64,000 nt of DNA from Rhizobium album (lineage in GTDB: Bacteria > Pseudomonadota > Alphaproteobacteria > Rhizobiales > Rhizobiaceae). Below, in pieces: positions 1 through 64,000 of this stretch. The notes under the pieces are model-generated. The model worked only from the letters and a program-made list of their open reading frames with translations. It did no database searches and had not been told where the DNA came from. The stretch lies in the NCBI RefSeq assembly GCF_003122325.1, contig NZ_QFBC01000004.1, positions 62,001-126,000 of the forward strand, written 5' to 3'. Both the position numbers and the translations under genes were made by a program. The number at the start of each line of letters is the position of its first letter. The first letter of the stretch is position 1.

Positions 1-926
1 GGCTGGCGGGCGCCGAAGAGGGTTTCGGCCAGAGCGGTCTTGCCGACGCCGACGAGACCGGTGATGACCACCACCTCGCCATCGCCGAGCGTCAGGGAGA
101 AGGGCCGGGAATTGGCCGCCAGCTGCAGGTTTTCCGCCTTGAGCACGGGCGCCGTGGCCGTCTGCACGACGATTTCGCCGGCGCTGACCTTCTTGCCGAG
201 CATGGCGTTGACGGCACCTTCGTAATCCAGCTCCGGACCTTCGAAGACACCGGTGATGCGGCCGTCGCGCAGGCTGACGATGGTATCGGCCAGCCGGCGG
301 ATATCGGACATGCGATGCGATATATAAAGTATGGCGACGCCGCGGGCGCGCAGGCGCTCGACTACCTCGAACAACCGGTCGGCTTCGGCCGATGACAGCG
401 AGGAGGTTGGCTCGTCGAGGATCAACACCTTCGGCTCATGCGCCATGGCGCGGGCAATCGCCACCATCTGCCGGTCGGCAAGCGAAAGATCGGTGATGCT
501 GGCGGAAAGATCGATGCTCAGCCCCATGCGGTCGGCGACGGCCTTGGCCTCGCGACGGACGCGGCGGGGATTGAAGATCAAGGGGGCGCCCTTGCCGTTC
601 AGGCGATCGAGCGTCAGGTTCGTCGCGACATCGAGATCGGCGACGACGCCGTCATTGATGTTCTGGTGCACGGTGACGACGCCGGCTCGAATGGCCTCGG
701 CGGGGGTCGAGGGCGCAAAATCCTTGCCGGCCAGCGTGATACGGCCCGCATCCCGGTCATAGACGCCGCTGACGATACGGACGAGCGTGGATTTGCCGGC
801 ACCATTGGCACCCATGAGCACGGTGACCGCACCGGCACGCAACTCCAGATCGACGCCGCCCAACACCTGGACCGGCCCGAACGACTTGCGCAGATCGTCT
901 ACGCGGAAAACCGCCTCTTGCACCAT
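1..926 (-). CDS. Sugar ABC transporter ATP-binding protein (RbsA/XylG type), 3' end outside window
   Basis: About 308 residues of an import ATPase are visible. The first domain has a Walker A motif GANGAGKST (about residues 39-47), a C-loop-like LSLADRQM and a Walker B VLILDEPTSSLS. A second, diverged Walker A (GLVGVGKTALAE) begins at the cut edge, so this is the tandem-ATPase form used by ribose, xylose and galactose importers. The start ATG at 926 has a strong GGGAGGAG ribosome site. It is divergent from mtnK with an inverted repeat between them, so the importer probably supplies the substrate of the mtnK operon. Permease and binding-protein genes would lie to the left. The substrate (methylthioribose or a related pentose) is inferred from context only. 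Confidence 0.9.
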   Translation of the reverse strand, partial: MVQEAVFRVDDLRKSFGPVQVLGGVDLELRAGAVTVLMGANGAGKSTLVRIVSGVYDRDAGRITLAGKDFAPSTPAEAIRAGVVTVHQNINDGVVADLDVATNLTLDRLNGKGAPLIFNPRRVRREAKAVADRMGLSIDLSASITDLSLADRQMVAIARAMAHEPKVLILDEPTSSLSSAEADRLFEVVERLRARGVAILYISHRMSDIRRLADTIVSLRDGRITGVFEGPELDYEGAVNAMLGKKVSAGEIVVQTATAPVLKAENLQLAANSRPFSLTLGDGEVVVITGLVGVGKTALAETLFGARQ

Positions 927-963
927 ATGCTCCTCCCGTATCGTCATCTAGGACGGCATCTAA

Positions 964-990
964 TCAAATGTCAAGCCCATTGACATTTGA
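964..990. promoter_or_regulatory. 11-bp inverted repeat in the divergent ABC transporter/mtnK promoter region
   Basis: TCAAATGTCAA (964-974) and TTGACATTTGA (980-990) are perfect inverted copies separated by GCCCA. A second dyad, GACAG-AATG-CTGTC, overlaps it at 989-1002, and TTGACA occurs twice (980-985, 987-992). The position between two divergent transcription units suggests an operator for a repressor or activator encoded outside this window. The regulator family cannot be named from the site. Confidence 0.6.
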
Positions 991-1072
991 CAGAATGCTG
1001 TCCTACGAAAAGAAATATCAAGGCGTGCCGCGTCCCCGATTGCCGCATGCCACGACGGGAGGAATAAGACAA

Positions 1073-2335
1073 ATGAGCGTATTCGAGGCATTGAATGCCG
1101 AGACGCTGCCGGTGCGCCTCGGCAGCAACCAGGCCCTCACGGATCGTATCGGCGAAGACACCGGCAGCTGGAAGGTACGCGAAGTCGGCGACGGCAATTT
1201 GAACCTCGTCTTCATTGTCGAGGGCTCCAGGGGCAGCGTCATCGTCAAGCAGGCGCTGCCTTATGTGCGTCTCGTCGGCGAGAGCTGGCCGCTGCCGCTG
1301 AAGCGGTCCTATTTCGAATATCATGCGCTGGTGCGCCAGGCGGAGCGCGATCCCGGCATGGTGCCGGACGTGCTGTTCTTCGATCGCGAACAGGCGATTA
1401 TCGTCATGGAATTCCTGACGCCGCACATCATCCTGCGCCGCGCGCTGATCGAAGGCCAGCAGCTGCCGCGCATCGCCTCCGATCTCGGGCTGTTCCTGGC
1501 GCGCACGCTGTTTCGCGGTTCCGACCTTGCGATGGAGACGCGCAAGCGCAAGGAAGACGTGGCGCTGTTTGCAGACAATGTCGAACTCTGCGACATCACC
1601 GAAAACCTCGTCTTCTCCGATCCCTATTACGAAGCCAAGCTGAACCACCATACGACGCCGCAGCTCGACGGCATCGTCGCGGAGCTGCGCGCCGACCGCG
1701 ACCTGAAGGTCGAGGCGCAGCGGCTGAAGCACCTGTTCGCCGCCAATGCCGAGACGCTGCTGCACGGCGACCTGCACACCGGTTCCGTCATGGTCACGCC
1801 GCAGGAAACCAAGGTCATCGATCCGGAATTCGCCTTCTACGGGCCAATGGCCTTCGATGTCGGCATGCTGCTGGCCAATTTCTGGATGGCCTATTTTTCG
1901 CAATCCGGCCATGAAAAGGACGGCGACCGCGAGAGCATGCGCGAATACCTGCTCGATGTCGTCATCGATATCTGGGATGTCTTCCGCGACGAATTCGCCC
2001 GCCTGTGGCGCAACGAGCGCAAGGGCATTCTCTACCAGGCCGCCCTCTTCGAAGACCGCGGCGACAGCCTGGGCGCTGAACAGGCCCTCGATGAAGTGCT
2101 GCAATCGATCTGGGTCGACATGCTCGGGTTTGCCGGTGTCGAGATGCACCGCCGCATCCTCGGCCTCGCCCACAATGCCGATTTTGAAACCATCGCGGAC
2201 GCCGACCAACGCGCCCGTTGCGAAACCAAGGCGCTCAAGCTCGGGCGCCACCTCGCCGTCAACCGCCGCAAGATCCACAGCGTGGCTGAGATCAATGCGC
2301 TGGCCGAACGGCTCGAACAGGAGATAGTCGCTTGA
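1073..2335 (+). CDS. mtnK: S-methyl-5-thioribose kinase (MtnK)
   Basis: The protein has 420 aa and the aminoglycoside-phosphotransferase-like kinase fold. Family features include an N-terminal [11 protein letters not shown] nucleotide-binding segment, the catalytic loop [14 protein letters not shown] (near residue 230) and the metal-binding [16 protein letters not shown]. MtnK phosphorylates 5-methylthioribose at C1 with ATP in the methionine salvage pathway, in the cytoplasm. The ATG at 1073 is preferred over an in-frame start 35 codons upstream because GGGAGG sits 9 nt before it and the longer start would overlap the operator dyads. The stop codon overlaps the mtnA start by four bases. Some MtnK enzymes also accept 5-deoxyribose, so the natural substrate is not certain. 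Confidence 0.92.
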
Positions 2336-3426
2336 AAGTCGGAGATCGCCACTACCGCACCATCTGGCTGAACGAAGACGGCCGTTCCGTCGACGTCATC
2401 GACCAGCGCTGGCTGCCCCACGAATTCCGCGTCGTGACGCTGAAAACCCTCGACGATGTCGCCGTCGCCATCCGCGACATGTGGATCCGCGGCGCGCCGC
2501 TGATCGGCGTCACCGCCGCCTACGGCGTCGCCATCGCCATGCTCTCGGATGCGAGCGACGAAGCGCTGGACGCCGTCTGGGAGGTTCTGCACGAAACCCG
2601 GCCGACCGCCATCAACCTGCGCTGGGCGCTGGACGAGATGCGCACGTTCCTGCGCAAGGTGCCGGTGTCCGACCGCGCCGCAGCCGCCTACAAAAAGGCC
2701 GGCGAAATCGCCGAGGAAGACATCCAGCTCAACCGCTCGATCGGCGCCAACGGCCTGAAGGTGATCCGCGAGATCGCCGCCCGCAAGAAGCCGGGCGAGC
2801 CGGTGAACATCCTCACCCATTGCAATGCCGGTTGGCTGGCGACCGTCGATTACGGCACCGCCACCGCGCCGATCTACATGGCGGTCGAGGACGGCATCAA
2901 GGTCCACGTCTATGTCGACGAGACCCGCCCGCGCAACCAGGGCGCCCAGCTGACCGCCTGGGAGATGAACGGCCACGGCGTGCCGCACACGCTGATCGTC
3001 GACAATGCCGGCGGCCACCTGATGCAGCATGGCGACGTCGACATGGTGATCGTCGGCACCGACCGCACCACGGCGAACGGCGACGTCTGCAACAAGATCG
3101 GCACCTACCTCAAGGCGCTCGCCGCCAAGGACAACAACGTGCCCTTCTACGTCGCCCTGCCCTCGCCGACCATCGACTGGACGGTGCATGACGGCGTCAG
3201 GGAAATCCCGATCGAGGAGCGCAACAGCGACGAGGTGACCTTCGTGCAGGGGCGCAACGGCGACGGCTCGATTTCGACGGTGCGCGTCTCGCCGGAGGGC
3301 AGCCCGGCCGCCAACCCGGCCTTCGACGTCACCCCGGCCCGCCTGATCACCGGCCTCATCACCGAGCGCGGCATTGCAAAAGCCTCGCCCGAAGGCCTGA
3401 AAGACATGTTCCCCGAACGGAGCTGA
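2332..3426 (+). CDS. mtnA: Methylthioribose-1-phosphate isomerase (MtnA)
   Basis: The protein has 364 aa, the usual length of the family related to eIF2B alpha. It shows the hallmark segments [16 protein letters not shown] (catalytic Cys), [18 protein letters not shown] and [19 protein letters not shown] (catalytic Asp). It converts methylthioribose-1-phosphate to methylthioribulose-1-phosphate, directly after MtnK. The start is TTG within a TTGA overlap with the mtnK stop, which indicates translational coupling. MtnA homologues also isomerise 5-deoxyribose-1-phosphate, so the same caution about substrate applies. Confidence 0.93.
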
Positions 3427-3430
3427 ACCC

Positions 3431-4366
3431 ATGACCCTCTCGAACCAGCAGAAGACGGAAGACGTCGCCGCCGGCATTCGCAAGCGCGTCTTCCTGCATA
3501 CGATGCGCAACAATGGCGGCTATCTGAGCCAGGCCTGCTCGGCGGCGGAAAGCCTCGCCTTTCTCTACAACGAAGCGCTGAAACTCGGCGAACCGACGCT
3601 GCCCAAGGTGCCGCTGCCCTTTGCCGGCGCGCCCTCGGCGCACAATCCGGATGCCTTCACCGGCGCCGGCTACCACGGCCCCTTCGCGCCGGAATACGAC
3701 CGCTTCATCATCTCGCCGGCGCACTACGCCCTCGTCATCTATTCCGCCCTCATCCAGATGGGCCGGATGGACGAGCATGCGCTCGACCATTTCAACCGTG
3801 ACGGCGGCTCGGTCGAGATGATCGGCGCCGAGCACAGCCCCGGCATGGAAGTGACGACGGGTTCGCTGGCGCAGGGTCTCTCCATGGCCGCCGGCGTCGC
3901 CTGGGCGCGCAAGAAGAAGGGCGAACCCGGCAAGGTCTGGGTCTACATGTCGGACGGCGAATTCCAGGAAGGCCAGACGTGGGAATGCCTGGCGGCAATG
4001 AGCTACCACGGCATCGACAACATCCGCGTCGTCGTCGACGTCAACCGCCAGCAATGCGACGGAGCCATGTCCTCGGTGCTCGACCTCGGCGATCTTCCGG
4101 CCCGCGTCTCCTCCTTCGGCGTCACCTGCCGCTCCATCGACGGGCACGACCTCGACGCCTTCCGCACGGCGGCCGAAAGCGCCGAGCCTGGCAAGCCGCT
4201 GATCATCCTCGCCAACACCTCGCCCTTCCAGGGCATGGAATTCCTCAAGAAGCGGTTCCCGCGGCTGCACTACGTGCGCTTCAAATCCGCCGAGGAACGC
4301 CAGGAAATGCAGACCGCCATCGCCGCCGAACTGGGCGTCGACGAAGCCGAAATCGCGAGGGCCTGA
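3431..4366 (+). CDS. Split transketolase, N-terminal (TPP-binding) subunit
   Basis: This 311-aa protein corresponds to the first domain of transketolase only. It has the thiamine-pyrophosphate motif SDGEFQEGQTWE followed by the Asn of VVDVNRQQCDG, and the upstream GAEHSPGMEVTTGSLAQGLS block typical of the family. The second half is encoded by the next gene, 2 bp downstream, so the two should form a heteromer. Transketolases move a two-carbon ketol unit between sugar phosphates. Lying between mtnA and a RuBisCO-like gene, it probably acts on a product of the methylthioribose branch rather than in the general pentose phosphate pathway. That role is inference. Confidence 0.88.
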   Translation: MTLSNQQKTEDVAAGIRKRVFLHTMRNNGGYLSQACSAAESLAFLYNEALKLGEPTLPKVPLPFAGAPSAHNPDAFTGAGYHGPFAPEYDRFIISPAHYALVIYSALIQMGRMDEHALDHFNRDGGSVEMIGAEHSPGMEVTTGSLAQGLSMAAGVAWARKKKGEPGKVWVYMSDGEFQEGQTWECLAAMSYHGIDNIRVVVDVNRQQCDGAMSSVLDLGDLPARVSSFGVTCRSIDGHDLDAFRTAAESAEPGKPLIILANTSPFQGMEFLKKRFPRLHYVRFKSAEERQEMQTAIAAELGVDEAEIARA

Positions 4367-4368
4367 TC

Positions 4369-5370
4369 ATGGTCGAAATCGTCAACCGTCCCTATGCCAA
4401 GGCGTTCGAAACATTCGCCACGGCCCGTCCCGAAGTGCTCTGCCTGTCCGCCGACCTGACCTCGTCCTGCGAGGTCGACGGCTTTCGCGACCGGCACCCG
4501 GAGCAGTTCCTGTCGCTCGGCATGGCCGAGCAGAACATGCTGTCCTTTGCCGGCGGCCTGGCGATGCAGGGCTATCGCCCCTTCATCCACACCTTCTCGG
4601 TGTTCCTCTATCGCCGGCCTTACGACCAGCTGATCAATTCCATCGCCTATTCCAACCGCAAGGTGCGGATGATGGGTTTCCTGCCGGGCATCGCCACGCC
4701 GGGCGGCATCACCCACCAGGCGATCGAGGACATCTCGGTGATGCGCGCCATCCCGAACATGACGATCCTCGAATGCGGCGACGCCACCGAAGTGGAAACC
4801 GTGCTCGACGTCGCTGACAGCGTCAACGGCCCGGTCTATGTCCGCGTGCTGCGCGGCGAGGTGCCGCGCCTGTTCTCGACGCCCTTCGAACTCAACAAGC
4901 TCAGGACGCTGAGCGAAGGCGACGACGTTTTGGTCGTCACCTCGGGCATCTGCACGGAAGAAGCGTTGCGCGCCGCCGAACCGTTGAAGAGCCGCGGCAT
5001 CGGCATCCACCACCTGCACGTCTCGACCCTGAAACCCTTCGACCGTGACGGCCTGATCAAGGCCGCCAGGGGCAAGAAGGGTGTCGTGACGCTGGAGAAC
5101 CACACGATCAACGGCGGCCTCGGTTCTCTGGTGGCGGAAATCCTCGCCGAAGAAGGGCTGGGCGTGAAACTGCGCCGCCTCGGCCTGCAGGACACTTTCG
5201 CGCACGGCGCCTCGAAACCCTACCTGATGAAGAAGTACAAGCTGGATGCCAGCGCCCTGGTGGCGGCCATCGGCGACGTGCTGGGCAAGGCGCTCGATAT
5301 CGACGATGCCGAACTGGAGGCCGTGCGCCTCGACACCGTGCATTCGGCACAGAAGGCGGAGGCACTGTGA
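4369..5370 (+). CDS. Split transketolase, C-terminal (pyrimidine-binding) subunit
   Basis: This 333-aa protein carries the pyrimidine-binding and C-terminal domains of transketolase. The LGMAEQNMLSFAGGLAMQGY segment contains the Glu that activates the thiamine ring; THQAIEDISVMRAIPNMTI and the C-terminal GGLGSLVAEILAEEG are also typical. The ATG at 4369 starts 2 bp after the N-subunit stop, whereas longer in-frame versions would lie inside the upstream gene. The stop overlaps the next start (TGATG). Separate N and C subunits are known in bacteria and archaea, but the association with MTR salvage genes is notable. Confidence 0.88.
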   Translation: MVEIVNRPYAKAFETFATARPEVLCLSADLTSSCEVDGFRDRHPEQFLSLGMAEQNMLSFAGGLAMQGYRPFIHTFSVFLYRRPYDQLINSIAYSNRKVRMMGFLPGIATPGGITHQAIEDISVMRAIPNMTILECGDATEVETVLDVADSVNGPVYVRVLRGEVPRLFSTPFELNKLRTLSEGDDVLVVTSGICTEEALRAAEPLKSRGIGIHHLHVSTLKPFDRDGLIKAARGKKGVVTLENHTINGGLGSLVAEILAEEGLGVKLRRLGLQDTFAHGASKPYLMKKYKLDASALVAAIGDVLGKALDIDDAELEAVRLDTVHSAQKAEAL

Positions 5371-6494
5371 TGACACGCTTTTCCGTTACCTACTGGGTCG
5401 GCGCCAACGACGAGGCGGAAGCCCGCCAGCGGGCGCTCGACATCGCGCTGGAACAGACCGTCGAGATCCCGCGCGATGCGGTTCCGGCCGGTTACGTCGA
5501 GGACGAAATCCTCGGCAAGCTGGAAAGACTGGAACCGGCGAGCGACGGCCGCGGCGGTTTCTTCGCTGACATCTCCTATAGCGAAGACGATGTCGGCGGC
5601 GATTTCCTGCAGCTGCTCAACATCATCTTCGGTAATTCCTCGATCAAGACCAACATCCGCGTCGAGGACATCACGCTGTCGCCCGGCATTCTTTCGCTCT
5701 GCGCCGGCCCACGCTTCGGCATGCCGGGCCTGCGCGAGCTCTGCGGCGTCGACAAGGGTCCGCTGCTGATGTCGGCGATCAAGCCGGTCGGCCTGTCCAG
5801 CAAGGAACTCGGCAAGCTGGCCCATGATTTCGCCCTCGGCGGCATGGACTTCGTCAAGGACGACCACGGGCTGGCCGACCAGCACACCTCGCCCTTCGCC
5901 GAGCGGCTGAAGGCCTGCGTCGACGGCGTCAACGAAGCGAACGCCAAGACCGGCGGCAAGGCCACCTATGTGCCGAACATCACCGCTCCGGCGATGAAGC
6001 TGTTCGAACGCGCCTGGATGGCCAAGGAACAGGGCGCCGGCGGCGTGATGATCGCACCGGCGCTGGCCGGCTACGACGTGATCCACAGCCTCGCCGCCGA
6101 TCCCGATTTCGGCCTGCCGATCGTTTCGCACCCGACCTTTGCCGGGCCGAACATGATCACGCCGACGACCGGTTTCTCGCATCGGTTCTATTTCGGCCTC
6201 TTGCAGCGGCTGATGGGCGTCGATGCCGTGGTCTATCCGAATTTCGGCGGCCGCTTCGGCTTCACGCTGGCCGAATGCCAGTCGATCGTGCGCGGCTGCC
6301 AGGCGGAGTTCGGTGGCTACAAGCCGATCGTACCGGCGCCGGGCGGCGGCATGAGCCTTGCCCGCGTACCCGAAATGCGCGACGCCTATGGCGACCGGGT
6401 GATGTACCTCATCGGCGGTGCGCTGATCCGCGAACGGGACAATCTCGCCGACGCCAGCCGCCGGCTGGTCGATGCGGTGCGCGCCGAAGACTGA
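5370..6494 (+). CDS. RuBisCO-like protein (form IV)
   Basis: The 374-aa protein has the RuBisCO large-subunit barrel: AIKPVGLSSKELGKLA with the conserved Lys, and GGMDFVKDDHGLADQ with the carbamylatable Lys. The residue after KDD is His where true RuBisCO has the metal ligand Glu. The loop-6 lysine region is replaced by YPNFGGRFGFT, and the phosphate loops read APGGGMS and IGGALI. It should therefore not fix CO2. Form IV proteins studied elsewhere act as enolases or isomerases on methylthioribulose phosphate, or on apionate-derived phosphates. After mtnK and mtnA, isomerisation of methylthioribulose-1-phosphate is the simplest guess. ATG 5370 is chosen over GTG 5367 because GGAGG lies 7 nt before it. 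Confidence 0.88.
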   Translation: MTRFSVTYWVGANDEAEARQRALDIALEQTVEIPRDAVPAGYVEDEILGKLERLEPASDGRGGFFADISYSEDDVGGDFLQLLNIIFGNSSIKTNIRVEDITLSPGILSLCAGPRFGMPGLRELCGVDKGPLLMSAIKPVGLSSKELGKLAHDFALGGMDFVKDDHGLADQHTSPFAERLKACVDGVNEANAKTGGKATYVPNITAPAMKLFERAWMAKEQGAGGVMIAPALAGYDVIHSLAADPDFGLPIVSHPTFAGPNMITPTTGFSHRFYFGLLQRLMGVDAVVYPNFGGRFGFTLAECQSIVRGCQAEFGGYKPIVPAPGGGMSLARVPEMRDAYGDRVMYLIGGALIRERDNLADASRRLVDAVRAED

Positions 6495-6515
6495 TAGGGG
6501 TTCTGGCTCTTCTTG

Positions 6516-6556
6516 AGACCGGAGGATTGCCGTTTGCCACGGCCGTTCTCCGGTCT
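6516..6556 (+). other. Hairpin-forming inverted repeat after the RuBisCO-like gene
   Basis: AGACCGGAG (6516-6524) and CTCCGGTCT (6548-6556) are perfect inverted copies, with a shorter GCCG/CGGC pair inside. It lies in the 116-bp gap before the cupin gene. There is no T-tract after it, so it is a weak terminator candidate or a processing or stability hairpin that sets the cupin gene apart from the operon. Confidence 0.4.
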
Positions 6557-6610
6557 ATGTATGTCGGTACGCCCCACCGCCTGCTGCGGCAAAACCCGAA
6601 GGAACAGAAC

Positions 6611-7009
6611 ATGGATATCAAGAGCGCCAAGGACCGCCCGGCACGTGCCGCCTCGAAGGATCATTTTACCGGCGCCGTACAGATCACACCGGTGATCGAA
6701 GCGGAAGCGCCGGCCCGGCTTCGCGCCGCCAGCGTGCATTTCCCGGCCGGCGCCCGCACGGCCTGGCATACCCATCCCCTGGGGCAGACCCTGCTGGTAA
6801 CCGAAGGCCGCGGCCTGGCGCAACGCTGGGGCGGACCGGTGCGGTCGCTTGAGGCCGGAGACGTGGTCTGGTTTGCGCCGGGCGAAAAACACTGGCACGG
6901 GGCTGCGCCCGACAGTGACATGACACATGTCGCCATGCAGGAAGCGCTGGATGGCAAGGTGGCCGACTGGATGGAATTGGTCACGGATGCGGAGTATGGC
7001 GCCGGCTGA
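6611..7009 (+). CDS. Small cupin protein (bacterial hydroxynitrile-lyase-like cupin family)
   Basis: A single-domain cupin of 132 aa. The first cupin motif includes FPAGARTAWHTHPLGQTLLV (metal-binding HTH...Q), and the second contains WFAPGEKHWHGAAP with the third His. The end LDGKVADWMELVTDAEY is typical of the small cupin family that includes bacterial manganese hydroxynitrile lyases and many uncharacterised proteins. The start has AAGGA just upstream. It follows the RuBisCO-like gene on the same strand after a 116-bp gap with a hairpin. A link to the MTR operon is possible, since a cupin works after a RuBisCO-like protein in Rhodospirillum, but this is not shown by sequence. Confidence 0.75.
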   Translation: MDIKSAKDRPARAASKDHFTGAVQITPVIEAEAPARLRAASVHFPAGARTAWHTHPLGQTLLVTEGRGLAQRWGGPVRSLEAGDVVWFAPGEKHWHGAAPDSDMTHVAMQEALDGKVADWMELVTDAEYGAG

Positions 7010-7067
7010 TCGTCAGAACAATATCGGTTCGTGGTTATGCCGCCTGTAAGGCGGGCAAACACAAGCC

Positions 7068-7307
7068 CTATTTGTCTTCGACCTCGACCTCCGGGCGGTC
7101 GCCGCCCTCGACGCTCTCGCGGTGCCACCTGCCGTCGCTCGACTGATAATCGATTTCGGCATCCTGACCGCCGACCTGTTGTTTCGCCGCCGCCTGCTTG
7201 GCCGCCGCCAAGGCGGAATCATGTGTGGGGAAAGGTTCGGACCAGACGTCACCCAGCCTGTAGGCCCAGCCGCCATCGTGCTGGGCGATATGATATGTAA
7301 TCTGCAT
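7068..7307 (-). CDS. DUF2188-like small protein
   Basis: This 79-aa protein has a short N-terminal strand-rich part and the segment FPTHDSALAAAKQAAAKQQ followed by IDYQSSDGRWHRE, a pattern of the DUF2188 family. No signal peptide or membrane segment is seen. The start ATG at 7307 has GGGAG 7 nt upstream. A GGAAC-N17-CGTT promoter lies 24 bp before the start, so it is probably a member of the EcfG general stress regulon. Molecular function unknown. Confidence 0.75.
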   Translation of the reverse strand: MQITYHIAQHDGGWAYRLGDVWSEPFPTHDSALAAAKQAAAKQQVGGQDAEIDYQSSDGRWHRESVEGGDRPEVEVEDK

Positions 7308-7330
7308 GCTGTTCTCCCATTCGGCCGATA

Positions 7331-7356
7331 AACGGAAAACCAGACGGGAAAGTTCC
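7331..7356 (-). promoter_or_regulatory. EcfG-type (general stress sigma) promoter for the DUF2188 gene
   Basis: On the minus strand GGAAC (7356-7352), a 17-nt spacer and CGTT (7334-7331) match the alphaproteobacterial EcfG consensus GGAAC-N16/17-CGTT. The expected transcription start is about 7-10 nt downstream, leaving a short leader before the ATG at 7307. Confidence 0.75.
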
Positions 7357-7368
7357 GCTGGAGGACGG

Positions 7369-7638
7369 TTATCGCGGCCAATAGGCGTCGGAGCGGAAAT
7401 CCGCCGGGATAGGTTTTAGGCCGGCCAGCGCTTCGGCAGCATAATTGATCTGCAGCACGAGATAACGCACCGCAGCCGGCACGGGAACGCCGGTCGCAAG
7501 ATAGCGGGTGTGCAAGCTGTCGAAGCCGGCTACCTTGACGCGGCGCCTGGCTTCGATTGTCACGTCTTCGGGCCGCGGTTCGCGCGCTGCCGGGGTGTCC
7601 TGTTCGGCCAGGCCGCCCCTGATCACCATAAAATTCAC
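7369..7638 (-). CDS. Hypothetical protein, 89 aa
   Basis: No family recognised. It is a soluble, mixed-charge protein with an Arg-rich middle (IEARRRVKVAGFDSLHTRYL) and an aromatic end (ADFRSDAYWPR). The GTG at 7638 is chosen because GGAGG precedes it by 8 nt; an ATG three codons later (7629) is the alternative. It sits between two genes with EcfG-type promoters, but no such promoter was found upstream of it. A stress-related role is only suggested by neighbourhood. Confidence 0.55.
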   Translation of the reverse strand: MNFMVIRGGLAEQDTPAAREPRPEDVTIEARRRVKVAGFDSLHTRYLATGVPVPAAVRYLVLQINYAAEALAGLKPIPADFRSDAYWPR

Positions 7639-7703
7639 CGCATCCGCCTCCGAACGTTGATGAGACGGATGATCGGAGCTTTTGCTTGTCCCGGCCTGAT
7701 GCC

Positions 7704-7729
7704 GGAACAAAACCGGCCGTGCGACCGTT
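7704..7729 (+). promoter_or_regulatory. EcfG-type promoter for the proline-rich small protein
   Basis: GGAAC (7704-7708), 17 nt, CGTT (7726-7729) on the plus strand is an exact match to the EcfG consensus. It is placed 32 bp before the ATG at 7762, and no other gene separates them. Confidence 0.75.
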
Positions 7730-7761
7730 GGAAACCATCATCCAAGATGGAAGGTTGTATC

Positions 7762-7929
7762 ATGTCCTACCCCGTGGAGCCGGTACCCGGCAATCCGATC
7801 CCACCCGTGCCGCCGCCGGCAGAACCGGTGCCGCCGATCGGCGAGCCGGAGCCTGAACGCTTGCCGGACGAGGTGCCCAATCCCAACCCGGATGAAAACG
7901 ACAGGCCGGAAAAGCGCTTGATCGCCTGA
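7762..7929 (+). CDS. Small proline-rich acidic protein, 55 aa
   Basis: About one third of the residues are proline and many others are Glu or Asp (PIPPVPPPAEPVPPIGEPE, PNPNPDENDRPEK). No fold or family is recognised and it is probably disordered. It lacks a signal peptide. ATG 7762 is used; an in-frame ATG five codons earlier (7747) is possible. An exact EcfG-type promoter lies directly upstream, which supports expression as a short stress-induced protein. The next gene, a general-stress FMN-barrel protein, has its own EcfG promoter. Confidence 0.6.
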   Translation: MSYPVEPVPGNPIPPVPPPAEPVPPIGEPEPERLPDEVPNPNPDENDRPEKRLIA

Positions 7930-7954
7930 GGAACATTGAGCGGCTTCAGCCGTT
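7930..7954 (+). promoter_or_regulatory. EcfG-type promoter for the pyridoxamine-oxidase-like stress gene
   Basis: GGAAC (7930-7934), 16 nt, CGTT (7951-7954). The first G overlaps the end of the proline-rich gene by a base or less, and the next start codon is at 7989. This fits a leader of about 25-30 nt. Confidence 0.75.
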
Positions 7955-7988
7955 CGATGGTCTCCCCGCAAACAGAAAGGAAACACAG

Positions 7989-8483
7989 ATGTCGACACCC
8001 AAGGAACTGGAAGCGAAATTCTGGAAGGCCCTGAAGTCCGATCGCACCGTGATGCTCGGCCTCGAAGGCCATGGCGACGAGCATCCACGGCCGATGACAG
8101 CGCAGATCGAGGGCGACAAGGGACCGATCTGGTTCTTCACGGCGAAGGATACCGAGCTGGCGGAAGAACTGAGCGGCGTCGAGCAGGCGCTGTTTACCTT
8201 CGCCTCCAAGGACCACGACGTCTTTGCCACCGTGCATGGCCGGCTTTCGCTCAGCAACGACCGCGACATGATCGAGCGGCTGTGGAACCGCTATGTCGCC
8301 GCCTGGTTCGAGGGCGGCAAGGACGATCCCAATCTCGCCTTGCTGCGGTTCGATGCCGAACATGCGGAGATCTGGCTGGATGAATCCAGTCTGTTTGCCG
8401 GCATCAAGATGTTGCTCGGCGCCGATCCGAAGAAAGAATATCAGGACAAGACTGCGGAAGTGACGCTCAAGGAAGCGCATTGA
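7989..8483 (+). CDS. General stress protein 26-like FMN split-barrel protein
   Basis: The 164-aa protein belongs to the pyridoxamine-5'-phosphate-oxidase-like split barrel family. Visible features are PRPMTAQIEGDKGPIWFFT, the FTFASKDHDVFATVHGRLSL strand pair, and the tail AEIWLDESSLFAGIKMLLG found in general stress protein 26 relatives. These proteins bind flavin and their substrates are mostly unknown. The ATG has AAAGGA upstream. A consensus EcfG promoter precedes the gene, and a terminator serving the opposite strand follows it. A true PdxH role is unlikely because the length and conserved phosphate-binding residues differ. Confidence 0.85.
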   Translation: MSTPKELEAKFWKALKSDRTVMLGLEGHGDEHPRPMTAQIEGDKGPIWFFTAKDTELAEELSGVEQALFTFASKDHDVFATVHGRLSLSNDRDMIERLWNRYVAAWFEGGKDDPNLALLRFDAEHAEIWLDESSLFAGIKMLLGADPKKEYQDKTAEVTLKEAH

Positions 8484-8499
8484 CGCCTTGCCCGCCGGC

Positions 8500-8537
8500 A
8501 AAAAAAGAACGGCCTTCGGTTCATAGAACCGAAGGCC
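8500..8537 (-). terminator. Intrinsic terminator of the RND efflux operon
   Basis: GGCCTTCGGTTC (8511-8522) and GAACCGAAGGCC (8526-8537) form a perfect 12-bp stem with a 3-nt loop. On the minus strand it is followed within four bases by a run of seven T (8506-8500). It lies 21 bp past the RND gene stop. Confidence 0.85.
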
Positions 8538-8558
8538 TAGGGCGTTTGACGACCCCGC

Positions 8559-11500
8559 CTACTCCGCGGCAACGGCCGGCGGGACGGGGGCGGCAGCCTT
8601 GTTCTCGTTGCCGGGAACGCCGGATTCCACCTTCTTCTTCGGCTCCTTGCCGAAGAACAGCGCGTAGGCCGCCGGCAGAACCAGAATGGTCAGCACGGTG
8701 GCGACGAGGATGCCGCCCATCATGGCATAGGCGAGCGGCCCCCAGAACACCCCGCGCGAGATCGGGATCAGCGCCAGCACGGCGGTCAGCGCCGTCAGCA
8801 TGATCGGCCGGAAGCGGCGCACGGCGGCGCCGATGATCGCTTCCGATCGCTCCATGCCGGCGGCGATATCCTGGTCGATCTGGTCGACGAGGATGATCGA
8901 GTTGCGCATGATGATGCCGAGCAGCGCGATGACGCCGAGGATGGCGACGAAGCCGAAGGGCGCGCCGCTGATCAGAAGGGCCGCGGCCGCGCCGATGATC
9001 CCGAGCGGGCCGGTGGCCAGCACCAGCATGGCCTTGCCGAAATGCTGCAGCTGGATCATCAGGAGAACGATGATGACGGCAAGCATGATCGGCGCCTTGG
9101 CGGCGATCGACTGCTGGCTTTCGGCGGAATCTTCCGCGCCGCCCTGTATCTCCACCTTGTAGCCCGGAGCCAGGCCGTCACGGATGCCCTGGAGATCGCT
9201 GTAGAGCTTCATCGTCACGTCGTTGGGCTGGACGTCATCCGGCAATGTGCCGCGGACGGTGATGGTCGGCAGGCGGTCGCGGCGCCATTCGATACCCTGC
9301 TCCATGACCGGCACGACGCGGGCGACCTGCGAGAGGGGCACGAAGCCGCCGAAATCCGTCGGGATATAGAGCGAGTCCACCGACGACAGCAGGTGACGGC
9401 TCGCATCGGGCTCACGCGCGACGATGGAGACGGTTTCTTCGCCATCGCGGAAATCGTCGAGCGGGGCGCCGGACATGGACGCCTGCAGCATCTGGCGGAT
9501 GCGCTGCGAGGTGACGCCGAGCGCCCGGGCGCGGTCCTGGTCGATCTCCAGGCGCATGCCCGGCACCGGTTCCAGCCAGTCGTCGTGGATCGCACCGATC
9601 TGCGGGGTCTCGTGGAACTTCGCCTTGACCTGGTCGGCGATGCGGCGCACCTCGTCGCGGTCCGGACCCATGATGCGCATCTGCACCGGCCAGCCGGTCG
9701 GCGGGCCGAGAAAGAGGCGGTCGACCTTGCCGCGGATCGACGGGAAGTCTTCGGCAAGAATGGTGCGCAGCTTGGCGATCAGCCGTTCGCGGGCCGGTTC
9801 GTCATTGGCCATGACGAGCAGCTGGGCGAAGTTCGGATTGCGCAATTGCTGGTCGAGCGGCAGGAAGAAGCGCGGCGCGCCCTCGCCGATATAGGTGGCG
9901 ATGAACTTCTTGTCCGGATCGTCGATGATGCGGGTTTCCAGCGCCTTGGCCTGGTTTTCGACTTCCTTGATCGACGTGCCTTCCGGCAGCCACAGATCGA
10001 CGAGAATTTCCGGCCGCGACGATTGCGGGAAGAAGTTCTGCGGAATGAACTGGAAGGCCCAGAGGCTGGTGACGAAGGTGACGATGGTCATCGCCAGCAC
10101 GATGATGCGGTGGCGCACGGCCCAGGTGACGGTGGTCCGCAGGCGGCGATAGAAGCCGGTGTCGAAGACATCGTGATGATCGCCGGTGTGATGGCGCTGC
10201 TTGAGGATCATGTAGCCGAGCCAGGGGGTGAAATAGACCGCCACGAACCAGGAGACGACCAGGGCGATGCCGACGACGTAGAACAGCGTGCGGACATATT
10301 CGCCGGCGGTCGACTCGGCAAAGCCGACCGGGATGAAGCCGGCGGTGGTGATCAGCGTGCCCGTCAGCATCGGGAAGGCGGTGGAGGAATAGGCAAAGCT
10401 CGCCGCCTCCAGCTTGACCAGCCCCTCCTCCAGCTTGCGCTCCATCATCTCGACGACGATCATCGCATCGTCGACCAGGAGGCCGAGCGCGATGATCAGC
10501 GCGCCGAGCGAAATGCGCTGCAGGTCGATTCCGAGTTCGTACATGATGGCGAAGGTGGCGGCGAGCACCAGCGGGATGGTGATGGCGATCACCAGGCCGG
10601 AGCGCCAGCCGATGGAGAGCAGCGACACCACCAGCACGATGACCAGGGCCTCGCCGAGCGCCTTCATGAACTCGCCGACGGCCTCGCGCACCACGTCGGG
10701 CTGGTTGGAAACCTGGTCGACATGGACGCCGTAGGGGAGAGCCTGCTCGAAGCGGGCATAGGTTTCCTCCACCGCGGTGCCGACATCCGTCACCTTGAAG
10801 CCTTGGGCCATGACGACGCCGATCTGGACGCTGTCGGCACCGTTGAAGCGGAACTTGCGCTGGTAGGGATCTTCCAGCCCGGCCGAGACCGTGGCGATAT
10901 CGCCGAGACGGGTCACCTGGCCGCCGGCGCGCAGGCGCAACTCGCGGATGTCCTCCGCCTTGGTCACGTCGCCCTCGACGGAAATGCGCACCGACCGCGT
11001 TCCGGTGTCGACCGAGCCGGCGGGATCGACGGCATTCTGGCCCTTGATGGCGTTCTGGATGTCGGGAAGCGTCAGGCCGCGCTCGGCCAGCGCCTTCGAC
11101 GAGACGTCGATATAGATCTTCTCCGGCTGGTCGCCGATGATGACAGCCTTTTCGACGCCCGGCGTCGTCAGCAGCATGTCGCGCGCCTGGATCGCGAATT
11201 TTTTCAGCTCGGGATAGGAGAAGCCCTCGCCGCTGAGCGAATGCAGGGTGATGAAGGTATCGCCGAACTCGTCGTTGAAATAGGGGCCGAGCAGGCCTTG
11301 CGGCAGCTCGCTCTCGATGTCGCCGACCTTCTTGCGCACCTGGTAGAAGGCGTCCTTGACCTCCGCCGTGTTGGTGTCTCCCTTGACCTGCAGGGTGATG
11401 ATGGCGCTGCCGGCACGGGTGTAGGAGCGGACCCAGTCGAGATGCGGGGTTTCCTGCAGCTTGCGCTCGATCTTGTTGACGACCTGGTCTTCCATCTCCT

Positions 11501-11699
11501 GGATCGAGGCACCGGGCCAGATGGCCTGGACGACCATGACGCGGAAGGTGAAGTCCGGGTCTTCCTTCTGGCCCATGCGCATCAGGCCCATCACGCCGGT
11601 GACGATGATCAGGCCGAACAGGAAGCGGGCAATGCTCGGATGCTGGATTGCCCACCGCGACAGGTTGAACGGGCGCTTTTCTTCAGTGGTCTTGGCCAT
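8559..11699 (-). CDS. RND family efflux transporter, inner-membrane permease
   Basis: At 1046 aa this has the size of AcrB/MexB-type pumps. It has two repeats, each with a large periplasmic loop; the first transmembrane helix is near residues 20-38. The proton-relay helix contains LLVDDAMIVVEMME with the Asp pair. WPGASIQEMEDQVVNKIERK and the GGILVATVLTILVLPAAYALFF end are typical of this subfamily. It forms an operon with the membrane fusion gene 26 bp upstream and probably with tetR. It should export drugs or metabolites across both membranes together with an outer-membrane channel not encoded here. Confidence 0.93.
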   Translation of the reverse strand: MAKTTEEKRPFNLSRWAIQHPSIARFLFGLIIVTGVMGLMRMGQKEDPDFTFRVMVVQAIWPGASIQEMEDQVVNKIERKLQETPHLDWVRSYTRAGSAIITLQVKGDTNTAEVKDAFYQVRKKVGDIESELPQGLLGPYFNDEFGDTFITLHSLSGEGFSYPELKKFAIQARDMLLTTPGVEKAVIIGDQPEKIYIDVSSKALAERGLTLPDIQNAIKGQNAVDPAGSVDTGTRSVRISVEGDVTKAEDIRELRLRAGGQVTRLGDIATVSAGLEDPYQRKFRFNGADSVQIGVVMAQGFKVTDVGTAVEETYARFEQALPYGVHVDQVSNQPDVVREAVGEFMKALGEALVIVLVVSLLSIGWRSGLVIAITIPLVLAATFAIMYELGIDLQRISLGALIIALGLLVDDAMIVVEMMERKLEEGLVKLEAASFAYSSTAFPMLTGTLITTAGFIPVGFAESTAGEYVRTLFYVVGIALVVSWFVAVYFTPWLGYMILKQRHHTGDHHDVFDTGFYRRLRTTVTWAVRHRIIVLAMTIVTFVTSLWAFQFIPQNFFPQSSRPEILVDLWLPEGTSIKEVENQAKALETRIIDDPDKKFIATYIGEGAPRFFLPLDQQLRNPNFAQLLVMANDEPARERLIAKLRTILAEDFPSIRGKVDRLFLGPPTGWPVQMRIMGPDRDEVRRIADQVKAKFHETPQIGAIHDDWLEPVPGMRLEIDQDRARALGVTSQRIRQMLQASMSGAPLDDFRDGEETVSIVAREPDASRHLLSSVDSLYIPTDFGGFVPLSQVARVVPVMEQGIEWRRDRLPTITVRGTLPDDVQPNDVTMKLYSDLQGIRDGLAPGYKVEIQGGAEDSAESQQSIAAKAPIMLAVIIVLLMIQLQHFGKAMLVLATGPLGIIGAAAALLISGAPFGFVAILGVIALLGIIMRNSIILVDQIDQDIAAGMERSEAIIGAAVRRFRPIMLTALTAVLALIPISRGVFWGPLAYAMMGGILVATVLTILVLPAAYALFFGKEPKKKVESGVPGNENKAAAPVPPAVAAE

Positions 11700-11725
11700 C
11701 GGCGTGGTTCCGCGTAGGTGGTTGG

Positions 11726-12850
11726 TTAGCGCAACAGTTTGGTCGCACCGGTCTTGTCGGTCAGGGCGGCTTCGTCATGCGAGCCCGCCAGCTTGACCTT
11801 GAGGTTCTCGCTCATGAACTGCGTGCCGGCCGCCACGACGGCATCCCCGACCTGCAGGCCTTCGGCGATGCGCACGCCGTCGTCGGTAAAGCCGGCAACC
11901 TTGACCTCGCGGCTGCGCACCGTGCCGGTGCCGCGATCGACGATCCAGACCAGCGACTTCTCGCCATCCTTGGCAAGTGCACTCAGCGGAACCGTCATGA
12001 CCGCCTCCGCCACCGGCGCCGATGCATTGACTGTCGCCGTCATGCCGAGCCGCACGCGCGGATCGTCCGAAAGGCTGACGCGGACGGCGAAGGTGCGCGA
12101 TGCCTGGTCGGCGCTGCCGGCGACTTCCCGCACCTTGCCGTCGAGCACCAGGCCGGTATCCGACCAGAAGGTCGCCTTGACCGCCTTGCCCGGCTCGAAA
12201 TGGGCGATCTCGGTTTCCGGCACGGCGATCTGCACTTCCTTTTCGCCATCGACGGCGACGGTTACGACAGGCGTTCCGGCGGAAACCACCTGGCCGCTGT
12301 CGGCACTGACGGCAACGACGATGCCGTCGCGGTCGGCAGACAGCGTAGTGTAGTCGATCTGGTTTTTCGCCTGCTCCAGAGCCGACCCGGCGGAATCGCG
12401 TGTTGCGACGGCCTGGTTGTAGGCCAGCTGCGCCTGTTCCAGTTGCGATTTCGGCGAAACGTTCTGGCGGAACAACTTTTCGGCGCGGTCGAGCGACAGT
12501 TTTGTCGTCTCCACCTGCCGCTCTGCCGCTTCGAGACTCGATTGCGCGCTCGATGCCAGCAGGCCGTAATCAACCGCATCTACACGCGCCAGCGGATCAC
12601 CCGGCTTGACGCGGTCACCGACATCGACAAGCCGCTCGGTGATCTTGCCGGCGACGCGGAAGCCGAGGTTCATCTCGGTGCGCGCCTTGACGGAGCCGGA
12701 ATAGTCGAGCGCACGCGTCGTCTCCTTCGTGGAGATCTCCACCACCTTGACCGGACGGATGACTTCTTTCGTCTCGACCTTCTCCTCGGAGCAGGCGGCC
12801 AGGGCAAGCATGGAAACGACGGCAAAAGCGGCAGCGGGTCTGATCGTCAT
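11726..12850 (-). CDS. RND efflux periplasmic adaptor (membrane fusion lipoprotein)
   Basis: The 374-aa protein starts with a lipoprotein signal whose lipobox is LALAAC, giving a lipidated Cys at residue 20. It then has a barrel-sandwich (lipoyl) domain around GKITERLVDVGDRVKPGDPLARVD, a coiled-coil hairpin with SAQSSLEAAERQVETTKLSL and QLEQAQLAYNQAVATRDS, and beta-barrel and membrane-proximal domains. It links the RND pump to an outer-membrane channel. It lies between tetR (70 bp upstream) and the pump gene (26 bp downstream), all on one strand, so co-transcription is likely. Confidence 0.92.
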   Translation of the reverse strand: MTIRPAAAFAVVSMLALAACSEEKVETKEVIRPVKVVEISTKETTRALDYSGSVKARTEMNLGFRVAGKITERLVDVGDRVKPGDPLARVDAVDYGLLASSAQSSLEAAERQVETTKLSLDRAEKLFRQNVSPKSQLEQAQLAYNQAVATRDSAGSALEQAKNQIDYTTLSADRDGIVVAVSADSGQVVSAGTPVVTVAVDGEKEVQIAVPETEIAHFEPGKAVKATFWSDTGLVLDGKVREVAGSADQASRTFAVRVSLSDDPRVRLGMTATVNASAPVAEAVMTVPLSALAKDGEKSLVWIVDRGTGTVRSREVKVAGFTDDGVRIAEGLQVGDAVVAAGTQFMSENLKVKLAGSHDEAALTDKTGATKLLR

Positions 12851-12920
12851 GGGGCTTTCGGCGGCGCTCAGGCCACCCTCCTTATACGGAAAACAACGGA
12901 CTTCGGCGCGGGACGCGCCC

Positions 12921-13523
12921 TTATTTCTTCAAGGCACGAATGGCGTATTCGACAAGTTCTTCGGGCGTGGCGCGATTTTCCTTGGCGAGACACTGGGCCA
13001 CCATCTGCGGATGGCAGAGCGTCACCGTCGCCGCACCGAAACAGCGCGACGCCATGTCGGCATCCTGGTCGACGAACTCGCCGGCGGCGATGCCTTCGCG
13101 GATGACGTCGGCGATCAACCGGTGGATGCTGTCGACGTGTTTTTCGATGACATGCCAATCGCGCTCGATGGCGACGATGACCATTTCATGGACCTTCTCT
13201 TCGTCCATCATGGTTTCGAGCGTCATCTTGTGCTGGGCATGCACATAACGGCGCAGACGCTCGGTGGCGCTGACCGGCAGCTTCGAGATGTCGTCGGCCA
13301 TCTGGTAGCTGGCAGCGAGCATGCGGCCGCAGATACCCTGGTGGATCTCCGTCTTCGAGGCGAAGAAGCGATAGATGTTGGCCGGGGACATGCCGAGATC
13401 CCGGGCAATGTCGGCGACATTGGTCTTGGCGTAGCCGTAATGGCGGAAAAGCCGCTCGGCAGCATCCAGAATGCGCGTGACGTTTTCCTGCCGCGAGATG
13501 TCTTGTTCGATGATTTCTGTCAT
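12921..13523 (-). CDS. TetR-family regulator of the RND efflux operon
   Basis: A 200-aa protein with an N-terminal helix-turn-helix (residues about 14-60; KTNVADIARDLGMSPANIYRFF) and an all-helical ligand-binding C-terminus. It heads the likely tetR-MFP-RND operon and probably represses it until a pump substrate binds. A perfect 21-bp inverted repeat starts 10 bp upstream of its ATG and is the obvious candidate operator. Its ligand is unknown. Confidence 0.9.
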   Translation of the reverse strand: MTEIIEQDISRQENVTRILDAAERLFRHYGYAKTNVADIARDLGMSPANIYRFFASKTEIHQGICGRMLAASYQMADDISKLPVSATERLRRYVHAQHKMTLETMMDEEKVHEMVIVAIERDWHVIEKHVDSIHRLIADVIREGIAAGEFVDQDADMASRCFGAATVTLCHPQMVAQCLAKENRATPEELVEYAIRALKK

Positions 13524-13532
13524 GTTCGGCGT

Positions 13533-13584
13533 CTTTCGATTTACGACTGACGATTTTCAATTTTCGTCAGTCGTAAATCGAAAG
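13533..13584. repeat. Perfect 21-bp inverted repeat upstream of tetR
   Basis: Arms 13533-13553 and 13564-13584 are exact inverted copies with a 10-nt AT-rich loop (TTTTCAATTT). Each arm contains the core ATTTACGACTGACGA. It begins 10 bp upstream of the tetR ATG, after the terminator of the upstream MFS gene, and has no T-tract of its own. It could be the tetR operator, a leader hairpin hiding the GAAAG ribosome site, or a small mobile palindrome. Confidence 0.85.
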
Positions 13585-13630
13585 CTGCGCATTGTCAAAT
13601 GGACGAAGGTCGCAAGCAAATTCCGGACAT

Positions 13631-13662
13631 AAAAACAGGCCCGGATGCGCGATCCGGGCCTG
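13631..13662 (-). terminator. Intrinsic terminator of the MFS exporter gene
   Basis: CAGGCCCGGAT (13636-13646) and ATCCGGGCCTG (13652-13662) form a perfect 11-bp stem with loop GCGCG. On the minus strand the stem is followed directly by five T (13635-13631). It lies 24 bp after the MFS stop codon. Confidence 0.9.
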
Positions 13663-13685
13663 CGATCTGAAAACAGGGAAAAGTC

Positions 13686-14891
13686 TTATTCTGCAGCAGC
13701 TTCGACTGCCAGACGGCGCCGGCCCATCCTTGCCTGGGTGACGATAAAGGCTGCCGCAGCGCAGATGGCGATGCCGGCAACCATCGGCAGGGCCGTGCCG
13801 TCGAAGAACAGGCTGGCGATCACCATGGCAACGGCTGCCGTGACGAAATGCAGCGTACCCATCAGCGCCGAGGCGGTGCCGGCAATGGCGCCGTGCTCCT
13901 CCAGCGCCAGCACCGAGGTCGTCGGGATGACAAGGCCGAGGAAACCGTAGCCGACGAACAGGAAGCTCGCCAGTACAGGCAACTGGTTCATGCCGAGCCC
14001 CATGACCACCAGCATGGCCAGCATCGTCAGCGCATATCCGCAGACGGCGATACGCATGACGCGGACGAGGCCGAAACGCTCGCCGAGATACCCGGTCATC
14101 TGCGACACGGTGAAGAAGGATACGGCATTCACCGAGAAGGCGATGCTGTATTGGGTCGGCGTCAACCCGTAGTGCTCGATGAGCACGAAGGGCGAGTTGG
14201 CGAGATAGACGAGGAAGCTCGAAATGCCGAGGCCGCCGATGAAGGTGAGCGTCAGGAAGTTGCGATCCTTCATCAGCAGCCGGTAGGCGGCAAGCGCCGT
14301 ACCGAAGCCGCTTCCGGCCCGGTGTTCCTTCAGCCGCGTTTCTTCGAGCTGCGTGGAAAGCAGGATGAGGCCGATGAAGGCGGCAATCATCACGGCCCAG
14401 AACACGCCGCGCCAGCCATAGAACTCGATCACGGCGCTGCCGGTCAGCGGCGCCAGGATCGGCGAGACGCTGAAAACCAGCATCAGCAGCGACATCAGCC
14501 GGGCGGCCTTCACGCCGGTATGCATGTCCCGGACGATGGCGCGCGGAATGACCATGCCGGCCGCCCCGCCGATGCCCTGGAGGAAACGGAAGGCGATCAG
14601 CGTTTCGATATCGGTCGCGAGCGCGCAGCCGATGCTGGCCAGCGCAAACAGGCCGATGCCGAAATAGAGCGGCGGCTTGCGGCCCCACATGTCGGAGAGA
14701 GGGCCGTAAAGCAGCTGCGAGATGGCGAAAGGAATGAAGAAGAACAGCAGGCTGAGCTGCACGACGCCATGGTCGGCGTTCAGGTCCGCACCGATGGTCG
14801 GCAGGGCCGGCAGATACATGTCGATGGCAAAAGGCCCGATGGCCGACAACAGGCCGAGGATCAGCGCCACGCGAAAGAATGAAGTCGTCAT
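13686..14891 (-). CDS. Bcr/CflA-type multidrug efflux MFS transporter
   Basis: The 401-aa protein has twelve predicted membrane helices. The first contains GPFAIDMYLPALP, characteristic of Bcr/CflA drug exporters, and the loop after helix 2 has the MFS motif GPLSDMWGRKPPLYFG. The second half resembles the DHA1 drug/proton antiporter group. It is divergent from a TetR gene, with a palindrome between them, so drug-responsive repression is likely. The substrate is unknown. Confidence 0.9.
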   Translation of the reverse strand: MTTSFFRVALILGLLSAIGPFAIDMYLPALPTIGADLNADHGVVQLSLLFFFIPFAISQLLYGPLSDMWGRKPPLYFGIGLFALASIGCALATDIETLIAFRFLQGIGGAAGMVIPRAIVRDMHTGVKAARLMSLLMLVFSVSPILAPLTGSAVIEFYGWRGVFWAVMIAAFIGLILLSTQLEETRLKEHRAGSGFGTALAAYRLLMKDRNFLTLTFIGGLGISSFLVYLANSPFVLIEHYGLTPTQYSIAFSVNAVSFFTVSQMTGYLGERFGLVRVMRIAVCGYALTMLAMLVVMGLGMNQLPVLASFLFVGYGFLGLVIPTTSVLALEEHGAIAGTASALMGTLHFVTAAVAMVIASLFFDGTALPMVAGIAICAAAAFIVTQARMGRRRLAVEAAAE

Positions 14892-15054
14892 GATGATGTC
14901 TTTCCGAAAAATGCGACCGGAAGCGAACGCTTCGGCGCGCAGACGTCTTCAGAGATGGAATGAATGTGCATCCAGGGTGACCACGCAGCCGGAGGAAAGC
15001 TGCGCCCAATCGCGCCGGAACAGAGCGTCCATAAACTTGGACACAGATGTCAAA

Positions 15055-15072
15055 TTAGACAGTATTGTCTAA
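15055..15072. promoter_or_regulatory. Operator-like palindrome between the MFS exporter and its TetR gene
   Basis: TTAGACAGTATTGTCTAA has 7-bp perfect arms (TTAGACA and TGTCTAA) around GTAT. It lies 28 bp before the TetR gene start and 163 bp before the divergent MFS start. Its size and symmetry fit a TetR dimer site controlling both genes. Confidence 0.7.
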
Positions 15073-15099
15073 AACGTCAAGGCGCATTATCTTGGCGGA

Positions 15100-15777
15100 A
15101 TGAAAAGACACGATGACAAGCCGATGAAGGCCGGTCGCCCGGCCCAGCGCGGCCAATGCGCCAAGCGCCTCTCCATTCTGGAGGCTGCGGCTGCTGTGTT
15201 TTGTCGGGAGGGATTTTCCGGCGCGAGCATAGACGAGATTGCCGCCGAAGCCTGCGTGTCACGGCAGACAATCTACAATCATTACCGCGAAAAGGAAACC
15301 CTTTTCACCGCCGTCGTCGAAGACGTCATGGATCGCAGCAATGCAGCGTTGTTTTCGGTGCTCGCCACTTTTCCCGACACCGCCGACAATCTGGAAAACG
15401 AGCTGACGGCTTTTGCCGTCCGGCTCAACCAGAGCTGCCTGTGCAATCACGACGGAAAGTTCCTGCGCAAGCTGGTCTATTCCGAGGGCGAGCGCTATCC
15501 GCATCTGTTCGAGACATGGCGGCAACATGGGCCGGGCAAGGTGGGCTCGGCGCTTGCGGCGCTGTTTTCAAGGCTGGCGCACAAGGGCGTGCTTGCCATC
15601 GACGACCTCGACCTTGCCGCCCGCCAGTTTCTGGCGCTCGTCAATGCCGACCTGCAGATGACCGTGCTTTTCGGCGAGACCCCCTCCGACGACCTTCTGG
15701 AACGCACCGCACGCAATGCCGTGCGGACGTTTTTGCGGGCCTACGGCGTGCAGCACCCCGCTCCCGCCGAGGCCTGA
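15100..15777 (+). CDS. TetR-family regulator divergent from MFS exporter
   Basis: This 225-aa protein has a basic N-terminal extension, then a helix-turn-helix at about residues 22-70 (FSGASIDEIAAEACVSRQTI, followed by YNHYREKETLF). The C-terminal domain resembles the AefR-like TetR group. It most likely represses itself and the divergent exporter through the 15055-15072 palindrome. A Cys pair (CLCNH) in the sensor domain might respond to metals or electrophiles, but this is speculative. Confidence 0.88.
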   Translation: MKRHDDKPMKAGRPAQRGQCAKRLSILEAAAAVFCREGFSGASIDEIAAEACVSRQTIYNHYREKETLFTAVVEDVMDRSNAALFSVLATFPDTADNLENELTAFAVRLNQSCLCNHDGKFLRKLVYSEGERYPHLFETWRQHGPGKVGSALAALFSRLAHKGVLAIDDLDLAARQFLALVNADLQMTVLFGETPSDDLLERTARNAVRTFLRAYGVQHPAPAEA

Positions 15778-15887
15778 GCGCGCGGCCTTTACCGCAAAAC
15801 GTTCCCCGAAAAAAAATCTAGCCCTTGATGTCGGCAGGAAGGCACCATCTCCGTCCTATGTTCACACACAAGGAAGAGGAGACGAAC

Positions 15888-16241
15888 ATGCCGTATGTCG
15901 ATGGTTTCATTCTCGCGGTTCCCAAGGCGAACCTCGATCAATACAAGGAAATGGCTCGAGTGGCCGGGAATGTCTGGCGCGAATACGGCGCCCTGTCTTA
16001 TGTCGAGTGCCTGGCCGACGACGTGCCCTACGGCGAGGTCACCTCGTTTCCGCGGGCGGTTCTCTGCAAGGAAGACGAGATCGTCGTCTTCTCCTGGATC
16101 ACCTATCCCTCAAGAGAAACGCGCGACGAGATCAACAAGAAGGTCATGGCCGATCCGCGCCTGGGCAGCGACAAATGGGAAATGCCCTTCGACGGCAAAC
16201 GCATGATCTATGGCGGCTTCCAGTCGTTCCTGGACCTTTAA
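15888..16241 (+). CDS. DUF1428 family protein (YbaA-like)
   Basis: A 117-aa ferredoxin-like (dimeric alpha/beta barrel) protein. The DUF1428 pattern is clear: MPYVDGFILAVPKANLDQYK at the start, and VFSWITYPSRETRDEINKKV with a conserved C-terminal FDGKRMIYGGF. The function is unknown; relatives are small stress-associated proteins. The ATG at 15888 follows an AGGAAGAGGAG-rich ribosome site. The gene converges on the cfa gene with a 4-bp overlap of stop regions. Confidence 0.88.
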   Translation: MPYVDGFILAVPKANLDQYKEMARVAGNVWREYGALSYVECLADDVPYGEVTSFPRAVLCKEDEIVVFSWITYPSRETRDEINKKVMADPRLGSDKWEMPFDGKRMIYGGFQSFLDL

Positions 16242-17479
16242 ACCGATAGATCGAGGCCCTTCTCCCGCTCGATGTAATCGCGCTGCCGATCTGTGATGTA
16301 ATCACGCACGATCGGCGCCGCATCCCGCGAGCGGGAAAGCTGCATATGAAAGACGAGCTGGCTGCCGGTGCGGAACATCATTTCCGCGCTGATCAGGTAG
16401 AACTCCCACATGCGGGCAAACCGCTCGTCATACAGGGCGACGACCTTGTCGCGGTTGTTCTCGAAGCGCTCGCCCCAATGGGCAAGCGTCGTGGCGTAGT
16501 GTACCCGCAGGAATTCGAGGTCGGTAACCCAGAGACTGTTCTGCTCCACCACCGAAAACACCTCCGACAAGGCCGGGGAATAGGCGCCGGGGAATATGTA
16601 TTTGCGCAGCCAGGCACTGGCCATGCCGGGCGGGCTCATATGGCCGATGGAATGCAGCACGGCAACGCCGTCGTCCGGCATCAAGGCGTTCAGCTTCTTG
16701 AAGAACTCGTTGTAGTGATGCACGCCGACATGCTCGAACATGCCGACGGACACGATACGGTCGAAGGGGCCGGTGACGTCGCGATAGTCCCGCAGTTCGA
16801 ATGTCACCCGGTCGGACAGGCCGGCCGCCCGGGCCCGCTCGGTTGCCAGCGCCTGCTGCTCCTTAGAGAGCGTCACGCCCAGTACCTCGACATCTTCGAG
16901 TGCCGCCAAGTACATCGCCAGGTCACCCCAGCCGCAGCCGATATCCAGCACCTTCATGCCCGGCTTGAGGCCGAGCTTGGCCGCCAGGAGCCGCAGCTTG
17001 TTGCGCTGCGCCTGTTCCAGCGTCTCGCCCGGCTCGCGGAAATAGGCGCAGGAATAGAGCATGTTCTCGTCGAGGAACAGCTTGTAGAAATCATTGCCGA
17101 GATCGTAGTGATGAGCGACGTTCTGTTGTGCCTGGCCCTTCCGGTTCGACTGCTGGCGTTTGCGGAAACGCATCTTGATCGCCCGCAGCACCTTCTGGAT
17201 CGGATAGGAGCCGAGCGACAGGCGGTTGATCGAGAAAAGCTGCAGGAAATCGCGGAGCGTCGAGCCTTCCTCGAAACGCAGCGTGCCGTTCATGTAGGCC
17301 TCGCCAGCGGCAAGCTCGGAATTGAAGACCAGGCTGCGATACAGTGTCCTGTCGGTCAGCCGCATGGTGACCTCCGGTCCGGGACCTCCCGAAAACACAT
17401 GCCTCCTGCCATCGGCGTCGATAACATTGAGCCGGCCTTTACGAATGAATGACTTCATCATGTGGGAAAGCGGGAACAT
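16238..17479 (-). CDS. cfa: Cyclopropane-fatty-acyl-phospholipid synthase
   Basis: The 413-aa enzyme transfers a methylene group from SAM to cis double bonds of membrane phospholipids. The SAM site is VLDIGCGWGDLAMYL; VAHHYDLGNDFYKLFLDENMLYSCAYF and SVGMFEHVGVHHY are family signatures, and an N-terminal lipid-binding domain precedes them. The ATG at 17479 has AAGGA 6 nt upstream. A longer in-frame version to 17731 is rejected because it would run through the small RNA gene. In rhizobia such enzymes often respond to acid or stationary-phase stress; no matching promoter is seen here. Confidence 0.93.
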   Translation of the reverse strand: MFPLSHMMKSFIRKGRLNVIDADGRRHVFSGGPGPEVTMRLTDRTLYRSLVFNSELAAGEAYMNGTLRFEEGSTLRDFLQLFSINRLSLGSYPIQKVLRAIKMRFRKRQQSNRKGQAQQNVAHHYDLGNDFYKLFLDENMLYSCAYFREPGETLEQAQRNKLRLLAAKLGLKPGMKVLDIGCGWGDLAMYLAALEDVEVLGVTLSKEQQALATERARAAGLSDRVTFELRDYRDVTGPFDRIVSVGMFEHVGVHHYNEFFKKLNALMPDDGVAVLHSIGHMSPPGMASAWLRKYIFPGAYSPALSEVFSVVEQNSLWVTDLEFLRVHYATTLAHWGERFENNRDKVVALYDERFARMWEFYLISAEMMFRTGSQLVFHMQLSRSRDAAPIVRDYITDRQRDYIEREKGLDLSV

Positions 17480-17590
17480 GCGACATCCTTCCGGAAACGA
17501 AACCCAGCGAAGGCCGGCATCGTAACACCGCGAAATCGAATCGCACGGCTTAAATTCGCATCTGCAAGAATGGGAAAACGGCGAAAAGCC

Positions 17591-17716
17591 AAAAAACGTA
17601 AAAGCCCGGCGCGGGAGGAGGATGCGCCGGGCTCTTAAACCTGGCTGACGACTGGGAGGAGGAGGTGTCATCAGCCCTATCGGGCGGCACTGGGAGGAGG
17701 AGTGCGCCGCTTCGAT
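17591..17716 (-). ncRNA. Alpha-r14 family small RNA (NfeR1/Smr14C2-like)
   Basis: On the minus strand three consecutive hairpins each expose CCTCCTCCC in the loop. Hairpin 1 pairs GGCGCACT with AGTGCCGCC (one bulge), hairpin 2 pairs GCTGATGAC with GTCGTCAGC, and hairpin 3 pairs GCCCGGCGC with GCGCCGGGC and is followed by T runs (17604-17591), making an intrinsic terminator. A TATAGT -10 box at 17728-17723 sets the 5' end near 17716. The roughly 125-nt length, three-stem layout and repeated anti-SD loops match rhizobial alpha-r14 sRNAs, which pair with ribosome binding sites of target mRNAs. Exact ends are estimates. Confidence 0.85.
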
Positions 17717-17839
17717 GATGTGACTATACACGACAATGGATTAAAAAATAGTCACTACATTGCAGTGCAGCATTGCAAATTATGCATGGCTTTTTCTTGG
17801 TGCTTGAAAGCGGAAATTTCCATCTTTATTGATTCGGCC

Positions 17840-18298
17840 ATGAGCCTCGAATCCGTTCGCTCCTTTTTCCAGGAGCATGATCCCAGCATTTCCGTCATCG
17901 TCACCGAAGCCAGTTCGGCAACGGTTGCGCTCGCGGCGCAAGCCCATGGCGTCGAGCCGGCCCAGATCGCCAAGACCATCTGCCTGCGCATCGGCGAACG
18001 CACTGTTCTCGTCGTCCTCGGCGGCATGGCGCGGCTCGACAACAAGAAATCCCGTGACGTCCTGGGCGGCAAGCCGCGCATGCTCGACGCCGAAGACGTG
18101 GTGAAGGCCACCAGCCACCCGGTCGGCGGCGTCTGCCCCTTCGGCCTGCCGGAACCCCTGCCCGTCTATTGCGACGTCTCCCTGCAGGCCTACGACATCG
18201 TCGTGCCCGCAGCGGGCGCGACCAATGCCGCCGTGCGGATCACGCCCCAGCGCATGGCGGAACTGACCGGGGCCGAGTGGGTCGACGTCAGCCAGTAG
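17840..18298 (+). CDS. YbaK/EbsC-type aminoacyl-tRNA deacylase
   Basis: The 152-aa protein has the YbaK/ProX editing-domain fold, with ATVALAAQAHGVEPAQIAKT, LVVLGGMARLDNKK and HPVGGVCPFGLP as the expected signature blocks. Such proteins hydrolyse mischarged tRNA such as Cys- or Ala-tRNA-Pro, free in the cytoplasm. The ATG at 17840 is chosen because homology begins there; an in-frame extension to 17702 would cross the promoter of the divergent sRNA and is rich in His and Cys unlike this family. Confidence 0.88.
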   Translation: MSLESVRSFFQEHDPSISVIVTEASSATVALAAQAHGVEPAQIAKTICLRIGERTVLVVLGGMARLDNKKSRDVLGGKPRMLDAEDVVKATSHPVGGVCPFGLPEPLPVYCDVSLQAYDIVVPAAGATNAAVRITPQRMAELTGAEWVDVSQ

Positions 18299-18315
18299 CC
18301 GGCCTGCCTCCAAAA

Positions 18316-18672
18316 CTATCCCTTGTGGTGAAGCACATACAGCTTGCGTGTGTGCTCGTGGATCGTCCATTCGCCCTTCCAGCCAAGCGGCAGGACAAGC
18401 AGTTCGCCCGGTCCGACTTCCTGGACACGCCCGTCCGCCCCGTGCAGGGAGACGCGGCCCGAAACGATGTGGCAGATTTCCGAATTGTTGTCGCGCGAGG
18501 CGGTGAAGCGGCCCGGCGTGCATTCCCACACGCCAATCTCGACGCGCCCATCCTCCGAAGCCCAGAGATCCCTGGCTGCCTCACGCTGGTCGCCCTCGAA
18601 GGAGGTCGGCTTGGGGCTGAGTTCGCCCAGGTCGATATCGGCGAGATGGGCAAAGGTCAGGAAATCGATCAT
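18316..18672 (-). CDS. Cupin domain protein
   Basis: A 118-aa single cupin of the cupin_3 (DUF861-like) type. GVWECTPGRFTASRDNNSEI is the first motif and PGELLVLPLGWKGEWTIHEH the second. It follows an FAD amine oxidase gene by 22 bp on the same strand, an arrangement common in polyamine or amino-acid catabolic clusters. The ATG has AAGGA about 8 nt upstream. Catalytic or ligand-binding role unknown. Confidence 0.8.
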   Translation of the reverse strand: MIDFLTFAHLADIDLGELSPKPTSFEGDQREAARDLWASEDGRVEIGVWECTPGRFTASRDNNSEICHIVSGRVSLHGADGRVQEVGPGELLVLPLGWKGEWTIHEHTRKLYVLHHKG

Positions 18673-18694
18673 CGTGCATATCCTTGGAAAGAGA

Positions 18695-20092
18695 TCAGTG
18701 GCCGGTCAGCCGGTCGGCAAAGGCGGCGAGCCGTGAGCTGTGCGGCAGGCCCGCATCCTCGCGTCGGTCGGCGATACGATAGAGCTGGTACATGGAGTGG
18801 ACGCCGAGCCAGCGCAGCGGCTCCGGCTCCCATTTGCGCACCGAGCGGTTGACCCAGGGCAGCGCGGTCAGTTCGGTATCGCGGCCGAGGACGAGGTCGC
18901 AGAGCGTGCGGCCGGAAAGATTGGACGATCCGACACCGAGCCCGACATAACCGCCGGCCCAGCCGATGCCGGTCTCGCGGTCCAGCCCCGCCGTCGTACA
19001 CCAGTCGCGGGGCACGCCGAGGGTGCCGCACCAGGCATGGTCGATGCGCAGCCCCTGCGTCTGCGGAAACAGCTTGTGGAGAATGGCGCGAAGCTGCGCG
19101 ATGGTCGCCGCCTGGGTCTGGCCACGCACGTCCGTGCGCGACCCGAAACGATAGGGAACGCCGCGCCCGCCCATGGCGATGCGGCCTTCGCGGGTGCGCT
19201 GCGCATAACAATAGGCATGCGCCATGTCGCCGAGCAGTTCGCGCCCTTGCCAGCCGATCTCCTGCCAGAGCGCCTCCGGCAACGGCTCGGTGACGATGAG
19301 CGCGCTGTTGAGCGGCAGCCAGAGCCGCCGGTGGCCGGCGATGCCGGCGGTAAAACCTTCCGTGGCGCGGATGACGATCGGCGCCCGCACGGTGCCCCGC
19401 GTCGTTTCCACCCGCCCCCGGGATATCGCCGTTACCGCCGTCTGCTCGTAGATCGGCACGCCCAGCCGCTCGACGGTTGCCGCCAGCCCGCGTACCAGCT
19501 TGGCCGGCTGCACCCGGGCGACGCCGTGTTTCATCACCCCGCCAAGGGCATTGTGAACATTGACGGTGCGCCGCGTTTCGGCCGCATCCAGCCAGTCGAC
19601 GCTCTTGCCGTTCTCCCATGCGGCGAAATTCCGATAATAGGCCGCGAGGCGTTCGAGCTGCGCCCGGTTGGTCGCCACCTGCAGGTTGCCGGTGCGGACG
19701 ATATCGGCGTCGATGCCCTCCGCCTCGGTGACGGCGATGACCTCGTTGACGGTGCCGGCCATCGCCTTTTCCATGGCGATGACACTGCCGCGCGACGAAG
19801 TCGCCATGTAGCGCTCGCGAGACCAGCCGAAATCGCCCGAAAGCCATCCGCCGTTGCGGCCGGAGGCGCCATAACCGGCAAACTCCTTCTCGACGACGAC
19901 GATGCGAAGCGCCGGATCCGCCTTGCGGAGATAATAGGCGGTCCAAAGGCCGGTATATCCAGCCCCGACAATGCAGACATCCGCATCGCGATCCCCCGGC
20001 AAGGGGGCCCGATACCCCGGCACACCGCCGATATCGGCATACCAGAAGGACACCGCACCATTCACGCCTGCACTCATCGTCCCATCCATCAT
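18695..20092 (-). CDS. FAD-dependent amine/amino-acid oxidoreductase (DAO family, PuuB-like)
   Basis: A 465-aa flavoenzyme. The dinucleotide-binding motif VCIVGAGYTGLWTAYYL lies at about residues 34-50, followed by VVEKEFAGYGASGRNGGWLS, a typical DAO flavin-contact segment. GIGWAGGYVGLGVGSSN closes the FAD site near residue 385. Closest known functions are gamma-glutamylputrescine oxidase and related amine oxidases. It is the first gene of a two-gene unit with the downstream cupin. The true start may be the ATG five codons in (20077); the substrate is unproven. Confidence 0.85.
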   Translation of the reverse strand: MMDGTMSAGVNGAVSFWYADIGGVPGYRAPLPGDRDADVCIVGAGYTGLWTAYYLRKADPALRIVVVEKEFAGYGASGRNGGWLSGDFGWSRERYMATSSRGSVIAMEKAMAGTVNEVIAVTEAEGIDADIVRTGNLQVATNRAQLERLAAYYRNFAAWENGKSVDWLDAAETRRTVNVHNALGGVMKHGVARVQPAKLVRGLAATVERLGVPIYEQTAVTAISRGRVETTRGTVRAPIVIRATEGFTAGIAGHRRLWLPLNSALIVTEPLPEALWQEIGWQGRELLGDMAHAYCYAQRTREGRIAMGGRGVPYRFGSRTDVRGQTQAATIAQLRAILHKLFPQTQGLRIDHAWCGTLGVPRDWCTTAGLDRETGIGWAGGYVGLGVGSSNLSGRTLCDLVLGRDTELTALPWVNRSVRKWEPEPLRWLGVHSMYQLYRIADRREDAGLPHSSRLAAFADRLTGH

Positions 20093-20528
20093 CCGCCATC
20101 CGGCCCGAAGCGCTGCATCGCCTCACATGCCCAGGGGCACGGCAAGCAGTGTCACCATCCTTGATAGGCTTGGTACGCCAGCCGCGGTATTTTTGAAAGG
20201 CGCCGCGATCGCTTTCGCATGGACGGTTGTCTGTCTCATGGCGTGGAACGATCCGTTCAGCCGCGTGTCGAGCGTGCGGTCACAGTAGCCGTTGCGCCAT
20301 GTCTGGCGGCTGTCGCCACGGACATTATCAGCGACCGTCACGAAACTTCGCTGAATGCAGCATGCACGATCGACGAAGGTCCAAATCTGCGGTGCTTTAT
20401 CGTGATCCAGAGCGGTCGCCCGCCGGACAGGCGCCGAGGTGCGCCTGACACTTTGCTGACATTGCCTGTCAGCGTCCGTCGGGCAACCTGTGCAACATTG
20501 GCGTTGTCTTAAAACATGGAGTGAAAAA
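20093..20528. other. 436-bp intergenic region with shared regulatory motif
   Basis: No protein gene is convincing here. The segment holds the divergent promoters of the FAD oxidase and the PepSY gene. Apart from the motif at 20443-20472 no operator, RNA hairpin or repeat stood out. Confidence 0.5.
20443..20472 (+). promoter_or_regulatory. Conserved 30-bp motif upstream of PepSY gene 1 (probable response-regulator site)
   Basis: GCCTGAC, CTGAC and CTGTCAG blocks occur with fixed spacing; CTGAC repeats with an 11-bp period. The same layout, 22 of 30 identical positions, occurs at 23223-23252 upstream of PepSY gene 2. Duplication in front of both PepSY genes around a response regulator gene suggests it is that regulator's binding site. 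Confidence 0.65.
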
Positions 20529-20798
20529 ATGATGTCATCCAAGCCGAAGTTTGCAATCCTGGTTGCCGTGCTCGTCACATTGCCCGTCGCCGCCCTTGCA
20601 CAGGCGCGTGCACCGGAAGCCAGAAAAAGCCTGCCGGACGTCGTCTCGTCCCTCAGTGCCCAGGGGTATAGGATCCGCGAGATCGAGATGGACGACGGAT
20701 ATTACGAAGCCTCGGTGATCGATCCGAAAAACGTCCGGGGCGAAGTGAAGATAGACAGCGTGACGGGCGAGATCATTCGCTTCAGGCCGAAGGACTGA
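20529..20798 (+). CDS. Small periplasmic PepSY domain protein 1
   Basis: An 89-aa protein with an N-terminal signal peptide (hydrophobic AILVAVLVTLPVAALA, likely cut after ALA-QA) and a single PepSY-type domain whose end reads GEVKIDSVTGEIIRFRPKD. PepSY domains bind or inhibit partner proteins in the periplasm. It is convergent with the histidine kinase gene, and its promoter carries the motif also found before the second PepSY gene, so it probably belongs to that two-component circuit. An ATG one codon later is equally possible. Confidence 0.8.
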   Translation: MMSSKPKFAILVAVLVTLPVAALAQARAPEARKSLPDVVSSLSAQGYRIREIEMDDGYYEASVIDPKNVRGEVKIDSVTGEIIRFRPKD

Positions 20799-20838
20799 AG
20801 CATGCAGCCACCGGGCCTGAAGCGGCGTGCCGGCGGTA

Positions 20839-22197
20839 TCATGACGATGAACGCACGGCGCTCGCCGCTGGAAGCGCCAGGCGCACGCGCAGACCCGGAT
20901 GCATGTTTTCGAGAGCAATCGTTCCCCCGCTCGTCTGAATGATGCTCTCGCAGATCGCCAGCCCCAGTCCCGCACCGCCGCTCGTCGTGTCGAGACGGTT
21001 GCCGCGGCGCAGGACGTGCTGGAGCTGCTCTTCCGGGATGCCGGGGCCATCGTCGATGAATTCCGCAACGACGAACTCCGCGTCGCGCCCGGCATAAACG
21101 GTGACCTCGGACTTGCCGTATCGCATCGCGTTTTCCGCCAGGTTGCCCAGAACCTCCGCGAGGTCGTCCGCATCCATGCGCACGAGGAGCGGTCCCTGCA
21201 GCTTCATCTTCCAATCGATGCGCTGGCCGTCGGGCGTGCGGCGTGCAACTGCAATCACACCGGCGGCGACCTTTGCCAGATCCGAGCTGGCGCGGTGGCC
21301 GCTGACGGCAATCCGCGCACGGGTCATTTCATGATCGACCAGTCTGCGCATCGCCTTGATGACGGTGTCGAGGTCTTTCGCAATGGCAGCTTGTCCGGCC
21401 GCCTCCAGGCGCGAAACATCACCTGTCAGCACCTGAAGCGGTGTCTTGAAGCCGTGCGCAAGCGCGGAAGCGCGTTCTCTGGCGCGCTGCAGCTGATCGT
21501 CACGGACTTGCAGGAGAGCGTCCACTTCCACCGTCAGGGGAAGGACCTCGTCGGGAAAGGCCTCACCCAGGCGATCTACGCTTCCGTTGCGGATCAGGGT
21601 TATGCGCCTGCGCAGATCCGCGAGCGGTTGCAAGCCGATAAAAATTTGGATCATGCTCGCAATCAGCAGCACCGCCGCCAGCAGGGCGAGATAAGGGATC
21701 ATATCGCGGCGATAGGCGGCGGTCGCCTGATCGATCACCGAGCGATCGATGGCGACGGCTGCCTGCACGGGAGTATGACCAAGTCTCGCTTCCGTCGTGA
21801 TGTCCCTGACGACAGCGATCAGCGAGACACCTGCCGGTCCTGCTATGCTGGCCTGCTGCACTCCCGGCCTGTGGATGTCGGGAAGCGTCAACGCGGTATC
21901 CCAGAGTGACCGGGAAAATCGCTGCGTACCCTCGACGTCGATCTGCCAGTACAAGCCGGAAAGCGGCATCCGGAAGCGCGGATCGGCGGGCAGCCGGAGA
22001 ACGTCGATATGGCCGTTCGCAGTTCGGTCGAGGCCGGCGATGACCTGGTCCAGATGGACCGTGAGTTCGTCCAGGATGCGGCGCTCCACATGGCGCTCAA
22101 ACAAAAGCGAAAGCCCGAAAAAGGCGAAGATCAACGCCAGCCCGCATGAGACGACGCCCGCAAGCGCAAGCCGCAGCCGGAGGGAACGACGGCTCAT
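20839..22197 (-). CDS. Sensor histidine kinase, PhoQ-like
   Basis: A 452-aa membrane kinase with transmembrane helices near residues 8-31 and 168-188 flanking a periplasmic sensor of about 135 residues. It has a HAMP-like linker, an H-box ALAHGFKTPLQVL (His near residue 247) and an ATPase domain with NLAENAMRYGKSE (N box), DDGPGIP (G1) and GGAGLGLAI (G2). The ATG overlaps the response-regulator stop (ATGA). The H-box lacks the usual Glu after His, as in the PhoQ group. The flanking PepSY proteins are candidate periplasmic modulators of the sensor. Confidence 0.9.
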   Translation of the reverse strand: MSRRSLRLRLALAGVVSCGLALIFAFFGLSLLFERHVERRILDELTVHLDQVIAGLDRTANGHIDVLRLPADPRFRMPLSGLYWQIDVEGTQRFSRSLWDTALTLPDIHRPGVQQASIAGPAGVSLIAVVRDITTEARLGHTPVQAAVAIDRSVIDQATAAYRRDMIPYLALLAAVLLIASMIQIFIGLQPLADLRRRITLIRNGSVDRLGEAFPDEVLPLTVEVDALLQVRDDQLQRARERASALAHGFKTPLQVLTGDVSRLEAAGQAAIAKDLDTVIKAMRRLVDHEMTRARIAVSGHRASSDLAKVAAGVIAVARRTPDGQRIDWKMKLQGPLLVRMDADDLAEVLGNLAENAMRYGKSEVTVYAGRDAEFVVAEFIDDGPGIPEEQLQHVLRRGNRLDTTSGGAGLGLAICESIIQTSGGTIALENMHPGLRVRLALPAASAVRSSS

Positions 22198-22859
22198 TTC
22201 GCCTCGTCGGGCATGCTGTAGCCGAACCCGCGGCGGGTGGTGATGACGGAGGCTCCCAGTTTCTTCCGAAGCCGCGTGATCAGCGCCTCGAGCGCGTTCG
22301 CCTCCCTCGAGAAGTCGTCGCCGTAAACGTGGTCCAGCAGTTCGCTCGCCGACACGACGCGGTCGCGATGATGCGCGAGATACGAAACGAGGCGATACTC
22401 GAATGGTGTCAGGGATTGCGGCAGGCCGCCGAGACTGACGCGCATGCTGCGCGTATCGATCGTCAGGTCGCCGATTTCGATCGTCGCCGCGCCGTGGCCG
22501 ACGGAGCGGCGAATGAGGGCCCTGACCCTGGCGAGAAGCTCTTCGAACTGAAAGGGCTTTGGAAGGTAGTCGTCCGCCCCGGCGTCGATGCCCTCGACGC
22601 GCTCCGCCCAACTGCCACGTGCGGTCAGGACAAGAACCGGCATATGCCGGCCGTTGGCGCGCCATCGCTTGAGGATGGATATGCCGTCCAGTTTGGGCAG
22701 GCCGAGGTCGAGCACGACGAGCGCATATTCTTCCGTGTCACCTTTGAACCACGCCGTTTCGCCATCGCGCACACCATCCACGGCATAGCCGGAGGAGGTC
22801 AGAACGGTGCTGATATCTTCGCTGATACGTTCGTCATCCTCAACGACCAGAACTCGCAA
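22194..22859 (-). CDS. OmpR/PhoP-family response regulator
   Basis: This 221-aa regulator has a receiver domain with Asp-51 as phosphoacceptor (VVLDLGLPKLDG), the acidic pair EDD near the start and a conserved Lys in PKPF. Its winged-helix DNA-binding domain ends in EALITRLRKKLGASVITTRR, followed by GFGYSM. It is co-transcribed with the kinase (4-bp overlap) and the upstream PepSY gene (no gap). OmpR-family regulators often bind direct repeats with a 10-11 bp period, as seen in the motif shared by both PepSY promoters. Confidence 0.93.
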   Translation of the reverse strand: MRVLVVEDDERISEDISTVLTSSGYAVDGVRDGETAWFKGDTEEYALVVLDLGLPKLDGISILKRWRANGRHMPVLVLTARGSWAERVEGIDAGADDYLPKPFQFEELLARVRALIRRSVGHGAATIEIGDLTIDTRSMRVSLGGLPQSLTPFEYRLVSYLAHHRDRVVSASELLDHVYGDDFSREANALEALITRLRKKLGASVITTRRGFGYSMPDEAK

Positions 22860-23201
22860 TCAACTGTCCTCGCGCCCGAGAATGACCTTCGTCGTCGCAT
22901 CGATCTCGATCTCGATGATCTGCCCCGACGGCTGGATGATTTCCATCTCGTAGATATACCGCCCGTCGTCGTTTTCAAATTCGATTTCGATGATGTCGCC
23001 GGGTATCTCCTTGCGCACCGTGGCGATGATTTCCTCCAGCGGCCTGATCTTTCCGCTCTTCAGCGCCTGCTGCGCCTCGTAGTGTTCGCGTGCATCGTCA
23101 TCATCACGCGTGGTGTCGCTGAACGCAGTGATGGGAATCAGTGCGATGAGGATCGCCGTCAAACAGGCTGCGATGAGGTGAATGCCGCTTCGAATTGTCA
23201 T
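22860..23201 (-). CDS. Small periplasmic PepSY domain protein 2
   Basis: A 113-aa protein with a signal peptide or N-terminal anchor (IHLIAACLTAILIALIPITA), an acidic linker DTTRDDDDAREHYEA and one PepSY domain (EIIATVRKEIPGDIIEIEFE). It is the first gene of the PepSY-regulator-kinase operon; its stop directly abuts the regulator start. A likely role is periplasmic control of the kinase, inferred from location and from other kinases that are tuned by small periplasmic proteins. Confidence 0.82.
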   Translation of the reverse strand: MTIRSGIHLIAACLTAILIALIPITAFSDTTRDDDDAREHYEAQQALKSGKIRPLEEIIATVRKEIPGDIIEIEFENDDGRYIYEMEIIQPSGQIIEIEIDATTKVILGREDS

Positions 23202-23222
23202 GCGTGCGCTGTAACGGAGTGA

Positions 23223-23252
23223 GCCTGACGTTTCACTGACGCCGGCTGTCAG
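23223..23252 (+). promoter_or_regulatory. Conserved 30-bp motif upstream of PepSY gene 2 and the RTX gene
   Basis: Same GCCTGAC, CTGAC and CTGTCAG blocks as at 20443-20472, with identical spacing. It sits in the 139-bp divergent region between PepSY gene 2 (minus) and the RTX gene (plus), 22 bp from the former start and 89 bp from the latter. Its orientation points toward the RTX gene. Confidence 0.65.
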
Positions 23253-23340
23253 ATTACGGGCAGGAAAAGGCTTTTAGAACATTTCCGAGTGGAGGGCGAT
23301 GCTTTGCCTTCCATAAACCTCGGCAATGAAGGAGCAGATT

Positions 23341-24222
23341 ATGGCACAACTGAGAGGAACCAGGGCAGCGGATCTCATGAAGGGAACGGCAGCCGCAGAC
23401 GATATTTCAGGACTTGCCGGCAACGACAGCTTGCACGGCTATGGCGGCAATGACGACCTCGAAGGCGGCGACGGCAACGATTATCTCGATGGCGGCACGG
23501 GGCATGACGAACTGGAAGGCGGAGCGGGCGACGACACCCTGATCGGCGGCGCGGGTCATGACGACCTCGAAGGCGGCGCGGGGCGCGATCTTTTCATATA
23601 TGGCAGCGGGCGCGATACGATCGACGATTTCAGCATCTGGGACGACGAGATCAAGCTCGATGCATCGCTGAGAATCGAGTCCTTCGCGGAATTGATGGGC
23701 AAGGCACGGATAGTCGATGATGGCGACGACGTTCTCTTCGATTTCGGCAACGGCAACACCCTTCTGCTCGAGGATACGAGCCTGAATGCGCTGAGAGCCG
23801 AACATTTCGGCTTCAAGGCAAGCGAGGGTCCCATCAACGGTCCGACGCAAGACAATGATCGATATGTAGGAACTGCAGGCAACGACACGCTTCTTGGCGG
23901 GGACGGCAACGACGACCTCGAAGGTGGTGCGGGTAACGATCGTCTCGATGGCGGCGGCGGCCGCAACGAACTCGAGGGGGGCGCCGGCGCCGACACATTC
24001 GTATTTTCGAAAGGTATAACGGAGATCGAGGATTTCAAACCAGGCACGGACCGGGTGGTGATTTCGAAATCTCTCGGAGCTTCGAATTTTTCCGAAATGA
24101 TGGCCATGGCGCGCAGCATCGATGGCGGAGACGATGTCAGGATCGACTTCGGGGGCGCGGCTCTGACGTTCGACGATACGACGCTCAGCCAGTTGAAATC
24201 CTCGGATTTCTTCTTCATCTGA
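23341..24222 (+). CDS. Small RTX-type calcium-binding protein
   Basis: A 293-aa acidic protein with two modules. Each has glycine/aspartate nonapeptide repeats (such as GGNDDLEGGDGNDYLDGG, residues about 24-90, and GGDGNDDLEGGAGNDRLDGG, about 178-215) followed by a beta-rich stretch containing IDDF or IEDF and GGDDVxxDFG. RTX repeats fold on binding calcium after type I secretion, and the C-terminal LKSSDFFFI resembles a type I secretion end. No Sec signal is present. The ATG at 23341 has AAGGAG 6 nt before it. No catalytic domain is seen. Divergent from the PepSY/two-component operon, it may be a target. Confidence 0.88.
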   Translation: MAQLRGTRAADLMKGTAAADDISGLAGNDSLHGYGGNDDLEGGDGNDYLDGGTGHDELEGGAGDDTLIGGAGHDDLEGGAGRDLFIYGSGRDTIDDFSIWDDEIKLDASLRIESFAELMGKARIVDDGDDVLFDFGNGNTLLLEDTSLNALRAEHFGFKASEGPINGPTQDNDRYVGTAGNDTLLGGDGNDDLEGGAGNDRLDGGGGRNELEGGAGADTFVFSKGITEIEDFKPGTDRVVISKSLGASNFSEMMAMARSIDGGDDVRIDFGGAALTFDDTTLSQLKSSDFFFI

Positions 24223-24235
24223 TTGACGCCATACA

Positions 24236-24275
24236 GGTATCGGCTGGAATCATTTCAGCCGATACCGATGTTTTC
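24236..24275 (+). terminator. Terminator of the RTX gene
   Basis: GGTATCGGCTG (24236-24246) and CAGCCGATACC (24256-24266) form a perfect 11-bp stem, extendable by inner AAT/ATT pairs. TTTT follows five bases after the stem. It starts 14 bp after the RTX stop codon. Confidence 0.75.
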
Positions 24276-24304
24276 CCGGCAACACGCCCGATCATGCCTC
24301 AGGC

Positions 24305-24848
24305 AGCATTGATCCGCTTGAAATACAGCTTGCCCTCGCCCTGGCGGCGCTTCACACGCGGGCAGCAGCAAGGCGATCTCCTCACGCTTCCCTGGAACGC
24401 CTAAAACGGCACTCACATCGTCCTTCGGCAGGGCAAGGCACGGCGCGGCAAGCTCGAAGGGCGGCTGGTCACGATCAAGTGCACGAAGGCCCTGAAGGAG
24501 ACGCTGGACAGCCTTCCGAAGCGTTCGCCGCGATCGTGACCACCAAGACCGGCCGAGCCTTCAAGAAGCGCTATCTGGCCGATCTATGGGAGCGACCTGC
24601 AAAGAGCCCGGCATTGCCGATCCGCACTTCCACGACATTCACGGTGCAACCGTGACAATACTCTTTTAGGCGGGATGCAATCTTGGAGAGATCGTCTCTG
24701 TGACCAGGCACTCGCTCAAGCGGGCACAGGACATTTGGACAAGTACCTCGCCTACACCAGCACGATAGCGGACAACGTAATCGCCAAGTTTGAGAACATC
24801 TTGGAAACAGAGTTTGCAAAACAGGAGACGTCAAATGAAGGGAAAAAA
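24305..24848 (+). pseudogene. Decayed tyrosine recombinase (phage/island integrase) remnant
   Basis: Fragments of an integrase catalytic domain can be read in order but in different frames. They are QQQGDLLTLPWNA, an in-frame stop, then NGTHIVLRQGKARRGKLEGR; next VTTKTGRAFKKRYLADLW in another frame; then DPHFHDIHGATVTILF ending in a stop; and finally LDKYLAYTSTIADNVIAKFE with the catalytic Tyr. Frameshifts and stops, plus loss of the Arg expected in the HxLRG box (here HDIHG) and a degenerate GHS box, mean it is dead. It ends against the 3' end of tRNA-Arg, the usual attachment site for such elements. Confidence 0.8.
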
Positions 24849-24925
24849 TGGCGCACCCGAAGAGATTCGAACTCCTGACCCCCAGATTCGTAGTCTGGTG
24901 CTCTATCCAGCTGAGCTACGGGTGC
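24849..24925 (-). tRNA. tRNA-Arg (anticodon ACG)
   Basis: A 77-nt cloverleaf. The acceptor GCACCCG pairs with CGGGTGC, followed by G and encoded CCA. The D arm contains AGCTGGATAGAGC. The anticodon stem CCAGA/TCTGG encloses loop CTACGAA with anticodon ACG, and the T arm contains GTTCGAATC. The 3' end abuts the integrase remnant. Confidence 0.97.
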
Positions 24926-25094
24926 GCGGTGCAGATGGTCAATTCCGTCTGCGTGGCGATCCTCTAAAGGCTCCCGTTGGGGAATGCAAGAGCAATTTCG
25001 CAAAAAACGTCATTTTATCCCGAACTGTTCGACAAGCGTATGAAATCAAGCGTTTCCGGCTGACGCAAAGATCGGGGTGCGGAGAGGCCGATAC

Positions 25095-26594
25095 TCATGC
25101 CCGGGCGCGATAGGCTTCCAGCGAGACGGGGCGGTCGGGGATCTCGATGCGGAACAGGGTGCCGGGGGACGGCTTTTCGGCAAGGGCGATGGTGCCGCCA
25201 TGCGCCAGCACCAGCTCGCGGGCGATCGCCAGGCCGAGCCCGGTGCCGCCGGAACGGGCCGAGCCGCGGAAGGCGGCAAACAGGTTTTCGCGCGCCTTCG
25301 GCGGCATGCCGGGGCCGGTGTCGTCGATATCGATGCTGACGACGCTGCCCAGGCGCTGCGCCGAAACGGTGATGCGGCGAACGACGCCCGGCTCACCGGG
25401 GCGATGATTGACCAGGGCCTGGTGCGCATTGCGGCAGAGATTGTGGATGATGCGGAAAAGCTGCTCGTTGTCGGCATCGACCGTCAGGTCGGGCGCAATC
25501 GTCTCGGCGAACTCGATGCCCGTATCGGCATCGATCGCCAGGATGTCCTTCACCTCCTGCAGCAGAACCACGAAGGCGATCGGCCGGCGGCGGGGCGCCG
25601 CCTCCGACGCCTGCCCGTAGGCCAGAACCTCGCTGGTATATCCGACGGCGCGGTCGATGGTGCGCAGCAGTTTCGGTGCAAAACTTTTGACCAGCGGATC
25701 CTCGGCATGCACCAGCCGGTCGGACATCAGCTGCGCCGAAGCCAGGATGTTGCGCATGTCGTGGTTGATCTTCGAGACGGCGAGGCCGAGATCGGCAAGG
25801 TTCTTCTGCTGCTTCAGGGTTTTCTGCAGCTGGGTCTGCATGGTGGCGAGATGACGGCCGGCAATCGCCAGCTCGTCCCGCCCTTGCTCGGGCACCATCA
25901 CCCGTTCGGGATCCTGGGGACTTTCGGAAAAGGCCTGCATGCTGTTGGTCAGGCGGCGGATGGGGCGGATCATGATCCGGTTGATAGTGAAGAAGATCAG
26001 CGTCGCGGTGATCAGCGAGATCAGGATCGACAGGACCAGCATGTTGCTGGAATAGTGCAGCATGGCCTTGCGCAGGCTGGCATCGGTCATGACGATCTCG
26101 ATCATCATGTCGCTTTCGCCGACCGGGCCGAAGATGCGGATGGTGCGGTTGCCGCCGAACAGCAGCGTTTCCACCGCATCCTTCACCGCCGTCAGCTGGT
26201 CCACGTCGGCGATGTTGTACTGGCCGTCCACCTCGGTGGGAATGTCCGATGCCGCCAGCAACTGCGACGTGCCGTCCTTGCGCAGCACGATCGCCTTGGT
26301 GCCGGTGGCCATCAGCGTGTCGTCCTGGACGCTGCGCGGCAATTCGGCCGGCTGCAGGCCGTCGATGACCACGGCGGCGGCAGCGGCGGTGTTGAGCCTG
26401 TCCTCCAGCCAGCGCAGGCGCATCGTGGCGACCGAGGGCGCAAAGATCAGCACTTCGGCCAGCATGACGAAAATGACGGTGAGCCAAAGGAGCTTGCCGG
26501 AAAGGCCGGCGAACATGCCGCGCAGCCCGCCCTTGACGCAGGCGCGGGGGACCGGGCTTTCCGGCATATGTTCAGACATCGGCATCTCCGCCAT
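25095..26594 (-). CDS. Orphan sensor histidine kinase
   Basis: A 499-aa membrane kinase with transmembrane helices at about residues 32-54 and 186-206, a periplasmic domain of about 130 aa and a HAMP domain (IMIRPIRRLTNSMQ). The H-box variant is SKINHDMRNILASAQL (His near residue 290). The ATPase domain has NLCRNAHQALVNH, DDTGPGMP and GGTGLGLAI. No response regulator gene is adjacent. It starts 11 bp after a flavoprotein gene on the same strand, so the two are likely co-transcribed. The signal sensed is unknown. Confidence 0.9.
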   Translation of the reverse strand: MAEMPMSEHMPESPVPRACVKGGLRGMFAGLSGKLLWLTVIFVMLAEVLIFAPSVATMRLRWLEDRLNTAAAAAVVIDGLQPAELPRSVQDDTLMATGTKAIVLRKDGTSQLLAASDIPTEVDGQYNIADVDQLTAVKDAVETLLFGGNRTIRIFGPVGESDMMIEIVMTDASLRKAMLHYSSNMLVLSILISLITATLIFFTINRIMIRPIRRLTNSMQAFSESPQDPERVMVPEQGRDELAIAGRHLATMQTQLQKTLKQQKNLADLGLAVSKINHDMRNILASAQLMSDRLVHAEDPLVKSFAPKLLRTIDRAVGYTSEVLAYGQASEAAPRRRPIAFVVLLQEVKDILAIDADTGIEFAETIAPDLTVDADNEQLFRIIHNLCRNAHQALVNHRPGEPGVVRRITVSAQRLGSVVSIDIDDTGPGMPPKARENLFAAFRGSARSGGTGLGLAIARELVLAHGGTIALAEKPSPGTLFRIEIPDRPVSLEAYRARA

Positions 26595-26605
26595 CCCCTG
26601 CCGCC

Positions 26606-28027
26606 TCAGCCCAGACGAGCGAGGAACCGGATCAAAAATCGGGTCCAGGGCTTTTGCATCAGGGGCCTATCATACGAAACCGCCGCGCTTTTTCCAATCT
26701 CGGAAAAAGTCGGGTAAGGCGGCACATGGGATCGGATGTCGTTCAAGGCAAGCCCCCTGGCCAGCACCAGCGACCAGAAATCGATCAGTTCCGCCGCATT
26801 TTCGCCAACGATCGTCACGCCGAGCACTTTTTCTTTCTGATCGACGAGGATGCGGACGAGGCCGGTGGTCCAGCGTTCGGCCCGCGCGCGGTCGTTTTCG
26901 GCATAGGGCCAGCGCAGCAGGCGGATATCGCCATGGCGTTTGCGTGCCTCCTCGATGCCGAGGCCGATTTCGGCGATCTCGGGATCGGTCCACACGATGC
27001 GGGGAACCAGATGCGGTTCGTCGCGGCGTGACAGGCGAAACAGAAGTTGCGGCAGGATCACGGCGATATGTTGTCGCGCGGCAGCCAGCGAAGATGCTCG
27101 CCCGGTCGCCTCGCCGATGGCATAGACGCGCCGGTTGCGACTGCGCAAGCCGGGGCCGACGACAATGCCGCGCTCATCTGTCCGGATGCCGGCGGCGGCA
27201 AGGTTAAGACCGGCCACCTCGGCGCGCCGGCCCGTCGCCACGAGAAGATGGCTGCAGTCGAAAACGACGGGACCGTCCGCGCTGTCGCAATGGACCCGGA
27301 TCGCCGACGGCGCCCGCTCGACATGCGACAACGCCCTGTCCTCGGCCAGCAGGATGCCTTCGGAGCGCAGCCGGTGCAGCACGATGGCGGCGGGTTCTGG
27401 GTCGCAGTCCGGCAGCGCCCTTGCCGTATCGACGACCGTCACCTGCGCCCCCAGCCGCCGGAAGCCCTGGGCGATTTCCACCGCTTCCGCGCCGGCGCCG
27501 AGCACCAGCAGCCTCTCCGGCACCGCCTTCACATCCAGGGTCGTATCTGTCGTCAGGTACTCGACCGTGGAGAGACCGGGAATATCCGGAATGACGGGCG
27601 CCGATCCACCCGCAACCACGAAACGGCGCGGCCGGACGATATAATTGCCAGCCTCGATGGTACGGCGGTCGGTAAAGCGCGCCGGGGAGCGGAGAACCCA
27701 GATGCCCCGCGCCGCCAGCCGCTCGGCGGAGGCATCGGGCGCAGCAGCTGCAACGGCAGCGGCGATGTGCGCCCGCAATGCGGTAAAATCCACGGAGACG
27801 GGACCAGTGGCGATGCCGAAAGCGTTGGCGCGTTCGATGGTGCCGACATGGCGCGCAGCAGCGGAAAAGGCCCGTAGCGCGATATCCCGTCCCACGCCCT
27901 TTTCGCCCCAGCGATCGGGTTCGACGAGGACGACGGAGACGCCAAAGGCCACCAGCGACAGCGCCAGTTCAATTCCGACGGGGCCGCCACCGATGATGCA
28001 GATGTCGGGCGAGAGGAGGTCCGCCAT
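26606..28027 (-). CDS. Flavin disulfide-reductase homologue lacking the redox cysteines
   Basis: A 473-aa protein built like dihydrolipoamide dehydrogenase or mercuric reductase. It has an N-terminal FAD motif CIIGGGPVGIELALSLVAFG, an NAD motif LVLGAGAEAVEIAQGFRRLG, the YAIGEATG FAD segment and a C-terminal dimerisation domain. The position that normally holds the CxxxxC redox pair (after VEPDRWGEKG) reads VGRDIALRAF with no cysteine, and the C-terminal catalytic His motif HPTxxE is YPTFSE. It therefore cannot carry out dithiol chemistry in the standard way. It may be an NAD(P)H oxidase or a redox sensor. It is co-oriented with the orphan kinase 11 bp downstream. Confidence 0.85.
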   Translation of the reverse strand: MADLLSPDICIIGGGPVGIELALSLVAFGVSVVLVEPDRWGEKGVGRDIALRAFSAAARHVGTIERANAFGIATGPVSVDFTALRAHIAAAVAAAAPDASAERLAARGIWVLRSPARFTDRRTIEAGNYIVRPRRFVVAGGSAPVIPDIPGLSTVEYLTTDTTLDVKAVPERLLVLGAGAEAVEIAQGFRRLGAQVTVVDTARALPDCDPEPAAIVLHRLRSEGILLAEDRALSHVERAPSAIRVHCDSADGPVVFDCSHLLVATGRRAEVAGLNLAAAGIRTDERGIVVGPGLRSRNRRVYAIGEATGRASSLAAARQHIAVILPQLLFRLSRRDEPHLVPRIVWTDPEIAEIGLGIEEARKRHGDIRLLRWPYAENDRARAERWTTGLVRILVDQKEKVLGVTIVGENAAELIDFWSLVLARGLALNDIRSHVPPYPTFSEIGKSAAVSYDRPLMQKPWTRFLIRFLARLG

Positions 28028-28122
28028 GGTCGCTGAAAATCCAACAGGGAGGGGAAGGACAGAGACCGATCTTAGCCGCCGGAGGAACGGCTTCGCAAGC
28101 CTTTGCGCCGCCGTAAAATGAA

Positions 28123-28159
28123 GCCGCCGGAACCGGTGACAAGGACCGGTTCCGGCGGC
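28123..28159 (-). terminator. Strong hairpin terminator after the chemoreceptor gene
   Basis: GCCGCCGGAACCGGT (28123-28137) and its exact inverted copy (28145-28159) form a 15-bp stem with a 7-nt loop, 39 bp past the chemoreceptor stop. On the minus strand it is followed by TTCATTTTACGG, a weak T-tract. Confidence 0.7.
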
Positions 28160-28198
28160 GATGGTTTCTGGCTGCCGAAACGGCCGCTGCGACGTGGC

Positions 28199-30199
28199 TC
28201 AGAATTCTTCCCAGCTCTGGGCAGCTGCGGCAGACTGGCCGCCGCCGAAAGCGCGGGCAACGGTGCCGGCCATGCGCCGGGCCGGGGAAGCGACAGCGCG
28301 ATGCTGTTCCCGGTTCGCCAACGCCGGCTGGCGCGCAGATCCGCCGTCGACCCTGAAGCGCACGACCAGGCCGACCAGGCTTTCGGCTTCCGCCGAGAGC
28401 TTGTGCGTCGAAGCCGACGTCTCCTCCACCATGGCGGCATTCTGCTGGGTAACCTGGTCCATCTGGTTGATGGCAGTGTTGACTTCCTGCAGACCGGTCG
28501 ACTGTTCGCGCGCCGAGACGGCAATGGCATGGATGCGATCGTTGATGCCGTTGACCTGGGCTTCGATCTGCGACAGCGCCTGTCCCGTCGCCTGCACCAG
28601 CTTGACGCCGGACTGGACTTCATCGCCGGATTTGGTGATCAGCGTCTTGATGTCCTTTGCGGCGGTGGCGGAGCGTTGCGCCAGTTCGCGGACTTCCTGG
28701 GCAACGACGGCAAATCCCTTGCCCGCTTCGCCGGCACGCGCGGCCTCGACGCCGGCATTCAGGGCCAGCAGGTTGGTCTGGAAGGCGATCTCGTCGATGA
28801 CGTTGATAATCTGGCTGATTTCTTGCGAGGCCTGCTCGATCTTGCCCATCGCGTCGATGGCGTTGCGTACGACGGAGGCGGACTGCGCCGCACTCTGCTT
28901 CGCCTCGCCGACCAGGGAGGTGGCTTCCTGGGCCCGTTCCGTGGAGTTCTTGACCACGGCGGTGATCTGGTCGAGCGCGGCAGAGGTTTCCTCCAGCGCC
29001 GCCGCCTGCTGTTCGGTCCGCTTGGAAAGATCGTCGCTGGCGTGGCGCAGTTCGTTGGTGTTGTCGTTGATCGTCGCCGACGTCTCGCGCACGGACCGCA
29101 TGGTCTGGCACAACGAGGCGAAGGTCGAGTTGACGTTTGCTTGCAGTTCGGCAAAAGCGCCCTGGAAGTCGCCGCGCATGCTCTGCGTCAGGTCGCCTTC
29201 GGCAAGGCTGGCGATCACCCGGCGCGTCTCGCTGATGCCGGTATCTACCGAGGCCAGCAGCGTGTTGATGTTGCGGGCGAAACGATTGAGGTTTTCGTCG
29301 CCGTAATCCTTGTCGATGCGCGGGCTGAAGTCGCCGGCTGCGGCGGCCGAAACCACCTGCGACATGCTGGCCTGCAGATCGTCGCTGCGGGCGCGCAGGG
29401 CCGCTTCCTGGGCATTCATGCGCTGCACGGCGAGGCCGTTTTCCTTGAACACCTGCAATGCCTTCATGATGTCGGCGATTTCGTCCTTGCGGCCGGTCGC
29501 GGGGATATCGACGGCAAAATTGCCATTGGCGACCTGGTCGATCGCATCGGTGGCGTGGCGTAACGGAACGCTCAGGTGATACGTGCCGATGTAGAAACCC
29601 ATGCCGATGCCGATGCCGATGCCGACGACGGTGATGCCGAGGACGACCATGAAGACGAAATGGCGGAATGCCATGATCGCCTGTTCCTGTGCCCTCAGGG
29701 CGGCGATGTCTGCCTCGACAACCTTGTCGATCTCCGCCTGGTAGGCTTTGCGATTGGCGCGATTGGCGTCGTTATTGCCTTGCTCGTTGGCCGCCGCCGG
29801 CCCGACCTCGACGCCGAGGCGGGCCGTTTCCATCCGGAAGACCCGGAATTGCTGGGCGCCGGCGACCAGGCTGTCGAACGAAGCTCTCTGCTCGGCGCCG
29901 ACAATTGGCCGCCAATCGGCAATGACCTTGTCCATCTTGTCGAGGCTGGAAAGAACGCCATCGGCAAACTTCTTGGCGTCTTCCGGCGACTTGGCACCGT
30001 AAATGCCACGGGAATCCATGACGACGGCGGTCACCAGCCTGTTGAGCTGCTCGCCGCGGAAGGCGCGCTCGGAGGCCAGGCTGTATTCCTGCACACGATT
30101 GCCGTATTCATTCATCGCAACGAAGGCGGTCGCGCCAATGATCAGCGCCGCCAACCCCATGACGAAAACAAGAAGATTAATTTTGCCGCGGATAGACAA
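28199..30199 (-). CDS. Methyl-accepting chemotaxis protein with SWEEF tail
   Basis: This 666-aa receptor has a transmembrane helix at residues about 8-30, a helical (four-helix-bundle-like) periplasmic sensor, a second helix near 190-212 and tandem HAMP segments. The signalling domain hairpin tip is DEIAFQTNLLALNAGVEAAR. It ends in SWEEF, a CheR/CheB tethering pentapeptide like those on high-abundance receptors. It controls flagellar rotation through CheA. The ligand is not deducible. The gene is alone on its strand, with a strong hairpin after it. Confidence 0.93.
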   Translation of the reverse strand: MSIRGKINLLVFVMGLAALIIGATAFVAMNEYGNRVQEYSLASERAFRGEQLNRLVTAVVMDSRGIYGAKSPEDAKKFADGVLSSLDKMDKVIADWRPIVGAEQRASFDSLVAGAQQFRVFRMETARLGVEVGPAAANEQGNNDANRANRKAYQAEIDKVVEADIAALRAQEQAIMAFRHFVFMVVLGITVVGIGIGIGMGFYIGTYHLSVPLRHATDAIDQVANGNFAVDIPATGRKDEIADIMKALQVFKENGLAVQRMNAQEAALRARSDDLQASMSQVVSAAAAGDFSPRIDKDYGDENLNRFARNINTLLASVDTGISETRRVIASLAEGDLTQSMRGDFQGAFAELQANVNSTFASLCQTMRSVRETSATINDNTNELRHASDDLSKRTEQQAAALEETSAALDQITAVVKNSTERAQEATSLVGEAKQSAAQSASVVRNAIDAMGKIEQASQEISQIINVIDEIAFQTNLLALNAGVEAARAGEAGKGFAVVAQEVRELAQRSATAAKDIKTLITKSGDEVQSGVKLVQATGQALSQIEAQVNGINDRIHAIAVSAREQSTGLQEVNTAINQMDQVTQQNAAMVEETSASTHKLSAEAESLVGLVVRFRVDGGSARQPALANREQHRAVASPARRMAGTVARAFGGGQSAAAAQSWEEF

Positions 30200-30637
30200 G
30201 GAGAAACTCCCAAGGACAGATGCAAGCCAGCGACATGCTGGTTGTCCTCATCATGCAGGAAATCTGTTAATCTTAAGTTTCTTCTAAAAATGCACGTTTT
30301 ACGGTAATCTTAGGCAAACAAATCCGCAGTTTCCGCCTGAAGTGGTCTTTTCTGCGTCGGTTCGGAGCAGGTTCCTGGAATCGATTCCTAAAATTGACAT
30401 TTCGCAAATACAGGCAACACAGCGGGATGGTTAACGAGATCTGCGAAATCTCGCATTGCCTCCGCCTGCCCATACATCGCCACGACAGTTTATTGACTCC
30501 CACGCCCTTCGTGCCTATAAGGCGCGCACGTTCGGCCATGCTATCCATGCCTCGGGCATGGTAAGGTCGTGCGTTTTCCAGAACGCTCTTGCACACTGCA
30601 ACATCAAGAAGGGCCGCACTCCGCGGTAGTCAAATAA
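30200..30637. other. 438-bp intergenic region with the rpmH promoter
   Basis: AT-rich stretch between the divergent chemoreceptor and rpmH. Apart from the rpmH promoter (30493-30521) and a leader of about 110 nt, no gene, RNA or repeat is recognisable. No cluster of DnaA boxes was seen. Confidence 0.5.
30493..30521 (+). promoter_or_regulatory. Sigma-70 promoter of rpmH-rnpA-yidC
   Basis: TTGACT (30493-30498), 17-nt spacer, TATAAG (30516-30521), close to the housekeeping consensus. It predicts transcription from about 30528 and a leader of about 110 nt before rpmH. Confidence 0.8.
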
Positions 30638-30772
30638 ATGAAGCGTACTTATCAGCCGTCCAAGCTTGTTCGCAAGCGCCGCCACGGTTTCCGTGCCCGC
30701 ATGGCCACCAATGGCGGTCAGAAGGTTCTCGCAGCTCGTCGCGCTCGCGGCCGCAAGCGTCTTTCGGCTTAA
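30638..30772 (+). CDS. rpmH: 50S ribosomal protein L34
   Basis: The 44-aa highly basic protein starts [20 protein letters not shown] and ends [12 protein letters not shown], the universal L34 pattern. It binds 23S rRNA in the large subunit. It is followed by rnpA and yidC in the order conserved across bacteria. Confidence 0.99.
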
Positions 30773-30805
30773 TCGCCGGGCTTGCCCGAAAAGAGACGCG
30801 GGCGA

Positions 30806-31195
30806 ATGACGCATGATGCACCGAAATCAACTGCCGGGCGGCTGAAAAGCCGGCCGCAGTTTCTTGCTGTCCGGGAAGGGGAAAAGCTTCGGGGGAAATA
30901 TGTCCTCATCGAAGTTCTCGACCACAAAGCTCCCGAACAGGCGCCGCGTGTCGGTTTTACCGTTACGAAGAAGCAAGGCAATGCGGTGGAACGCAACCGC
31001 ATGCGACGACGCCTCCGGGAAGCCGTGCGGCTTTCCGCCCAGTTTGCAATGAAGCCCGGACATGACTATGTGATCGTCGCCCGGCGGGATGTGCTCGAAA
31101 CACCGTTCGAGAAACTTGCCGGCGAGCTGACCGACCGCATCGCGAACGGGCCGAAACCGAGGCCGTCCGGAGCGGCACGCCCCAGGAAGGTATGA
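30806..31195 (+). CDS. rnpA: Ribonuclease P protein component
   Basis: A 129-aa basic protein. The RNR motif region is [17 protein letters not shown], preceded by [11 protein letters not shown] and [13 protein letters not shown]. It assists the RNA subunit in cutting 5' leaders from tRNA precursors. ATG 30806 is preferred; a TTG eight codons upstream (30782) is the alternative, and neither has a clear ribosome site, so coupling to rpmH is likely. The stop overlaps the yidC start. Confidence 0.95.
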
Positions 31196-33003
31196 TGGAA
31201 AAGAACCGCAATTACTTTATAGCGATTGCCCTGTCCGTGCTGATCGTGCTCGCCTGGCAGTTCCTCTACATGAACCCGCGAATCGAGGCGCAGCGCAAGG
31301 CCGAAGAGGCCATGCAGGCGCAACAGGCGGCCCAGCAGAGCCAGCAGACGCAGACGAGCGGCCAGACCGCCGACACGCCGGCCAGCACAGCTTCCGGCAC
31401 GCTGCCGGGCTCGAGCCAGGCCACCGCGACGGCAAGCCGTGAGGAAGCGCTGGCAAAATCGACCCGCGTCTTGATCGACACCAAGTCGCTGTCCGGCTCT
31501 ATCAACCTCACCGGCGCCCGCTTCGACGACCTGAAGCTCAAGGGTTACCGCGAGACGGTCGATCCGCAGAGCCCGATCATCACGCTGTTCAATCCGGCCG
31601 ATACGCATGACGGCTATTTCGCCGAACTCGGCTACGTGCCGGATGCGACGTCCGGCACCCTGCCCGGCCCGACCACGACCTGGACGGTTGCCAGCGGCGA
31701 CAAGCTGACCGAGACGACGCCGGTCACGCTGAGCTACACCAACGAAAAGGGTGTCGCCTTCACCCGCACGATCGCCATCGACGACCGCTACATGTTCACG
31801 GTCACCGACAAGATCACCAATGCCGGCAGCGATCCGGTAACGCTGGCCTCCTACGGCCGCGTCACCCGCTACAACAAGCCGACGACGCCCTCCATCTACG
31901 TGCTGCACGAAGGTTTCATCGGCGTGCTCGGCGAGCAGGGTCTCAACGAAACCAAATACAGCGCGGTCGAAGAAGCGCCGGTCACCCCGCCGAAGGCAAC
32001 GGGCGGCTGGCTCGGCATCACCGATAAATATTGGGCGGCTGCGATCATTCCGCCGCAGACCACCGCCTACGAAACCCGCTTCTCGCACTTCACCGACGGC
32101 CAGCCGCGCTACCAGGCGGACTTCAAGGACGACGCGACGACGCTGTCGGCCGGCCAGTCCGCCGAGGTCAAGAACCTCGTCTTCGCCGGCGCCAAGGAAG
32201 TTCCGGTCATCGACCGCTACGAGGCCGAATATTCCATTCCCCGCTTCGACCGCATGATCGACTGGGGCTGGTTTTATTTCATCACCAAGCCGATGTTCAA
32301 GATGATGGATTTCTTCTATCGCTACTTCGGCAACTTCGGCATCGCCATCCTGATCACCACCATCGTCGTCAAGGGCCTGTTCTTCCCGCTCGCCAGCAAG
32401 CAATACGCTTCGATGGCCAACATGAAGAAGGTTCAGCCGAAGATGGAAGAGCTGAAGGCCAAGTTCGGCGACGACCGGATGGGCCTGCAGAAGGCGATGA
32501 TGGAGCTTTACAAGCAAGAGAAGATCAACCCGGTGGCCGGCTGCTGGCCAATCCTGTTGCAGATCCCCGTCTTCTTCGCGCTCTACAAGGTCATCTACAT
32601 CACCATCGAAATGCGTCATGCGCCGTTCTTCGGCTGGATCCAGGACCTTTCCGCGCCCGATCCGACGACCGTCTTCAACCTCTTCGGTCTCCTGCCCTAC
32701 GACGTGCCGCATTTCCTGCATCTCGGCGTCTGGCCGCTGATCATGGGTGTCACCATGTGGCTGCAGATGCGCATGAATCCGACGCCGCCGGATCCGACCC
32801 AAGCGATGCTGTTCAACTGGATGCCGGTGATCTTCACCTTCATGCTCGGCAGCTTCCCGGCCGGTCTGGTGATTTACTGGGCCTGGAACAACACCCTGTC
32901 GATCCTGCAGCAGTCGCTGATTATGAAGCGCCACGGCGTCAAGATCGAGCTGATCGACAATATCCGCGGGCTGTTCCGACGAAAGCCGGCGACCACGAAA
33001 TAG
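31192..33003 (+). CDS. yidC: Membrane protein insertase YidC
   Basis: A 603-aa integral protein. The first membrane helix is at about residues 7-24, followed by a Gln/Ala/Thr-rich linker, a large periplasmic beta domain (about 60-350), and C-terminal helices including [38 protein letters not shown] and [13 protein letters not shown]. It inserts and folds inner-membrane proteins with or without Sec. ATG 31192 overlaps the rnpA stop; the second ATG at 31195 has better spacing to AGGAAGG and may be the real start. Confidence 0.98.
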
Positions 33004-33010
33004 CGACCAA

Positions 33011-33036
33011 AGCCCCGGCATCGTCCGGGGCTTTTT
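33011..33036 (+). terminator. Intrinsic terminator after yidC
   Basis: AGCCCCGG (33011-33018) pairs with CCGGGGCT (33025-33032) around a 6-nt loop, followed by a T run. It lies 7 bp after the yidC stop. Confidence 0.9.
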
Positions 33037-33165
33037 CGTCTCTGCCTACCGTCGATCTGCATCAGCTGCGATGGAAAACGCGCGACACCGGCTTGTCGCG
33101 AAAGCGCCGTCCTTATAAGGCGTTGCCGCGTATCAATGGATGGGACTCACGGGGAGGGTGGCGCA

Positions 33166-34080
33166 ATGAGCGAGCAGACGGTTTCTGCCGGACTGCAGAC
33201 GTCGGTCTACAGCGAGCGCCTCGGCGTTGCCCTGGTGTTCGGCTCCGCCTTCTTCTGGAGCTTTGGCGGCGCCATAGCCCGCTTCCTGCATATCGAAGAC
33301 AACTGGACGATCGTCTTCTGGCGTTGCCTGTTCGCCGGGCTTTTCCTCATCGCCTTCATGCTAGTTCGCGACGGGCCGGCCGGCACGGTCAGGCTGTTTC
33401 GCAACATGGGGTGGCCGGGGATCACCGTCGGGCTCTGCTTCATGATCGCCGCCACCTGCTTCATCATCGCCATCTCGCACACGACCATCGCCAATGTGCT
33501 GCTGCTTGGCGCCGGCGTGCCGCTGTTTGCCGCGCTGATCACCTGGATCTGCTTTCGCCAGCGGGTATCGCTGTTTACCTGGTGCGCCATAGCCCTCGTC
33601 ATCGTCGGCGTTTCGGTGATGGTCTCCGGTTCGTTTACCGGCGCCGTCTCGCCGATCGGCGACGCGCTGGCATTACTCATCGCCGTCGTCTTTGCGCTGG
33701 CCACCGTCATCACCCGCCGATATCCGCATGTGCGCATGACGCCGGCGACCTGTTTCGGCTGCCTTGCCGCCAGCGCCTTTGCCGCCACCCAGGCGTCGAG
33801 CCTTGCCGTGACCACCGGCGAACTGGGATTGCTGTTCGTTTTCGGCGCCTTCAACCTCGGGCTCGGCATGATGCTGTTCGCCATGGGCGCGCGTCTCATT
33901 CCTTCGGCGCTGGCTGCCTTGCTCGGCACCGCTGAAACCATGCTCGGCCCGGTCTGGGTGGCGATCATCCACGGCGAGATCCCGGCCCTGCGCACGGTGA
34001 TCGGTGGACTGCTGATCCTTGTCGCCCTGCTCGGTTATCTCACCGCCGAATTCCATCGCCAATCGAAGCTGAGAGGCTGA
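33166..34080 (+). CDS. EamA/DMT-superfamily transporter
   Basis: A 304-aa protein with ten hydrophobic helices in two EamA repeats. The first repeat includes GSAFFWSFGGAIARFLHIED and the second GLLFVFGAFNLGLGMMLFAM. Such carriers export metabolites or amino acids by drug/metabolite exchange; the substrate is unknown. ATG 33166 has GGAGG upstream. It sits between yidC and yihA, separated from yidC by a terminator. Confidence 0.9.
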   Translation: MSEQTVSAGLQTSVYSERLGVALVFGSAFFWSFGGAIARFLHIEDNWTIVFWRCLFAGLFLIAFMLVRDGPAGTVRLFRNMGWPGITVGLCFMIAATCFIIAISHTTIANVLLLGAGVPLFAALITWICFRQRVSLFTWCAIALVIVGVSVMVSGSFTGAVSPIGDALALLIAVVFALATVITRRYPHVRMTPATCFGCLAASAFAATQASSLAVTTGELGLLFVFGAFNLGLGMMLFAMGARLIPSALAALLGTAETMLGPVWVAIIHGEIPALRTVIGGLLILVALLGYLTAEFHRQSKLRG

Positions 34081-34158
34081 AACGGCCGATATGGGTTGAC
34101 TTTGCCGGCCAAAACGGTGAAGCCGAAGCTAATTTTATAAATTAGACAAGATGGACGC

Positions 34159-34818
34159 ATGGCCGGACAGACCCCAGCAGCAGACAAGCCGATTTTCGGT
34201 CGCCCCTGGATTTTCATCCGCGGCGTGCCGTCGATGAAATTCCTGCCGCCGGAAGGGCCGCTGGAAGTGGCTTTTGCCGGCCGCTCGAATGTCGGCAAAT
34301 CGTCGCTGATCAATGCGCTGGTCGGCCACAAGGGGCTGGCGCGCACGTCGAACACGCCCGGCCGCACCCAGGAGCTCAACTATTTCGTGCCCGACGGTTA
34401 TTCCGGCGAAGGCGACGACCTGCCGCCGATGGCGCTCGTCGACATGCCGGGTTACGGTTATGCCCAGGCGCCGAAGGCCCAGGTCGACGCCTGGACCAAA
34501 CTGGTCTTCGACTATCTGCGCGGTCGTGCCACGCTGAAGCGTGTCTATGTGCTGATCGACTCGCGGCACGGCATCAAGAAAAACGACGAGGACGTGCTGA
34601 CGCTGCTCGACAAGGCGGCCGTTTCCTACCAGATCGTGCTGACCAAGACCGACAAGATCAAGGAAGCCGGCGTGCCGCGGCTGCTCGCCGAAACGCTTGA
34701 GAAGATCAAGAAGCGCCCGGCCGCCTATCCCGCCGTCATCGCCACCTCGTCGGAAAAGGCCAAGGGTCTCGACGAATTGCGCCAGGCGATCGCCGACACC
34801 GTCGGCCTGCCCTTCTGA
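34159..34818 (+). CDS. yihA: Ribosome biogenesis GTPase YihA/YsxC (EngB)
   Basis: A 219-aa GTPase with P-loop GRSNVGKSS (about 42-50), the switch motif TPGRTQ, G3 DMPGYGYA and G4 TKTD. It acts in late 50S subunit assembly. It stands next to yidC and argB as in other Rhizobiaceae. The short hydrophobic N-terminus [14 protein letters not shown] precedes the G domain, as usual in alphaproteobacteria. Confidence 0.96.
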
Positions 34819-34842
34819 GCCCGCAGACCGAAAGGGCTCCGA

Positions 34843-35562
34843 TCATTCCACCTGCGCCGGACCTTTGGCGATCACCGGCCCCGTCACCTTGCCCGTTGTC
34901 GAGCCGCCGAAGGGTTCAACGCTGACTGCCAAAACCACGCCGGCGCCAAGACGCTGGCGCATGTTTTCCGGCACGACGATCTCGCCTTCGCCCGTCTGAG
35001 GCAGGATGCCCAGCGACTGCGCCGGCTCCTCTCCCTTGATCAGCCAAAGCTCGAGCGATTTCTCCTCGGGCTTGCCCGCGGCAACCGGCGTGACCTGCAA
35101 CCGACCGCCCGCCGCATCGTAACGGGCGACCAGGCTGACGGCATTGCCCTCGCCGCTCATCGCCGCCACCAGCTGCCGCCCGCGCGAGGGGGCAAACAGG
35201 TCGGCGTCCACCAGGGCGAACCCGGCGGCGGCAGCGACCGCCACCAATGTCAGGCCACGCCAGAACACAAGTGAGTTCCATAGGCCGCCCCGCCGGGCGG
35301 CCACGAGGTTGCCTGTGACGCGGCTGCGCCTCTCGATACGTGGACGAAGCCGTGCCGGCGGCTGTCTGCTGGCGTCATCATCGTCGCTGAACGTCGAAAG
35401 GTTTTCCTGCCAGCGATAGACGATCGCCGCAAAATTGCGGTCCCGCAGCATGCGCGCCTCGACCTTGCGGCGATCGTCGCTCGACAGCACGCCGAGCACA
35501 TATTCGCCGGCAAGCACCTCGTCGCGGGAGCGGTCCCCCATGCTGCGGTCGGACGATGTCAT
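34843..35562 (-). CDS. Anti-sigma factor, RskA/ChrR-like, single transmembrane
   Basis: A 239-aa protein. The N-terminal anti-sigma domain includes [20 protein letters not shown] and the [15 protein letters not shown] helix. A transmembrane helix follows at about residues 103-121 ([16 protein letters not shown]), then a periplasmic RskA C-terminal domain with [19 protein letters not shown]. It should hold an ECF sigma factor at the membrane, but no sigma gene is adjacent. An EcfG-type promoter precedes it. ATG 35562 is used; GTG 35574 is possible. It converges on yihA. Confidence 0.82.
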
Positions 35563-35624
35563 CTGTCCAGGCACTCTCTCGATGTCGACAGGCTGCGCCG
35601 CCCTGTTCGTATCCTATACCGGGG

Positions 35625-35649
35625 AACGACCACCTGCACTGCCGGTTCC
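35625..35649 (-). promoter_or_regulatory. EcfG/ECF-type promoter for the anti-sigma gene
   Basis: On the minus strand GGAAC (35649-35645), a 16-nt spacer and CGTT (35628-35625) match the consensus, leaving a leader of roughly 50 nt. It could be driven by the general stress sigma or by the anti-sigma factor's own partner. Confidence 0.7.
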
Positions 35650-35854
35650 TGTTCACTCAGCCCGCGGGCTTTTCGATTCCGCTGATATCATAAGCCTCTT
35701 CGGTTGCCTCCGCCACCGGCCACGGCACTCGAATCACAGCGATCGCCCGATTTCGGACTGGCCGCTCTTTTCCGGCGCCTCAAAGTTTTGCCGCCATTAT
35801 TCCCTCTGTCACAAAGTTGAGATAAAAGGCCGCGATCAATCGACGAGGATCTCC

Positions 35855-36742
35855 ATGACCGCTTCCGACAGCGAAAAGCAGGCGCAACTTCTGGCCCAGG
35901 CGCTGCCCTTCATGCAGCGCTACGAAAACAAGACCATCGTGGTGAAGTATGGCGGCCACGCCATGGGCGATTCCGAACTCGGCAAGGCGTTTGCCGCCGA
36001 TATCGCCCTGCTCAAGCAATCCGGCGTCAACCCGATCGTCGTGCATGGCGGCGGCCCGCAGATCGGTGCGATGCTGTCCAAGATGGGCATCGAATCGAAG
36101 TTCGAGGGCGGATTGCGCGTCACCGACCGGAAGACGGTCGAGATCGTCGAGATGGTGCTGGCCGGTTCGATCAACAAGGAAATCGTTGCGCTGATCAACC
36201 AGACCGGCGAGTGGGCGATCGGCCTGTGCGGCAAGGACGGCAACATGGTGTTTGCCGAAAAGGCCAAGAAGACCATTGTCGATCCCGATTCCAACATCGA
36301 ACGGGTGCTCGATCTCGGTTTCGTCGGCGAAGTGGTCGAGGTCGACCGGACACTGCTCGACCTGCTGGCCAAGTCGGAGATGATCCCGGTCATCGCCCCG
36401 GTCGCCCCCGGTCGTGACGGCGCCACCTACAACATCAACGCCGACACGTTTGCCGGTGCCATCGCCGGTGCGCTGAATGCCACGCGCCTGCTGTTCCTCA
36501 CCGATGTTCCCGGCGTTCTCGACAAGAACAAGGAACTGATCAAGGAACTCACGGTTTCGCAGGCCCGGGCGCTGATCAAGGACGGCACGATCTCCGGCGG
36601 CATGATCCCGAAGGTCGAGACCTGCATCGACGCGATCAAGGCCGGTGTGCAGGGCGTCGTCATCCTCAACGGCAAGACCGCCCACTCCGTGCTCCTGGAA
36701 ATCTTCACCGAGCACGGCGCGGGCACGCTGATCGTTCCCTGA
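35855..36742 (+). CDS. argB: Acetylglutamate kinase
   Basis: A 295-aa amino-acid kinase. [11 protein letters not shown] binds the nucleotide phosphates, [12 protein letters not shown] and [19 protein letters not shown] bind N-acetylglutamate, and [14 protein letters not shown] closes the active site. It catalyses the second step of arginine biosynthesis. The ATG at 35855 begins the family's usual N-terminus (about 35 residues before the kinase core), typical of the arginine-inhibited hexameric type. Confidence 0.98.
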
Positions 36743-36758
36743 TCGGCCTTTCTCTTCG

Positions 36759-37529
36759 TCAGGCCGGGGTGTAGACGCCGGCGGCCTGACCCTTCAGCCA
36801 TTCGATCATCGCCCGGTAGGGGAACGGACCGTAGCTGATGCGGCCGACGCCCGCCTTCGACAGCGTGGCGATGTCGGGCGCACCGGGCTTCATCATGACG
36901 TTCACCGGCAGGCTCGACGCGGCGCAGATCTTTTCGATCAGGTGCACATCCGCCAGCCACGGAACGAAGAAGCCGCTGGCTCCCGCCTCTGCATAGGCCT
37001 TGCCGCGGGCGATAGCCTCATCGACAAGCCCGGCATGCTTGGCGTCATCGCTTTCCTTCAGGAAAAGATCGGTGCGGGCATTGATGAAGAACGGCAGGCC
37101 GCGGCTTTCTGCCAGTGCGCGGATCGCCCGGATACGCACCGACTGTGCCTCGACATCGTACAATCCCGCTCCACCGACGACCTGATCCTCGAAATTGATG
37201 CCGATGGCACCGACATCGATCAGCTTGCCGACATTTGCGGCAGCGCCTTCGGGGTCTTCCGAATAGGCGCCCTCGAAATCCACCGACAAAGGCAGGTCGC
37301 TTGCCGCAACGATCGACTTCGCCGTGGCGACCAGCGCCTCGAGCGGGATTTTCTGGCCGTCGCCGAACCCTTGCGCTGCGGCCACCGACCAGCTGCCGGT
37401 CGCCAGCGCCTGTGCTCCGGCGTCTGCCACCGCCTTGGCGCTGCCGGCATCCCAGATGTTGTAGAGCACCAGCGGGTTGCCCTTGCGGTGCAAGTCACCG
37501 AACCTTTTCGCCTTGTCTGCCCGTGTCAT
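36759..37529 (-). CDS. Isocitrate lyase/PEP mutase superfamily protein
   Basis: A 256-aa TIM barrel. VLYNIWDAGSAKAVADAGAQ begins the barrel, PLSVDFEGAYSEDP and GINFEDQVVGG supply metal-binding acids, and NARTDLFL follows. This group includes oxaloacetate hydrolases, methylisocitrate lyase relatives and carboxyphosphonoenolpyruvate mutase homologues, so the reaction is uncertain. Its start directly abuts the ogt stop, with GGAGGG inside ogt serving as ribosome site, indicating co-transcription. Confidence 0.82.
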   Translation of the reverse strand: MTRADKAKRFGDLHRKGNPLVLYNIWDAGSAKAVADAGAQALATGSWSVAAAQGFGDGQKIPLEALVATAKSIVAASDLPLSVDFEGAYSEDPEGAAANVGKLIDVGAIGINFEDQVVGGAGLYDVEAQSVRIRAIRALAESRGLPFFINARTDLFLKESDDAKHAGLVDEAIARGKAYAEAGASGFFVPWLADVHLIEKICAASSLPVNVMMKPGAPDIATLSKAGVGRISYGPFPYRAMIEWLKGQAAGVYTPA

Positions 37530-38075
37530 TCAAAAACCCTCCGCAAACAGCCCGACGGGCCGCATCTGTCCTTCATGGCGCAACAGCCATTTCTTTCGCC
37601 ACAAGCCGCCGCCATATCCGGTCAGCGAACCGTCCGCGCCGATGCAACGATGGCATGGGATGATGATGGGAATACGGTTGACGTGGTTCGCCTCGCCGAC
37701 GGCGCGTGCGGCACCCGGCTGGTCGAGCGCGCGGGCGATGTCGCCATAAGAGCAGGTCTCAGCCAGCGGCACGAGCAAAAGCTCCTCCCATACACGCCGC
37801 TCGAACTCCGATCCGTCGTAGAACAGCGGAACGTGAAACTGCGCCGACTTGCCGAGGAAATAATATCGCAACTCGTCCATGGCCTGCGCCAGGGCCGGGC
37901 TGTCGCCATCCATGCGGATGATCGCGCCAAGCTTGCGGCCGATGCGCAGGGCGGGTTCCGGCGGCGCCTCTTCGTCATGGAACTCGATGGCGTGCAGGTG
38001 GGTGTCGCTCGCCACCACCAACAGCGGGCCGATCGGCGTTTCCAGCCAATTGGCAGACAGGTCAGCCTTTGCCAT
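37530..38075 (-). CDS. ogt: Methylated-DNA-protein cysteine methyltransferase
   Basis: A 181-aa suicide repair enzyme. The active-site motif IIPCHRCIGADGSLTGYGGG carries the acceptor Cys, preceded by the helix-turn-helix ETCSYGDIARALDQPGAARA. It removes alkyl groups from O6-alkylguanine. The first gene of a two-gene unit with the PEP-mutase-like protein. Confidence 0.95.
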   Translation of the reverse strand: MAKADLSANWLETPIGPLLVVASDTHLHAIEFHDEEAPPEPALRIGRKLGAIIRMDGDSPALAQAMDELRYYFLGKSAQFHVPLFYDGSEFERRVWEELLLVPLAETCSYGDIARALDQPGAARAVGEANHVNRIPIIIPCHRCIGADGSLTGYGGGLWRKKWLLRHEGQMRPVGLFAEGF

Positions 38076-38146
38076 GTTCCGCGCCTCCCTCGCCGACGAT
38101 GCCGCCTTTCATACCCTGCCTTGTCTGGCGCTTCAATCGGATGAGA

Positions 38147-39049
38147 TCAATGGAACAGCAGGCCGACGATGCCGCCGACGATCAGCAGGCAGCCGATGAT
38201 TTCCATGCGGTTCACCCGCTCGTGGAACAGGAAGAAGGACGCCATGAAGGTGAAGACGAGTTCGATCTGGCCGAGGGCGCGCACATAGGCCACCTGCTGC
38301 AGCGTCATCGCCGTGAACCAGCAGACCGAGCCGAGCACCCCGGCAAGCCCGACCAGCGAGGAGGAACGCCAGGAGCGCGCCACCTGCACGATTTCGTTCC
38401 TATCCTTCAACAGCATCCAGACCAGCATGAAGACGGTCTGGAAGGTGGTGACGCAGGCAAGCGTGACCGCAGCCGCCATCACCGGGTTCGGCGCCTGCAG
38501 CGACAACGACGCCGAACGATAGGATACCGCCGAAATGCCGAAGACGGCGCCCGACGCGATGCCGATCAGCGCCGTTCGGCCGGTGAGCGCCGTCACCATG
38601 TTGCGGAGGGAGAGCGGCAAACGCGCCATGGAAATCAGCATGACACCGAACACGCCGACGATGATCGAGACGACGGCGCCAGTCGTCAGCCGCTCGCCGA
38701 GCAGCACGAAACCGAAAATCGCCGCCTGCACCGGCTCCGTCTTCGAATAGGCGGTGCCGACGGCGAAATTGCGCAGCGAAAACAGATGGACAAGCAGGAT
38801 GGTAGCGAAGATCTGCGACAGGCCGCCGATGACCGACCAGATCGCAAAGGTCCAGTTCAAGGCCGGAAAAGCGAAGTTGCCGATCAGATGCAGGCCGAGC
38901 ACATAGACAATGGCGACCGGAAAACCATAGCCGAAACGCACGAAGGAGGCGCCCCGCGTTCCGAGCGATCCCTGCAGGTGCTTCTGCAGGGCCGAGCGCA
39001 GATTTTGCAGGAAGGCAGCGGTAATGGTAATCGCGATCCAGGGTTCCAT
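38147..39049 (-). CDS. EamA/DMT-superfamily transporter
   Basis: A 300-aa protein with ten helices. FVRFGYGFPVAIVYVLGLH, TAYSKTEPVQAAIFGFVLLG and YVRALGQIELVFTFMASFF mark the two EamA repeats. It is probably an exporter of small metabolites. ATG 39049 (MEPWIAITIT) is chosen because the family's hydrophobic start begins there, although its GGAG is very close to the start codon; an in-frame start to 39100 is possible. Confidence 0.85.
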   Translation of the reverse strand: MEPWIAITITAAFLQNLRSALQKHLQGSLGTRGASFVRFGYGFPVAIVYVLGLHLIGNFAFPALNWTFAIWSVIGGLSQIFATILLVHLFSLRNFAVGTAYSKTEPVQAAIFGFVLLGERLTTGAVVSIIVGVFGVMLISMARLPLSLRNMVTALTGRTALIGIASGAVFGISAVSYRSASLSLQAPNPVMAAAVTLACVTTFQTVFMLVWMLLKDRNEIVQVARSWRSSSLVGLAGVLGSVCWFTAMTLQQVAYVRALGQIELVFTFMASFFLFHERVNRMEIIGCLLIVGGIVGLLFH

Positions 39050-39150
39050 GCTCCGGCGGTACCATGCGTATCCGGACCCGCCAAGGTCGGTTCGGGCCAA
39101 AAGCGGAGTAAACGTTTTGTTTGTTTGCCGAGCCGTGGCATAAGGGCGCC

Positions 39151-39852
39151 ATGAGCAAGATCACCACCGCCCCGACCGTTACCGATTTCGACCATGTCCG
39201 CGAATGGGTGTTCGATCTCGACAACACGCTGTATCCGCATCACATCAACCTGTTCTCGCAGATCGACCGCAACATGACGGCTTATGTCTCGGCGCTGCTG
39301 CAGATGGAACCGGAGGAAGCGCGGGTGCTGCAGAAGCAGTATTACCTCGAGCACGGAACGACGCTGCAGGGGCTGATGATCCACCACAAGGTCGACCCCA
39401 ACGATTTCCTGGAAAAGGCGCATGCGATCGACTATTCGGCGCTGATGCCGCAGCCGGAGCTGGCAGCGGCGATCAAGGCGCTGCCCGGCCGGAAATTCAT
39501 CTTCACCAACGGCAGCGTCAGACATGCGCAGGATACCGCCCGAGCGCTCGGCATTCTCGACAATTTCGACGATATCTTCGACATCGTCGCCGCCGACTTC
39601 GTGCCGAAGCCGGCCGGCAGCACCTATGACAAATTCATGGGCCTGCACCGTGTCGATACCGCCCATGCGGCGATGTTCGAGGACCTGCCCCGCAACCTGC
39701 AGGTTCCCAAGGCGCTCGGCATGCGCACCGTGCTGCTGGTGCCGCAAAACCTCGAACATGCCTTCGAACGCTGGGAAATCGCCGGTGAGGACGACGATCA
39801 CATCGATTATGTGACCCAGGACCTGACGGCCTTCCTGACGAAGCTCATTTGA
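39151..39852 (+). CDS. HAD-family pyrimidine 5'-nucleotidase
   Basis: A 233-aa HAD phosphatase. FDLDNTLYP (residues about 21-29) supplies the nucleophile and second Asp, FTNGS is motif II, the Lys of VPKPAGSTYDKF is motif III and FEDLPRN is motif IV. The DNTLYP start and overall length match the pyrimidine 5'-nucleotidase/SDT1 group. It dephosphorylates nucleotides in the cytoplasm; the physiological substrate is not certain. Confidence 0.9.
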   Translation: MSKITTAPTVTDFDHVREWVFDLDNTLYPHHINLFSQIDRNMTAYVSALLQMEPEEARVLQKQYYLEHGTTLQGLMIHHKVDPNDFLEKAHAIDYSALMPQPELAAAIKALPGRKFIFTNGSVRHAQDTARALGILDNFDDIFDIVAADFVPKPAGSTYDKFMGLHRVDTAHAAMFEDLPRNLQVPKALGMRTVLLVPQNLEHAFERWEIAGEDDDHIDYVTQDLTAFLTKLI

Positions 39853-39953
39853 ACAACATTACCGAAATTTCATATAGGTTACCAATGTTTAAGTGGGCAG
39901 CGCCGGCTGCCCGACCTATCTTTTCCTCATCGACGAACGAGGAAGGAAAAGAG

Positions 39954-40526
39954 ATGAACGGTAAGAAACTGGTACTGACGGGCCTTTCAGCGGCACTCGT
40001 GCTCGGCGTTGCCGCCGAAGCTTTTGCCGCCCCCCGCCATGGCGGCCGCATGTCGCCCGAAGTGGCCTATGTCCGCATGCTGAAGCAGGACGACGCCAAC
40101 AAGGACGGCCGCATCACGGCGGAAGAAGCCAAGGCCGGCGCCGAAAAGCTATTTGCCGCCATCGATGCCAACAACGACGGCTCGATCACCCCCGGTGAAT
40201 TCCGCGCCTATCGCAAGGAGCAGCGCGAACTGCGCCGCGCCGAATGGAAGAAGATGAAGGCGGAACGCGAAACCGCTCAGAACGACGAAGCCAAGATGCC
40301 GGACGGCGACCGCGACGGCATGAAGCCGCGCCACCATGGCAACCGTCATGGCGATCGTCACGGCAACAAGTGGGGCAAGGGCGCCATGCTCTTCCGCATC
40401 GCCGATACCGACGAGAATGGCCAGTTGAGCAAGCAGGAGGCCGCCGACGCCGCCGCCAAGATGTTTGCACGCCTCGACCGCAACAAGGACGGCGTCATCT
40501 CGATCGACGATATGCCGAACCGGTAA
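39954..40526 (+). CDS. Secreted four-EF-hand calcium-binding protein
   Basis: A 190-aa protein with a signal peptide (residues 1-22, ending AEAFA) and four EF-hand loops, DANKDGRITAEE, DANNDGSITPGE, DTDENGQLSKQE and DRNKDGVISIDD. The middle (PRHHGNRHGDRHGNK) is His-rich and may bind other metals. It is probably a periplasmic calcium buffer or sensor. The start ATG follows GGAAGGAAAAGAG. A terminator follows. Confidence 0.88.
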   Translation: MNGKKLVLTGLSAALVLGVAAEAFAAPRHGGRMSPEVAYVRMLKQDDANKDGRITAEEAKAGAEKLFAAIDANNDGSITPGEFRAYRKEQRELRRAEWKKMKAERETAQNDEAKMPDGDRDGMKPRHHGNRHGDRHGNKWGKGAMLFRIADTDENGQLSKQEAADAAAKMFARLDRNKDGVISIDDMPNR

Positions 40527-40554
40527 TCCTACCCCCGTTCCCGGTTCGACAAAG

Positions 40555-40585
40555 CCCGCTCCGACAGCCGTCGGGGCGGGTTTTT
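40555..40585 (+). terminator. Intrinsic terminator of the EF-hand gene
   Basis: CCCGCTCCGAC pairs with GTCGGGGCGGG (one T-G pair) around AGCC, followed by five T. Confidence 0.9.
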
Positions 40586-40598
40586 CCATGCGTGGAAA

Positions 40599-41462
40599 TC
40601 AGGCAAGCTCGTAAAAGCTGCCGACGACCTGCCAGGCCTCGTCGGCCGTATCGACGAAATGCAGAAGCTTGACATCTTCGGGCGCGATCGTGCCGAAATC
40701 GGCGAGCGCCTCGAAATTGATCATCGTGTGCCAGAACGCCTTGCCGAACAGGATCAGAGGAATCGGCGCCATGCGGCCGGTCTGGATCAGCGTCAGCGCC
40801 TCGAACATCTCGTCCAGCGTGCCGAAGCCGCCGGGGAACACGGTGATCGCCTTGGCGCGCATCATGAAATGCATCTTGCGGATGGCGAAATAGTGGAAAT
40901 TGAAGCTGAGCTCCGGCGTCACATAGGCGTTCGGCGCCTGCTCGTGCGGCAGCACGATGTTGAGGCCGATCGAGGGAGCGCCGGCGTCGGCCGCGCCGCG
41001 ATTGCCCGCCTCCATCACCCCCGGCCCGCCGCCGGTGACCACGACATATTCCTGATAGGAGGATTTCGCCGCGTGTTCGGAGCACAGCCGGGCGAACTTG
41101 CGCGCCTCGTCGTAATAGACCGAGGCCGCTTCGAGATTGTGGCGCTGCGTCTCGTTTCGTGCTGCCCAGGCCTGCATACCGGGCGCGGGAATGCGGGCGC
41201 CGCCGAACATGACCACGGTCGATTTGATGCCACGCTCGGCGAGCGACATCTCCACCTTCAGCAGTTCCAGCTGCAGCCGCACCGGGCGCAGCTCCTCGCG
41301 GCAGAGGAAATCCTCGTCGGCATAGGCCAGGCGGTAGGCGGGCGATTCCGACTGCGGCGTCTTCGGCACGCCGGCGGCGCGCTGCTTGTCGGTGGAGCTG
41401 TCCTTGAGCGGATCCCAGACCCCGTCCTTGCGCCGCAACTTGCCGTTTTTCAACTTCGCCAT
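40599..41462 (-). CDS. LOG family protein (Rossmann-fold nucleotide hydrolase)
   Basis: A 287-aa protein of the TIGR00730/LOG family. VVTGGGPGVMEAGNRGA and FPGGFGTLDEMFEALT are the phosphoribohydrolase signatures (PGGxGTxxE). LOG enzymes release bases from nucleoside monophosphates and in plants make active cytokinin; long bacterial forms like this one are often AMP or PpnN-like nucleosidases. ATG 41462 has AAAGG 8 nt upstream; a TTG two codons earlier is the alternative. Confidence 0.88.
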   Translation of the reverse strand: MAKLKNGKLRRKDGVWDPLKDSSTDKQRAAGVPKTPQSESPAYRLAYADEDFLCREELRPVRLQLELLKVEMSLAERGIKSTVVMFGGARIPAPGMQAWAARNETQRHNLEAASVYYDEARKFARLCSEHAAKSSYQEYVVVTGGGPGVMEAGNRGAADAGAPSIGLNIVLPHEQAPNAYVTPELSFNFHYFAIRKMHFMMRAKAITVFPGGFGTLDEMFEALTLIQTGRMAPIPLILFGKAFWHTMINFEALADFGTIAPEDVKLLHFVDTADEAWQVVGSFYELA

Positions 41463-41625
41463 GTCCAATGCCTTTCACGCGCTGCCGGTGTCTCGGACCA
41501 GGCAGTATCTGCCGGAAAAATGATTTCATTTTGCCGGATCATATTGTAGAGCAGGTGGCCAAAATTCGGATTTCGACCCGGCTTCCCCACCCTCCAAGAT
41601 AGACCGCGAAGTTTAAGGAATTCTC

Positions 41626-42483
41626 ATGACCAGCGCCGATCTCGCCTCGCTCGAAAAGACCGTCGAAACCGCTTTCGACAATCGCGACAGCGTCAACACC
41701 TCGACCCGCGGCGAAATCCGGGATGCCGTTGAAAGCGCGCTCAACCTGCTCGACAGCGGCAAGGCGCGTGTCGCCACCCGCGGCGATGACGGCGCATGGA
41801 CGGTGCACCAGTGGCTGAAGAAGGCGGTGCTGCTGTCCTTCCGCCTCAATCCGATGGAAATCGTCAAGGGCGGCCCGGGTGAAAGCGTGTGGTGGGACAA
41901 GGTGCCGTCGAAATTCGACGGCTGGAGCGCCAACGAATTCGAGAAGGCCGGCTTCCGCGCCGTACCGAACTGCGTCGTGCGCCGTTCCGCCTACATCGCC
42001 CCCAACGCCATCCTGATGCCATCCTTCGTCAACCTCGGCGCCTATGTCGGCGAAGGCACGATGGTCGACACCTGGGCGACGGTCGGGTCCTGCGCCCAGA
42101 TCGGCAAGCATGTGCACCTGTCCGGCGGCGTCGGCATCGGCGGCGTGCTGGAGCCGATGCAGGCCGGCCCGACGATCATCGAGGACAATTGCTTCATCGG
42201 CGCCCGCTCGGAAGTCGTCGAAGGCTGCATCGTCCGCGAAGGCTCGGTGCTCGGCATGGGCGTCTTCATCGGCAAGTCGACCAAGATCGTCGACCGCGCC
42301 ACCGGCGAGATCAGCTACGGCGAAGTGCCGCCCTATTCCGTCGTCGTCGCCGGCTCGCTGCCATCAGACAAGACCATGGCCAACGGCCAGCCGGCGCCCA
42401 GCCTCTACTGCGCCGTTATCGTCAAGCGCGTCGATGCCCAGACCCGCTCGAAGACCGGCATCAACGAACTGCTGCGCGATTGA
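41626..42483 (+). CDS. dapD: Tetrahydrodipicolinate N-succinyltransferase
   Basis: A 285-aa trimeric left-handed beta-helix enzyme with many hexapeptide turns ([40 protein letters not shown]). It uses succinyl-CoA in lysine and meso-diaminopimelate synthesis. The partner dapE lies 1.8 kb downstream, separated by an unrelated metallopeptidase gene on the other strand. Confidence 0.97.
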
Positions 42484-42594
42484 TTTTTCCCGAGGGGTTT
42501 CTCAAAGCCCCTCACATTGCCGGCATTGGTCCGGGCCGCCCGCATGTATCCGGACGGCAGCGCCTTCAAGCGCTGCCGCATCACTTGCGGACGG

Positions 42595-43920
42595 TCAGGT
42601 GTACCAGATCCCGTCGCTGATCGAGGGTGCTACGCCGGCGACATTTTCGGGGCTTTCGGAAAAACCGGCAAGAACGTCGGCGCGGGTGAGATCGGCAGCC
42701 ATGCGGCCGGTCCAGTAGTCGACGCCTGCCGCTTCTCCGGCGCGGTTGAGCACATTCATGTACAGCTGCTCGACAAATGCCTGGTTGGACATGCTGGCGC
42801 CGTAGGTGACCATGAATTCCGTCGACGAGATGAAGTCGTGGGCGACGTCCTTCAAGCTCATCCCGGTATCCATCATCTTGATCCAGTATGAAATGCCGCC
42901 AGCATCGGGAGTGCGGTCGAAGGCTGCCTGATAGATGCGATAGGCCTGACCGGCAGTGCCATCGATATCGAGCGCCAGATAGCCGTCGTTGAAATGGATA
43001 CGCTCTATGCCGGTCAGTGTTTCCACGCTGCCATCCGGCTTGTAGACCGCGACGATGTCCGGCGCCAGGCGCTGGATGGTGTAAGCATCGCGCGTGACTT
43101 CATACCGGTGGAAATCGAGAGGCCCGCCACCCGTCGAACCGCCGGAACCGAAAACCGTATCGTCCGGCAGATCCACCAGGTTGAGCTTGTCTTCGTTGGC
43201 AACCGTGTAACCGAGGTCTTTCAAAATCGCCAGGTCGAGCTTGCCGATCTGCCAGCGGTTTCCCTCGTAATTTCCCCATTCGAACATCAGGCCCGATTGC
43301 GCATCGCCTGTTGCCGCATAGTGATCGCGGCTGCCCATAGTCGCGAGCGCAAGATCCTGCCCGAGAAGCGCCTTGGTATTTGCACCGGTGAAAAAATACT
43401 GACCGCCGCGTTCGACCGTCAGCTTGTCGAACGCCGATTTCGAGGCACCGTGCTGCGCCGTTGACCAGAACCCCAGCCCGTGAAAGACCTCGTGCACATA
43501 GATCGAGAAGAAGTCGTGCGTGCCCGTGGGCACATGCGGATGGACATTGGGATTGGGGTCGGGATCGAAATAGAGCGGATAGCCGTAATTGGTCAGGGCG
43601 CCCGAGGTGTTCGGCTCGATATGGGCGCCGACATCGGGCTCGTTGCTTGCCGGATCCCTGCCCGTCAAAGCCTCCTGCATCGCATGCGTCACGCCGTCAC
43701 CGGTGAGGTTGCCGACCGCCGGCAGCAACCCGCTTCCTTTCGGAGCAGAAAATTCAACGACAAAATCCAGAGTACCTTTCCAGGCGACGTAATCCGATAT
43801 GTAGTTGATCGCAGCAATTGCATTCTTGGTAATCAAGTCGAAATACGCACCATAATTTCCGGATTGCCCGGTAATCTTGAACGTATAGCTATTGGCAAAA
43901 TGACCCGTTGTCGTTGCCAT
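42595..43920 (-). CDS. Putative secreted zinc metallopeptidase with DUF4214-like C-terminus
   Basis: A 441-aa protein with a zinc site YVHEVFHGLGFWST (HExxH near residue 139, with HGLGF in place of the usual third ligand spacing), followed by a linker PLDFHRYEVTRDAY. The C-terminal domain, with AYRIYQAAFDRTPDAGGISY and QLYMNVLNRAGEAAGVDYWT, matches the DUF4214 pattern found in rhizobial secreted proteins. No Sec signal is visible, so type I secretion is plausible. ATG 43920 has GGAGGGGAG upstream. It interrupts the dapD-dapE neighbourhood and its upstream DNA is AT-rich, suggesting acquisition. The peptidase call is inferred from motif only. Confidence 0.7.
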   Translation of the reverse strand: MATTTGHFANSYTFKITGQSGNYGAYFDLITKNAIAAINYISDYVAWKGTLDFVVEFSAPKGSGLLPAVGNLTGDGVTHAMQEALTGRDPASNEPDVGAHIEPNTSGALTNYGYPLYFDPDPNPNVHPHVPTGTHDFFSIYVHEVFHGLGFWSTAQHGASKSAFDKLTVERGGQYFFTGANTKALLGQDLALATMGSRDHYAATGDAQSGLMFEWGNYEGNRWQIGKLDLAILKDLGYTVANEDKLNLVDLPDDTVFGSGGSTGGGPLDFHRYEVTRDAYTIQRLAPDIVAVYKPDGSVETLTGIERIHFNDGYLALDIDGTAGQAYRIYQAAFDRTPDAGGISYWIKMMDTGMSLKDVAHDFISSTEFMVTYGASMSNQAFVEQLYMNVLNRAGEAAGVDYWTGRMAADLTRADVLAGFSESPENVAGVAPSISDGIWYT

Positions 43921-44312
43921 TGTCGGCTCCCCTCCGCATTCGACATTAAAACAAGCCCGCAAGAACATCGCGACGGCTGCATTAAAAGTATTTCATTACA
44001 ACGTCTTTGTTTATATTACGTATTCTTGAAATTCGAAAGTCAATATGTATTTCGGAAATTATCCAATCGCCTCGGGAATTGGCACCGGGACCCCGGAGAC
44101 ACCAATGTAGCTTGCCATGCGTTTCCGGCTGTTCTTGAGAAAAGTGGGGTGGCAGGCAACTTGGCAGCTTCCTGGTCGCGCGACCGACTACCCGATGCGA
44201 CGCTTTTGCGGCCGGATACGCGTGACAGTCCGGCGAGGATCGGGTACACCACCCCGCACTGATATAGGTATGACAAGGCGGCCTCAAAAGGCCCGGCAAT
44301 GGCTTTAATCTC
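43921..44312. other. AT-rich intergenic region between the metallopeptidase and dapE
   Basis: About 390 bp. Roughly 43980-44060 is strikingly AT-rich against its neighbours (for example GTTTATATTACGTATTCTTG). No gene or RNA is recognisable. It probably holds the metallopeptidase promoter and, near 44250-44300, the dapE promoter. Confidence 0.5.
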
Positions 44313-45506
44313 ATGCTCCCGACCGACCCGATCGCCAATCTCCAGACCCTCATCCGCTGCCCCTCCGTGACTCCTGCCGAAGGCGGGGCGTTGAGCGCGC
44401 TCGAAACCATGCTGGCGCCGCTCGGCTTTGCCGTCGAGCGGGTGACGGCGAAGGACGAGGATACGCCCGACATCGAAAACCTCTACGCCCGGCTCGGCGG
44501 CGATGGCCCGCACCTGATGTTCGCCGGCCATACCGACGTCGTGCCGGTCGGCGATGCCGGCGCCTGGACGCACCCCCCCTTCGCTGCGGAGATTGCCGGC
44601 GGCGAGATGTTCGGCCGCGGCGCCGTCGACATGAAGGGTGGCATCGCCTGCTTCGTCGCCGCCATCGCCCGCCATATCGACAAAAAGGGGGCGCCAAAAG
44701 GCTCTGTCTCCTTCCTGATCACCGGCGACGAGGAAGGCCCGGCGATCAACGGCACGATCAAGCTGCTGCAATGGGCCGCCGCCAGGGGCGAACGCTGGGA
44801 TGCCTGCGTCGTCGGCGAGCCGACCAATCCGGACCGGTTGGGCGACATGATCAAGATCGGTCGGCGCGGCTCGCTGTCCGGCAAGATCACCGTCAACGGC
44901 GTGCAGGGCCACGCCGCCTATCCGCATCTCGCCGACAACCCGGTGCGCGGCATCGTGCAACTGACGCAGGCGCTGCTCGATCCGCCCTTCGACCAGGGCA
45001 CGACGGATTTCCAGCCGTCGAACCTCGAAGTGACGAGCATCGACGTCGGCAATCCCGCCACCAACGTCATTCCCGCCAAGGCGACGGCGAGCTTCAACAT
45101 CCGCTTCAACGACAGCTGGACGGCAGAGACGCTGCAAGCCGAAATCGCCGGCCGCCTGGCGCGCGCTGCCGCCGACACAAGGCTGCGGCCCGGCCGCGAA
45201 CCGGTGTCCTACCAGCTCGCCTGGGCCGAACGGCCGAGCCATGTCTTCCTCACCCGCAACAATGCCTTGATCGACTCGCTCTCCGGCGCCATCGAGAAGG
45301 TGACGGGCCAGACGCCGAAACTGTCGACGACCGGCGGTACCTCGGATGCGCGCTATATCAAGGATTATTGCCCGGTGGTGGAATTCGGGCTGGTGGGCCA
45401 GACCATGCACATGGTCGACGAGCGGGTGGCCGTCGCCGACCTCGAAACCCTGACCCGCATCTACGAGACCTTCATCGAGCGCTGGTTCGACAATGCCGTC
45501 GTTTAA
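44313..45506 (+). CDS. dapE: Succinyl-diaminopimelate desuccinylase
   Basis: A 397-aa di-zinc M20 peptidase-family enzyme. [13 protein letters not shown] supplies the first zinc His and catalytic Asp, [12 protein letters not shown] the bridging Asp, and [11 protein letters not shown] the catalytic Glu; [20 protein letters not shown] completes the site. It removes succinate to yield LL-diaminopimelate for cell wall and lysine synthesis. The stop region overlaps the next gene by 14 bp. Confidence 0.97.
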
Positions 45507-46089
45507 GGAAATTCAGATCTACCTGAAGGGGCTGCTGCTGCTGATCCGGCTCGATCCGCGCGGCTTCGGCTATCTCGACCTGACCGATCGCGGCGCGATG
45601 CGTTCCTTCTGGGCCATCCTCTGGTGCCTGCCGGCAACGGCGATCAGCTGGCTCTGGTGGCACTCCGCTTTCCTGCGCGCCTATCCGCCGGGAACGCGCA
45701 CCGGCCTACCCTTCTTCATGCGGCTAGCCATGGTCGAGGTCGCCAACTGGATCGTGCCGCTGGTGCTGGCCGGGTTCCTGTGCCTGCTCTTCGGCCTCGG
45801 CCGGCGTTTCCACGCCATCGTCGTGGTATCGAACTGGCTCGCCGTGCCGCTGGCCTATGTCTATGCGCTGATCATCCTGATGGTGCTGGTGCTACCGGGA
45901 ACGGAAGGGCTTGCCTCGCTGCTGTGGCTTGGCCTGCTGGTGACGCTGGTCTTCGCGCTGGTGCGGCTGATGCGGATGATCTGCGGCCAGCAGCCGCTGA
46001 TGATCACCACGCTCATTCTCGTGCTGCTGGTGCCGACCATGCTGCTCTCCGACCTCCTGCAGCAATATCTCGGCGTCTATCCCGCCTGA
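45493..46089 (+). CDS. Conserved integral membrane protein, unknown function
   Basis: A 198-aa protein with about five hydrophobic helices ([85 protein letters not shown]). No family motif is recognised with confidence. Its start lies 14 bp inside dapE, so it is translationally coupled to it, and it may be a conserved dapE-linked membrane protein in rhizobia. Confidence 0.75.
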
Positions 46090-46499
46090 TCCAGGCCGGC
46101 GGAGATCACCACCTCGCCGTCTTCCTTGGTGAACGGGCCGATATCGGGATTGGCGAGGATCTCCAGCACCCTCTCCGAGGGGCGACACAGGCGCACGCCT
46201 TTTTCCGTCACCACGATCGGCAGGTTGATGAGGATCGGATGCGCCATCATCGCATCCAGAAGCGCGCCGTCCGTCAGGCGCGGATCGCCGAGGCCGAGCT
46301 GCGCATAAGGCGTGCCCTTTTCCCGCAGCAGGTCGCGCGGCGACATGTCGAGCGCGATCAGCAGCGCCACCAGTTCCTCCCGCGACGGCGGGGTAACGAG
46401 ATATTCGACGACCTCCGGCTCCTCGCCCGACTGGCGGATCATCGCCAGCGTGTTGCGCGAGGTTCCGCAAGCGGGGTTATGATAGATCCGCACCGTCAT
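46077..46499 (-). CDS. arsC: Arsenate reductase (glutaredoxin-type ArsC)
   Basis: A 140-aa protein. [20 protein letters not shown] contains the single catalytic Cys (residue 10, CGTSRN), with the conserved Arg in [20 protein letters not shown]. It reduces arsenate with glutathione and glutaredoxin. The ATG at 46499 lies 23 bp inside the 3' end of truA, so expression probably depends on the fmt-truA transcript. No arsenite exporter gene is nearby, so the physiological substrate may differ. Confidence 0.92.
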
Positions 46500-47283
46500 C
46501 GGTCTGTCCTTGGTTGCCGCGCCGTTCGGGAATGACGGCGGGATAATCGACCTGCAAAAAATACAGCCCTTCCGGCGGCGCAACCGGGCCGCAGGCCGTG
46601 CGGTCGCGCGCCTCCAGCGCCAGGCGCACATCCTGCGGCGTCATCTTGCCTTCGCCGGCAAGCTTGAGGGTGCCGGCAAAGGAGCGGATCTGGTTGTGCA
46701 GGAAACTCTGTGCCGAAGCGCGGATCTCGATGAGCTGGCCGTCACGCGTCACGTCCAGCCGGTCGAGGGTGCGCACCGGGCTCCTGGCCTGGCAATGTGC
46801 GGAGCGGAATGTGGTGAAATCATGATGGCCGACCAACATCTGTGCCGCCGCATGCATTGCCGCATGGTCGAGGGGTTTCGGCACCCACCAGGCGCGTCCG
46901 GCCTCCAGCGCCAGCGGCGCCGGCCGGGAGATGATGCGATACAGGTAATGCCGCTTCACCGCCGAAAAACGTGCGTCGAAATAATCCGGCACGGCGTCGG
47001 CATCGACGATCGAGACACGCTCGCCCGCCATGCCGAGATGGGCGTTCAGGGCATTGCGCAGCTTGTAGGGCAGCCAGCTGCGCGCCAGGTCGAGATGGAT
47101 CGCCTGACCCAACGCATGCACGCCGGAATCGGTGCGGCCAGCGCCGCGGATCGATACCGTCTCGCCGGTCAGCGACAGCACGGCGGCCTCCAGCGCGCCT
47201 TGCACGGAGGGGCCGTTCTCCTGCCGCTGCCAGCCGACATAAGGCGTGCCGTCATATTCGACGATCAGGCGGAAGCGGGGCAT
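46477..47283 (-). CDS. truA: tRNA pseudouridine(38-40) synthase
   Basis: A 268-aa enzyme that isomerises uridines 38-40 in the anticodon arm. [14 protein letters not shown] is the N-terminal signature, [15 protein letters not shown] carries the catalytic Asp, and [14 protein letters not shown] is the third family motif. The start overlaps the fmt stop. Confidence 0.97.
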
Positions 47284-48218
47284 CAGCCGAGCCTCGTGCC
47301 CACGGGCAAGGGCGTGCCGCGCAGGAAATCCGCTGCCGAAAGCGGCTTGCCGCCGGCTTTCTGCAACCTGGTCAGCTTCACCGCGCCTCCGCCGCAGGCG
47401 ACCGTCAAGTCCTCGCCCATGACCGTGCCGGCCGCACCGGTGCCATCGCCCATTTCGCTCGCCAGAACCTTGATGCGTTCCGGCTTGCCGCCGATCTCGG
47501 CCTCGAACCAGGCGCCCGGGAAGGGTGCGAGCCCGCGAATATGGTTGTGCACGTCGCGGGCGGGCCGCGAAAAGTCGATGCGCGTTTCCGCCTTGTCGAT
47601 CTTGGCGGCGTAGAGCACGCCGTCCGCCGGCTGCGGCGTCAGCGGCAGGTCGCCCATCTCCAGCTTGACCATGGCCTCGGCGATCGCCTTGGCGCCGACA
47701 AACATCAGCCGGTCGTGCAACTCGCCGGCCGTCATGTTTGCCTCGATCGCCACTTCGCGGGTCAGGGCAACGGGGCCGGTATCCAGCCCCTTGTCCATCT
47801 TCATCACCATCATGCCGGTCTTTTCGTCGCCGGCCATGATCGCCCGCTGGATGGGAGCGGCGCCGCGCCAGCGCGGCAGCAGCGAGGCATGGCCATTATA
47901 GCAGCCCTCGCGCGTACCGCTGAGGATCTCTTCCGGCAGCAAAAGGCCGTAAGCAACGACGACGGCGACATCCGCATCGAGATCGCGGAACTTGTTCCGC
48001 TCTTCCGGATCCTTGAAATTGACCGGCGTGAACACCGGTATGCCGAGCAATTCTGCCGCCTGGTGCACCGGCGACTTCTGCAGGTCCAGCCCGCGGCGCC
48101 CACCCGGCCGAGGCGGCTGGCTGTAGACGGCCACGACCCGATGGCCGGCATCGACCAGCAGGCGCAGAGTGGGAACGGAAAATTCCGGCGTGCCCATGAA
48201 GATGATGCGAAGAGACAT
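47283..48218 (-). CDS. fmt: Methionyl-tRNA formyltransferase
   Basis: A 311-aa enzyme that formylates initiator t[18 protein letters not shown] begins the protein, and the formyl-THF site shows [15 protein letters not shown] with catalytic residues in the region [12 protein letters not shown]-terminal OB-type domain follows. It is in the usual cluster with def (0.8 kb upstream, the same strand) and truA, but the toxin-antitoxin genes now lie between def and fmt. Confidence 0.97.
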
Positions 48219-48238
48219 GCTATCCCCCCTGTTGACGA

Positions 48239-48657
48239 TCAGCCGCCTTCAAACGGGTTTACGAGCCGAAGATCAAGCCCCTGGAAGTCTTTTGTGTTGC
48301 GCGTCGCCAGCGTGGCGTCGTTGACGAGGCAGATTGCGGCGATCATGGCGTCCTGGACGGAGATGGGGCGGCCCTGCACCTGACGCTCCGCCCGCACGCG
48401 CCCTGTTCTGAGGCCGAAGGATGATCGAAGCCCAGAATCCTGCCATGAAAACTGACGAGCAGTTGTGAGAGAATTTGCAGGTATCGATCCGAACGCGTCT
48501 GCCGCCAGAAACGTTCGGCCCCGAACGATTGCTCCATGACGACCACGTCGCACAGATAAAGATCCGTATGCGCATGATGCCGCATCCACATCACGACCTC
48601 GGGGATGACCCGCGGCTTTACAAGTTCGGAAACGACATTCGTGTCGAGCACGATCAC
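48239..48657 (-). pseudogene. Frameshifted PIN-domain toxin (VapC/FitB type)
   Basis: The N-terminal part is intact from GTG 48657: IVLDTNVVSELVKPRVIP with the first acidic PIN residue. Around 48400-48410 the frame changes, after SFHGRILGFDHPSASE. The normal end of the family, VRAERQVQGRPISVQDAMI and [19 protein letters not shown], continues in another frame to a stop near 48239. A single base loss explains it. The truncated product would end 22 codons later in unrelated sequence and lacks the PIN C-terminal acidic residues, so the toxin is almost certainly inactive. Confidence 0.85.
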
Positions 48658-48941
48658 TCGATATCCTCGAGCGGGCGGCCGAAATCACGTTTCCGCTCCG
48701 CTTCGATCTCATCCATGATGCGTGCATATTCTTCAGCTTCCGCCGGATCGATATCGGCCAGGATGGCGCGCATGGCCGTCCATGGCGACAGTTCCGGCTG
48801 CGGCTCCGGCCGCTTGCCCGCCATCGCCTCGCCGATCAGGGCCTTGGCTTCGTCGGACAGGCTGCGGCCGTTGGTCTGCGCCAGCTCGATGATGCCGCGC
48901 TTCAATGCCTCGTCGATGTTGCGGATCAGCAGGTCGCCCAT
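48654..48941 (-). CDS. FitA-like antitoxin (ribbon-helix-helix)
   Basis: A 95-aa protein. MGDLLIRNIDEALKRGIIEL and NGRSLSDEAKALIGEAM form a ribbon-helix-helix DNA-binding domain, and an acidic C-terminus would neutralise the toxin. ATG 48941 follows GGAGG with 5-nt spacing. It overlaps the toxin start by 4 bp as in active pairs, but the toxin gene is frameshifted, leaving an orphan regulator. Confidence 0.85.
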   Translation of the reverse strand: MGDLLIRNIDEALKRGIIELAQTNGRSLSDEAKALIGEAMAGKRPEPQPELSPWTAMRAILADIDPAEAEEYARIMDEIEAERKRDFGRPLEDIE

Positions 48942-49006
48942 CGCCACCTCCTCAGGATATCGGCGATATCATAGGCAGACGGCGACCGATTTTCAACAAT
49001 CGGCCA

Positions 49007-49522
49007 TCAGACGGCCTTGCCCTTGGCGGCCTTGGTGAACTTCTTCACCACCATTTCCCGCTTCAGCCGCGAGATGTGGTCGATGAACAGCACGCCGTTG
49101 AGATGATCGATCTCGTGCTGCAGGCAGGTGGCGAGCAGGCCGTCGGCCTTGACGGTCTTGTCCTTGCCATCACGGTCGAGATATTGGACCTCGATCTCCG
49201 CCGGACGCTCCACCTCCGCATAATAATCAGGAATGGAAAGGCAGCCTTCCTCATAGACCGAACGCGCATCGGAAGAGGACAGGATCTGCGGATTGATGAA
49301 GACCTGCGGCTGTTTTTCCTCGCCTTCCTTGGCAAGGTCGATCACCAGCAGGCGCCGCGGCACGCCGATCTGGATTGCGGCAAGGCCGATGCCCGGCGCA
49401 TCGTACATGGTTTCCAGCATGTCGTCCGCAAGCTGCGTCAGTTCGGCATCGACGCGCTCCACCGGCGCGGAAACCTGTCGGAGAAGGGGATCGGGCAGGA
49501 TGATGAGGGGCTTGATCGTCAT
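49007..49522 (-). CDS. def: Peptide deformylase
   Basis: A 171-aa metalloenzyme with the three motifs [18 protein letters not shown] and [12 protein letters not shown] (metal ligands Cys and two His, catalytic Glu). It removes the formyl group from new proteins. ATG 49522 has GGAGGG upstream; the longer in-frame start is rejected because of this. It lies upstream of the TA remnant and fmt-truA. Confidence 0.97.
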
Positions 49523-49684
49523 GCGCCCTCCATAACCCATCTTGTTTCGCGAGGGAATTCTCCGCACGCGGCATCATGGCGTTTTTTTGACGACGCCGCC
49601 GCTGTCCCCGTTCTTCATCGGCATATTCAGGAAATGTTCACGATTTGATCTTCTCAATGGTTTTTGTTCTGGTAGGATCTTGGA

Positions 49685-50905
49685 ATGGAGAGACCCCTGT
49701 TTTCGCACCCTGTTTTCGAAATTGTCACTTCGAGCGGCACGATCCCTGTCAGCCCGCTGGTGCTCGTTTCGGTCCTGCTCGTCATCGCGGCCGTGCTGGT
49801 CCTCCTGTTTCGGCGCCGTGGTGGCACCGATGCCGAGGCGCACGCCTTCGAAACGGAAACCCGGCTGGCCGAACTCCTGCGCATCCAGTCCGAGATGCAG
49901 GGACGCATGGCGGCGATGGCCGAGGTGTTCGGATCGCGGCAATCCGAGCTGAACCAGGCGATCAGCCAGCGGCTGGACGGCATGAGCCACCGGATCGGCG
50001 CGACGCTGACGGAGCAGTCGAAACACACGCATGAAAACCTGCGCCGCCTGCAGGAACGCCTGGCGGTGATCGACGCGGCGCAGAACAATATCCAGTCGCT
50101 GGCCAAGGACGTCGTCGGGCTGCAGGCGATCCTGTCCGACAAGCAGACCCGCGGCGCCTTCGGCCAGTCGCGCATGGAAACCATCATCGCCGACGGGCTG
50201 GCGCAGGGCGCCTACGCCTTCCAGCCGACGCTGTCCAACGGCGCGCGGCCGGACTGCACCATTCGCATGCCGAACGGCGTGCCGCCGCTTGTCATCGATG
50301 CCAAATTTCCGCTGGAGGCATGGAATGCCGCCCGCAAGGCGCAAACGCCGGAAGCCGCCAAGGCGGCGGCACAGCAATTCCGCCGCGATCTCGACGTCCA
50401 TATACGCGACATTGCCGAAAAATACCTGATCGCCGGCGAAACCCAGGACATCGCCTTCCTGTTCGTGCCGTCGGAATCGATCTTTGCCGGCATTCACGAG
50501 CACCATGAGGCGATCGTGCAGAAGGCCCACCGGCTGCGGGTGGTGATCGTTTCGCCGTCGCTGCTGATGCTTTCCATCCAGGTCATCCAGTCGGTGCTGA
50601 AGGACCAGCGCATGCGCGAGCAGGCACATGTCATCCAGGGCGAGGTGGCGCACCTGCTCGACGACCTGCTGCGCCTCGACGAGCGGGTGGTGAAACTGCA
50701 GTCGCATTTTTCGGCGGCCCAGAAGGATGTGGAGATGATCGCGACATCGAGCGGCAAGATCGCCAGGCGTGGCGCAAAGATCGGTGCGCTCGACTTCACC
50801 GAGCCTGCTGAAGAACCCAGCCGCGCCGCTGAAACAGAAGTGCCGGTGCGTGCCGTCGAAAGTCGGACCGGCTTTCTGAAGCTCAGGGTGGTTGACGAGG
50901 ATTGA
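49685..50905 (+). CDS. rmuC: DNA recombination protein RmuC
   Basis: A 406-aa protein with an N-terminal transmembrane helix (about 22-42), a long coiled coil with LNQAISQRLDGMSHRIGATL, and a RmuC nuclease-like core (DCTIRMPNGVPPLVIDAKFP, IAEKYLIAGETQDIAFLFVP). It limits recombination at inverted repeats. Divergent from def. Confidence 0.93.
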   Translation: MERPLFSHPVFEIVTSSGTIPVSPLVLVSVLLVIAAVLVLLFRRRGGTDAEAHAFETETRLAELLRIQSEMQGRMAAMAEVFGSRQSELNQAISQRLDGMSHRIGATLTEQSKHTHENLRRLQERLAVIDAAQNNIQSLAKDVVGLQAILSDKQTRGAFGQSRMETIIADGLAQGAYAFQPTLSNGARPDCTIRMPNGVPPLVIDAKFPLEAWNAARKAQTPEAAKAAAQQFRRDLDVHIRDIAEKYLIAGETQDIAFLFVPSESIFAGIHEHHEAIVQKAHRLRVVIVSPSLLMLSIQVIQSVLKDQRMREQAHVIQGEVAHLLDDLLRLDERVVKLQSHFSAAQKDVEMIATSSGKIARRGAKIGALDFTEPAEEPSRAAETEVPVRAVESRTGFLKLRVVDED

Positions 50906-50957
50906 TGCGGTCGGGCAGTGTCGCGCAAAACCATCGGGAAACGGGAAACGACTTCAC

Positions 50958-51857
50958 ATGATCACGGTCTTCGGCTCCATCAACATGGATCTCATCGCCA
51001 CGACGGAACGGCTGCCGAAGCCGGGTGAAACCGTGGCGGGCAACGGCTTTTCCACCGCCGCCGGCGGCAAGGGCGCCAACCAGGCGCTGGCCGCCCGGCG
51101 CGCCGGTTCGGTCGTGCGCATGGTCGGCGCCGTCGGGCGGGATGAATTTGCCGGGCCGGCGCTGGCGCTGCTCAAGGAGGCGGGAACGGATCTTTCGGGA
51201 GCCAAACCCGTCGACGGTCCGACCGGCATTGCCCTGATCCTCGTCGGCGGCGACGGCGAAAACGTCATTGCCGTCGTGCCCGGCGCCAACGGCACGTTGA
51301 CGGCCGCGGATGCCGATGCCGCGCTGGCTCCGATGAAGGCCGGCGACATCCTGATGCTACAGTTCGAAATCCCGGTGCCGGCGGTCGAGCATGCCCTCCT
51401 AAGGGCAAAGGAGAAAGGCGTCGTCACAATCCTCAACATCGCCCCGCTGATTGCCGAGGCGCCCCGGCTCGGACGCCTCGCCGACGTCGTCATCGCCAAC
51501 GAAACGGAATTCGAGCGCCTGGCCGGAGAGAACGGCATGGACGATGCGCGGCGCGAGGCGGCGATGCAGGCCCTGCATGCGCAAACGGGTCAGACGCTGA
51601 TCGTCACGCTCGGCGCCGATGGTGTGATCGCCATCCGCGACGGCGCCGTTTCCCGCAGTGCCGGCCTGGTCATCGATCCGGTCGACACCGTCGGCGCCGG
51701 CGATACCTTCTGCGGTTATTTCGCCGCAGGGCTGGATGCCGGGCTGGATTTTGCCACCGCCCTGCGCAGAGCCGCGGTCGCAGGTTCGCTTGCCTGCCTG
51801 GAACCGGGCGCCCAGCCGTCCATTCCTGTCAGCGGCGAGGTCAGCCGTCGACTGTAA
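50958..51857 (+). CDS. rbsK: Ribokinase
   Basis: A 299-aa PfkB-family sugar kinase. FGSINMDLIATTERLPKPGE and AAGGKGANQALAARRAG form the N-terminal signature and DTVGAGDTFCGYFAAGL contains the anion hole and catalytic Asp. It phosphorylates ribose at O5. No ribose transporter is adjacent, but a nucleoside hydrolase gene lies 2.6 kb downstream, so it may salvage ribose freed from nucleosides. ATG 50958. Confidence 0.93.
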   Translation: MITVFGSINMDLIATTERLPKPGETVAGNGFSTAAGGKGANQALAARRAGSVVRMVGAVGRDEFAGPALALLKEAGTDLSGAKPVDGPTGIALILVGGDGENVIAVVPGANGTLTAADADAALAPMKAGDILMLQFEIPVPAVEHALLRAKEKGVVTILNIAPLIAEAPRLGRLADVVIANETEFERLAGENGMDDARREAAMQALHAQTGQTLIVTLGADGVIAIRDGAVSRSAGLVIDPVDTVGAGDTFCGYFAAGLDAGLDFATALRRAAVAGSLACLEPGAQPSIPVSGEVSRRL

Positions 51858-52076
51858 CGATTCCGGATGCCGTGTAAGCCATGAAATTGCTGCAACGCAA
51901 GGAAAACGGGTAGATTTTTAGTCAAATTTAACCGGTTATTTCGTAGGGTTGGGCTCATACGCCGCGACGAACCGTCTCACCTGACGGAGCGATGGCGGTG
52001 CGCCCCATGATAGGGCAGTTCCCCATTCATCCCCCGGCGCCGGATCGGCTCCGGCCTTCCCTGCTTTGAGGCGACA

Positions 52077-54413
52077 ATGTCTATTTTCCAAGTGAAGTCA
52101 CTTGCGGCCAAGCTAATGGCGGTCAGCGGCTTGGCCATCGCACTGGTCCTGCTGGTTTCCAACCTCCTGTTGATCTCGCAATCGCGCGAGCGTGTGCAGA
52201 CATTGACCATGGCCCAGGCGGATGCAGAAGCCAAGGCGATCGCCAACCAGATCGCCGCCAAGGTCGGCGAACTGTCGGGTGCAGCCCGCTCGATGGCCGG
52301 CGTCGTCGGCCGCGCCCACGAGGGCAAGGCACTGGAGCGGCAGGGCGTCATCAATATCCTGAAGGCGAATGTCGAAAAGAACGCCTTCGCCTTCGGCAGC
52401 TGGTTCTGCGAAGAGCCCACCGCCTTCGACGGCCGCAAGGACGAGGTCGCCAACAACACGGAGCTGGGTGCCAACAAGAACGGCATCTTTGCTCCGTACT
52501 GGACCAAGACGGCATCCGGCGGCTTCGAGTTCTCGACGTTCAACGACGATTACACCGCGCCCTGGTATGCGACCTCGGCGAAATCCATGAAGGGTGGCAT
52601 GACCCCGCCCTACAAGGCGCAGGAGATCACCGTCCCCACCGCCATGACCTCGATCAGCTATCCGGTGGTATCGGACGGCAAGCTGATCGGCGTTTCCGGC
52701 ATCGATATTTCGCTCGCAGCACTTTATGACGACCTCAAGGTCCTGCATCCCTTCGGTTCCGGCCGCGTCATGCTGCTGTCGCAGAACGCCCAATGGATCG
52801 TCGCGCCGACTATCGAGATGGTCATGACCGATTATGCCGATGCCGGCGGCGACGCGATCAAGAGCGCCCTTGCCACCAGCAAAGGCAGCGTGATCGAAGG
52901 CCTCAAGAATACCGACGGCGAAGGTTTCAGCCGCGTCGTCTATCCGTTCGCACTGCCCGACCTCAACACCAGCTGGGTCGTGATCGTCGACGTGCCGTAT
53001 TCCGCCATTGCCGCTCCGGTACAGGCGCAGACCTACATGATGGTGATCGGCGGTATCCTCGTGCTGGCAGCCGTGATGCTGGCGCTGTATTTCGCCACCC
53101 GCTTCTTCATCCAGCTGCCGCTCAAGGCGCTGCTGCGCGATGTCACCCGTCTCAGCGAAAACAAGTATGACGAACCGGTCACCGGCCAGGATCGCGCCGA
53201 CGAAATCGGCCTCGTCGCCAAGTCGCTGGAAGGCTTCCGCCACGCGCTTGCCGATACCCAGCGGCTGCAGGCCGATGCGGAAATGCAGCGCAGCGCCGCC
53301 GAAAACGAGCGCCAGCGCTCCGAGACGGAACGCAATGGTGCAGCCTCGCTGCAGCGCCACATCGTGTCGACCGTGGGTGAGGGCCTGGCGCAGCTGTCGA
53401 ACGGCAACCTCGCCTACCGCATCGAGGAGGATTTCCCGGGCGACTACGCAGCCCTGAAGCGCGATTTCAACGCCGCCCTCTCCAGCATCGAAGAGACGAG
53501 CAACACGCTGAACAGCACGGTGCACAGCATCGGCGGCGGCACCGGCGAAATCAGCCGCAGCGCCTCCGACCTTGCCCGCCGCACCGAGCAGCAGGCGGCC
53601 AGCCTGGAAGAAACCGCAGCGGCGCTCAACGAGCTGACCGCACAGGTAAACTCCAGTGCCGACAACGCCCGCTCCGCCGCCGTCAGCGTCAACACCGCCT
53701 GTGAGGACGCCGAGCGGTCCGGTGAAGTGGTGCAGAAGGCCATCGCTTCGATGCGGGGCATCGAGCAGTCGTCTCAGGAAGTCTCGCGCATCATCGGCGT
53801 CATCGACGAGATCGCCTTCCAGACAAACCTTCTCGCCCTCAATGCCGGCGTCGAAGCCGCCCGCGCCGGGGAAGCCGGCAAGGGTTTCGCCGTCGTCGCC
53901 CAGGAAGTTCGCGAACTCGCCCAGCGCTCGGCCAACGCCGCCAAGGAGATCAAGACCCTGATCAACGCCTCGGCCGGCCAGGTGCAGGACGGTGTCGCCC
54001 TCGTCGGCCGCGCCGGCAACGCGCTGGACAAGATCGCCGGCCAGGTCATGGAGATCAACGGCCTGATCCGGCAGATTTCCGCCTCCGCCAGCGAGCAGGC
54101 TGTCGGGCTGAAGGAAATCAACTCGGCAATGAACCAGATGGACCAGGTGACGCAGCAGAACGCCGCGATGGTGGAAGAGCAGACCGCCGCCAGCATGACG
54201 CTGAAGGAAGAGGCCGACGTGCTGAAGTCGCTCGTCGCCCGCTTCCGCACCGGAGGCGTCAATCACGCCGCCGCCCTGCGCCAGACCGCCCAGGACATGC
54301 GTGCTCCGGCCCGCGCCCCCACGGCAGCCGCAAGGGCTCCCGCCCGCCGCAGCGTGCCACAGAGCCAGGGCTCGGCCGCCCTCGCCGCCAAGGACGACTG
54401 GGAAGAATTCTGA
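52077..54413 (+). CDS. Methyl-accepting chemotaxis protein, dCache sensor, DWEEF tail
   Basis: A 778-aa receptor. Helix 1 is at residues about 14-34, a periplasmic dCache-like sensor covers about 35-315 (YTAPWYATSAKSMKGGM and GVSGIDISLAALYDDL form the ligand fold), and helix 2 is near 318-340. HAMP segments and the signalling hairpin DEIAFQTNLLALNAGVEAAR follow. It ends in DWEEF, the CheR tether. dCache receptors of this layout often bind amino acids or other small organic ligands. The gene lies between rbsK and a nucleoside hydrolase; a functional link is only suggestive. Confidence 0.94.
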   Translation: MSIFQVKSLAAKLMAVSGLAIALVLLVSNLLLISQSRERVQTLTMAQADAEAKAIANQIAAKVGELSGAARSMAGVVGRAHEGKALERQGVINILKANVEKNAFAFGSWFCEEPTAFDGRKDEVANNTELGANKNGIFAPYWTKTASGGFEFSTFNDDYTAPWYATSAKSMKGGMTPPYKAQEITVPTAMTSISYPVVSDGKLIGVSGIDISLAALYDDLKVLHPFGSGRVMLLSQNAQWIVAPTIEMVMTDYADAGGDAIKSALATSKGSVIEGLKNTDGEGFSRVVYPFALPDLNTSWVVIVDVPYSAIAAPVQAQTYMMVIGGILVLAAVMLALYFATRFFIQLPLKALLRDVTRLSENKYDEPVTGQDRADEIGLVAKSLEGFRHALADTQRLQADAEMQRSAAENERQRSETERNGAASLQRHIVSTVGEGLAQLSNGNLAYRIEEDFPGDYAALKRDFNAALSSIEETSNTLNSTVHSIGGGTGEISRSASDLARRTEQQAASLEETAAALNELTAQVNSSADNARSAAVSVNTACEDAERSGEVVQKAIASMRGIEQSSQEVSRIIGVIDEIAFQTNLLALNAGVEAARAGEAGKGFAVVAQEVRELAQRSANAAKEIKTLINASAGQVQDGVALVGRAGNALDKIAGQVMEINGLIRQISASASEQAVGLKEINSAMNQMDQVTQQNAAMVEEQTAASMTLKEEADVLKSLVARFRTGGVNHAAALRQTAQDMRAPARAPTAAARAPARRSVPQSQGSAALAAKDDWEEF

Positions 54414-54440
54414 GAGGCGAATTCGACCGCTGAATGACAA

Positions 54441-54470
54441 GGCTGCCGGATACGCTCCGGCGGCCTTTTT
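54441..54470 (+). terminator. Intrinsic terminator of the chemoreceptor gene
   Basis: GCTGCCGGA pairs with TCCGGCGGC (one T-G pair) around TACGC, followed by CTTTTT. The region also overlaps the end of the opposite nucleoside hydrolase transcript. Confidence 0.88.
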
Positions 54471-54498
54471 CGTTCGAGCAGGGAAAAGCCTGCCGGCG

Positions 54499-55440
54499 TC
54501 AGAGACGGGCAAACCGTTCGGTCAGCAGGGCGAAGAAACCGTCGGCATCCACCTGGCGCATGACCTTGGCATTGTGCTTGCGATCGGTCACCTGCCACCA
54601 GTCGACGACGGTCATGCCCACCGTCAGCGGCGATTGCAGTTCGATCTCGACATTGCAGTCGCGACCGCCGAACAGCTCCGGCTTCAGCAGATAGGCGATG
54701 ACGGTCGGATCGTGCAGCGGCCCGCCGTCGGAACCGTACTTCTCGACGTCGAACCGCTCGAAGAACTCCAGCATTTCCACCATGGCGATGGCCGGGCGGC
54801 TACCGATGGCGCGCATGCGCTCGACGCGGCTTTTCAGCGTCAGCAGCTGGTGCGTGACATCGAGCGGCATCATGACGATCGGGATGCCGGAAGCGAAGAC
54901 GGCGGCAGCCGCTTCGGGATCGACATAGATATTGAACTCGGCGGCCGGTGTGATGTTGCCGCCTTCGAAGAAACCGCCGCCCATCATCACCAGCTCGCGA
55001 ACGCGCGGCGCGATATCCGGCGCCTTCTCCAGGGCGAGTGCGATATTGGTCAGCGGGCCGAGGGTGCACAGCGTCACGCTGCCTTCCGGCTCGCGCCGAA
55101 GGGTTTCAATGATGAAATCGACGGCATGGCCGCTTTCGAGCGCCATCGTCGGCTCGGCCAGTTCCGGGCCGTCGAGACCGGTCTTGCCGTGCACGTGCTC
55201 GGCGGTGACCAGCGGTCGGCTGACCGGCTTGTCGGCGCCGGCGAAAATCTTGATGTCGCGTCGGTCGCAGAGTTCACAGATGATGCGGGCGTTGCGCGCC
55301 GTCAGTGCCAGCGGCACGTTGCCGGCAACGGTGGTGATGCCGAGCACCTCCAGCTCATCGGCGCTGCCGAGCGCCAGAAAGATGGCGGCGGCATCGTCCT
55401 GCCCCGGATCCGTGTCGATGATGATCTTGCGTGGCGCCAT
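54499..55440 (-). CDS. Inosine-uridine preferring nucleoside hydrolase
   Basis: A 313-aa enzyme that splits nucleosides into base and ribose. IIIDTDPGQDDAAAIFLALG gives the calcium-binding Asp cluster, LCTLGPLTNIALALEKAP is the central signature, AAEFNIYVDPEAAAAVF contains catalytic and ribose-binding residues and DGGPLHDPTVIAYL the final Asp and His. No signal peptide. The rbsK gene nearby would handle the ribose. Confidence 0.93.
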   Translation of the reverse strand: MAPRKIIIDTDPGQDDAAAIFLALGSADELEVLGITTVAGNVPLALTARNARIICELCDRRDIKIFAGADKPVSRPLVTAEHVHGKTGLDGPELAEPTMALESGHAVDFIIETLRREPEGSVTLCTLGPLTNIALALEKAPDIAPRVRELVMMGGGFFEGGNITPAAEFNIYVDPEAAAAVFASGIPIVMMPLDVTHQLLTLKSRVERMRAIGSRPAIAMVEMLEFFERFDVEKYGSDGGPLHDPTVIAYLLKPELFGGRDCNVEIELQSPLTVGMTVVDWWQVTDRKHNAKVMRQVDADGFFALLTERFARL

Positions 55441-55551
55441 GTCTTGTTCCCCAGAAAATGTGACAAGGGTTGATGGGCGTCCGCCACCCGATTTGTCAAG
55501 CTGTGCCTGTCATGGTTTTGCCGGCTTTTCCGACCGTTGCGTCGGAGGGTT

Positions 55552-55580
55552 CTTGCGCTTGGACGGCCCGGCTCCCATAT
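55552..55580 (+). promoter_or_regulatory. Heat-shock (RpoH, sigma-32-like) promoter of the Hsp20 gene
   Basis: CTTGCGC (55552-55558), 14-nt spacer, TCCCATAT (55573-55580) resembles the sigma-32 pattern CTTGAAA-N-CCCCATNT. It is placed about 65 bp before the Hsp20 start codon, as expected for a heat-inducible gene. Confidence 0.65.
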
Positions 55581-55646
55581 TAAGGCGCGCTGGATGCTTC
55601 AGGAGAAGGTCCGGCGAAGTCGCTTGACCTCGCAAGGACTGTGAAA

Positions 55647-56078
55647 ATGAGCCGGATAACACCCTTCGCCAGCCCGCTGCTGCTGGGCTTCGACACGATG
55701 GAAAAGACGCTGGAGCGCATCGCCAAGGCGAGCGACGGCTATCCGCCCTACAATATCGAGCGCATCCGCGCCAATGTCGCCGCCGAGGCGCCGGAAAGGC
55801 TGAGGATAACGCTCGCCGTTGCCGGTTTCTCTGAAGAGGAACTGGATGTGACGGTGGAGGAAAACCAGCTGGTGATTCGCGGCCGTCAGGCAGATCCCGG
55901 CGAAAGGGACTATCTTTATCGCGGAATCGCCGCCCGGCAGTTCCAGCGCATGTTCGTTCTGGCCGAGGGAATGCATGTTCTTGGCGCCACCTTGAGGAAC
56001 GGCCTGCTTTCCGTCGACCTTGTTCGCCCCGAACCCGAACGCATGGTGAAGAAAATTAACATTTCGGTCTCACAGTAG
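55647..56078 (+). CDS. Small heat-shock protein (Hsp20/IbpA family)
   Basis: A 143-aa chaperone with an alpha-crystallin domain: ERLRITLAVAGFSEEELDVT, VEENQLVIRGRQ and a C-terminal conserved NGLLSVDLVRPEPE. The C-terminal IxI-like INISV tail would promote oligomer assembly. It holds unfolding proteins during heat. ATG 55647 is chosen over the upstream in-frame GTG because its distance from AAGGA is better. It is followed by a DUF1150 gene 47 bp downstream, the usual rhizobial pairing. Confidence 0.93.
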   Translation: MSRITPFASPLLLGFDTMEKTLERIAKASDGYPPYNIERIRANVAAEAPERLRITLAVAGFSEEELDVTVEENQLVIRGRQADPGERDYLYRGIAARQFQRMFVLAEGMHVLGATLRNGLLSVDLVRPEPERMVKKINISVSQ

Positions 56079-56125
56079 GACAACGGCAATGCTGCCGTGA
56101 CTCCCTCAGTTGTGGAGAACTGCGA

Positions 56126-56383
56126 ATGTTGATGAAAGAAGCCACCGCGCGTCTGACCCTTTCCGAACTCGCCCATCTGGGCGCCGGTGAAGTCGGTTAT
56201 ATCCGCAAGATGCGTTACGACGAGATCAATCGGTGCTTTCCCGAAGCCCCCGAAATCGATCCCAGCCTGGACCTCTGGGCGCTTTTCGGCGCCGACGGCA
56301 CGCCGCTCTTGCTGACCGACAACCGCTCCAGCACCTTTTTCAAGGCTGCCGAAGACGAGCTCAGAACCGTCAGTCTTCATTAA
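56126..56383 (+). CDS. DUF1150 family protein
   Basis: An 85-aa protein with the DUF1150 pattern: LTLSELAHLGAGEVGYIRKM and LWALFGADGTPLLLTDNRSS. It is encoded after small heat-shock genes in many alphaproteobacteria; function unknown, possibly linked to the chaperone. ATG 56126 has GGAG 8 nt upstream. Confidence 0.88.
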   Translation: MLMKEATARLTLSELAHLGAGEVGYIRKMRYDEINRCFPEAPEIDPSLDLWALFGADGTPLLLTDNRSSTFFKAAEDELRTVSLH

Positions 56384-56410
56384 AAAGGGCTTCACTGAAA
56401 ACGGACGGGA

Positions 56411-57112
56411 TCAGACCCGTCTGAACGTCAGATAGGCGGAAGACCGCCCCTCGCGCTTGGCCTTGGCTTCGTATCGTGTGCCGGGCCAGCCCGCGAAAGG
56501 GGTCAACCAGTCCGCGGCGTTTTTCGCCGTCCATTCGAAGCCGCCATGGTCGCGGCATTTGAGCAGCGTCCAGTTGACATAGGTGTCGATGTCGGATGCG
56601 AAGCAGAACAGGCCGCCGGGCTTCAGGACCCGATGGAAGCGATCGAGATTGACCCTCGAGACGAAGCGGCGCTTCCAGTGTTTTTTCTTCGGCCACGGAT
56701 CGGGATACAAGAGGTCGATCTGGTCGACCGATGCGGCCGGCAGCCAGTCCAGCACCTGTGTGGCATCCTCGTCATAGACCCGCACATTGCTCAGGCCCAG
56801 TTCACCGACGCGCGACAACAGCTTCGCCATGGAATTGACGAAGGGCTCGACGCCGATGAAACCGGTCGAGGGCACTTCGCCGGCGCGGTGCAGCAGATGC
56901 TCGCCGCCGCCGAAACCGATCTCCAGCCGGATACGCCCGACCGACGATGAAAAGAGCTGCGCCAGATCTTCCGGCGCAGGCTCGGCGAGGTCGATCTTCA
57001 GAGAGGAAAGCCCCGTCTTCAACGCTTCCGCCTGCTGGCTTCGCAGAGTCTTGCCCTTGCGTCGTCCAAAAAAGGCTTCCGTGGCGCGGGCGCGGCGTTC
57101 CGTCTCCGTCAT
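56411..57112 (-). CDS. trmB: tRNA (guanine-N7-)-methyltransferase
   Basis: A 233-aa SAM enzyme that makes m7G46 in t[19 protein letters not shown] is the SAM-binding loop, and [19 protein letters not shown] and [14 protein letters not shown] are family signatures. It lies 8 bp after metK on the same strand, so the methyl-donor synthetase and this user may share a transcript. ATG 57112. Confidence 0.95.
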
Positions 57113-57120
57113 GGGATCGA

Positions 57121-58359
57121 TCAGTCCTTCACTGCTTCTTTCAATGCCTTGGCAAGGTCGACCTTCTCCCAGGAGAAAGAGCCGTCGCGGCCGGCCTTGC
57201 GGCCGAAATGGCCATAGGCCGAGGTCTTGGCATAGATCGGCTTGTTGAGGTCGAGGTGGCGGCGGATGCCCGACGGCGACAGGTCCATGACCTTGCGGAT
57301 GGCGTCTTCCACCTGGTCTTCCCTCACCTTGCCGGTGCCGTGCAGGTCGACATAGACCGACAGCGGCTGGGCGACGCCGATGGCGTAGGAAAGCTGGATG
57401 GTGCAACGGTCGGCGAGGCCGGCGGCAACGACGTTCTTGGCGAGATAACGGGCGGCGTAGGCGGCCGAACGGTCGACCTTGGTCGTGTCCTTGCCGGAAA
57501 AGGCGCCGCCGCCGTGCGGGGCAGCGCCGCCGTAGGTGTCGACGATGATCTTGCGGCCGGTGAGGCCGGCGTCGCCATCGGGGCCGCCGATGACGAATTT
57601 GCCGGTGGGATTGATGTACCAGTTGCAATCGTCGGCGATCTTGAGATCGGCCAGCGCTTCGCGGATGTAGGGTTCGACGACCGAGCGGACCTTGGCCGAA
57701 TCCCAGCTTTCGTCGAGATGCTGGGTGGAGAGCACGATGGAGGTCGCTTCGGCCGGCTTGCCGTCGACGTAGCGCACGGTCACCTGGCTCTTGGCATCCG
57801 GGCCGAGCTTGCCGACATCGCCCTCGCCCTTCTTGCGGGCGGCGGCGAGCAGCGCCAGGATGCGGTGCGAATAATAGATCGGCGCCGGCATCAGTTCCGG
57901 GGTTTCGCGGCAGGCGTAGCCGAACATGATGCCCTGGTCGCCGGCCCCCTCGTCGCCCTGCTTGTCGGCGGCGCTGTCGACGCCCTGGGCGATGTCGGCC
58001 GACTGCGAATGCAGGAGCACGTCGATCTTGGCGGTCTTCCAGTGGAAACCGGCCTGTTCGTAGCCGATGTCGCGGATGGCCTTGCGCGCCGCGGACTTGA
58101 ACTTGGAGGGGTTGATGACGCTGTTGCCGTCCTTATCGGCCTTGAGCAGGCTCGGCGGCAGGCGGACTTCACCGGCGATCACCACGCGGTTGGTGGTTGC
58201 CAGCGTTTCGCAGGCGATACGGACGCTCCACGGATCGACACCGGTCTTGGCAGCTTCACGGTAGACCAGATCGACGATCTCGTCGGAAATACGGTCACAA
58301 ACCTTGTCCGGGTGACCTTCGGCAACAGACTCACTGGTGAACAGATAATTAGCGCGCAT
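57121..58359 (-). CDS. metK: S-adenosylmethionine synthetase
   Basis: A 412-aa enzyme making SAM from methionine and [23 protein letters not shown] is the N-terminal signature (His and Asp ligands), [13 protein letters not shown] is the central motif and [20 protein letters not shown] the P-loop. Downstream of phrR/praR and upstream of trmB, matching rhizobial gene order. No SAM riboswitch is obvious in the 173-bp leader. Confidence 0.98.
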
Positions 58360-58477
58360 GCGGGATTCCCCTCAAAGAATAGGCCTTGCAGTTGTTAGTC
58401 AGTTCGACGTCGAAAGACAAGAACAGAAGGACATAAATATATCTTTATATGCGCTGAAATTTAGCAAAAAACCGCAT

Positions 58478-58510
58478 AAAAACGCAAACAGCGGCCAAAA
58501 TCGACCGCTG
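58478..58510 (-). terminator. Probable terminator between the XRE gene and metK
   Basis: CAGCGG (58489-58494) and CCGCTG (58505-58510) pair around an A/T-rich loop; on the minus strand the stem is followed by TTTGCGTTTTT. It lies 22 bp after the XRE gene stop, so metK probably has its own promoter. Confidence 0.65.
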
Positions 58511-58532
58511 CGCGTCGGGACGGAAATTCGGC

Positions 58533-58952
58533 TTATTCGGAATCGGCTTCCGCGGCCAGGGTCTTGACCAGATCGACGAGCTTGCGGCGGATCTTCGGGT
58601 CGGCGATCTTGACGAAGGCGCGATTGAGCTGCAGCCCTTCCGAGGAGGACAGGAAATCGACCACGTAGTTCGGGCTCGACGCTTCCGCCAAGCCGCCCGG
58701 AGACGTCTGCTGCTCGCCGGGAGCATCCTCGAAGAAGAAGGCGACCGGCACGTTGAGGATGCTGGAAATGTTCTGCAGACGGCTCGCACCGACGCGGTTC
58801 GTGCCCTTTTCATATTTCTGGATCTGCTGGAAGGTGATGCCCAGGCTTTCACCCAGCTTCTCCTGGCTCATGCCCAGCATTGTGCGCCGGAGACGAATCC
58901 TGCTCCCGACATGGATATCAATCGGGTTCGGCTTCTTTTTATTCTCGATCAT
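58533..58952 (-). CDS. praR: XRE-family regulator PraR/PhrR
   Basis: A 139-aa protein with a helix-turn-helix at about residues 17-70 (GMSQEKLGESLGITFQQIQK) and an acidic helical C-terminus. The position between lnt and metK matches the rhizobial phrR/praR gene. phrR was described as an acid-inducible gene next to actA (lnt), and PraR controls biofilm and symbiosis-related genes. The regulon here cannot be seen. Confidence 0.85.
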   Translation of the reverse strand: MIENKKKPNPIDIHVGSRIRLRRTMLGMSQEKLGESLGITFQQIQKYEKGTNRVGASRLQNISSILNVPVAFFFEDAPGEQQTSPGGLAEASSPNYVVDFLSSSEGLQLNRAFVKIADPKIRRKLVDLVKTLAAEADSE

Positions 58953-59083
58953 TAGATTTTCCTAAAAAAGTTCCCACGGCCAAAACTCCGGTCGCCCCCC
59001 AGGAGGCCCTAACGCCCGTCGCACATAGAATACAATCGCCTGCAGCACGCGATATCGATACCGGTCGCCGGCACTATGCAATT

Positions 59084-60694
59084 CTAGGGGTTTTTGGTCA
59101 ATTCACTGCCCTTGATAAAACCTTGACGCGAGATTCCTGCAATCAAGGTAGCACCAAAGATTATCAACCAAAAGTTATTCTTTCTCGAACCGGCATCGAA
59201 GGAACTCGCCACCTTGCCACCCATGGTAGCTTCAATTGTGGCTTTTTGATTGAAGTCCAATCCGGCGACGATATGCCCCCGGGCATCGATGACGGCGGAA
59301 ATTCCGCTGTTGGCGCTGCGAATCAACGGCACCCCTTCTTCCACCGCCCTGATCCGGGCCTGCTGGAAATGCTGGTAGGGGCCGGGCGTATCACCGAACC
59401 AGGCGTCGTTGGTGACATTGAGGATGGCGCTGGCCTTGCCGATCTCGGGGGTGATTTCTTCCGGGAAAATCGCCTCGTAGCAGATCAGCGGGTAAAAACT
59501 GAGGCCATCCGGCAGCGTCAGCAGCCTGCGGCGCGCGGCCGCCGAAAAGCCGCCAGGCATGTCCGCGATCGCCTTGTCGACGCCGAGACTGCGCCACAGA
59601 TCCTCGAAGGGCAGGTATTCGCCGAAGGGAACCAGGTGCACCTTGTCGGATGCGCTGACGATCTGGCCCTTGTCATCGATGGCATAGACGGAATTGTAAT
59701 AGCGTGGCTCGAGGCCCGGACCCATGTCTTCGGCGCGCACGGCGCCGGCAATCAGCACCTGTCCGTCCTGCAGCGTATCGGCGATCCGGGTCAGTGCATC
59801 CTCGTTTTCGGTGAGGATGAACGGCACGGAGGTTTCCGGCCAGACGATGATATCGGGGCGCTTCTCACCCTCCTTGAGCGGCGAGACCGACAGGGCCAGG
59901 TGTTCCTCGAAGATCGAATCGCGTTCGGTATCGTCGATCTTCTTCGCCTGGTCGATCATCGGCTGCACCAGGCGCACGGTGACCGCCGGCTCCGGGTTCT
60001 GCGGCTCCGGCTGGTTCAGCACATAGGCACCGTAACCGAAATGGGCGATAAACAGCAGGGCTGCGAGGCCGATGCCCGGCACAAGGCCGCGCCGCGTTCC
60101 CAAAAGCGCCGGTGCCGCAAAGACGAACACCGCCAGCGTCGAGACGCCGAAGAGCCCGATGACATGCACAGACTGCATCATCACCGGCACCGGCATCGCG
60201 CCATAACCCACCGCATTCCAGGGAAAACCGGTGGCCAGGAAGCTGCGCAGCCATTCGGCCAGGCCGAAACCGAGCGCCAGCGCCGCAATGCGCCCCATGC
60301 CGTCCGACCAGAGAATACGGGCGATGACGGCGGCCAGGCCGTAATAGAGCGCCAGGAAGGCGGGCAGGCCGAACACGGCGAGCGGCAGCGCCCAGGCAAA
60401 CTCCTCCGCGTCGATCATCAGCGCATGGCCGAGCCACCAGAGACCGGCGACAAAATAGCCGAAGCCGAACAGCCAGCCGGTCCAGAAGGCCGAACGAAGC
60501 CGGCTGAAGATACTGCCCGCCGGATTGCCCGTCGCGCCGTCGATCAGCCAGACGAGCAGGGTGAAAGACACGAAGAGGGCGGCAAAGACATTGAATGGCG
60601 GCAATGCCAGCACGCCGAATGCCCCCGCCGCCAATGCCAGAAGGGCGCGCCTGACGCCCCAGAGAAGCATGATCCTGCCTGCCAGCCGCTGCAC
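59084..60694 (-). CDS. lnt: Apolipoprotein N-acyltransferase
   Basis: A 536-aa inner-membrane enzyme that adds the third acyl chain to lipoproteins. Eight or so helices are followed by a nitrilase-type domain with catalytic Glu in VWPETSVPFIL, Lys in SDKVHLVPFGEYLPF and Cys in PLICYEAIFPEE. The start is GTG at 60694, where homology to family N-termini begins. In Sinorhizobium the homologue is actA, needed for acid tolerance. Confidence 0.95.
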   Translation of the reverse strand: MQRLAGRIMLLWGVRRALLALAAGAFGVLALPPFNVFAALFVSFTLLVWLIDGATGNPAGSIFSRLRSAFWTGWLFGFGYFVAGLWWLGHALMIDAEEFAWALPLAVFGLPAFLALYYGLAAVIARILWSDGMGRIAALALGFGLAEWLRSFLATGFPWNAVGYGAMPVPVMMQSVHVIGLFGVSTLAVFVFAAPALLGTRRGLVPGIGLAALLFIAHFGYGAYVLNQPEPQNPEPAVTVRLVQPMIDQAKKIDDTERDSIFEEHLALSVSPLKEGEKRPDIIVWPETSVPFILTENEDALTRIADTLQDGQVLIAGAVRAEDMGPGLEPRYYNSVYAIDDKGQIVSASDKVHLVPFGEYLPFEDLWRSLGVDKAIADMPGGFSAAARRRLLTLPDGLSFYPLICYEAIFPEEITPEIGKASAILNVTNDAWFGDTPGPYQHFQQARIRAVEEGVPLIRSANSGISAVIDARGHIVAGLDFNQKATIEATMGGKVASSFDAGSRKNNFWLIIFGATLIAGISRQGFIKGSELTKNP

Positions 60695-60790
60695 ACTCTA
60701 CCCCGAATTTGATTGTCCCGAATCAGTTCGCAGGCAGTCTTTCAAAATCCGGAGCTTTTGTCGTGAGGGCTGACGTCAATCCCGGATCTC

Positions 60791-61960
60791 TCAGAGCTCC
60801 GGGGGACGTGGTGTCGCCGCATGCGGATCGGCAATCGACGGTGGCGTGTCGAGGATGCCGCCGATGCCCTCCTCCTCGCCGACCTTTTCACGACGGCGGG
60901 CGGCGGCGCGCTTGCGGGTGATGCGGACGCGCTTGATGCGGCGCGGATCGGCATCCATGATGTGGAACTCGAAGCCGGGCACCGCCTGCACCACCTCGCC
61001 ACGAACCGGGATGCGGCCGAGTTCGGAAAAGATCAGCCCGCCCAGCGTATCGACATCCTCGATCTGCTCGTGAACGTCGAAATCCGATCCGATCGCCTCG
61101 GCGATCTCTTCCAGTTCGATGCGGGCATCGGCAAGGAAAACGTCGTCGGAAAGGCGCGTGAAGCGCGCCTGCTCGTCGTCATGCTCGTCCTCGATGTCGC
61201 CGACCACCATTTCGACGATGTCCTCATGCGAGACGAGGCCGTCGGTGCCGCCGTATTCGTCGATGACCAGGGCCATCTGGGTGCGGTTGGCCTGCATGCG
61301 CTGCAGCAGTTCCGACGCCAGCATCGACGGCGGCACGAAGAGGATCTTGCGGATGATGCCTGCTTCCGCCACCGGCTTATCGAGATCGACGCGGCCGAGA
61401 TCGAAAGCCGCCCTGGGTGTGCGTGCCGGCTTTTCGGCCTTCTCGGCCCCCGGAGGGGCGGCGCTGGCCACAGGACGGCCCGAGCGGCGCTTGTTGCGCG
61501 CCTGCTTGGCGACGTAAGACATCAGGTCACGGATATGCACCATGCCGCGCGGGTCGTCGAGCGTATCGGCATAGACCGGCATGCGCGAACGGCCGGATTC
61601 CTCGAAGAGGATCATCAGTTCGCCGATGGTGATCGTCTGGTCCACCGCCTCGATATCGGCCCGCGGCACCATGACGTCCTCGACGCGCACCTCGCGGAAG
61701 CGCAGGATATTGTGCAGCATCGCCCGCTCCTCGGGCGAAAACACGTCGTTGCTGACCGCGTCGGTCATCAACGCATCGGCGATGTCCTCGCGCAATCGCG
61801 AAGCCTGCGCCGGACGCAGCAGGCGCGCCGCACGCGCCCAGAAGGAGGTGGTTGTTTTCTGGCTCGTTTCCGCTCGCTGCGGACTGTGGCCTTCGTCAGA
61901 CGAGGAGGCGTCCCCGTCATCTTTGGCCTCTCGGGCCGGTCTTATCGAAAAATCGCTCAT
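60791..61960 (-). CDS. CBS-domain protein, CorC/HlyC hemolysin family
   Basis: A 389-aa protein without the N-terminal DUF21 membrane domain. It has two CBS domains (EDVMVPRADIEAVDQTITIG, residues about 95-115; and LLQRMQANRTQMALVIDEYG, about 230-250) and a C-terminal CorC_HlyC transport-associated domain with GRIPVRGEVVQAVPGFEFHI. Such proteins are linked to magnesium and cobalt homeostasis. In the ybeZ-ybeY-corC-lnt order as in E. coli. Confidence 0.93.
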   Translation of the reverse strand: MSDFSIRPAREAKDDGDASSSDEGHSPQRAETSQKTTTSFWARAARLLRPAQASRLREDIADALMTDAVSNDVFSPEERAMLHNILRFREVRVEDVMVPRADIEAVDQTITIGELMILFEESGRSRMPVYADTLDDPRGMVHIRDLMSYVAKQARNKRRSGRPVASAAPPGAEKAEKPARTPRAAFDLGRVDLDKPVAEAGIIRKILFVPPSMLASELLQRMQANRTQMALVIDEYGGTDGLVSHEDIVEMVVGDIEDEHDDEQARFTRLSDDVFLADARIELEEIAEAIGSDFDVHEQIEDVDTLGGLIFSELGRIPVRGEVVQAVPGFEFHIMDADPRRIKRVRITRKRAAARRREKVGEEEGIGGILDTPPSIADPHAATPRPPEL

Positions 61961-61972
61961 CGTTCCAAACTG

Positions 61973-62497
61973 TCAAACCGGGTCCTGACCCGCATAGGGG
62001 TCAGATAGGCCCAGAGACGCCAAAATGCGAGTCTCCAGGGCTTCCATTGCTTCTGCTTCTTCCGTCTCCAGGTGGTCGTACCCGAAGAGATGCAGGAAAC
62101 CGTGCACCAGCAGATGCGTCAGATGTTCCTCGAAACTCTTCTCCAGGTCAACTGCTTCCCGCTCGACGGTTTCACGGGCGACGACGATGTCGCCGAGCAT
62201 CGGCCCCGGCCTGCCGCTGGGAACCAGCGGAAAAGCCGGGAAAGACAAGACGTTGGTCGGCTTGTCCTTGTCCCGCCATTCCGAATTGATTTCGCGGATG
62301 GCCGCATCATTGGTGAAGACGAGCGAGACTTCCGGCGGCATTTTCGGGAAGGGCTGCATCTCTTCCCGCGCCAAAAACTGCGCCGCAGCCCCCAGAACGC
62401 GGGCGCAGAGCGCTTCCAGCACGGCCTCATCAGGCCATGCCTCGTCTTCGATGCTGATCTGTATGTCGAGTTGCGGCATGGTGTCTGGAGCCGGCAT
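61973..62497 (-). CDS. ybeY: Endoribonuclease YbeY
   Basis: A 174-aa metalloprotein for 16S rRNA 3'-end maturation and ribosome quality control. The zinc site is HLLVHGFLHLFGYDH (three His). The ATG at 62497 overlaps the phoH stop (TGATG) and has GGAG at proper spacing. A GTG one codon earlier is possible. Confidence 0.95.
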   Translation of the reverse strand: MPAPDTMPQLDIQISIEDEAWPDEAVLEALCARVLGAAAQFLAREEMQPFPKMPPEVSLVFTNDAAIREINSEWRDKDKPTNVLSFPAFPLVPSGRPGPMLGDIVVARETVEREAVDLEKSFEEHLTHLLVHGFLHLFGYDHLETEEAEAMEALETRILASLGLSDPYAGQDPV

Positions 62498-63552
62498 CAC
62501 CGCTCCATCTGCTCGCTCTCTTCGACGACGGCATATTCCGCGTCGTAGGCCTTGACGATGCGCGCCACCAGCGGATGGCGCACGACGTCGACGTCCTTGA
62601 AGCGGATCACCGAGACGCCTTCGACACCCTTGAGGATCTGCAGCGCCTCGACCAGGCCCGACTTGACGCCGCGCGGCAGGTCGATCTGGCTCGGATCGCC
62701 GGTGATGATCATCCGGCTGTTTTCGCCGAGACGCGTCAGGAACATCTTCATCTGCATCGACGTGGTGTTCTGCGCCTCGTCGAGGATGACCGCCGCATTC
62801 GCCAGCGTGCGGCCGCGCATGAAGGCGAGCGGCGCGATTTCGATGACGCCGGCGGTAATCGCCCGCTCCACCTTGTCGCCGGGCATCATGTCGTAGAGCG
62901 CGTCGTAGAGCGGCCGGAGGTAGGGATCGACCTTTTCCTTCATGTCGCCCGGCAGGAAGCCAAGACGCTCGCCAGCCTCGACGGCGGGACGCGACAGGAT
63001 GATCTTTTCGACCGCGCCGCGCTCCAGCAACTGCGCGGCATGGGCGACCGCCAGATAGGTCTTGCCTGTGCCGGCCGGGCCGACGCCGAACACCAGCTCC
63101 AGCCGCTCCAGCGCCCGCATATAGGCATCCTGTGTCGGGGTGCGGGCGGAAATGGTCTTCTTGCGCGTCGAGATCTGCGCCATGGTGAGCTTGGCCTTGC
63201 GCTCCATCGTCGGCAGCGTCAGTTGGTCGTCGGCGGCCTGCGCCATGCGGATGGCGCCCTCGACATCGGACAATTCGACGGAGCCGCCATTCTGCAGCCG
63301 GTCATAGAGGAAATCGAGCGCCCGGCGCGCATGGTTGGTGGCGAGCACGTCACCGGAAATGGCGACGGAGTTGCCGCGGGCGGTAGCGGTGATCTGGAGT
63401 TTTGCTTCCAGGAGCTTCAGATTCTGGTCGAACTGACCGAAGAGCTCGCTGGCAAGCCGGTTGTTCTCGAACGTCAGGACGAAGTGATTGGCGTCTGTCG
63501 CGGGCGGGCGGGACTGGCGCGATGAAGAAGTAACCAATTCGTGTCCGTTCAA
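62497..63552 (-). CDS. phoH: PhoH-like ATPase (YbeZ)
   Basis: A 351-aa P-loop ATPase with Walker A FGVGPAGTGKTYLAVA (near residue 155) and Walker B AAVILDEAQN. The end of the protein sits on the ybeY start. YbeZ-type proteins act with YbeY in rRNA processing. The start is taken as TTG 63552 (preceded by AAAGGAG); this gives the family's normal N-terminus, whereas ATG codons further upstream add about 70 residues of unrelated, Arg-rich sequence. Confidence 0.9.
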   Translation of the reverse strand: MNGHELVTSSSRQSRPPATDANHFVLTFENNRLASELFGQFDQNLKLLEAKLQITATARGNSVAISGDVLATNHARRALDFLYDRLQNGGSVELSDVEGAIRMAQAADDQLTLPTMERKAKLTMAQISTRKKTISARTPTQDAYMRALERLELVFGVGPAGTGKTYLAVAHAAQLLERGAVEKIILSRPAVEAGERLGFLPGDMKEKVDPYLRPLYDALYDMMPGDKVERAITAGVIEIAPLAFMRGRTLANAAVILDEAQNTTSMQMKMFLTRLGENSRMIITGDPSQIDLPRGVKSGLVEALQILKGVEGVSVIRFKDVDVVRHPLVARIVKAYDAEYAVVEESEQMER

Positions 63553-63658
63553 GCGGTACGGCTCCTTTGATCTCGGTTCCTGAAAGGTAGTCCTCGCCCG
63601 ACCGTTTGTGAAGGTGTTGCAGCGCAATCCCCTCATATTTCGCCGTTGCGAGGCCCTT

Positions 63659-64000
63659 TCACCCCGCGACCAGTTCGGAAAACAAACTGTTCGGACCGGT
63701 CCCGGTGATTCGTACCTTGATAATGTCACCGATTTGCGATGCTTTTGCATCAACATTCACAGACTGCAGCCAGGGCGAACGACCGATGAGCTGTCCCGGC
63801 ATGCGGCCGGGCTTTTCGAGCAGGATGTCGATCTCCTTGTCCATGCAGCCTTCGTTGAAGGCGCGCTGCTGCTCGAAAAGCAGCGCCTGCAGCCGCTCCA
63901 GCCGCTCGGTCTTGACCGCGTCGTCCACCTGGTCGCCTAGTTCGGCGCCGGGCGTGCCGGGACGCGTCGAATATTTGAACGAGAAGGCCTGGGCGTAGTG
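63659..64000 (-). CDS. miaB: tRNA-2-methylthio-N6-dimethylallyladenosine synthase, C-terminal part
   Basis: The last 113 residues are present; the radical-SAM and UPF0004 domains lie beyond the window. [20 protein letters not shown] is the end of the radical-SAM domain, followed by a TRAM RNA-binding domain with [18 protein letters not shown] and [19 protein letters not shown]. It methylthiolates A37 of tRNA. The order miaB-phoH-ybeY matches other Rhizobiaceae. Confidence 0.93.

Follow-up and report, generated by a model that had tools for sequence, protein, structure and literature searches.

Our analysis of a 64,000-nucleotide stretch of Rhizobium album DNA (contig NZ_QFBC01000004.1, positions 62,001 to 126,000; hereafter the window) points to an operon in which a RuBisCO-like protein (RLP) and a split transketolase would together carry methylthioribose (MTR), a sulfur-containing sugar that remains after methylation reactions, into central metabolism. 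Judging from sequence comparisons, we put the probability that the operon is an MTR catabolic or salvage unit, working through the RLP and transketolase cleavage, at roughly 0.6. The relevant features of the window are:

3-947, minus strand: ATPase of a CUT2 sugar ABC importer, the gene running off the window edge; sugar-importer models below cut-off
964-990, no strand: perfect 11-bp dyad without a mismatch, a probable operator in the intergenic region between importer and operon
1073-2335, plus strand: mtnK, S-methyl-5-thioribose kinase; TIGR01767, 511 bits against a cut-off of 275
2332-3426, plus strand: mtnA, S-methyl-5-thioribose-1-phosphate isomerase; TTG start; TIGR00512, 444 bits against 279
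3431-4366, plus strand: TKN, thiamine-diphosphate-binding half of a split transketolase; PF00456; nearest PDB entry 6yak
4369-5370, plus strand: TKC, pyrimidine-binding and C-terminal half of the split transketolase; PF02779 and PF02780; nearest PDB entries 6yaj/6yak
5370-6494, plus strand: RLP, predicted 5-methylthioribulose-1-phosphate 1,3-isomerase; ATG start; PF00016

The five operon genes lie head to tail in the order mtnK-mtnA-TKN-TKC-RLP with intergenic gaps of -4 to +4 bp. The start of mtnA overlaps the end of mtnK by 4 bp, gaps of +4 and +2 bp follow at the mtnA/TKN and TKN/TKC junctions, and an alternative GTG start of the RLP gene at 5367 would make its overlap with TKC 4 bp. Gene coordinates and family models thus confirm the first-pass annotation, which had described these genes as nearly touching and facing a sugar ABC ATPase across a dyad. 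The ATPase gene is complete in a flanking record (L003, C34:55001-70000), where it occupies 6418-7947 on the minus strand and extends just upstream of the window; genes for a permease (5362-6417, minus) and a periplasmic binding protein (4250-5302, minus) follow it outside the window. The importer's sugar goes unnamed by family because the best sugar-importer models scored below cut-off on the edge-truncated ATPase frame.

The dyad between importer and operon reads TCAAATGTCAA-N5-TTGACATTTGA with 0 mismatches (mean 0.00 in 100 shuffles). Its 21-base core is exact in 31 of 36 relatives and the perfect form occurs at one site genome-wide. Three weaker dyad-like sites elsewhere in the genome (L119-L121) adjoin frames without a recognised pathway gene, and the pattern is absent from the region upstream of the genome's own SorC gene (L099); on both counts we set aside the idea that the dyad is a SorC site.

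The order of the importer and the divergent mtnK-mtnA-TKN-TKC-RLP operon is kept in all 36 relatives from named genomes, a set biased to close kin since it was retrieved with peptide patterns of the window RLP itself. One member (L039), in which four operon genes match as frameshifted pieces, was kept in this count and left out of the trees. One outcome that the first-pass annotation had named as refuting, a usual lack of mtnK and mtnA from homologous operons, was not seen: all 36 have both genes. In a 297-genome sample of the window's family the transketolase was found in 35 genomes, adjoined by mtnK in 27 and by mtnA in 28; these 35 loci include L196 (308 bits, in-frame TGA codons), which falls outside the transketolase clade and was omitted from the 84-locus set described below, the trees and the signature counts. 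Three clusters have MtnA and a nucleoside phosphorylase and lack MtnK (L041, L073, L193), and at five loci with RLP and transketolase no MtnA is in view (L042, L089, L090, L184, L185).

The RLP scores below every curated RuBisCO/RLP cut-off. We rejected it as a RuBisCO carboxylase (best curated model 122.7 bits against 438), as the enolase MtnW (TIGR03332, 141.6 against 513.6; NF007095, 186.2 against 409) and as OiaX of the apionate pathway (NF042437, 77.6 against 700); OiaX is the second RLP of the same genome (L001, 782 bits with NF042437). Alignment to 3qfw, which we take to be R. palustris RLP1, reveals the common motifs KP, KDDHGLADQ, HP, PN(F/Y)GGRF and GG. By this alignment and one to A1, the window RLP has the conserved Lys, KDDH, His and PN(F/Y)GGRF of a DeepYkr-type RLP. 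In a tree of 35 rows, with near copies and duplicates left out and the R. palustris and R. rubrum RLPs not among them, 31 RLPs including that of the window and the cupin-linked ones are split from the four others by a 100/100 branch. Within the best tree the transketolase-linked RLPs are paraphyletic, although a single clade is not rejected (p-AU 0.28) and the bootstrap had not quite settled. We predict that the window RLP is a DeepYkr-type isomerase converting 5-methylthioribulose-1-phosphate (MTRu-1P) into 1-(methylthio)xylulose-5-phosphate (MTXu-5P). The name is borrowed from the cupin context of its clade mates and from R. palustris RLP1, which is reported to perform this conversion in vitro (PMC5893883) and has a gene whose locus number adjoins that of its cupin.

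What lies beside the RLP gene alternates. Among the fetched loci, some of them one genome reached twice, the neighbour is a methylsulfurylase-type cupin (15) or the split transketolase (76), never both, after own-genome and duplicate loci (L001, L002, L048, L111, L118, L122) had been dropped from the RLP rows. The class and phylum samples hold 21 RLP loci (G036 and the weaker RLPs, L070-L072, are not counted), of which 14 adjoin the cupin, six TKN-TKC (our own included) and none both, one locus being cut off. A cupin homologue occurs in 0 of 84 transketolase loci, which include genomes reached both by name and as unnamed handles, and TKN or TKC in 0 of 16 cupin-type loci. Across 385 class genomes there are three matches above 590 bits to the transketolase clade, all with an RLP, and none in the 13 cupin-type genomes. 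The proposal that the transketolase replaces or complements the last, cupin-catalysed step is therefore supported in part: the RLP shares its clade with cupin-linked RLPs, and within that clade the transketolase takes the cupin's position. The known MTA-isoprenoid shunt of Rhodospirillum rubrum and Rhodopseudomonas palustris consists of MtnP, MtnA, a DeepYkr RLP and the methylsulfurylase cupin. The operon resembles it in MtnA, in an RLP of the cupin-linked clade and in the predicted product MTXu-5P; unlike it, the operon has MtnK for MtnP, an importer within the unit and the split transketolase at the cupin's place, and no methylsulfurylase cupin adjoins the RLP gene in the window. A cupin gene downstream of the operon (6611-7009) was discarded as a methylsulfurylase, since it matches a mandelonitrile lyase model (NF049940, 178 bits against 140) and none of the 36 relatives was found to have it; its nearest solved chains are the cupins 4bif, 8oz8 and 4uxa.

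TKN and TKC match transketolase halves at 152 and 197 bits against a full-length cut-off of 488, a shortfall expected for split chains, and the nearest PDB sequence to TKN is the N-terminal chain of a split transketolase (6yak). TKN carries DGE...N, which we take to be the thiamine-diphosphate motif, and TKC carries AEQN, whose Glu is presumably the catalytic glutamate. The canonical donor motifs SGHPG, GHPE and GEDGPTHQ (as in L101 and L104) are replaced by GGYLSQ, IGAEHSPG and TPGG.THQ, and the clade as a whole has the signature GGYLSQ / IGAEHSPG / GFLPG..TPGG.(T/S)HQ. The His-to-Tyr change and the loss of GHP and of the EDG acid are partly common to L112 and L113, which are further split transketolases encoded in this genome; they are thus no proof of a methylthio donor by themselves, and we dropped them as such. 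A distant DNA search of E. coli genomes with the TKC stretch gave no match. Sulfofructose transketolase SqwGH and apulose-4-phosphate transketolase AptAB are two-subunit transketolases that cut modified ketose phosphates. TKN+TKC resembles them, as they are generally described, in its two subunits and in a predicted modified ketose phosphate substrate, and differs in the predicted donor, in the RLP at 76 of 84 loci and in its own signature motifs.

The sequences themselves establish the gene identities, the clade membership, the cupin/transketolase alternation and the dyad. In the pathway that we infer from them, including each reaction in this organism, the importer ligand, the transketolase donor and above all the fate of the methylthio two-carbon unit, MTR would enter through the divergent ABC system or arise intracellularly when a nucleosidase encoded outside the operon acts on methylthioadenosine; the genome has such an MTA/SAH nucleosidase (330 bits against 152). 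MtnK would convert MTR to MTR-1-phosphate and MtnA would convert this to MTRu-1P, a ketose phosphorylated at the end unsuited to transketolase, which the RLP would turn into a transketolase-type donor. TKN+TKC would then cleave MTXu-5P between C2 and C3, giving glyceraldehyde-3-phosphate and leaving on the thiamine a two-carbon methylthio unit that might eliminate methanethiol to leave an acetyl unit, be transferred to an aldose or be released as an aldehyde. If the pathway operates, methylthioadenosine/methylthioribose salvage would have one more branch in addition to the universal, isoprenoid-shunt and DHAP-shunt routes, present mainly among rhizobia and related bacteria. Such a route would explain the need for an RLP, whose isomerisation would bring the carbonyl into the position required for transketolase cleavage, and would predict a biological source of methanethiol. 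Within the literature covered, we recognised no paper that joins an RLP to a transketolase in methylthioribose metabolism and found no description of transketolase-type cleavage of a methylthioribose-derived sugar, an absence that weighs little because most subscription journals fall outside that coverage.

The RLP is absent from 8 of the 84 transketolase loci, including one (L162) in a phylum-sample genome, G691, with no RLP match genome-wide at E 1e-40. A BisC-like S/N-oxide reductase adjoins five of the eight (L126, L127, L162, L180, L187), an FGGY kinase and a 4-epimerase homologue likewise occur at five, a dehydrogenase is among the neighbours, and two (L183, L186) have no recognisable pathway gene alongside. 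The kinase and epimerase homologue could make a 1-substituted xylulose-5-phosphate directly. At an RLP-less locus of Marinovum, TKC and TKN share 94% and 86% identity with their counterparts in an mtnK/mtnA/RLP cluster, and by a quick method the starred branches of the TKC tree force at least three changes of RLP presence. The reductase also adjoins the transketolase at three loci with an RLP (L041, L184, L193). It is BisC-like by best-scoring model only (TIGR00509; 901, 810 and 845 bits against a cut-off of 1018) and comes from other lineages. Taken with the RLP clade and the cupin/transketolase alternation, these RLP-less loci make MTXu-5P the likely donor. A tentative refinement is that the transketolase acts as a 'methylthio-ketolase', a new thiamine enzyme: once MTXu-5P had been cut to glyceraldehyde-3-phosphate, the bound enamine would lose methanethiol, and acetyl phosphate or acetate would remain as the acetyl unit. 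Each of the five sugar carbons in methylthioribose would then reach central metabolism, and the sulfur would exit as methanethiol for methionine synthesis without oxygen, cupin or reductant. In other bacteria a dehydrogenase, a kinase, a 4-epimerase and an S-oxide reductase would supply this enzyme, starting from a sugar or polyol that bears a sulfoxide.

The same reductase bears on two other substrates. Were the operon mainly for 5-deoxyribose, MtnK, MtnA and the RLP would yield 1-deoxyxylulose-5-phosphate (DXP), which a DXS-like transketolase running backwards would split into glyceraldehyde-3-phosphate and an acetaldehyde-level unit. The nucleosidase gene fits this scheme, as does a study that assigns E. 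coli MtnK and MtnA to 5-deoxyribose compounds as well (PMC10986504). TKC does score 171 bits on the DXP synthase model TIGR00204, but far under its cut-off of 466; DXP could enter isoprenoid synthesis without any transketolase; and it is hard to see what an S/N-oxide reductase homologue, which lies beside the transketolase at eight other loci, would do with a sugar that has no sulfur, so its presence favours a sulfur compound in those lineages. We consider 5-deoxyribose an unlikely main substrate. An unmodified pentose, in which ribose-1-phosphate from nucleosides or ribose would pass through MtnA and the RLP to xylulose-5-phosphate and an ordinary transketolase reaction, seems very improbable: the chemistry would be the same with OH for SCH3, and inosine/guanosine-type phosphorylases and nucleoside-type importers occur in some clusters, but by their model scores MtnK and MtnA are typical family members, the ordinary donor motifs are missing from the transketolase and the reductase link again points to sulfur.

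The preferred route through RLP and transketolase may have company. The statement that the operon contains no aldolase holds for the operon itself and fails for its neighbourhood, since a SorC regulator and/or a bifunctional class II aldolase/short-chain dehydrogenase occur in 35 of 36 rhizobial flanks, at two Martelella loci immediately after the RLP gene, and on the contig that carries the operon, about 34 kb past the importer, the window genome has an 87% ortholog accompanied by its SorC gene. Against the rhamnose-enzyme model it reaches 480 bits, short of the cut-off of 568, and is by that measure not the rhamnose enzyme. The known DHAP shunt comprises MtnK or MtnP, MtnA and the class II aldolase Ald2; the operon shares MtnK and MtnA with it and has the fused aldolase conserved nearby, but here the aldolase is a separate unit and a bifunctional fusion, and RLP and transketolase end the operon. 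This conserved enzyme could split MTRu-1P directly into DHAP and (methylthio)acetaldehyde and process the aldehyde, so the RLP branch is perhaps not the sole route. That the aldolase route is the principal one, with RLP and transketolase recycling a side product or handling the aldehyde by thiamine-dependent removal of methanethiol, comparable to the removal of sulfite by sulfoacetaldehyde acetyltransferase, we regard as doubtful: the RLP would be pointless if the aldolase route operated alone, and RLP and transketolase occur with no such gene in view in the Ponticoccus, L073 and L193 clusters.

Universal methionine salvage shares its first two steps, MtnK and MtnA, with the operon and continues through MtnB, MtnW/X or MtnC, and MtnD. 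Unlike that pathway, the window operon has an RLP that is not MtnW, and the genome has no MtnB above cut-off (best 60.7 against 137) and no recognisable MtnD, the sole ARD match (28.4 bits against a Pfam cut-off of 27) being a frame that fits no NCBIfam model and reads as a small cupin; we therefore rejected a full universal pathway in this genome. Gene pairs like TKN and TKC are at present annotated 'DXP synthase N-terminal domain' and 'transketolase C-terminal domain', and methylthioribose cleavage, if correct, would give such pairs a function. In L073, MtnA and TKN form a single 656-aa frame.

Reading of the sequence together with family searches bore out the first-pass annotation's proposal of an operon made up of mtnK, mtnA, a split transketolase (halves TKN and TKC) and a RuBisCO-like protein (RLP), the five genes lying on the plus strand with spacings of −4 to +4 bp.

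Operon genes and the gene behind them (window coordinates; rows with a strand from reading plus family search, the last from a model match)
1073-2335, +, mtnK
2332-3426, +, mtnA
3431-4366, +, TKN, transketolase N half
4369-5370, +, TKC, transketolase C half
5370-6494, +, RLP
6611-7009, directly behind the operon, cupin of the (R)-mandelonitrile lyase type

The host assembly is a 6.86-Mb draft genome in which the window takes up bases 62001-126000 of a 466-kb contig (C34), and the divergent importer is entire beyond the window edge, comprising ATPase, permease and a Peripla_BP_4 binding protein. This binding protein scores low against all named-sugar models (ribose model 52 bits, cut-off 337), and thus the family gives no ligand name. 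The dyad that had been claimed between operon and importer was also recovered, at 964-990 (TCAAATGTCAA-GCCCA-TTGACATTTGA); its core is identical in 31 of 36 relatives and the perfect site occurs once in the window genome. One-mismatch copies lie elsewhere in that genome (L119, C8:90238; L120, C15:41096), with no pathway genes recognised adjoining either. The cupin at 6611-7009 is easily confused with the methylsulfurylase cupin of the MTA-isoprenoid shunt, an assignment that we rejected because it belongs to the mandelonitrile-lyase type and no counterpart turned up in the 36 relatives. The window also carries the alphaproteobacterial small RNA ar14 (Rfam RF02344, 107.8 bits) at 17597-17720 on the minus strand.

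The 36 relatives come from one scan of named genomes using RLP peptide patterns, and all 36 retain the importer divergent from mtnK-mtnA-TKN-TKC-RLP, as do the four plasmid relatives inspected (L044, L045, L128, L129). The earlier statement that the operon contains no aldolase holds, but the surroundings, outside that first view, do supply one: with a 68% identity threshold, the flanks of 35 of the 36 loci carry a SorC-type regulator (PF04198), a bifunctional class II aldolase/short-chain dehydrogenase or both, L010 having neither gene. In two Martelella loci they follow the RLP gene immediately; elsewhere they lie past the importer. An 87% ortholog of the aldolase/dehydrogenase is present in the window genome too, some 34 kb past the importer on the window's own contig, together with its SorC gene. 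The aldolase/dehydrogenase may serve a parallel DHAP shunt (MtnK or MtnP, MtnA and a class II aldolase), for example for 5-deoxyribose, which is conceivable because E. coli MtnK and MtnA act on methylthioribose and 5-deoxyribose alike, according to PMC10986504.

We predict that the operon itself encodes a variant of methylthioribose salvage. Most likely, 5-methylthioribose (MTR) would be converted through MTR-1P and 5-methylthioribulose-1-phosphate (MTRu-1P) to 1-(methylthio)xylulose-5-phosphate (MTXu-5P), and MTXu-5P would then, again most likely, be cleaved on thiamine diphosphate to glyceraldehyde-3-phosphate and a methylthio two-carbon unit. By analogy with phosphoketolase, which eliminates water, and sulfoacetaldehyde acetyltransferase, which eliminates sulfite, the two-carbon unit might expel methanethiol and leave an acetyl unit. 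Alternatively, the unit could be transferred to an aldose, or leave as (methylthio)acetaldehyde, which the nearby dehydrogenase would take up. All the components are of known types, and their combination is not described in the open-licence literature searched. A transketolase step is mentioned in the 5-deoxyadenosine metabolism of other organisms, with no RLP named in that step in the accessible text (PMC8102628).

According to PMC5893883, Rhodopseudomonas palustris RLP1 converts MTRu-1P to MTXu-5P and 1-(methylthio)ribulose-5-phosphate in a 3:1 ratio, the rlp1 and cupin genes carry successive locus numbers, and deletion of the cupin causes MTXu-5P to accumulate. Evenly drawn samples of 385 class genomes and 398 phylum genomes yielded 21 window-type RLP loci, our own included: 14 have a methylsulfurylase-type cupin neighbour (reference, the neighbour of the Terrarubrum RLP), six have TKN-TKC, none has both and one (L077) ends with its contig. 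Among all loci fetched, no cupin homologue was found at the 84 transketolase loci (a set including some genomes reached twice) and neither TKN nor TKC at the 16 cupin-type loci, L077 counted. RLP is present at 76 of the 84 and missing at eight (L126, L127, L162, L180, L183, L186, L187, L195). In a tree of 35 chosen sequences, 31 RLPs of the window type split from four other RLPs at 100/100; among the 31, a branch with support 91/81 sets apart the 15 cupin-linked RLPs, and the 16 transketolase-linked ones surround them; a single clade for the latter is not rejected (p-AU 0.28). The second RuBisCO-like gene of the window genome (L001/L004, C9:79406-80233) is OiaX of apionate catabolism (782 bits, cut-off 700) and overlaps a frame that by eye resembles a four-carbon acid sugar kinase.

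Only three of the 385 class genomes have a TKC match above 590 bits; RLP is present in all three, and the 13 cupin-type genomes have no such match. One further class genome has a more distant C half (308.6 bits) with two in-frame TGA codons (L125/L196, G056:C18). In the 398 phylum genomes the transketolase occurs in six, five of them with RLP; the sixth, G691, has no RLP match in its genome at E 1e-40. Within the family of the window organism it occurs in 35 of 297 genomes and adjoins RLP in 30, MtnA in 28 and MtnK in 27 (28, 26 and 25 of 33 fetched loci, plus G000 and G662).

The C-half signature GFLPG..TPGG.(T/S)HQ is found in 48 of 48 cases, as is the N-half signature IGAEHSPG; a second N-half signature, GGYLSQ, is found in 46 of 48, with GGYMSQ in L185 and GCYLSQ in L195. 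Compared with the genome's ordinary transketolases, SGHPG, GHPE and GEDGPTHQ are replaced whereas the cofactor motif and catalytic glutamate are kept, residue roles being those we assume from yeast transketolase. This change fits a donor without a C1 hydroxyl but is no proof of one, because two of the genome's other split transketolases partly share it, both with Tyr for His. The window genome has three further split transketolases in all (L108, L112, L113).

As an entry to the pathway, an MTA/SAH nucleosidase in the window genome (TIGR01705, 330 bits, cut-off 152) could supply MTR internally; the other two of the genome's three PF01048 matches are an AMP nucleosidase and a purine-nucleoside phosphorylase, and no MtnP cut-off is passed by any of the three. 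In this genome no MtnB scored above cut-off and no MtnD was recognisable. Clusters with MtnA and without MtnK (Ponticoccus, L073, L193) have a purine-nucleoside phosphorylase nearby, accompanied in Ponticoccus by a BMP-family importer and an amidohydrolase nearest the TRZ/ATZ and deaminase models, all below cut-off, and in L073 by a NupC-like transporter (301 bits, cut-off 442). Pelagibacterium L037 combines the MtnK operon with an adjoining group of importer, deaminase homologue and phosphorylase. In L073 (7149-9119, minus strand), MtnA and TKN form one 656-residue open frame, a single case from a draft genome. No MtnA is in view at L042, L089, L090, L184 or L185; the first of these, a Vibrio nigripulchritudo plasmid cluster (5979-11614), holds an ABC gene, TKN, TKC, RLP and an FGGY kinase.

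Among plasmid records, 24 carry the transketolase (E 1e-100) and 24 RLP (E 1e-40), 22 having both. The two with transketolase and without RLP are Marinovum algicola pMaD5 and Paracoccus seriniphilus p420573, where a BisC-like reductase, FGGY kinase, zinc dehydrogenase, L-ribulose-5-phosphate 4-epimerase homologue (245.5 and 244.9 bits, cut-off 251) and SorC regulator diverge from TKN, with a sulfatase and an importer nearest the sulfonate family close by. The Marinovum kinase scores 262 bits against the xylulokinase model (cut-off 380). The core of this set recurs in L180 and L187, and L195 has TKN-TKC with a 4-epimerase (251.5 bits, cut-off 251) and kinase. Marinovum TKC is 94% identical to that of L181, where mtnK, mtnA, importer and RLP are all present in yet another order, and the starred branches of the TKC tree (a quick method, long branches flagged) require RLP to have been gained or lost three times or more. 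The marine clusters L126 (1472-10005) and L127 (1441-11704), with this transketolase and no RLP, hold the reductase-kinase-dehydrogenase-epimerase set together with SorC regulator, sulfatase and sulfonate-type importer, and possibly serve catabolism of a sulfated, sulfoxide-bearing sugar or polyol; L183 and L186 carry a transketolase pair that also belongs to this clade, and no pathway genes were recognised next to it.

Dehydrogenase, kinase and 4-epimerase could supply a 1-substituted D-xylulose-5-phosphate directly, and a compound of this kind would also arise from a 5-substituted ribose by way of kinase, MtnA and RLP. On the simplest reading, the enzyme has a single donor and RLP acts as the carbonyl shifter. 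The reductase scores best against the BisC S/N-oxide reductase family, though always below the cut-off of 1018 (810 and 845 bits on the two plasmids, 901 in Ponticoccus), and adjoins the transketolase in eight loci (L041, L126, L127, L162, L180, L184, L187, L193), L184 having only its end on the contig. Its position points to a substituent able to occur as an S-oxide, and so to a thioether, the link coming from lineages other than that of the window.
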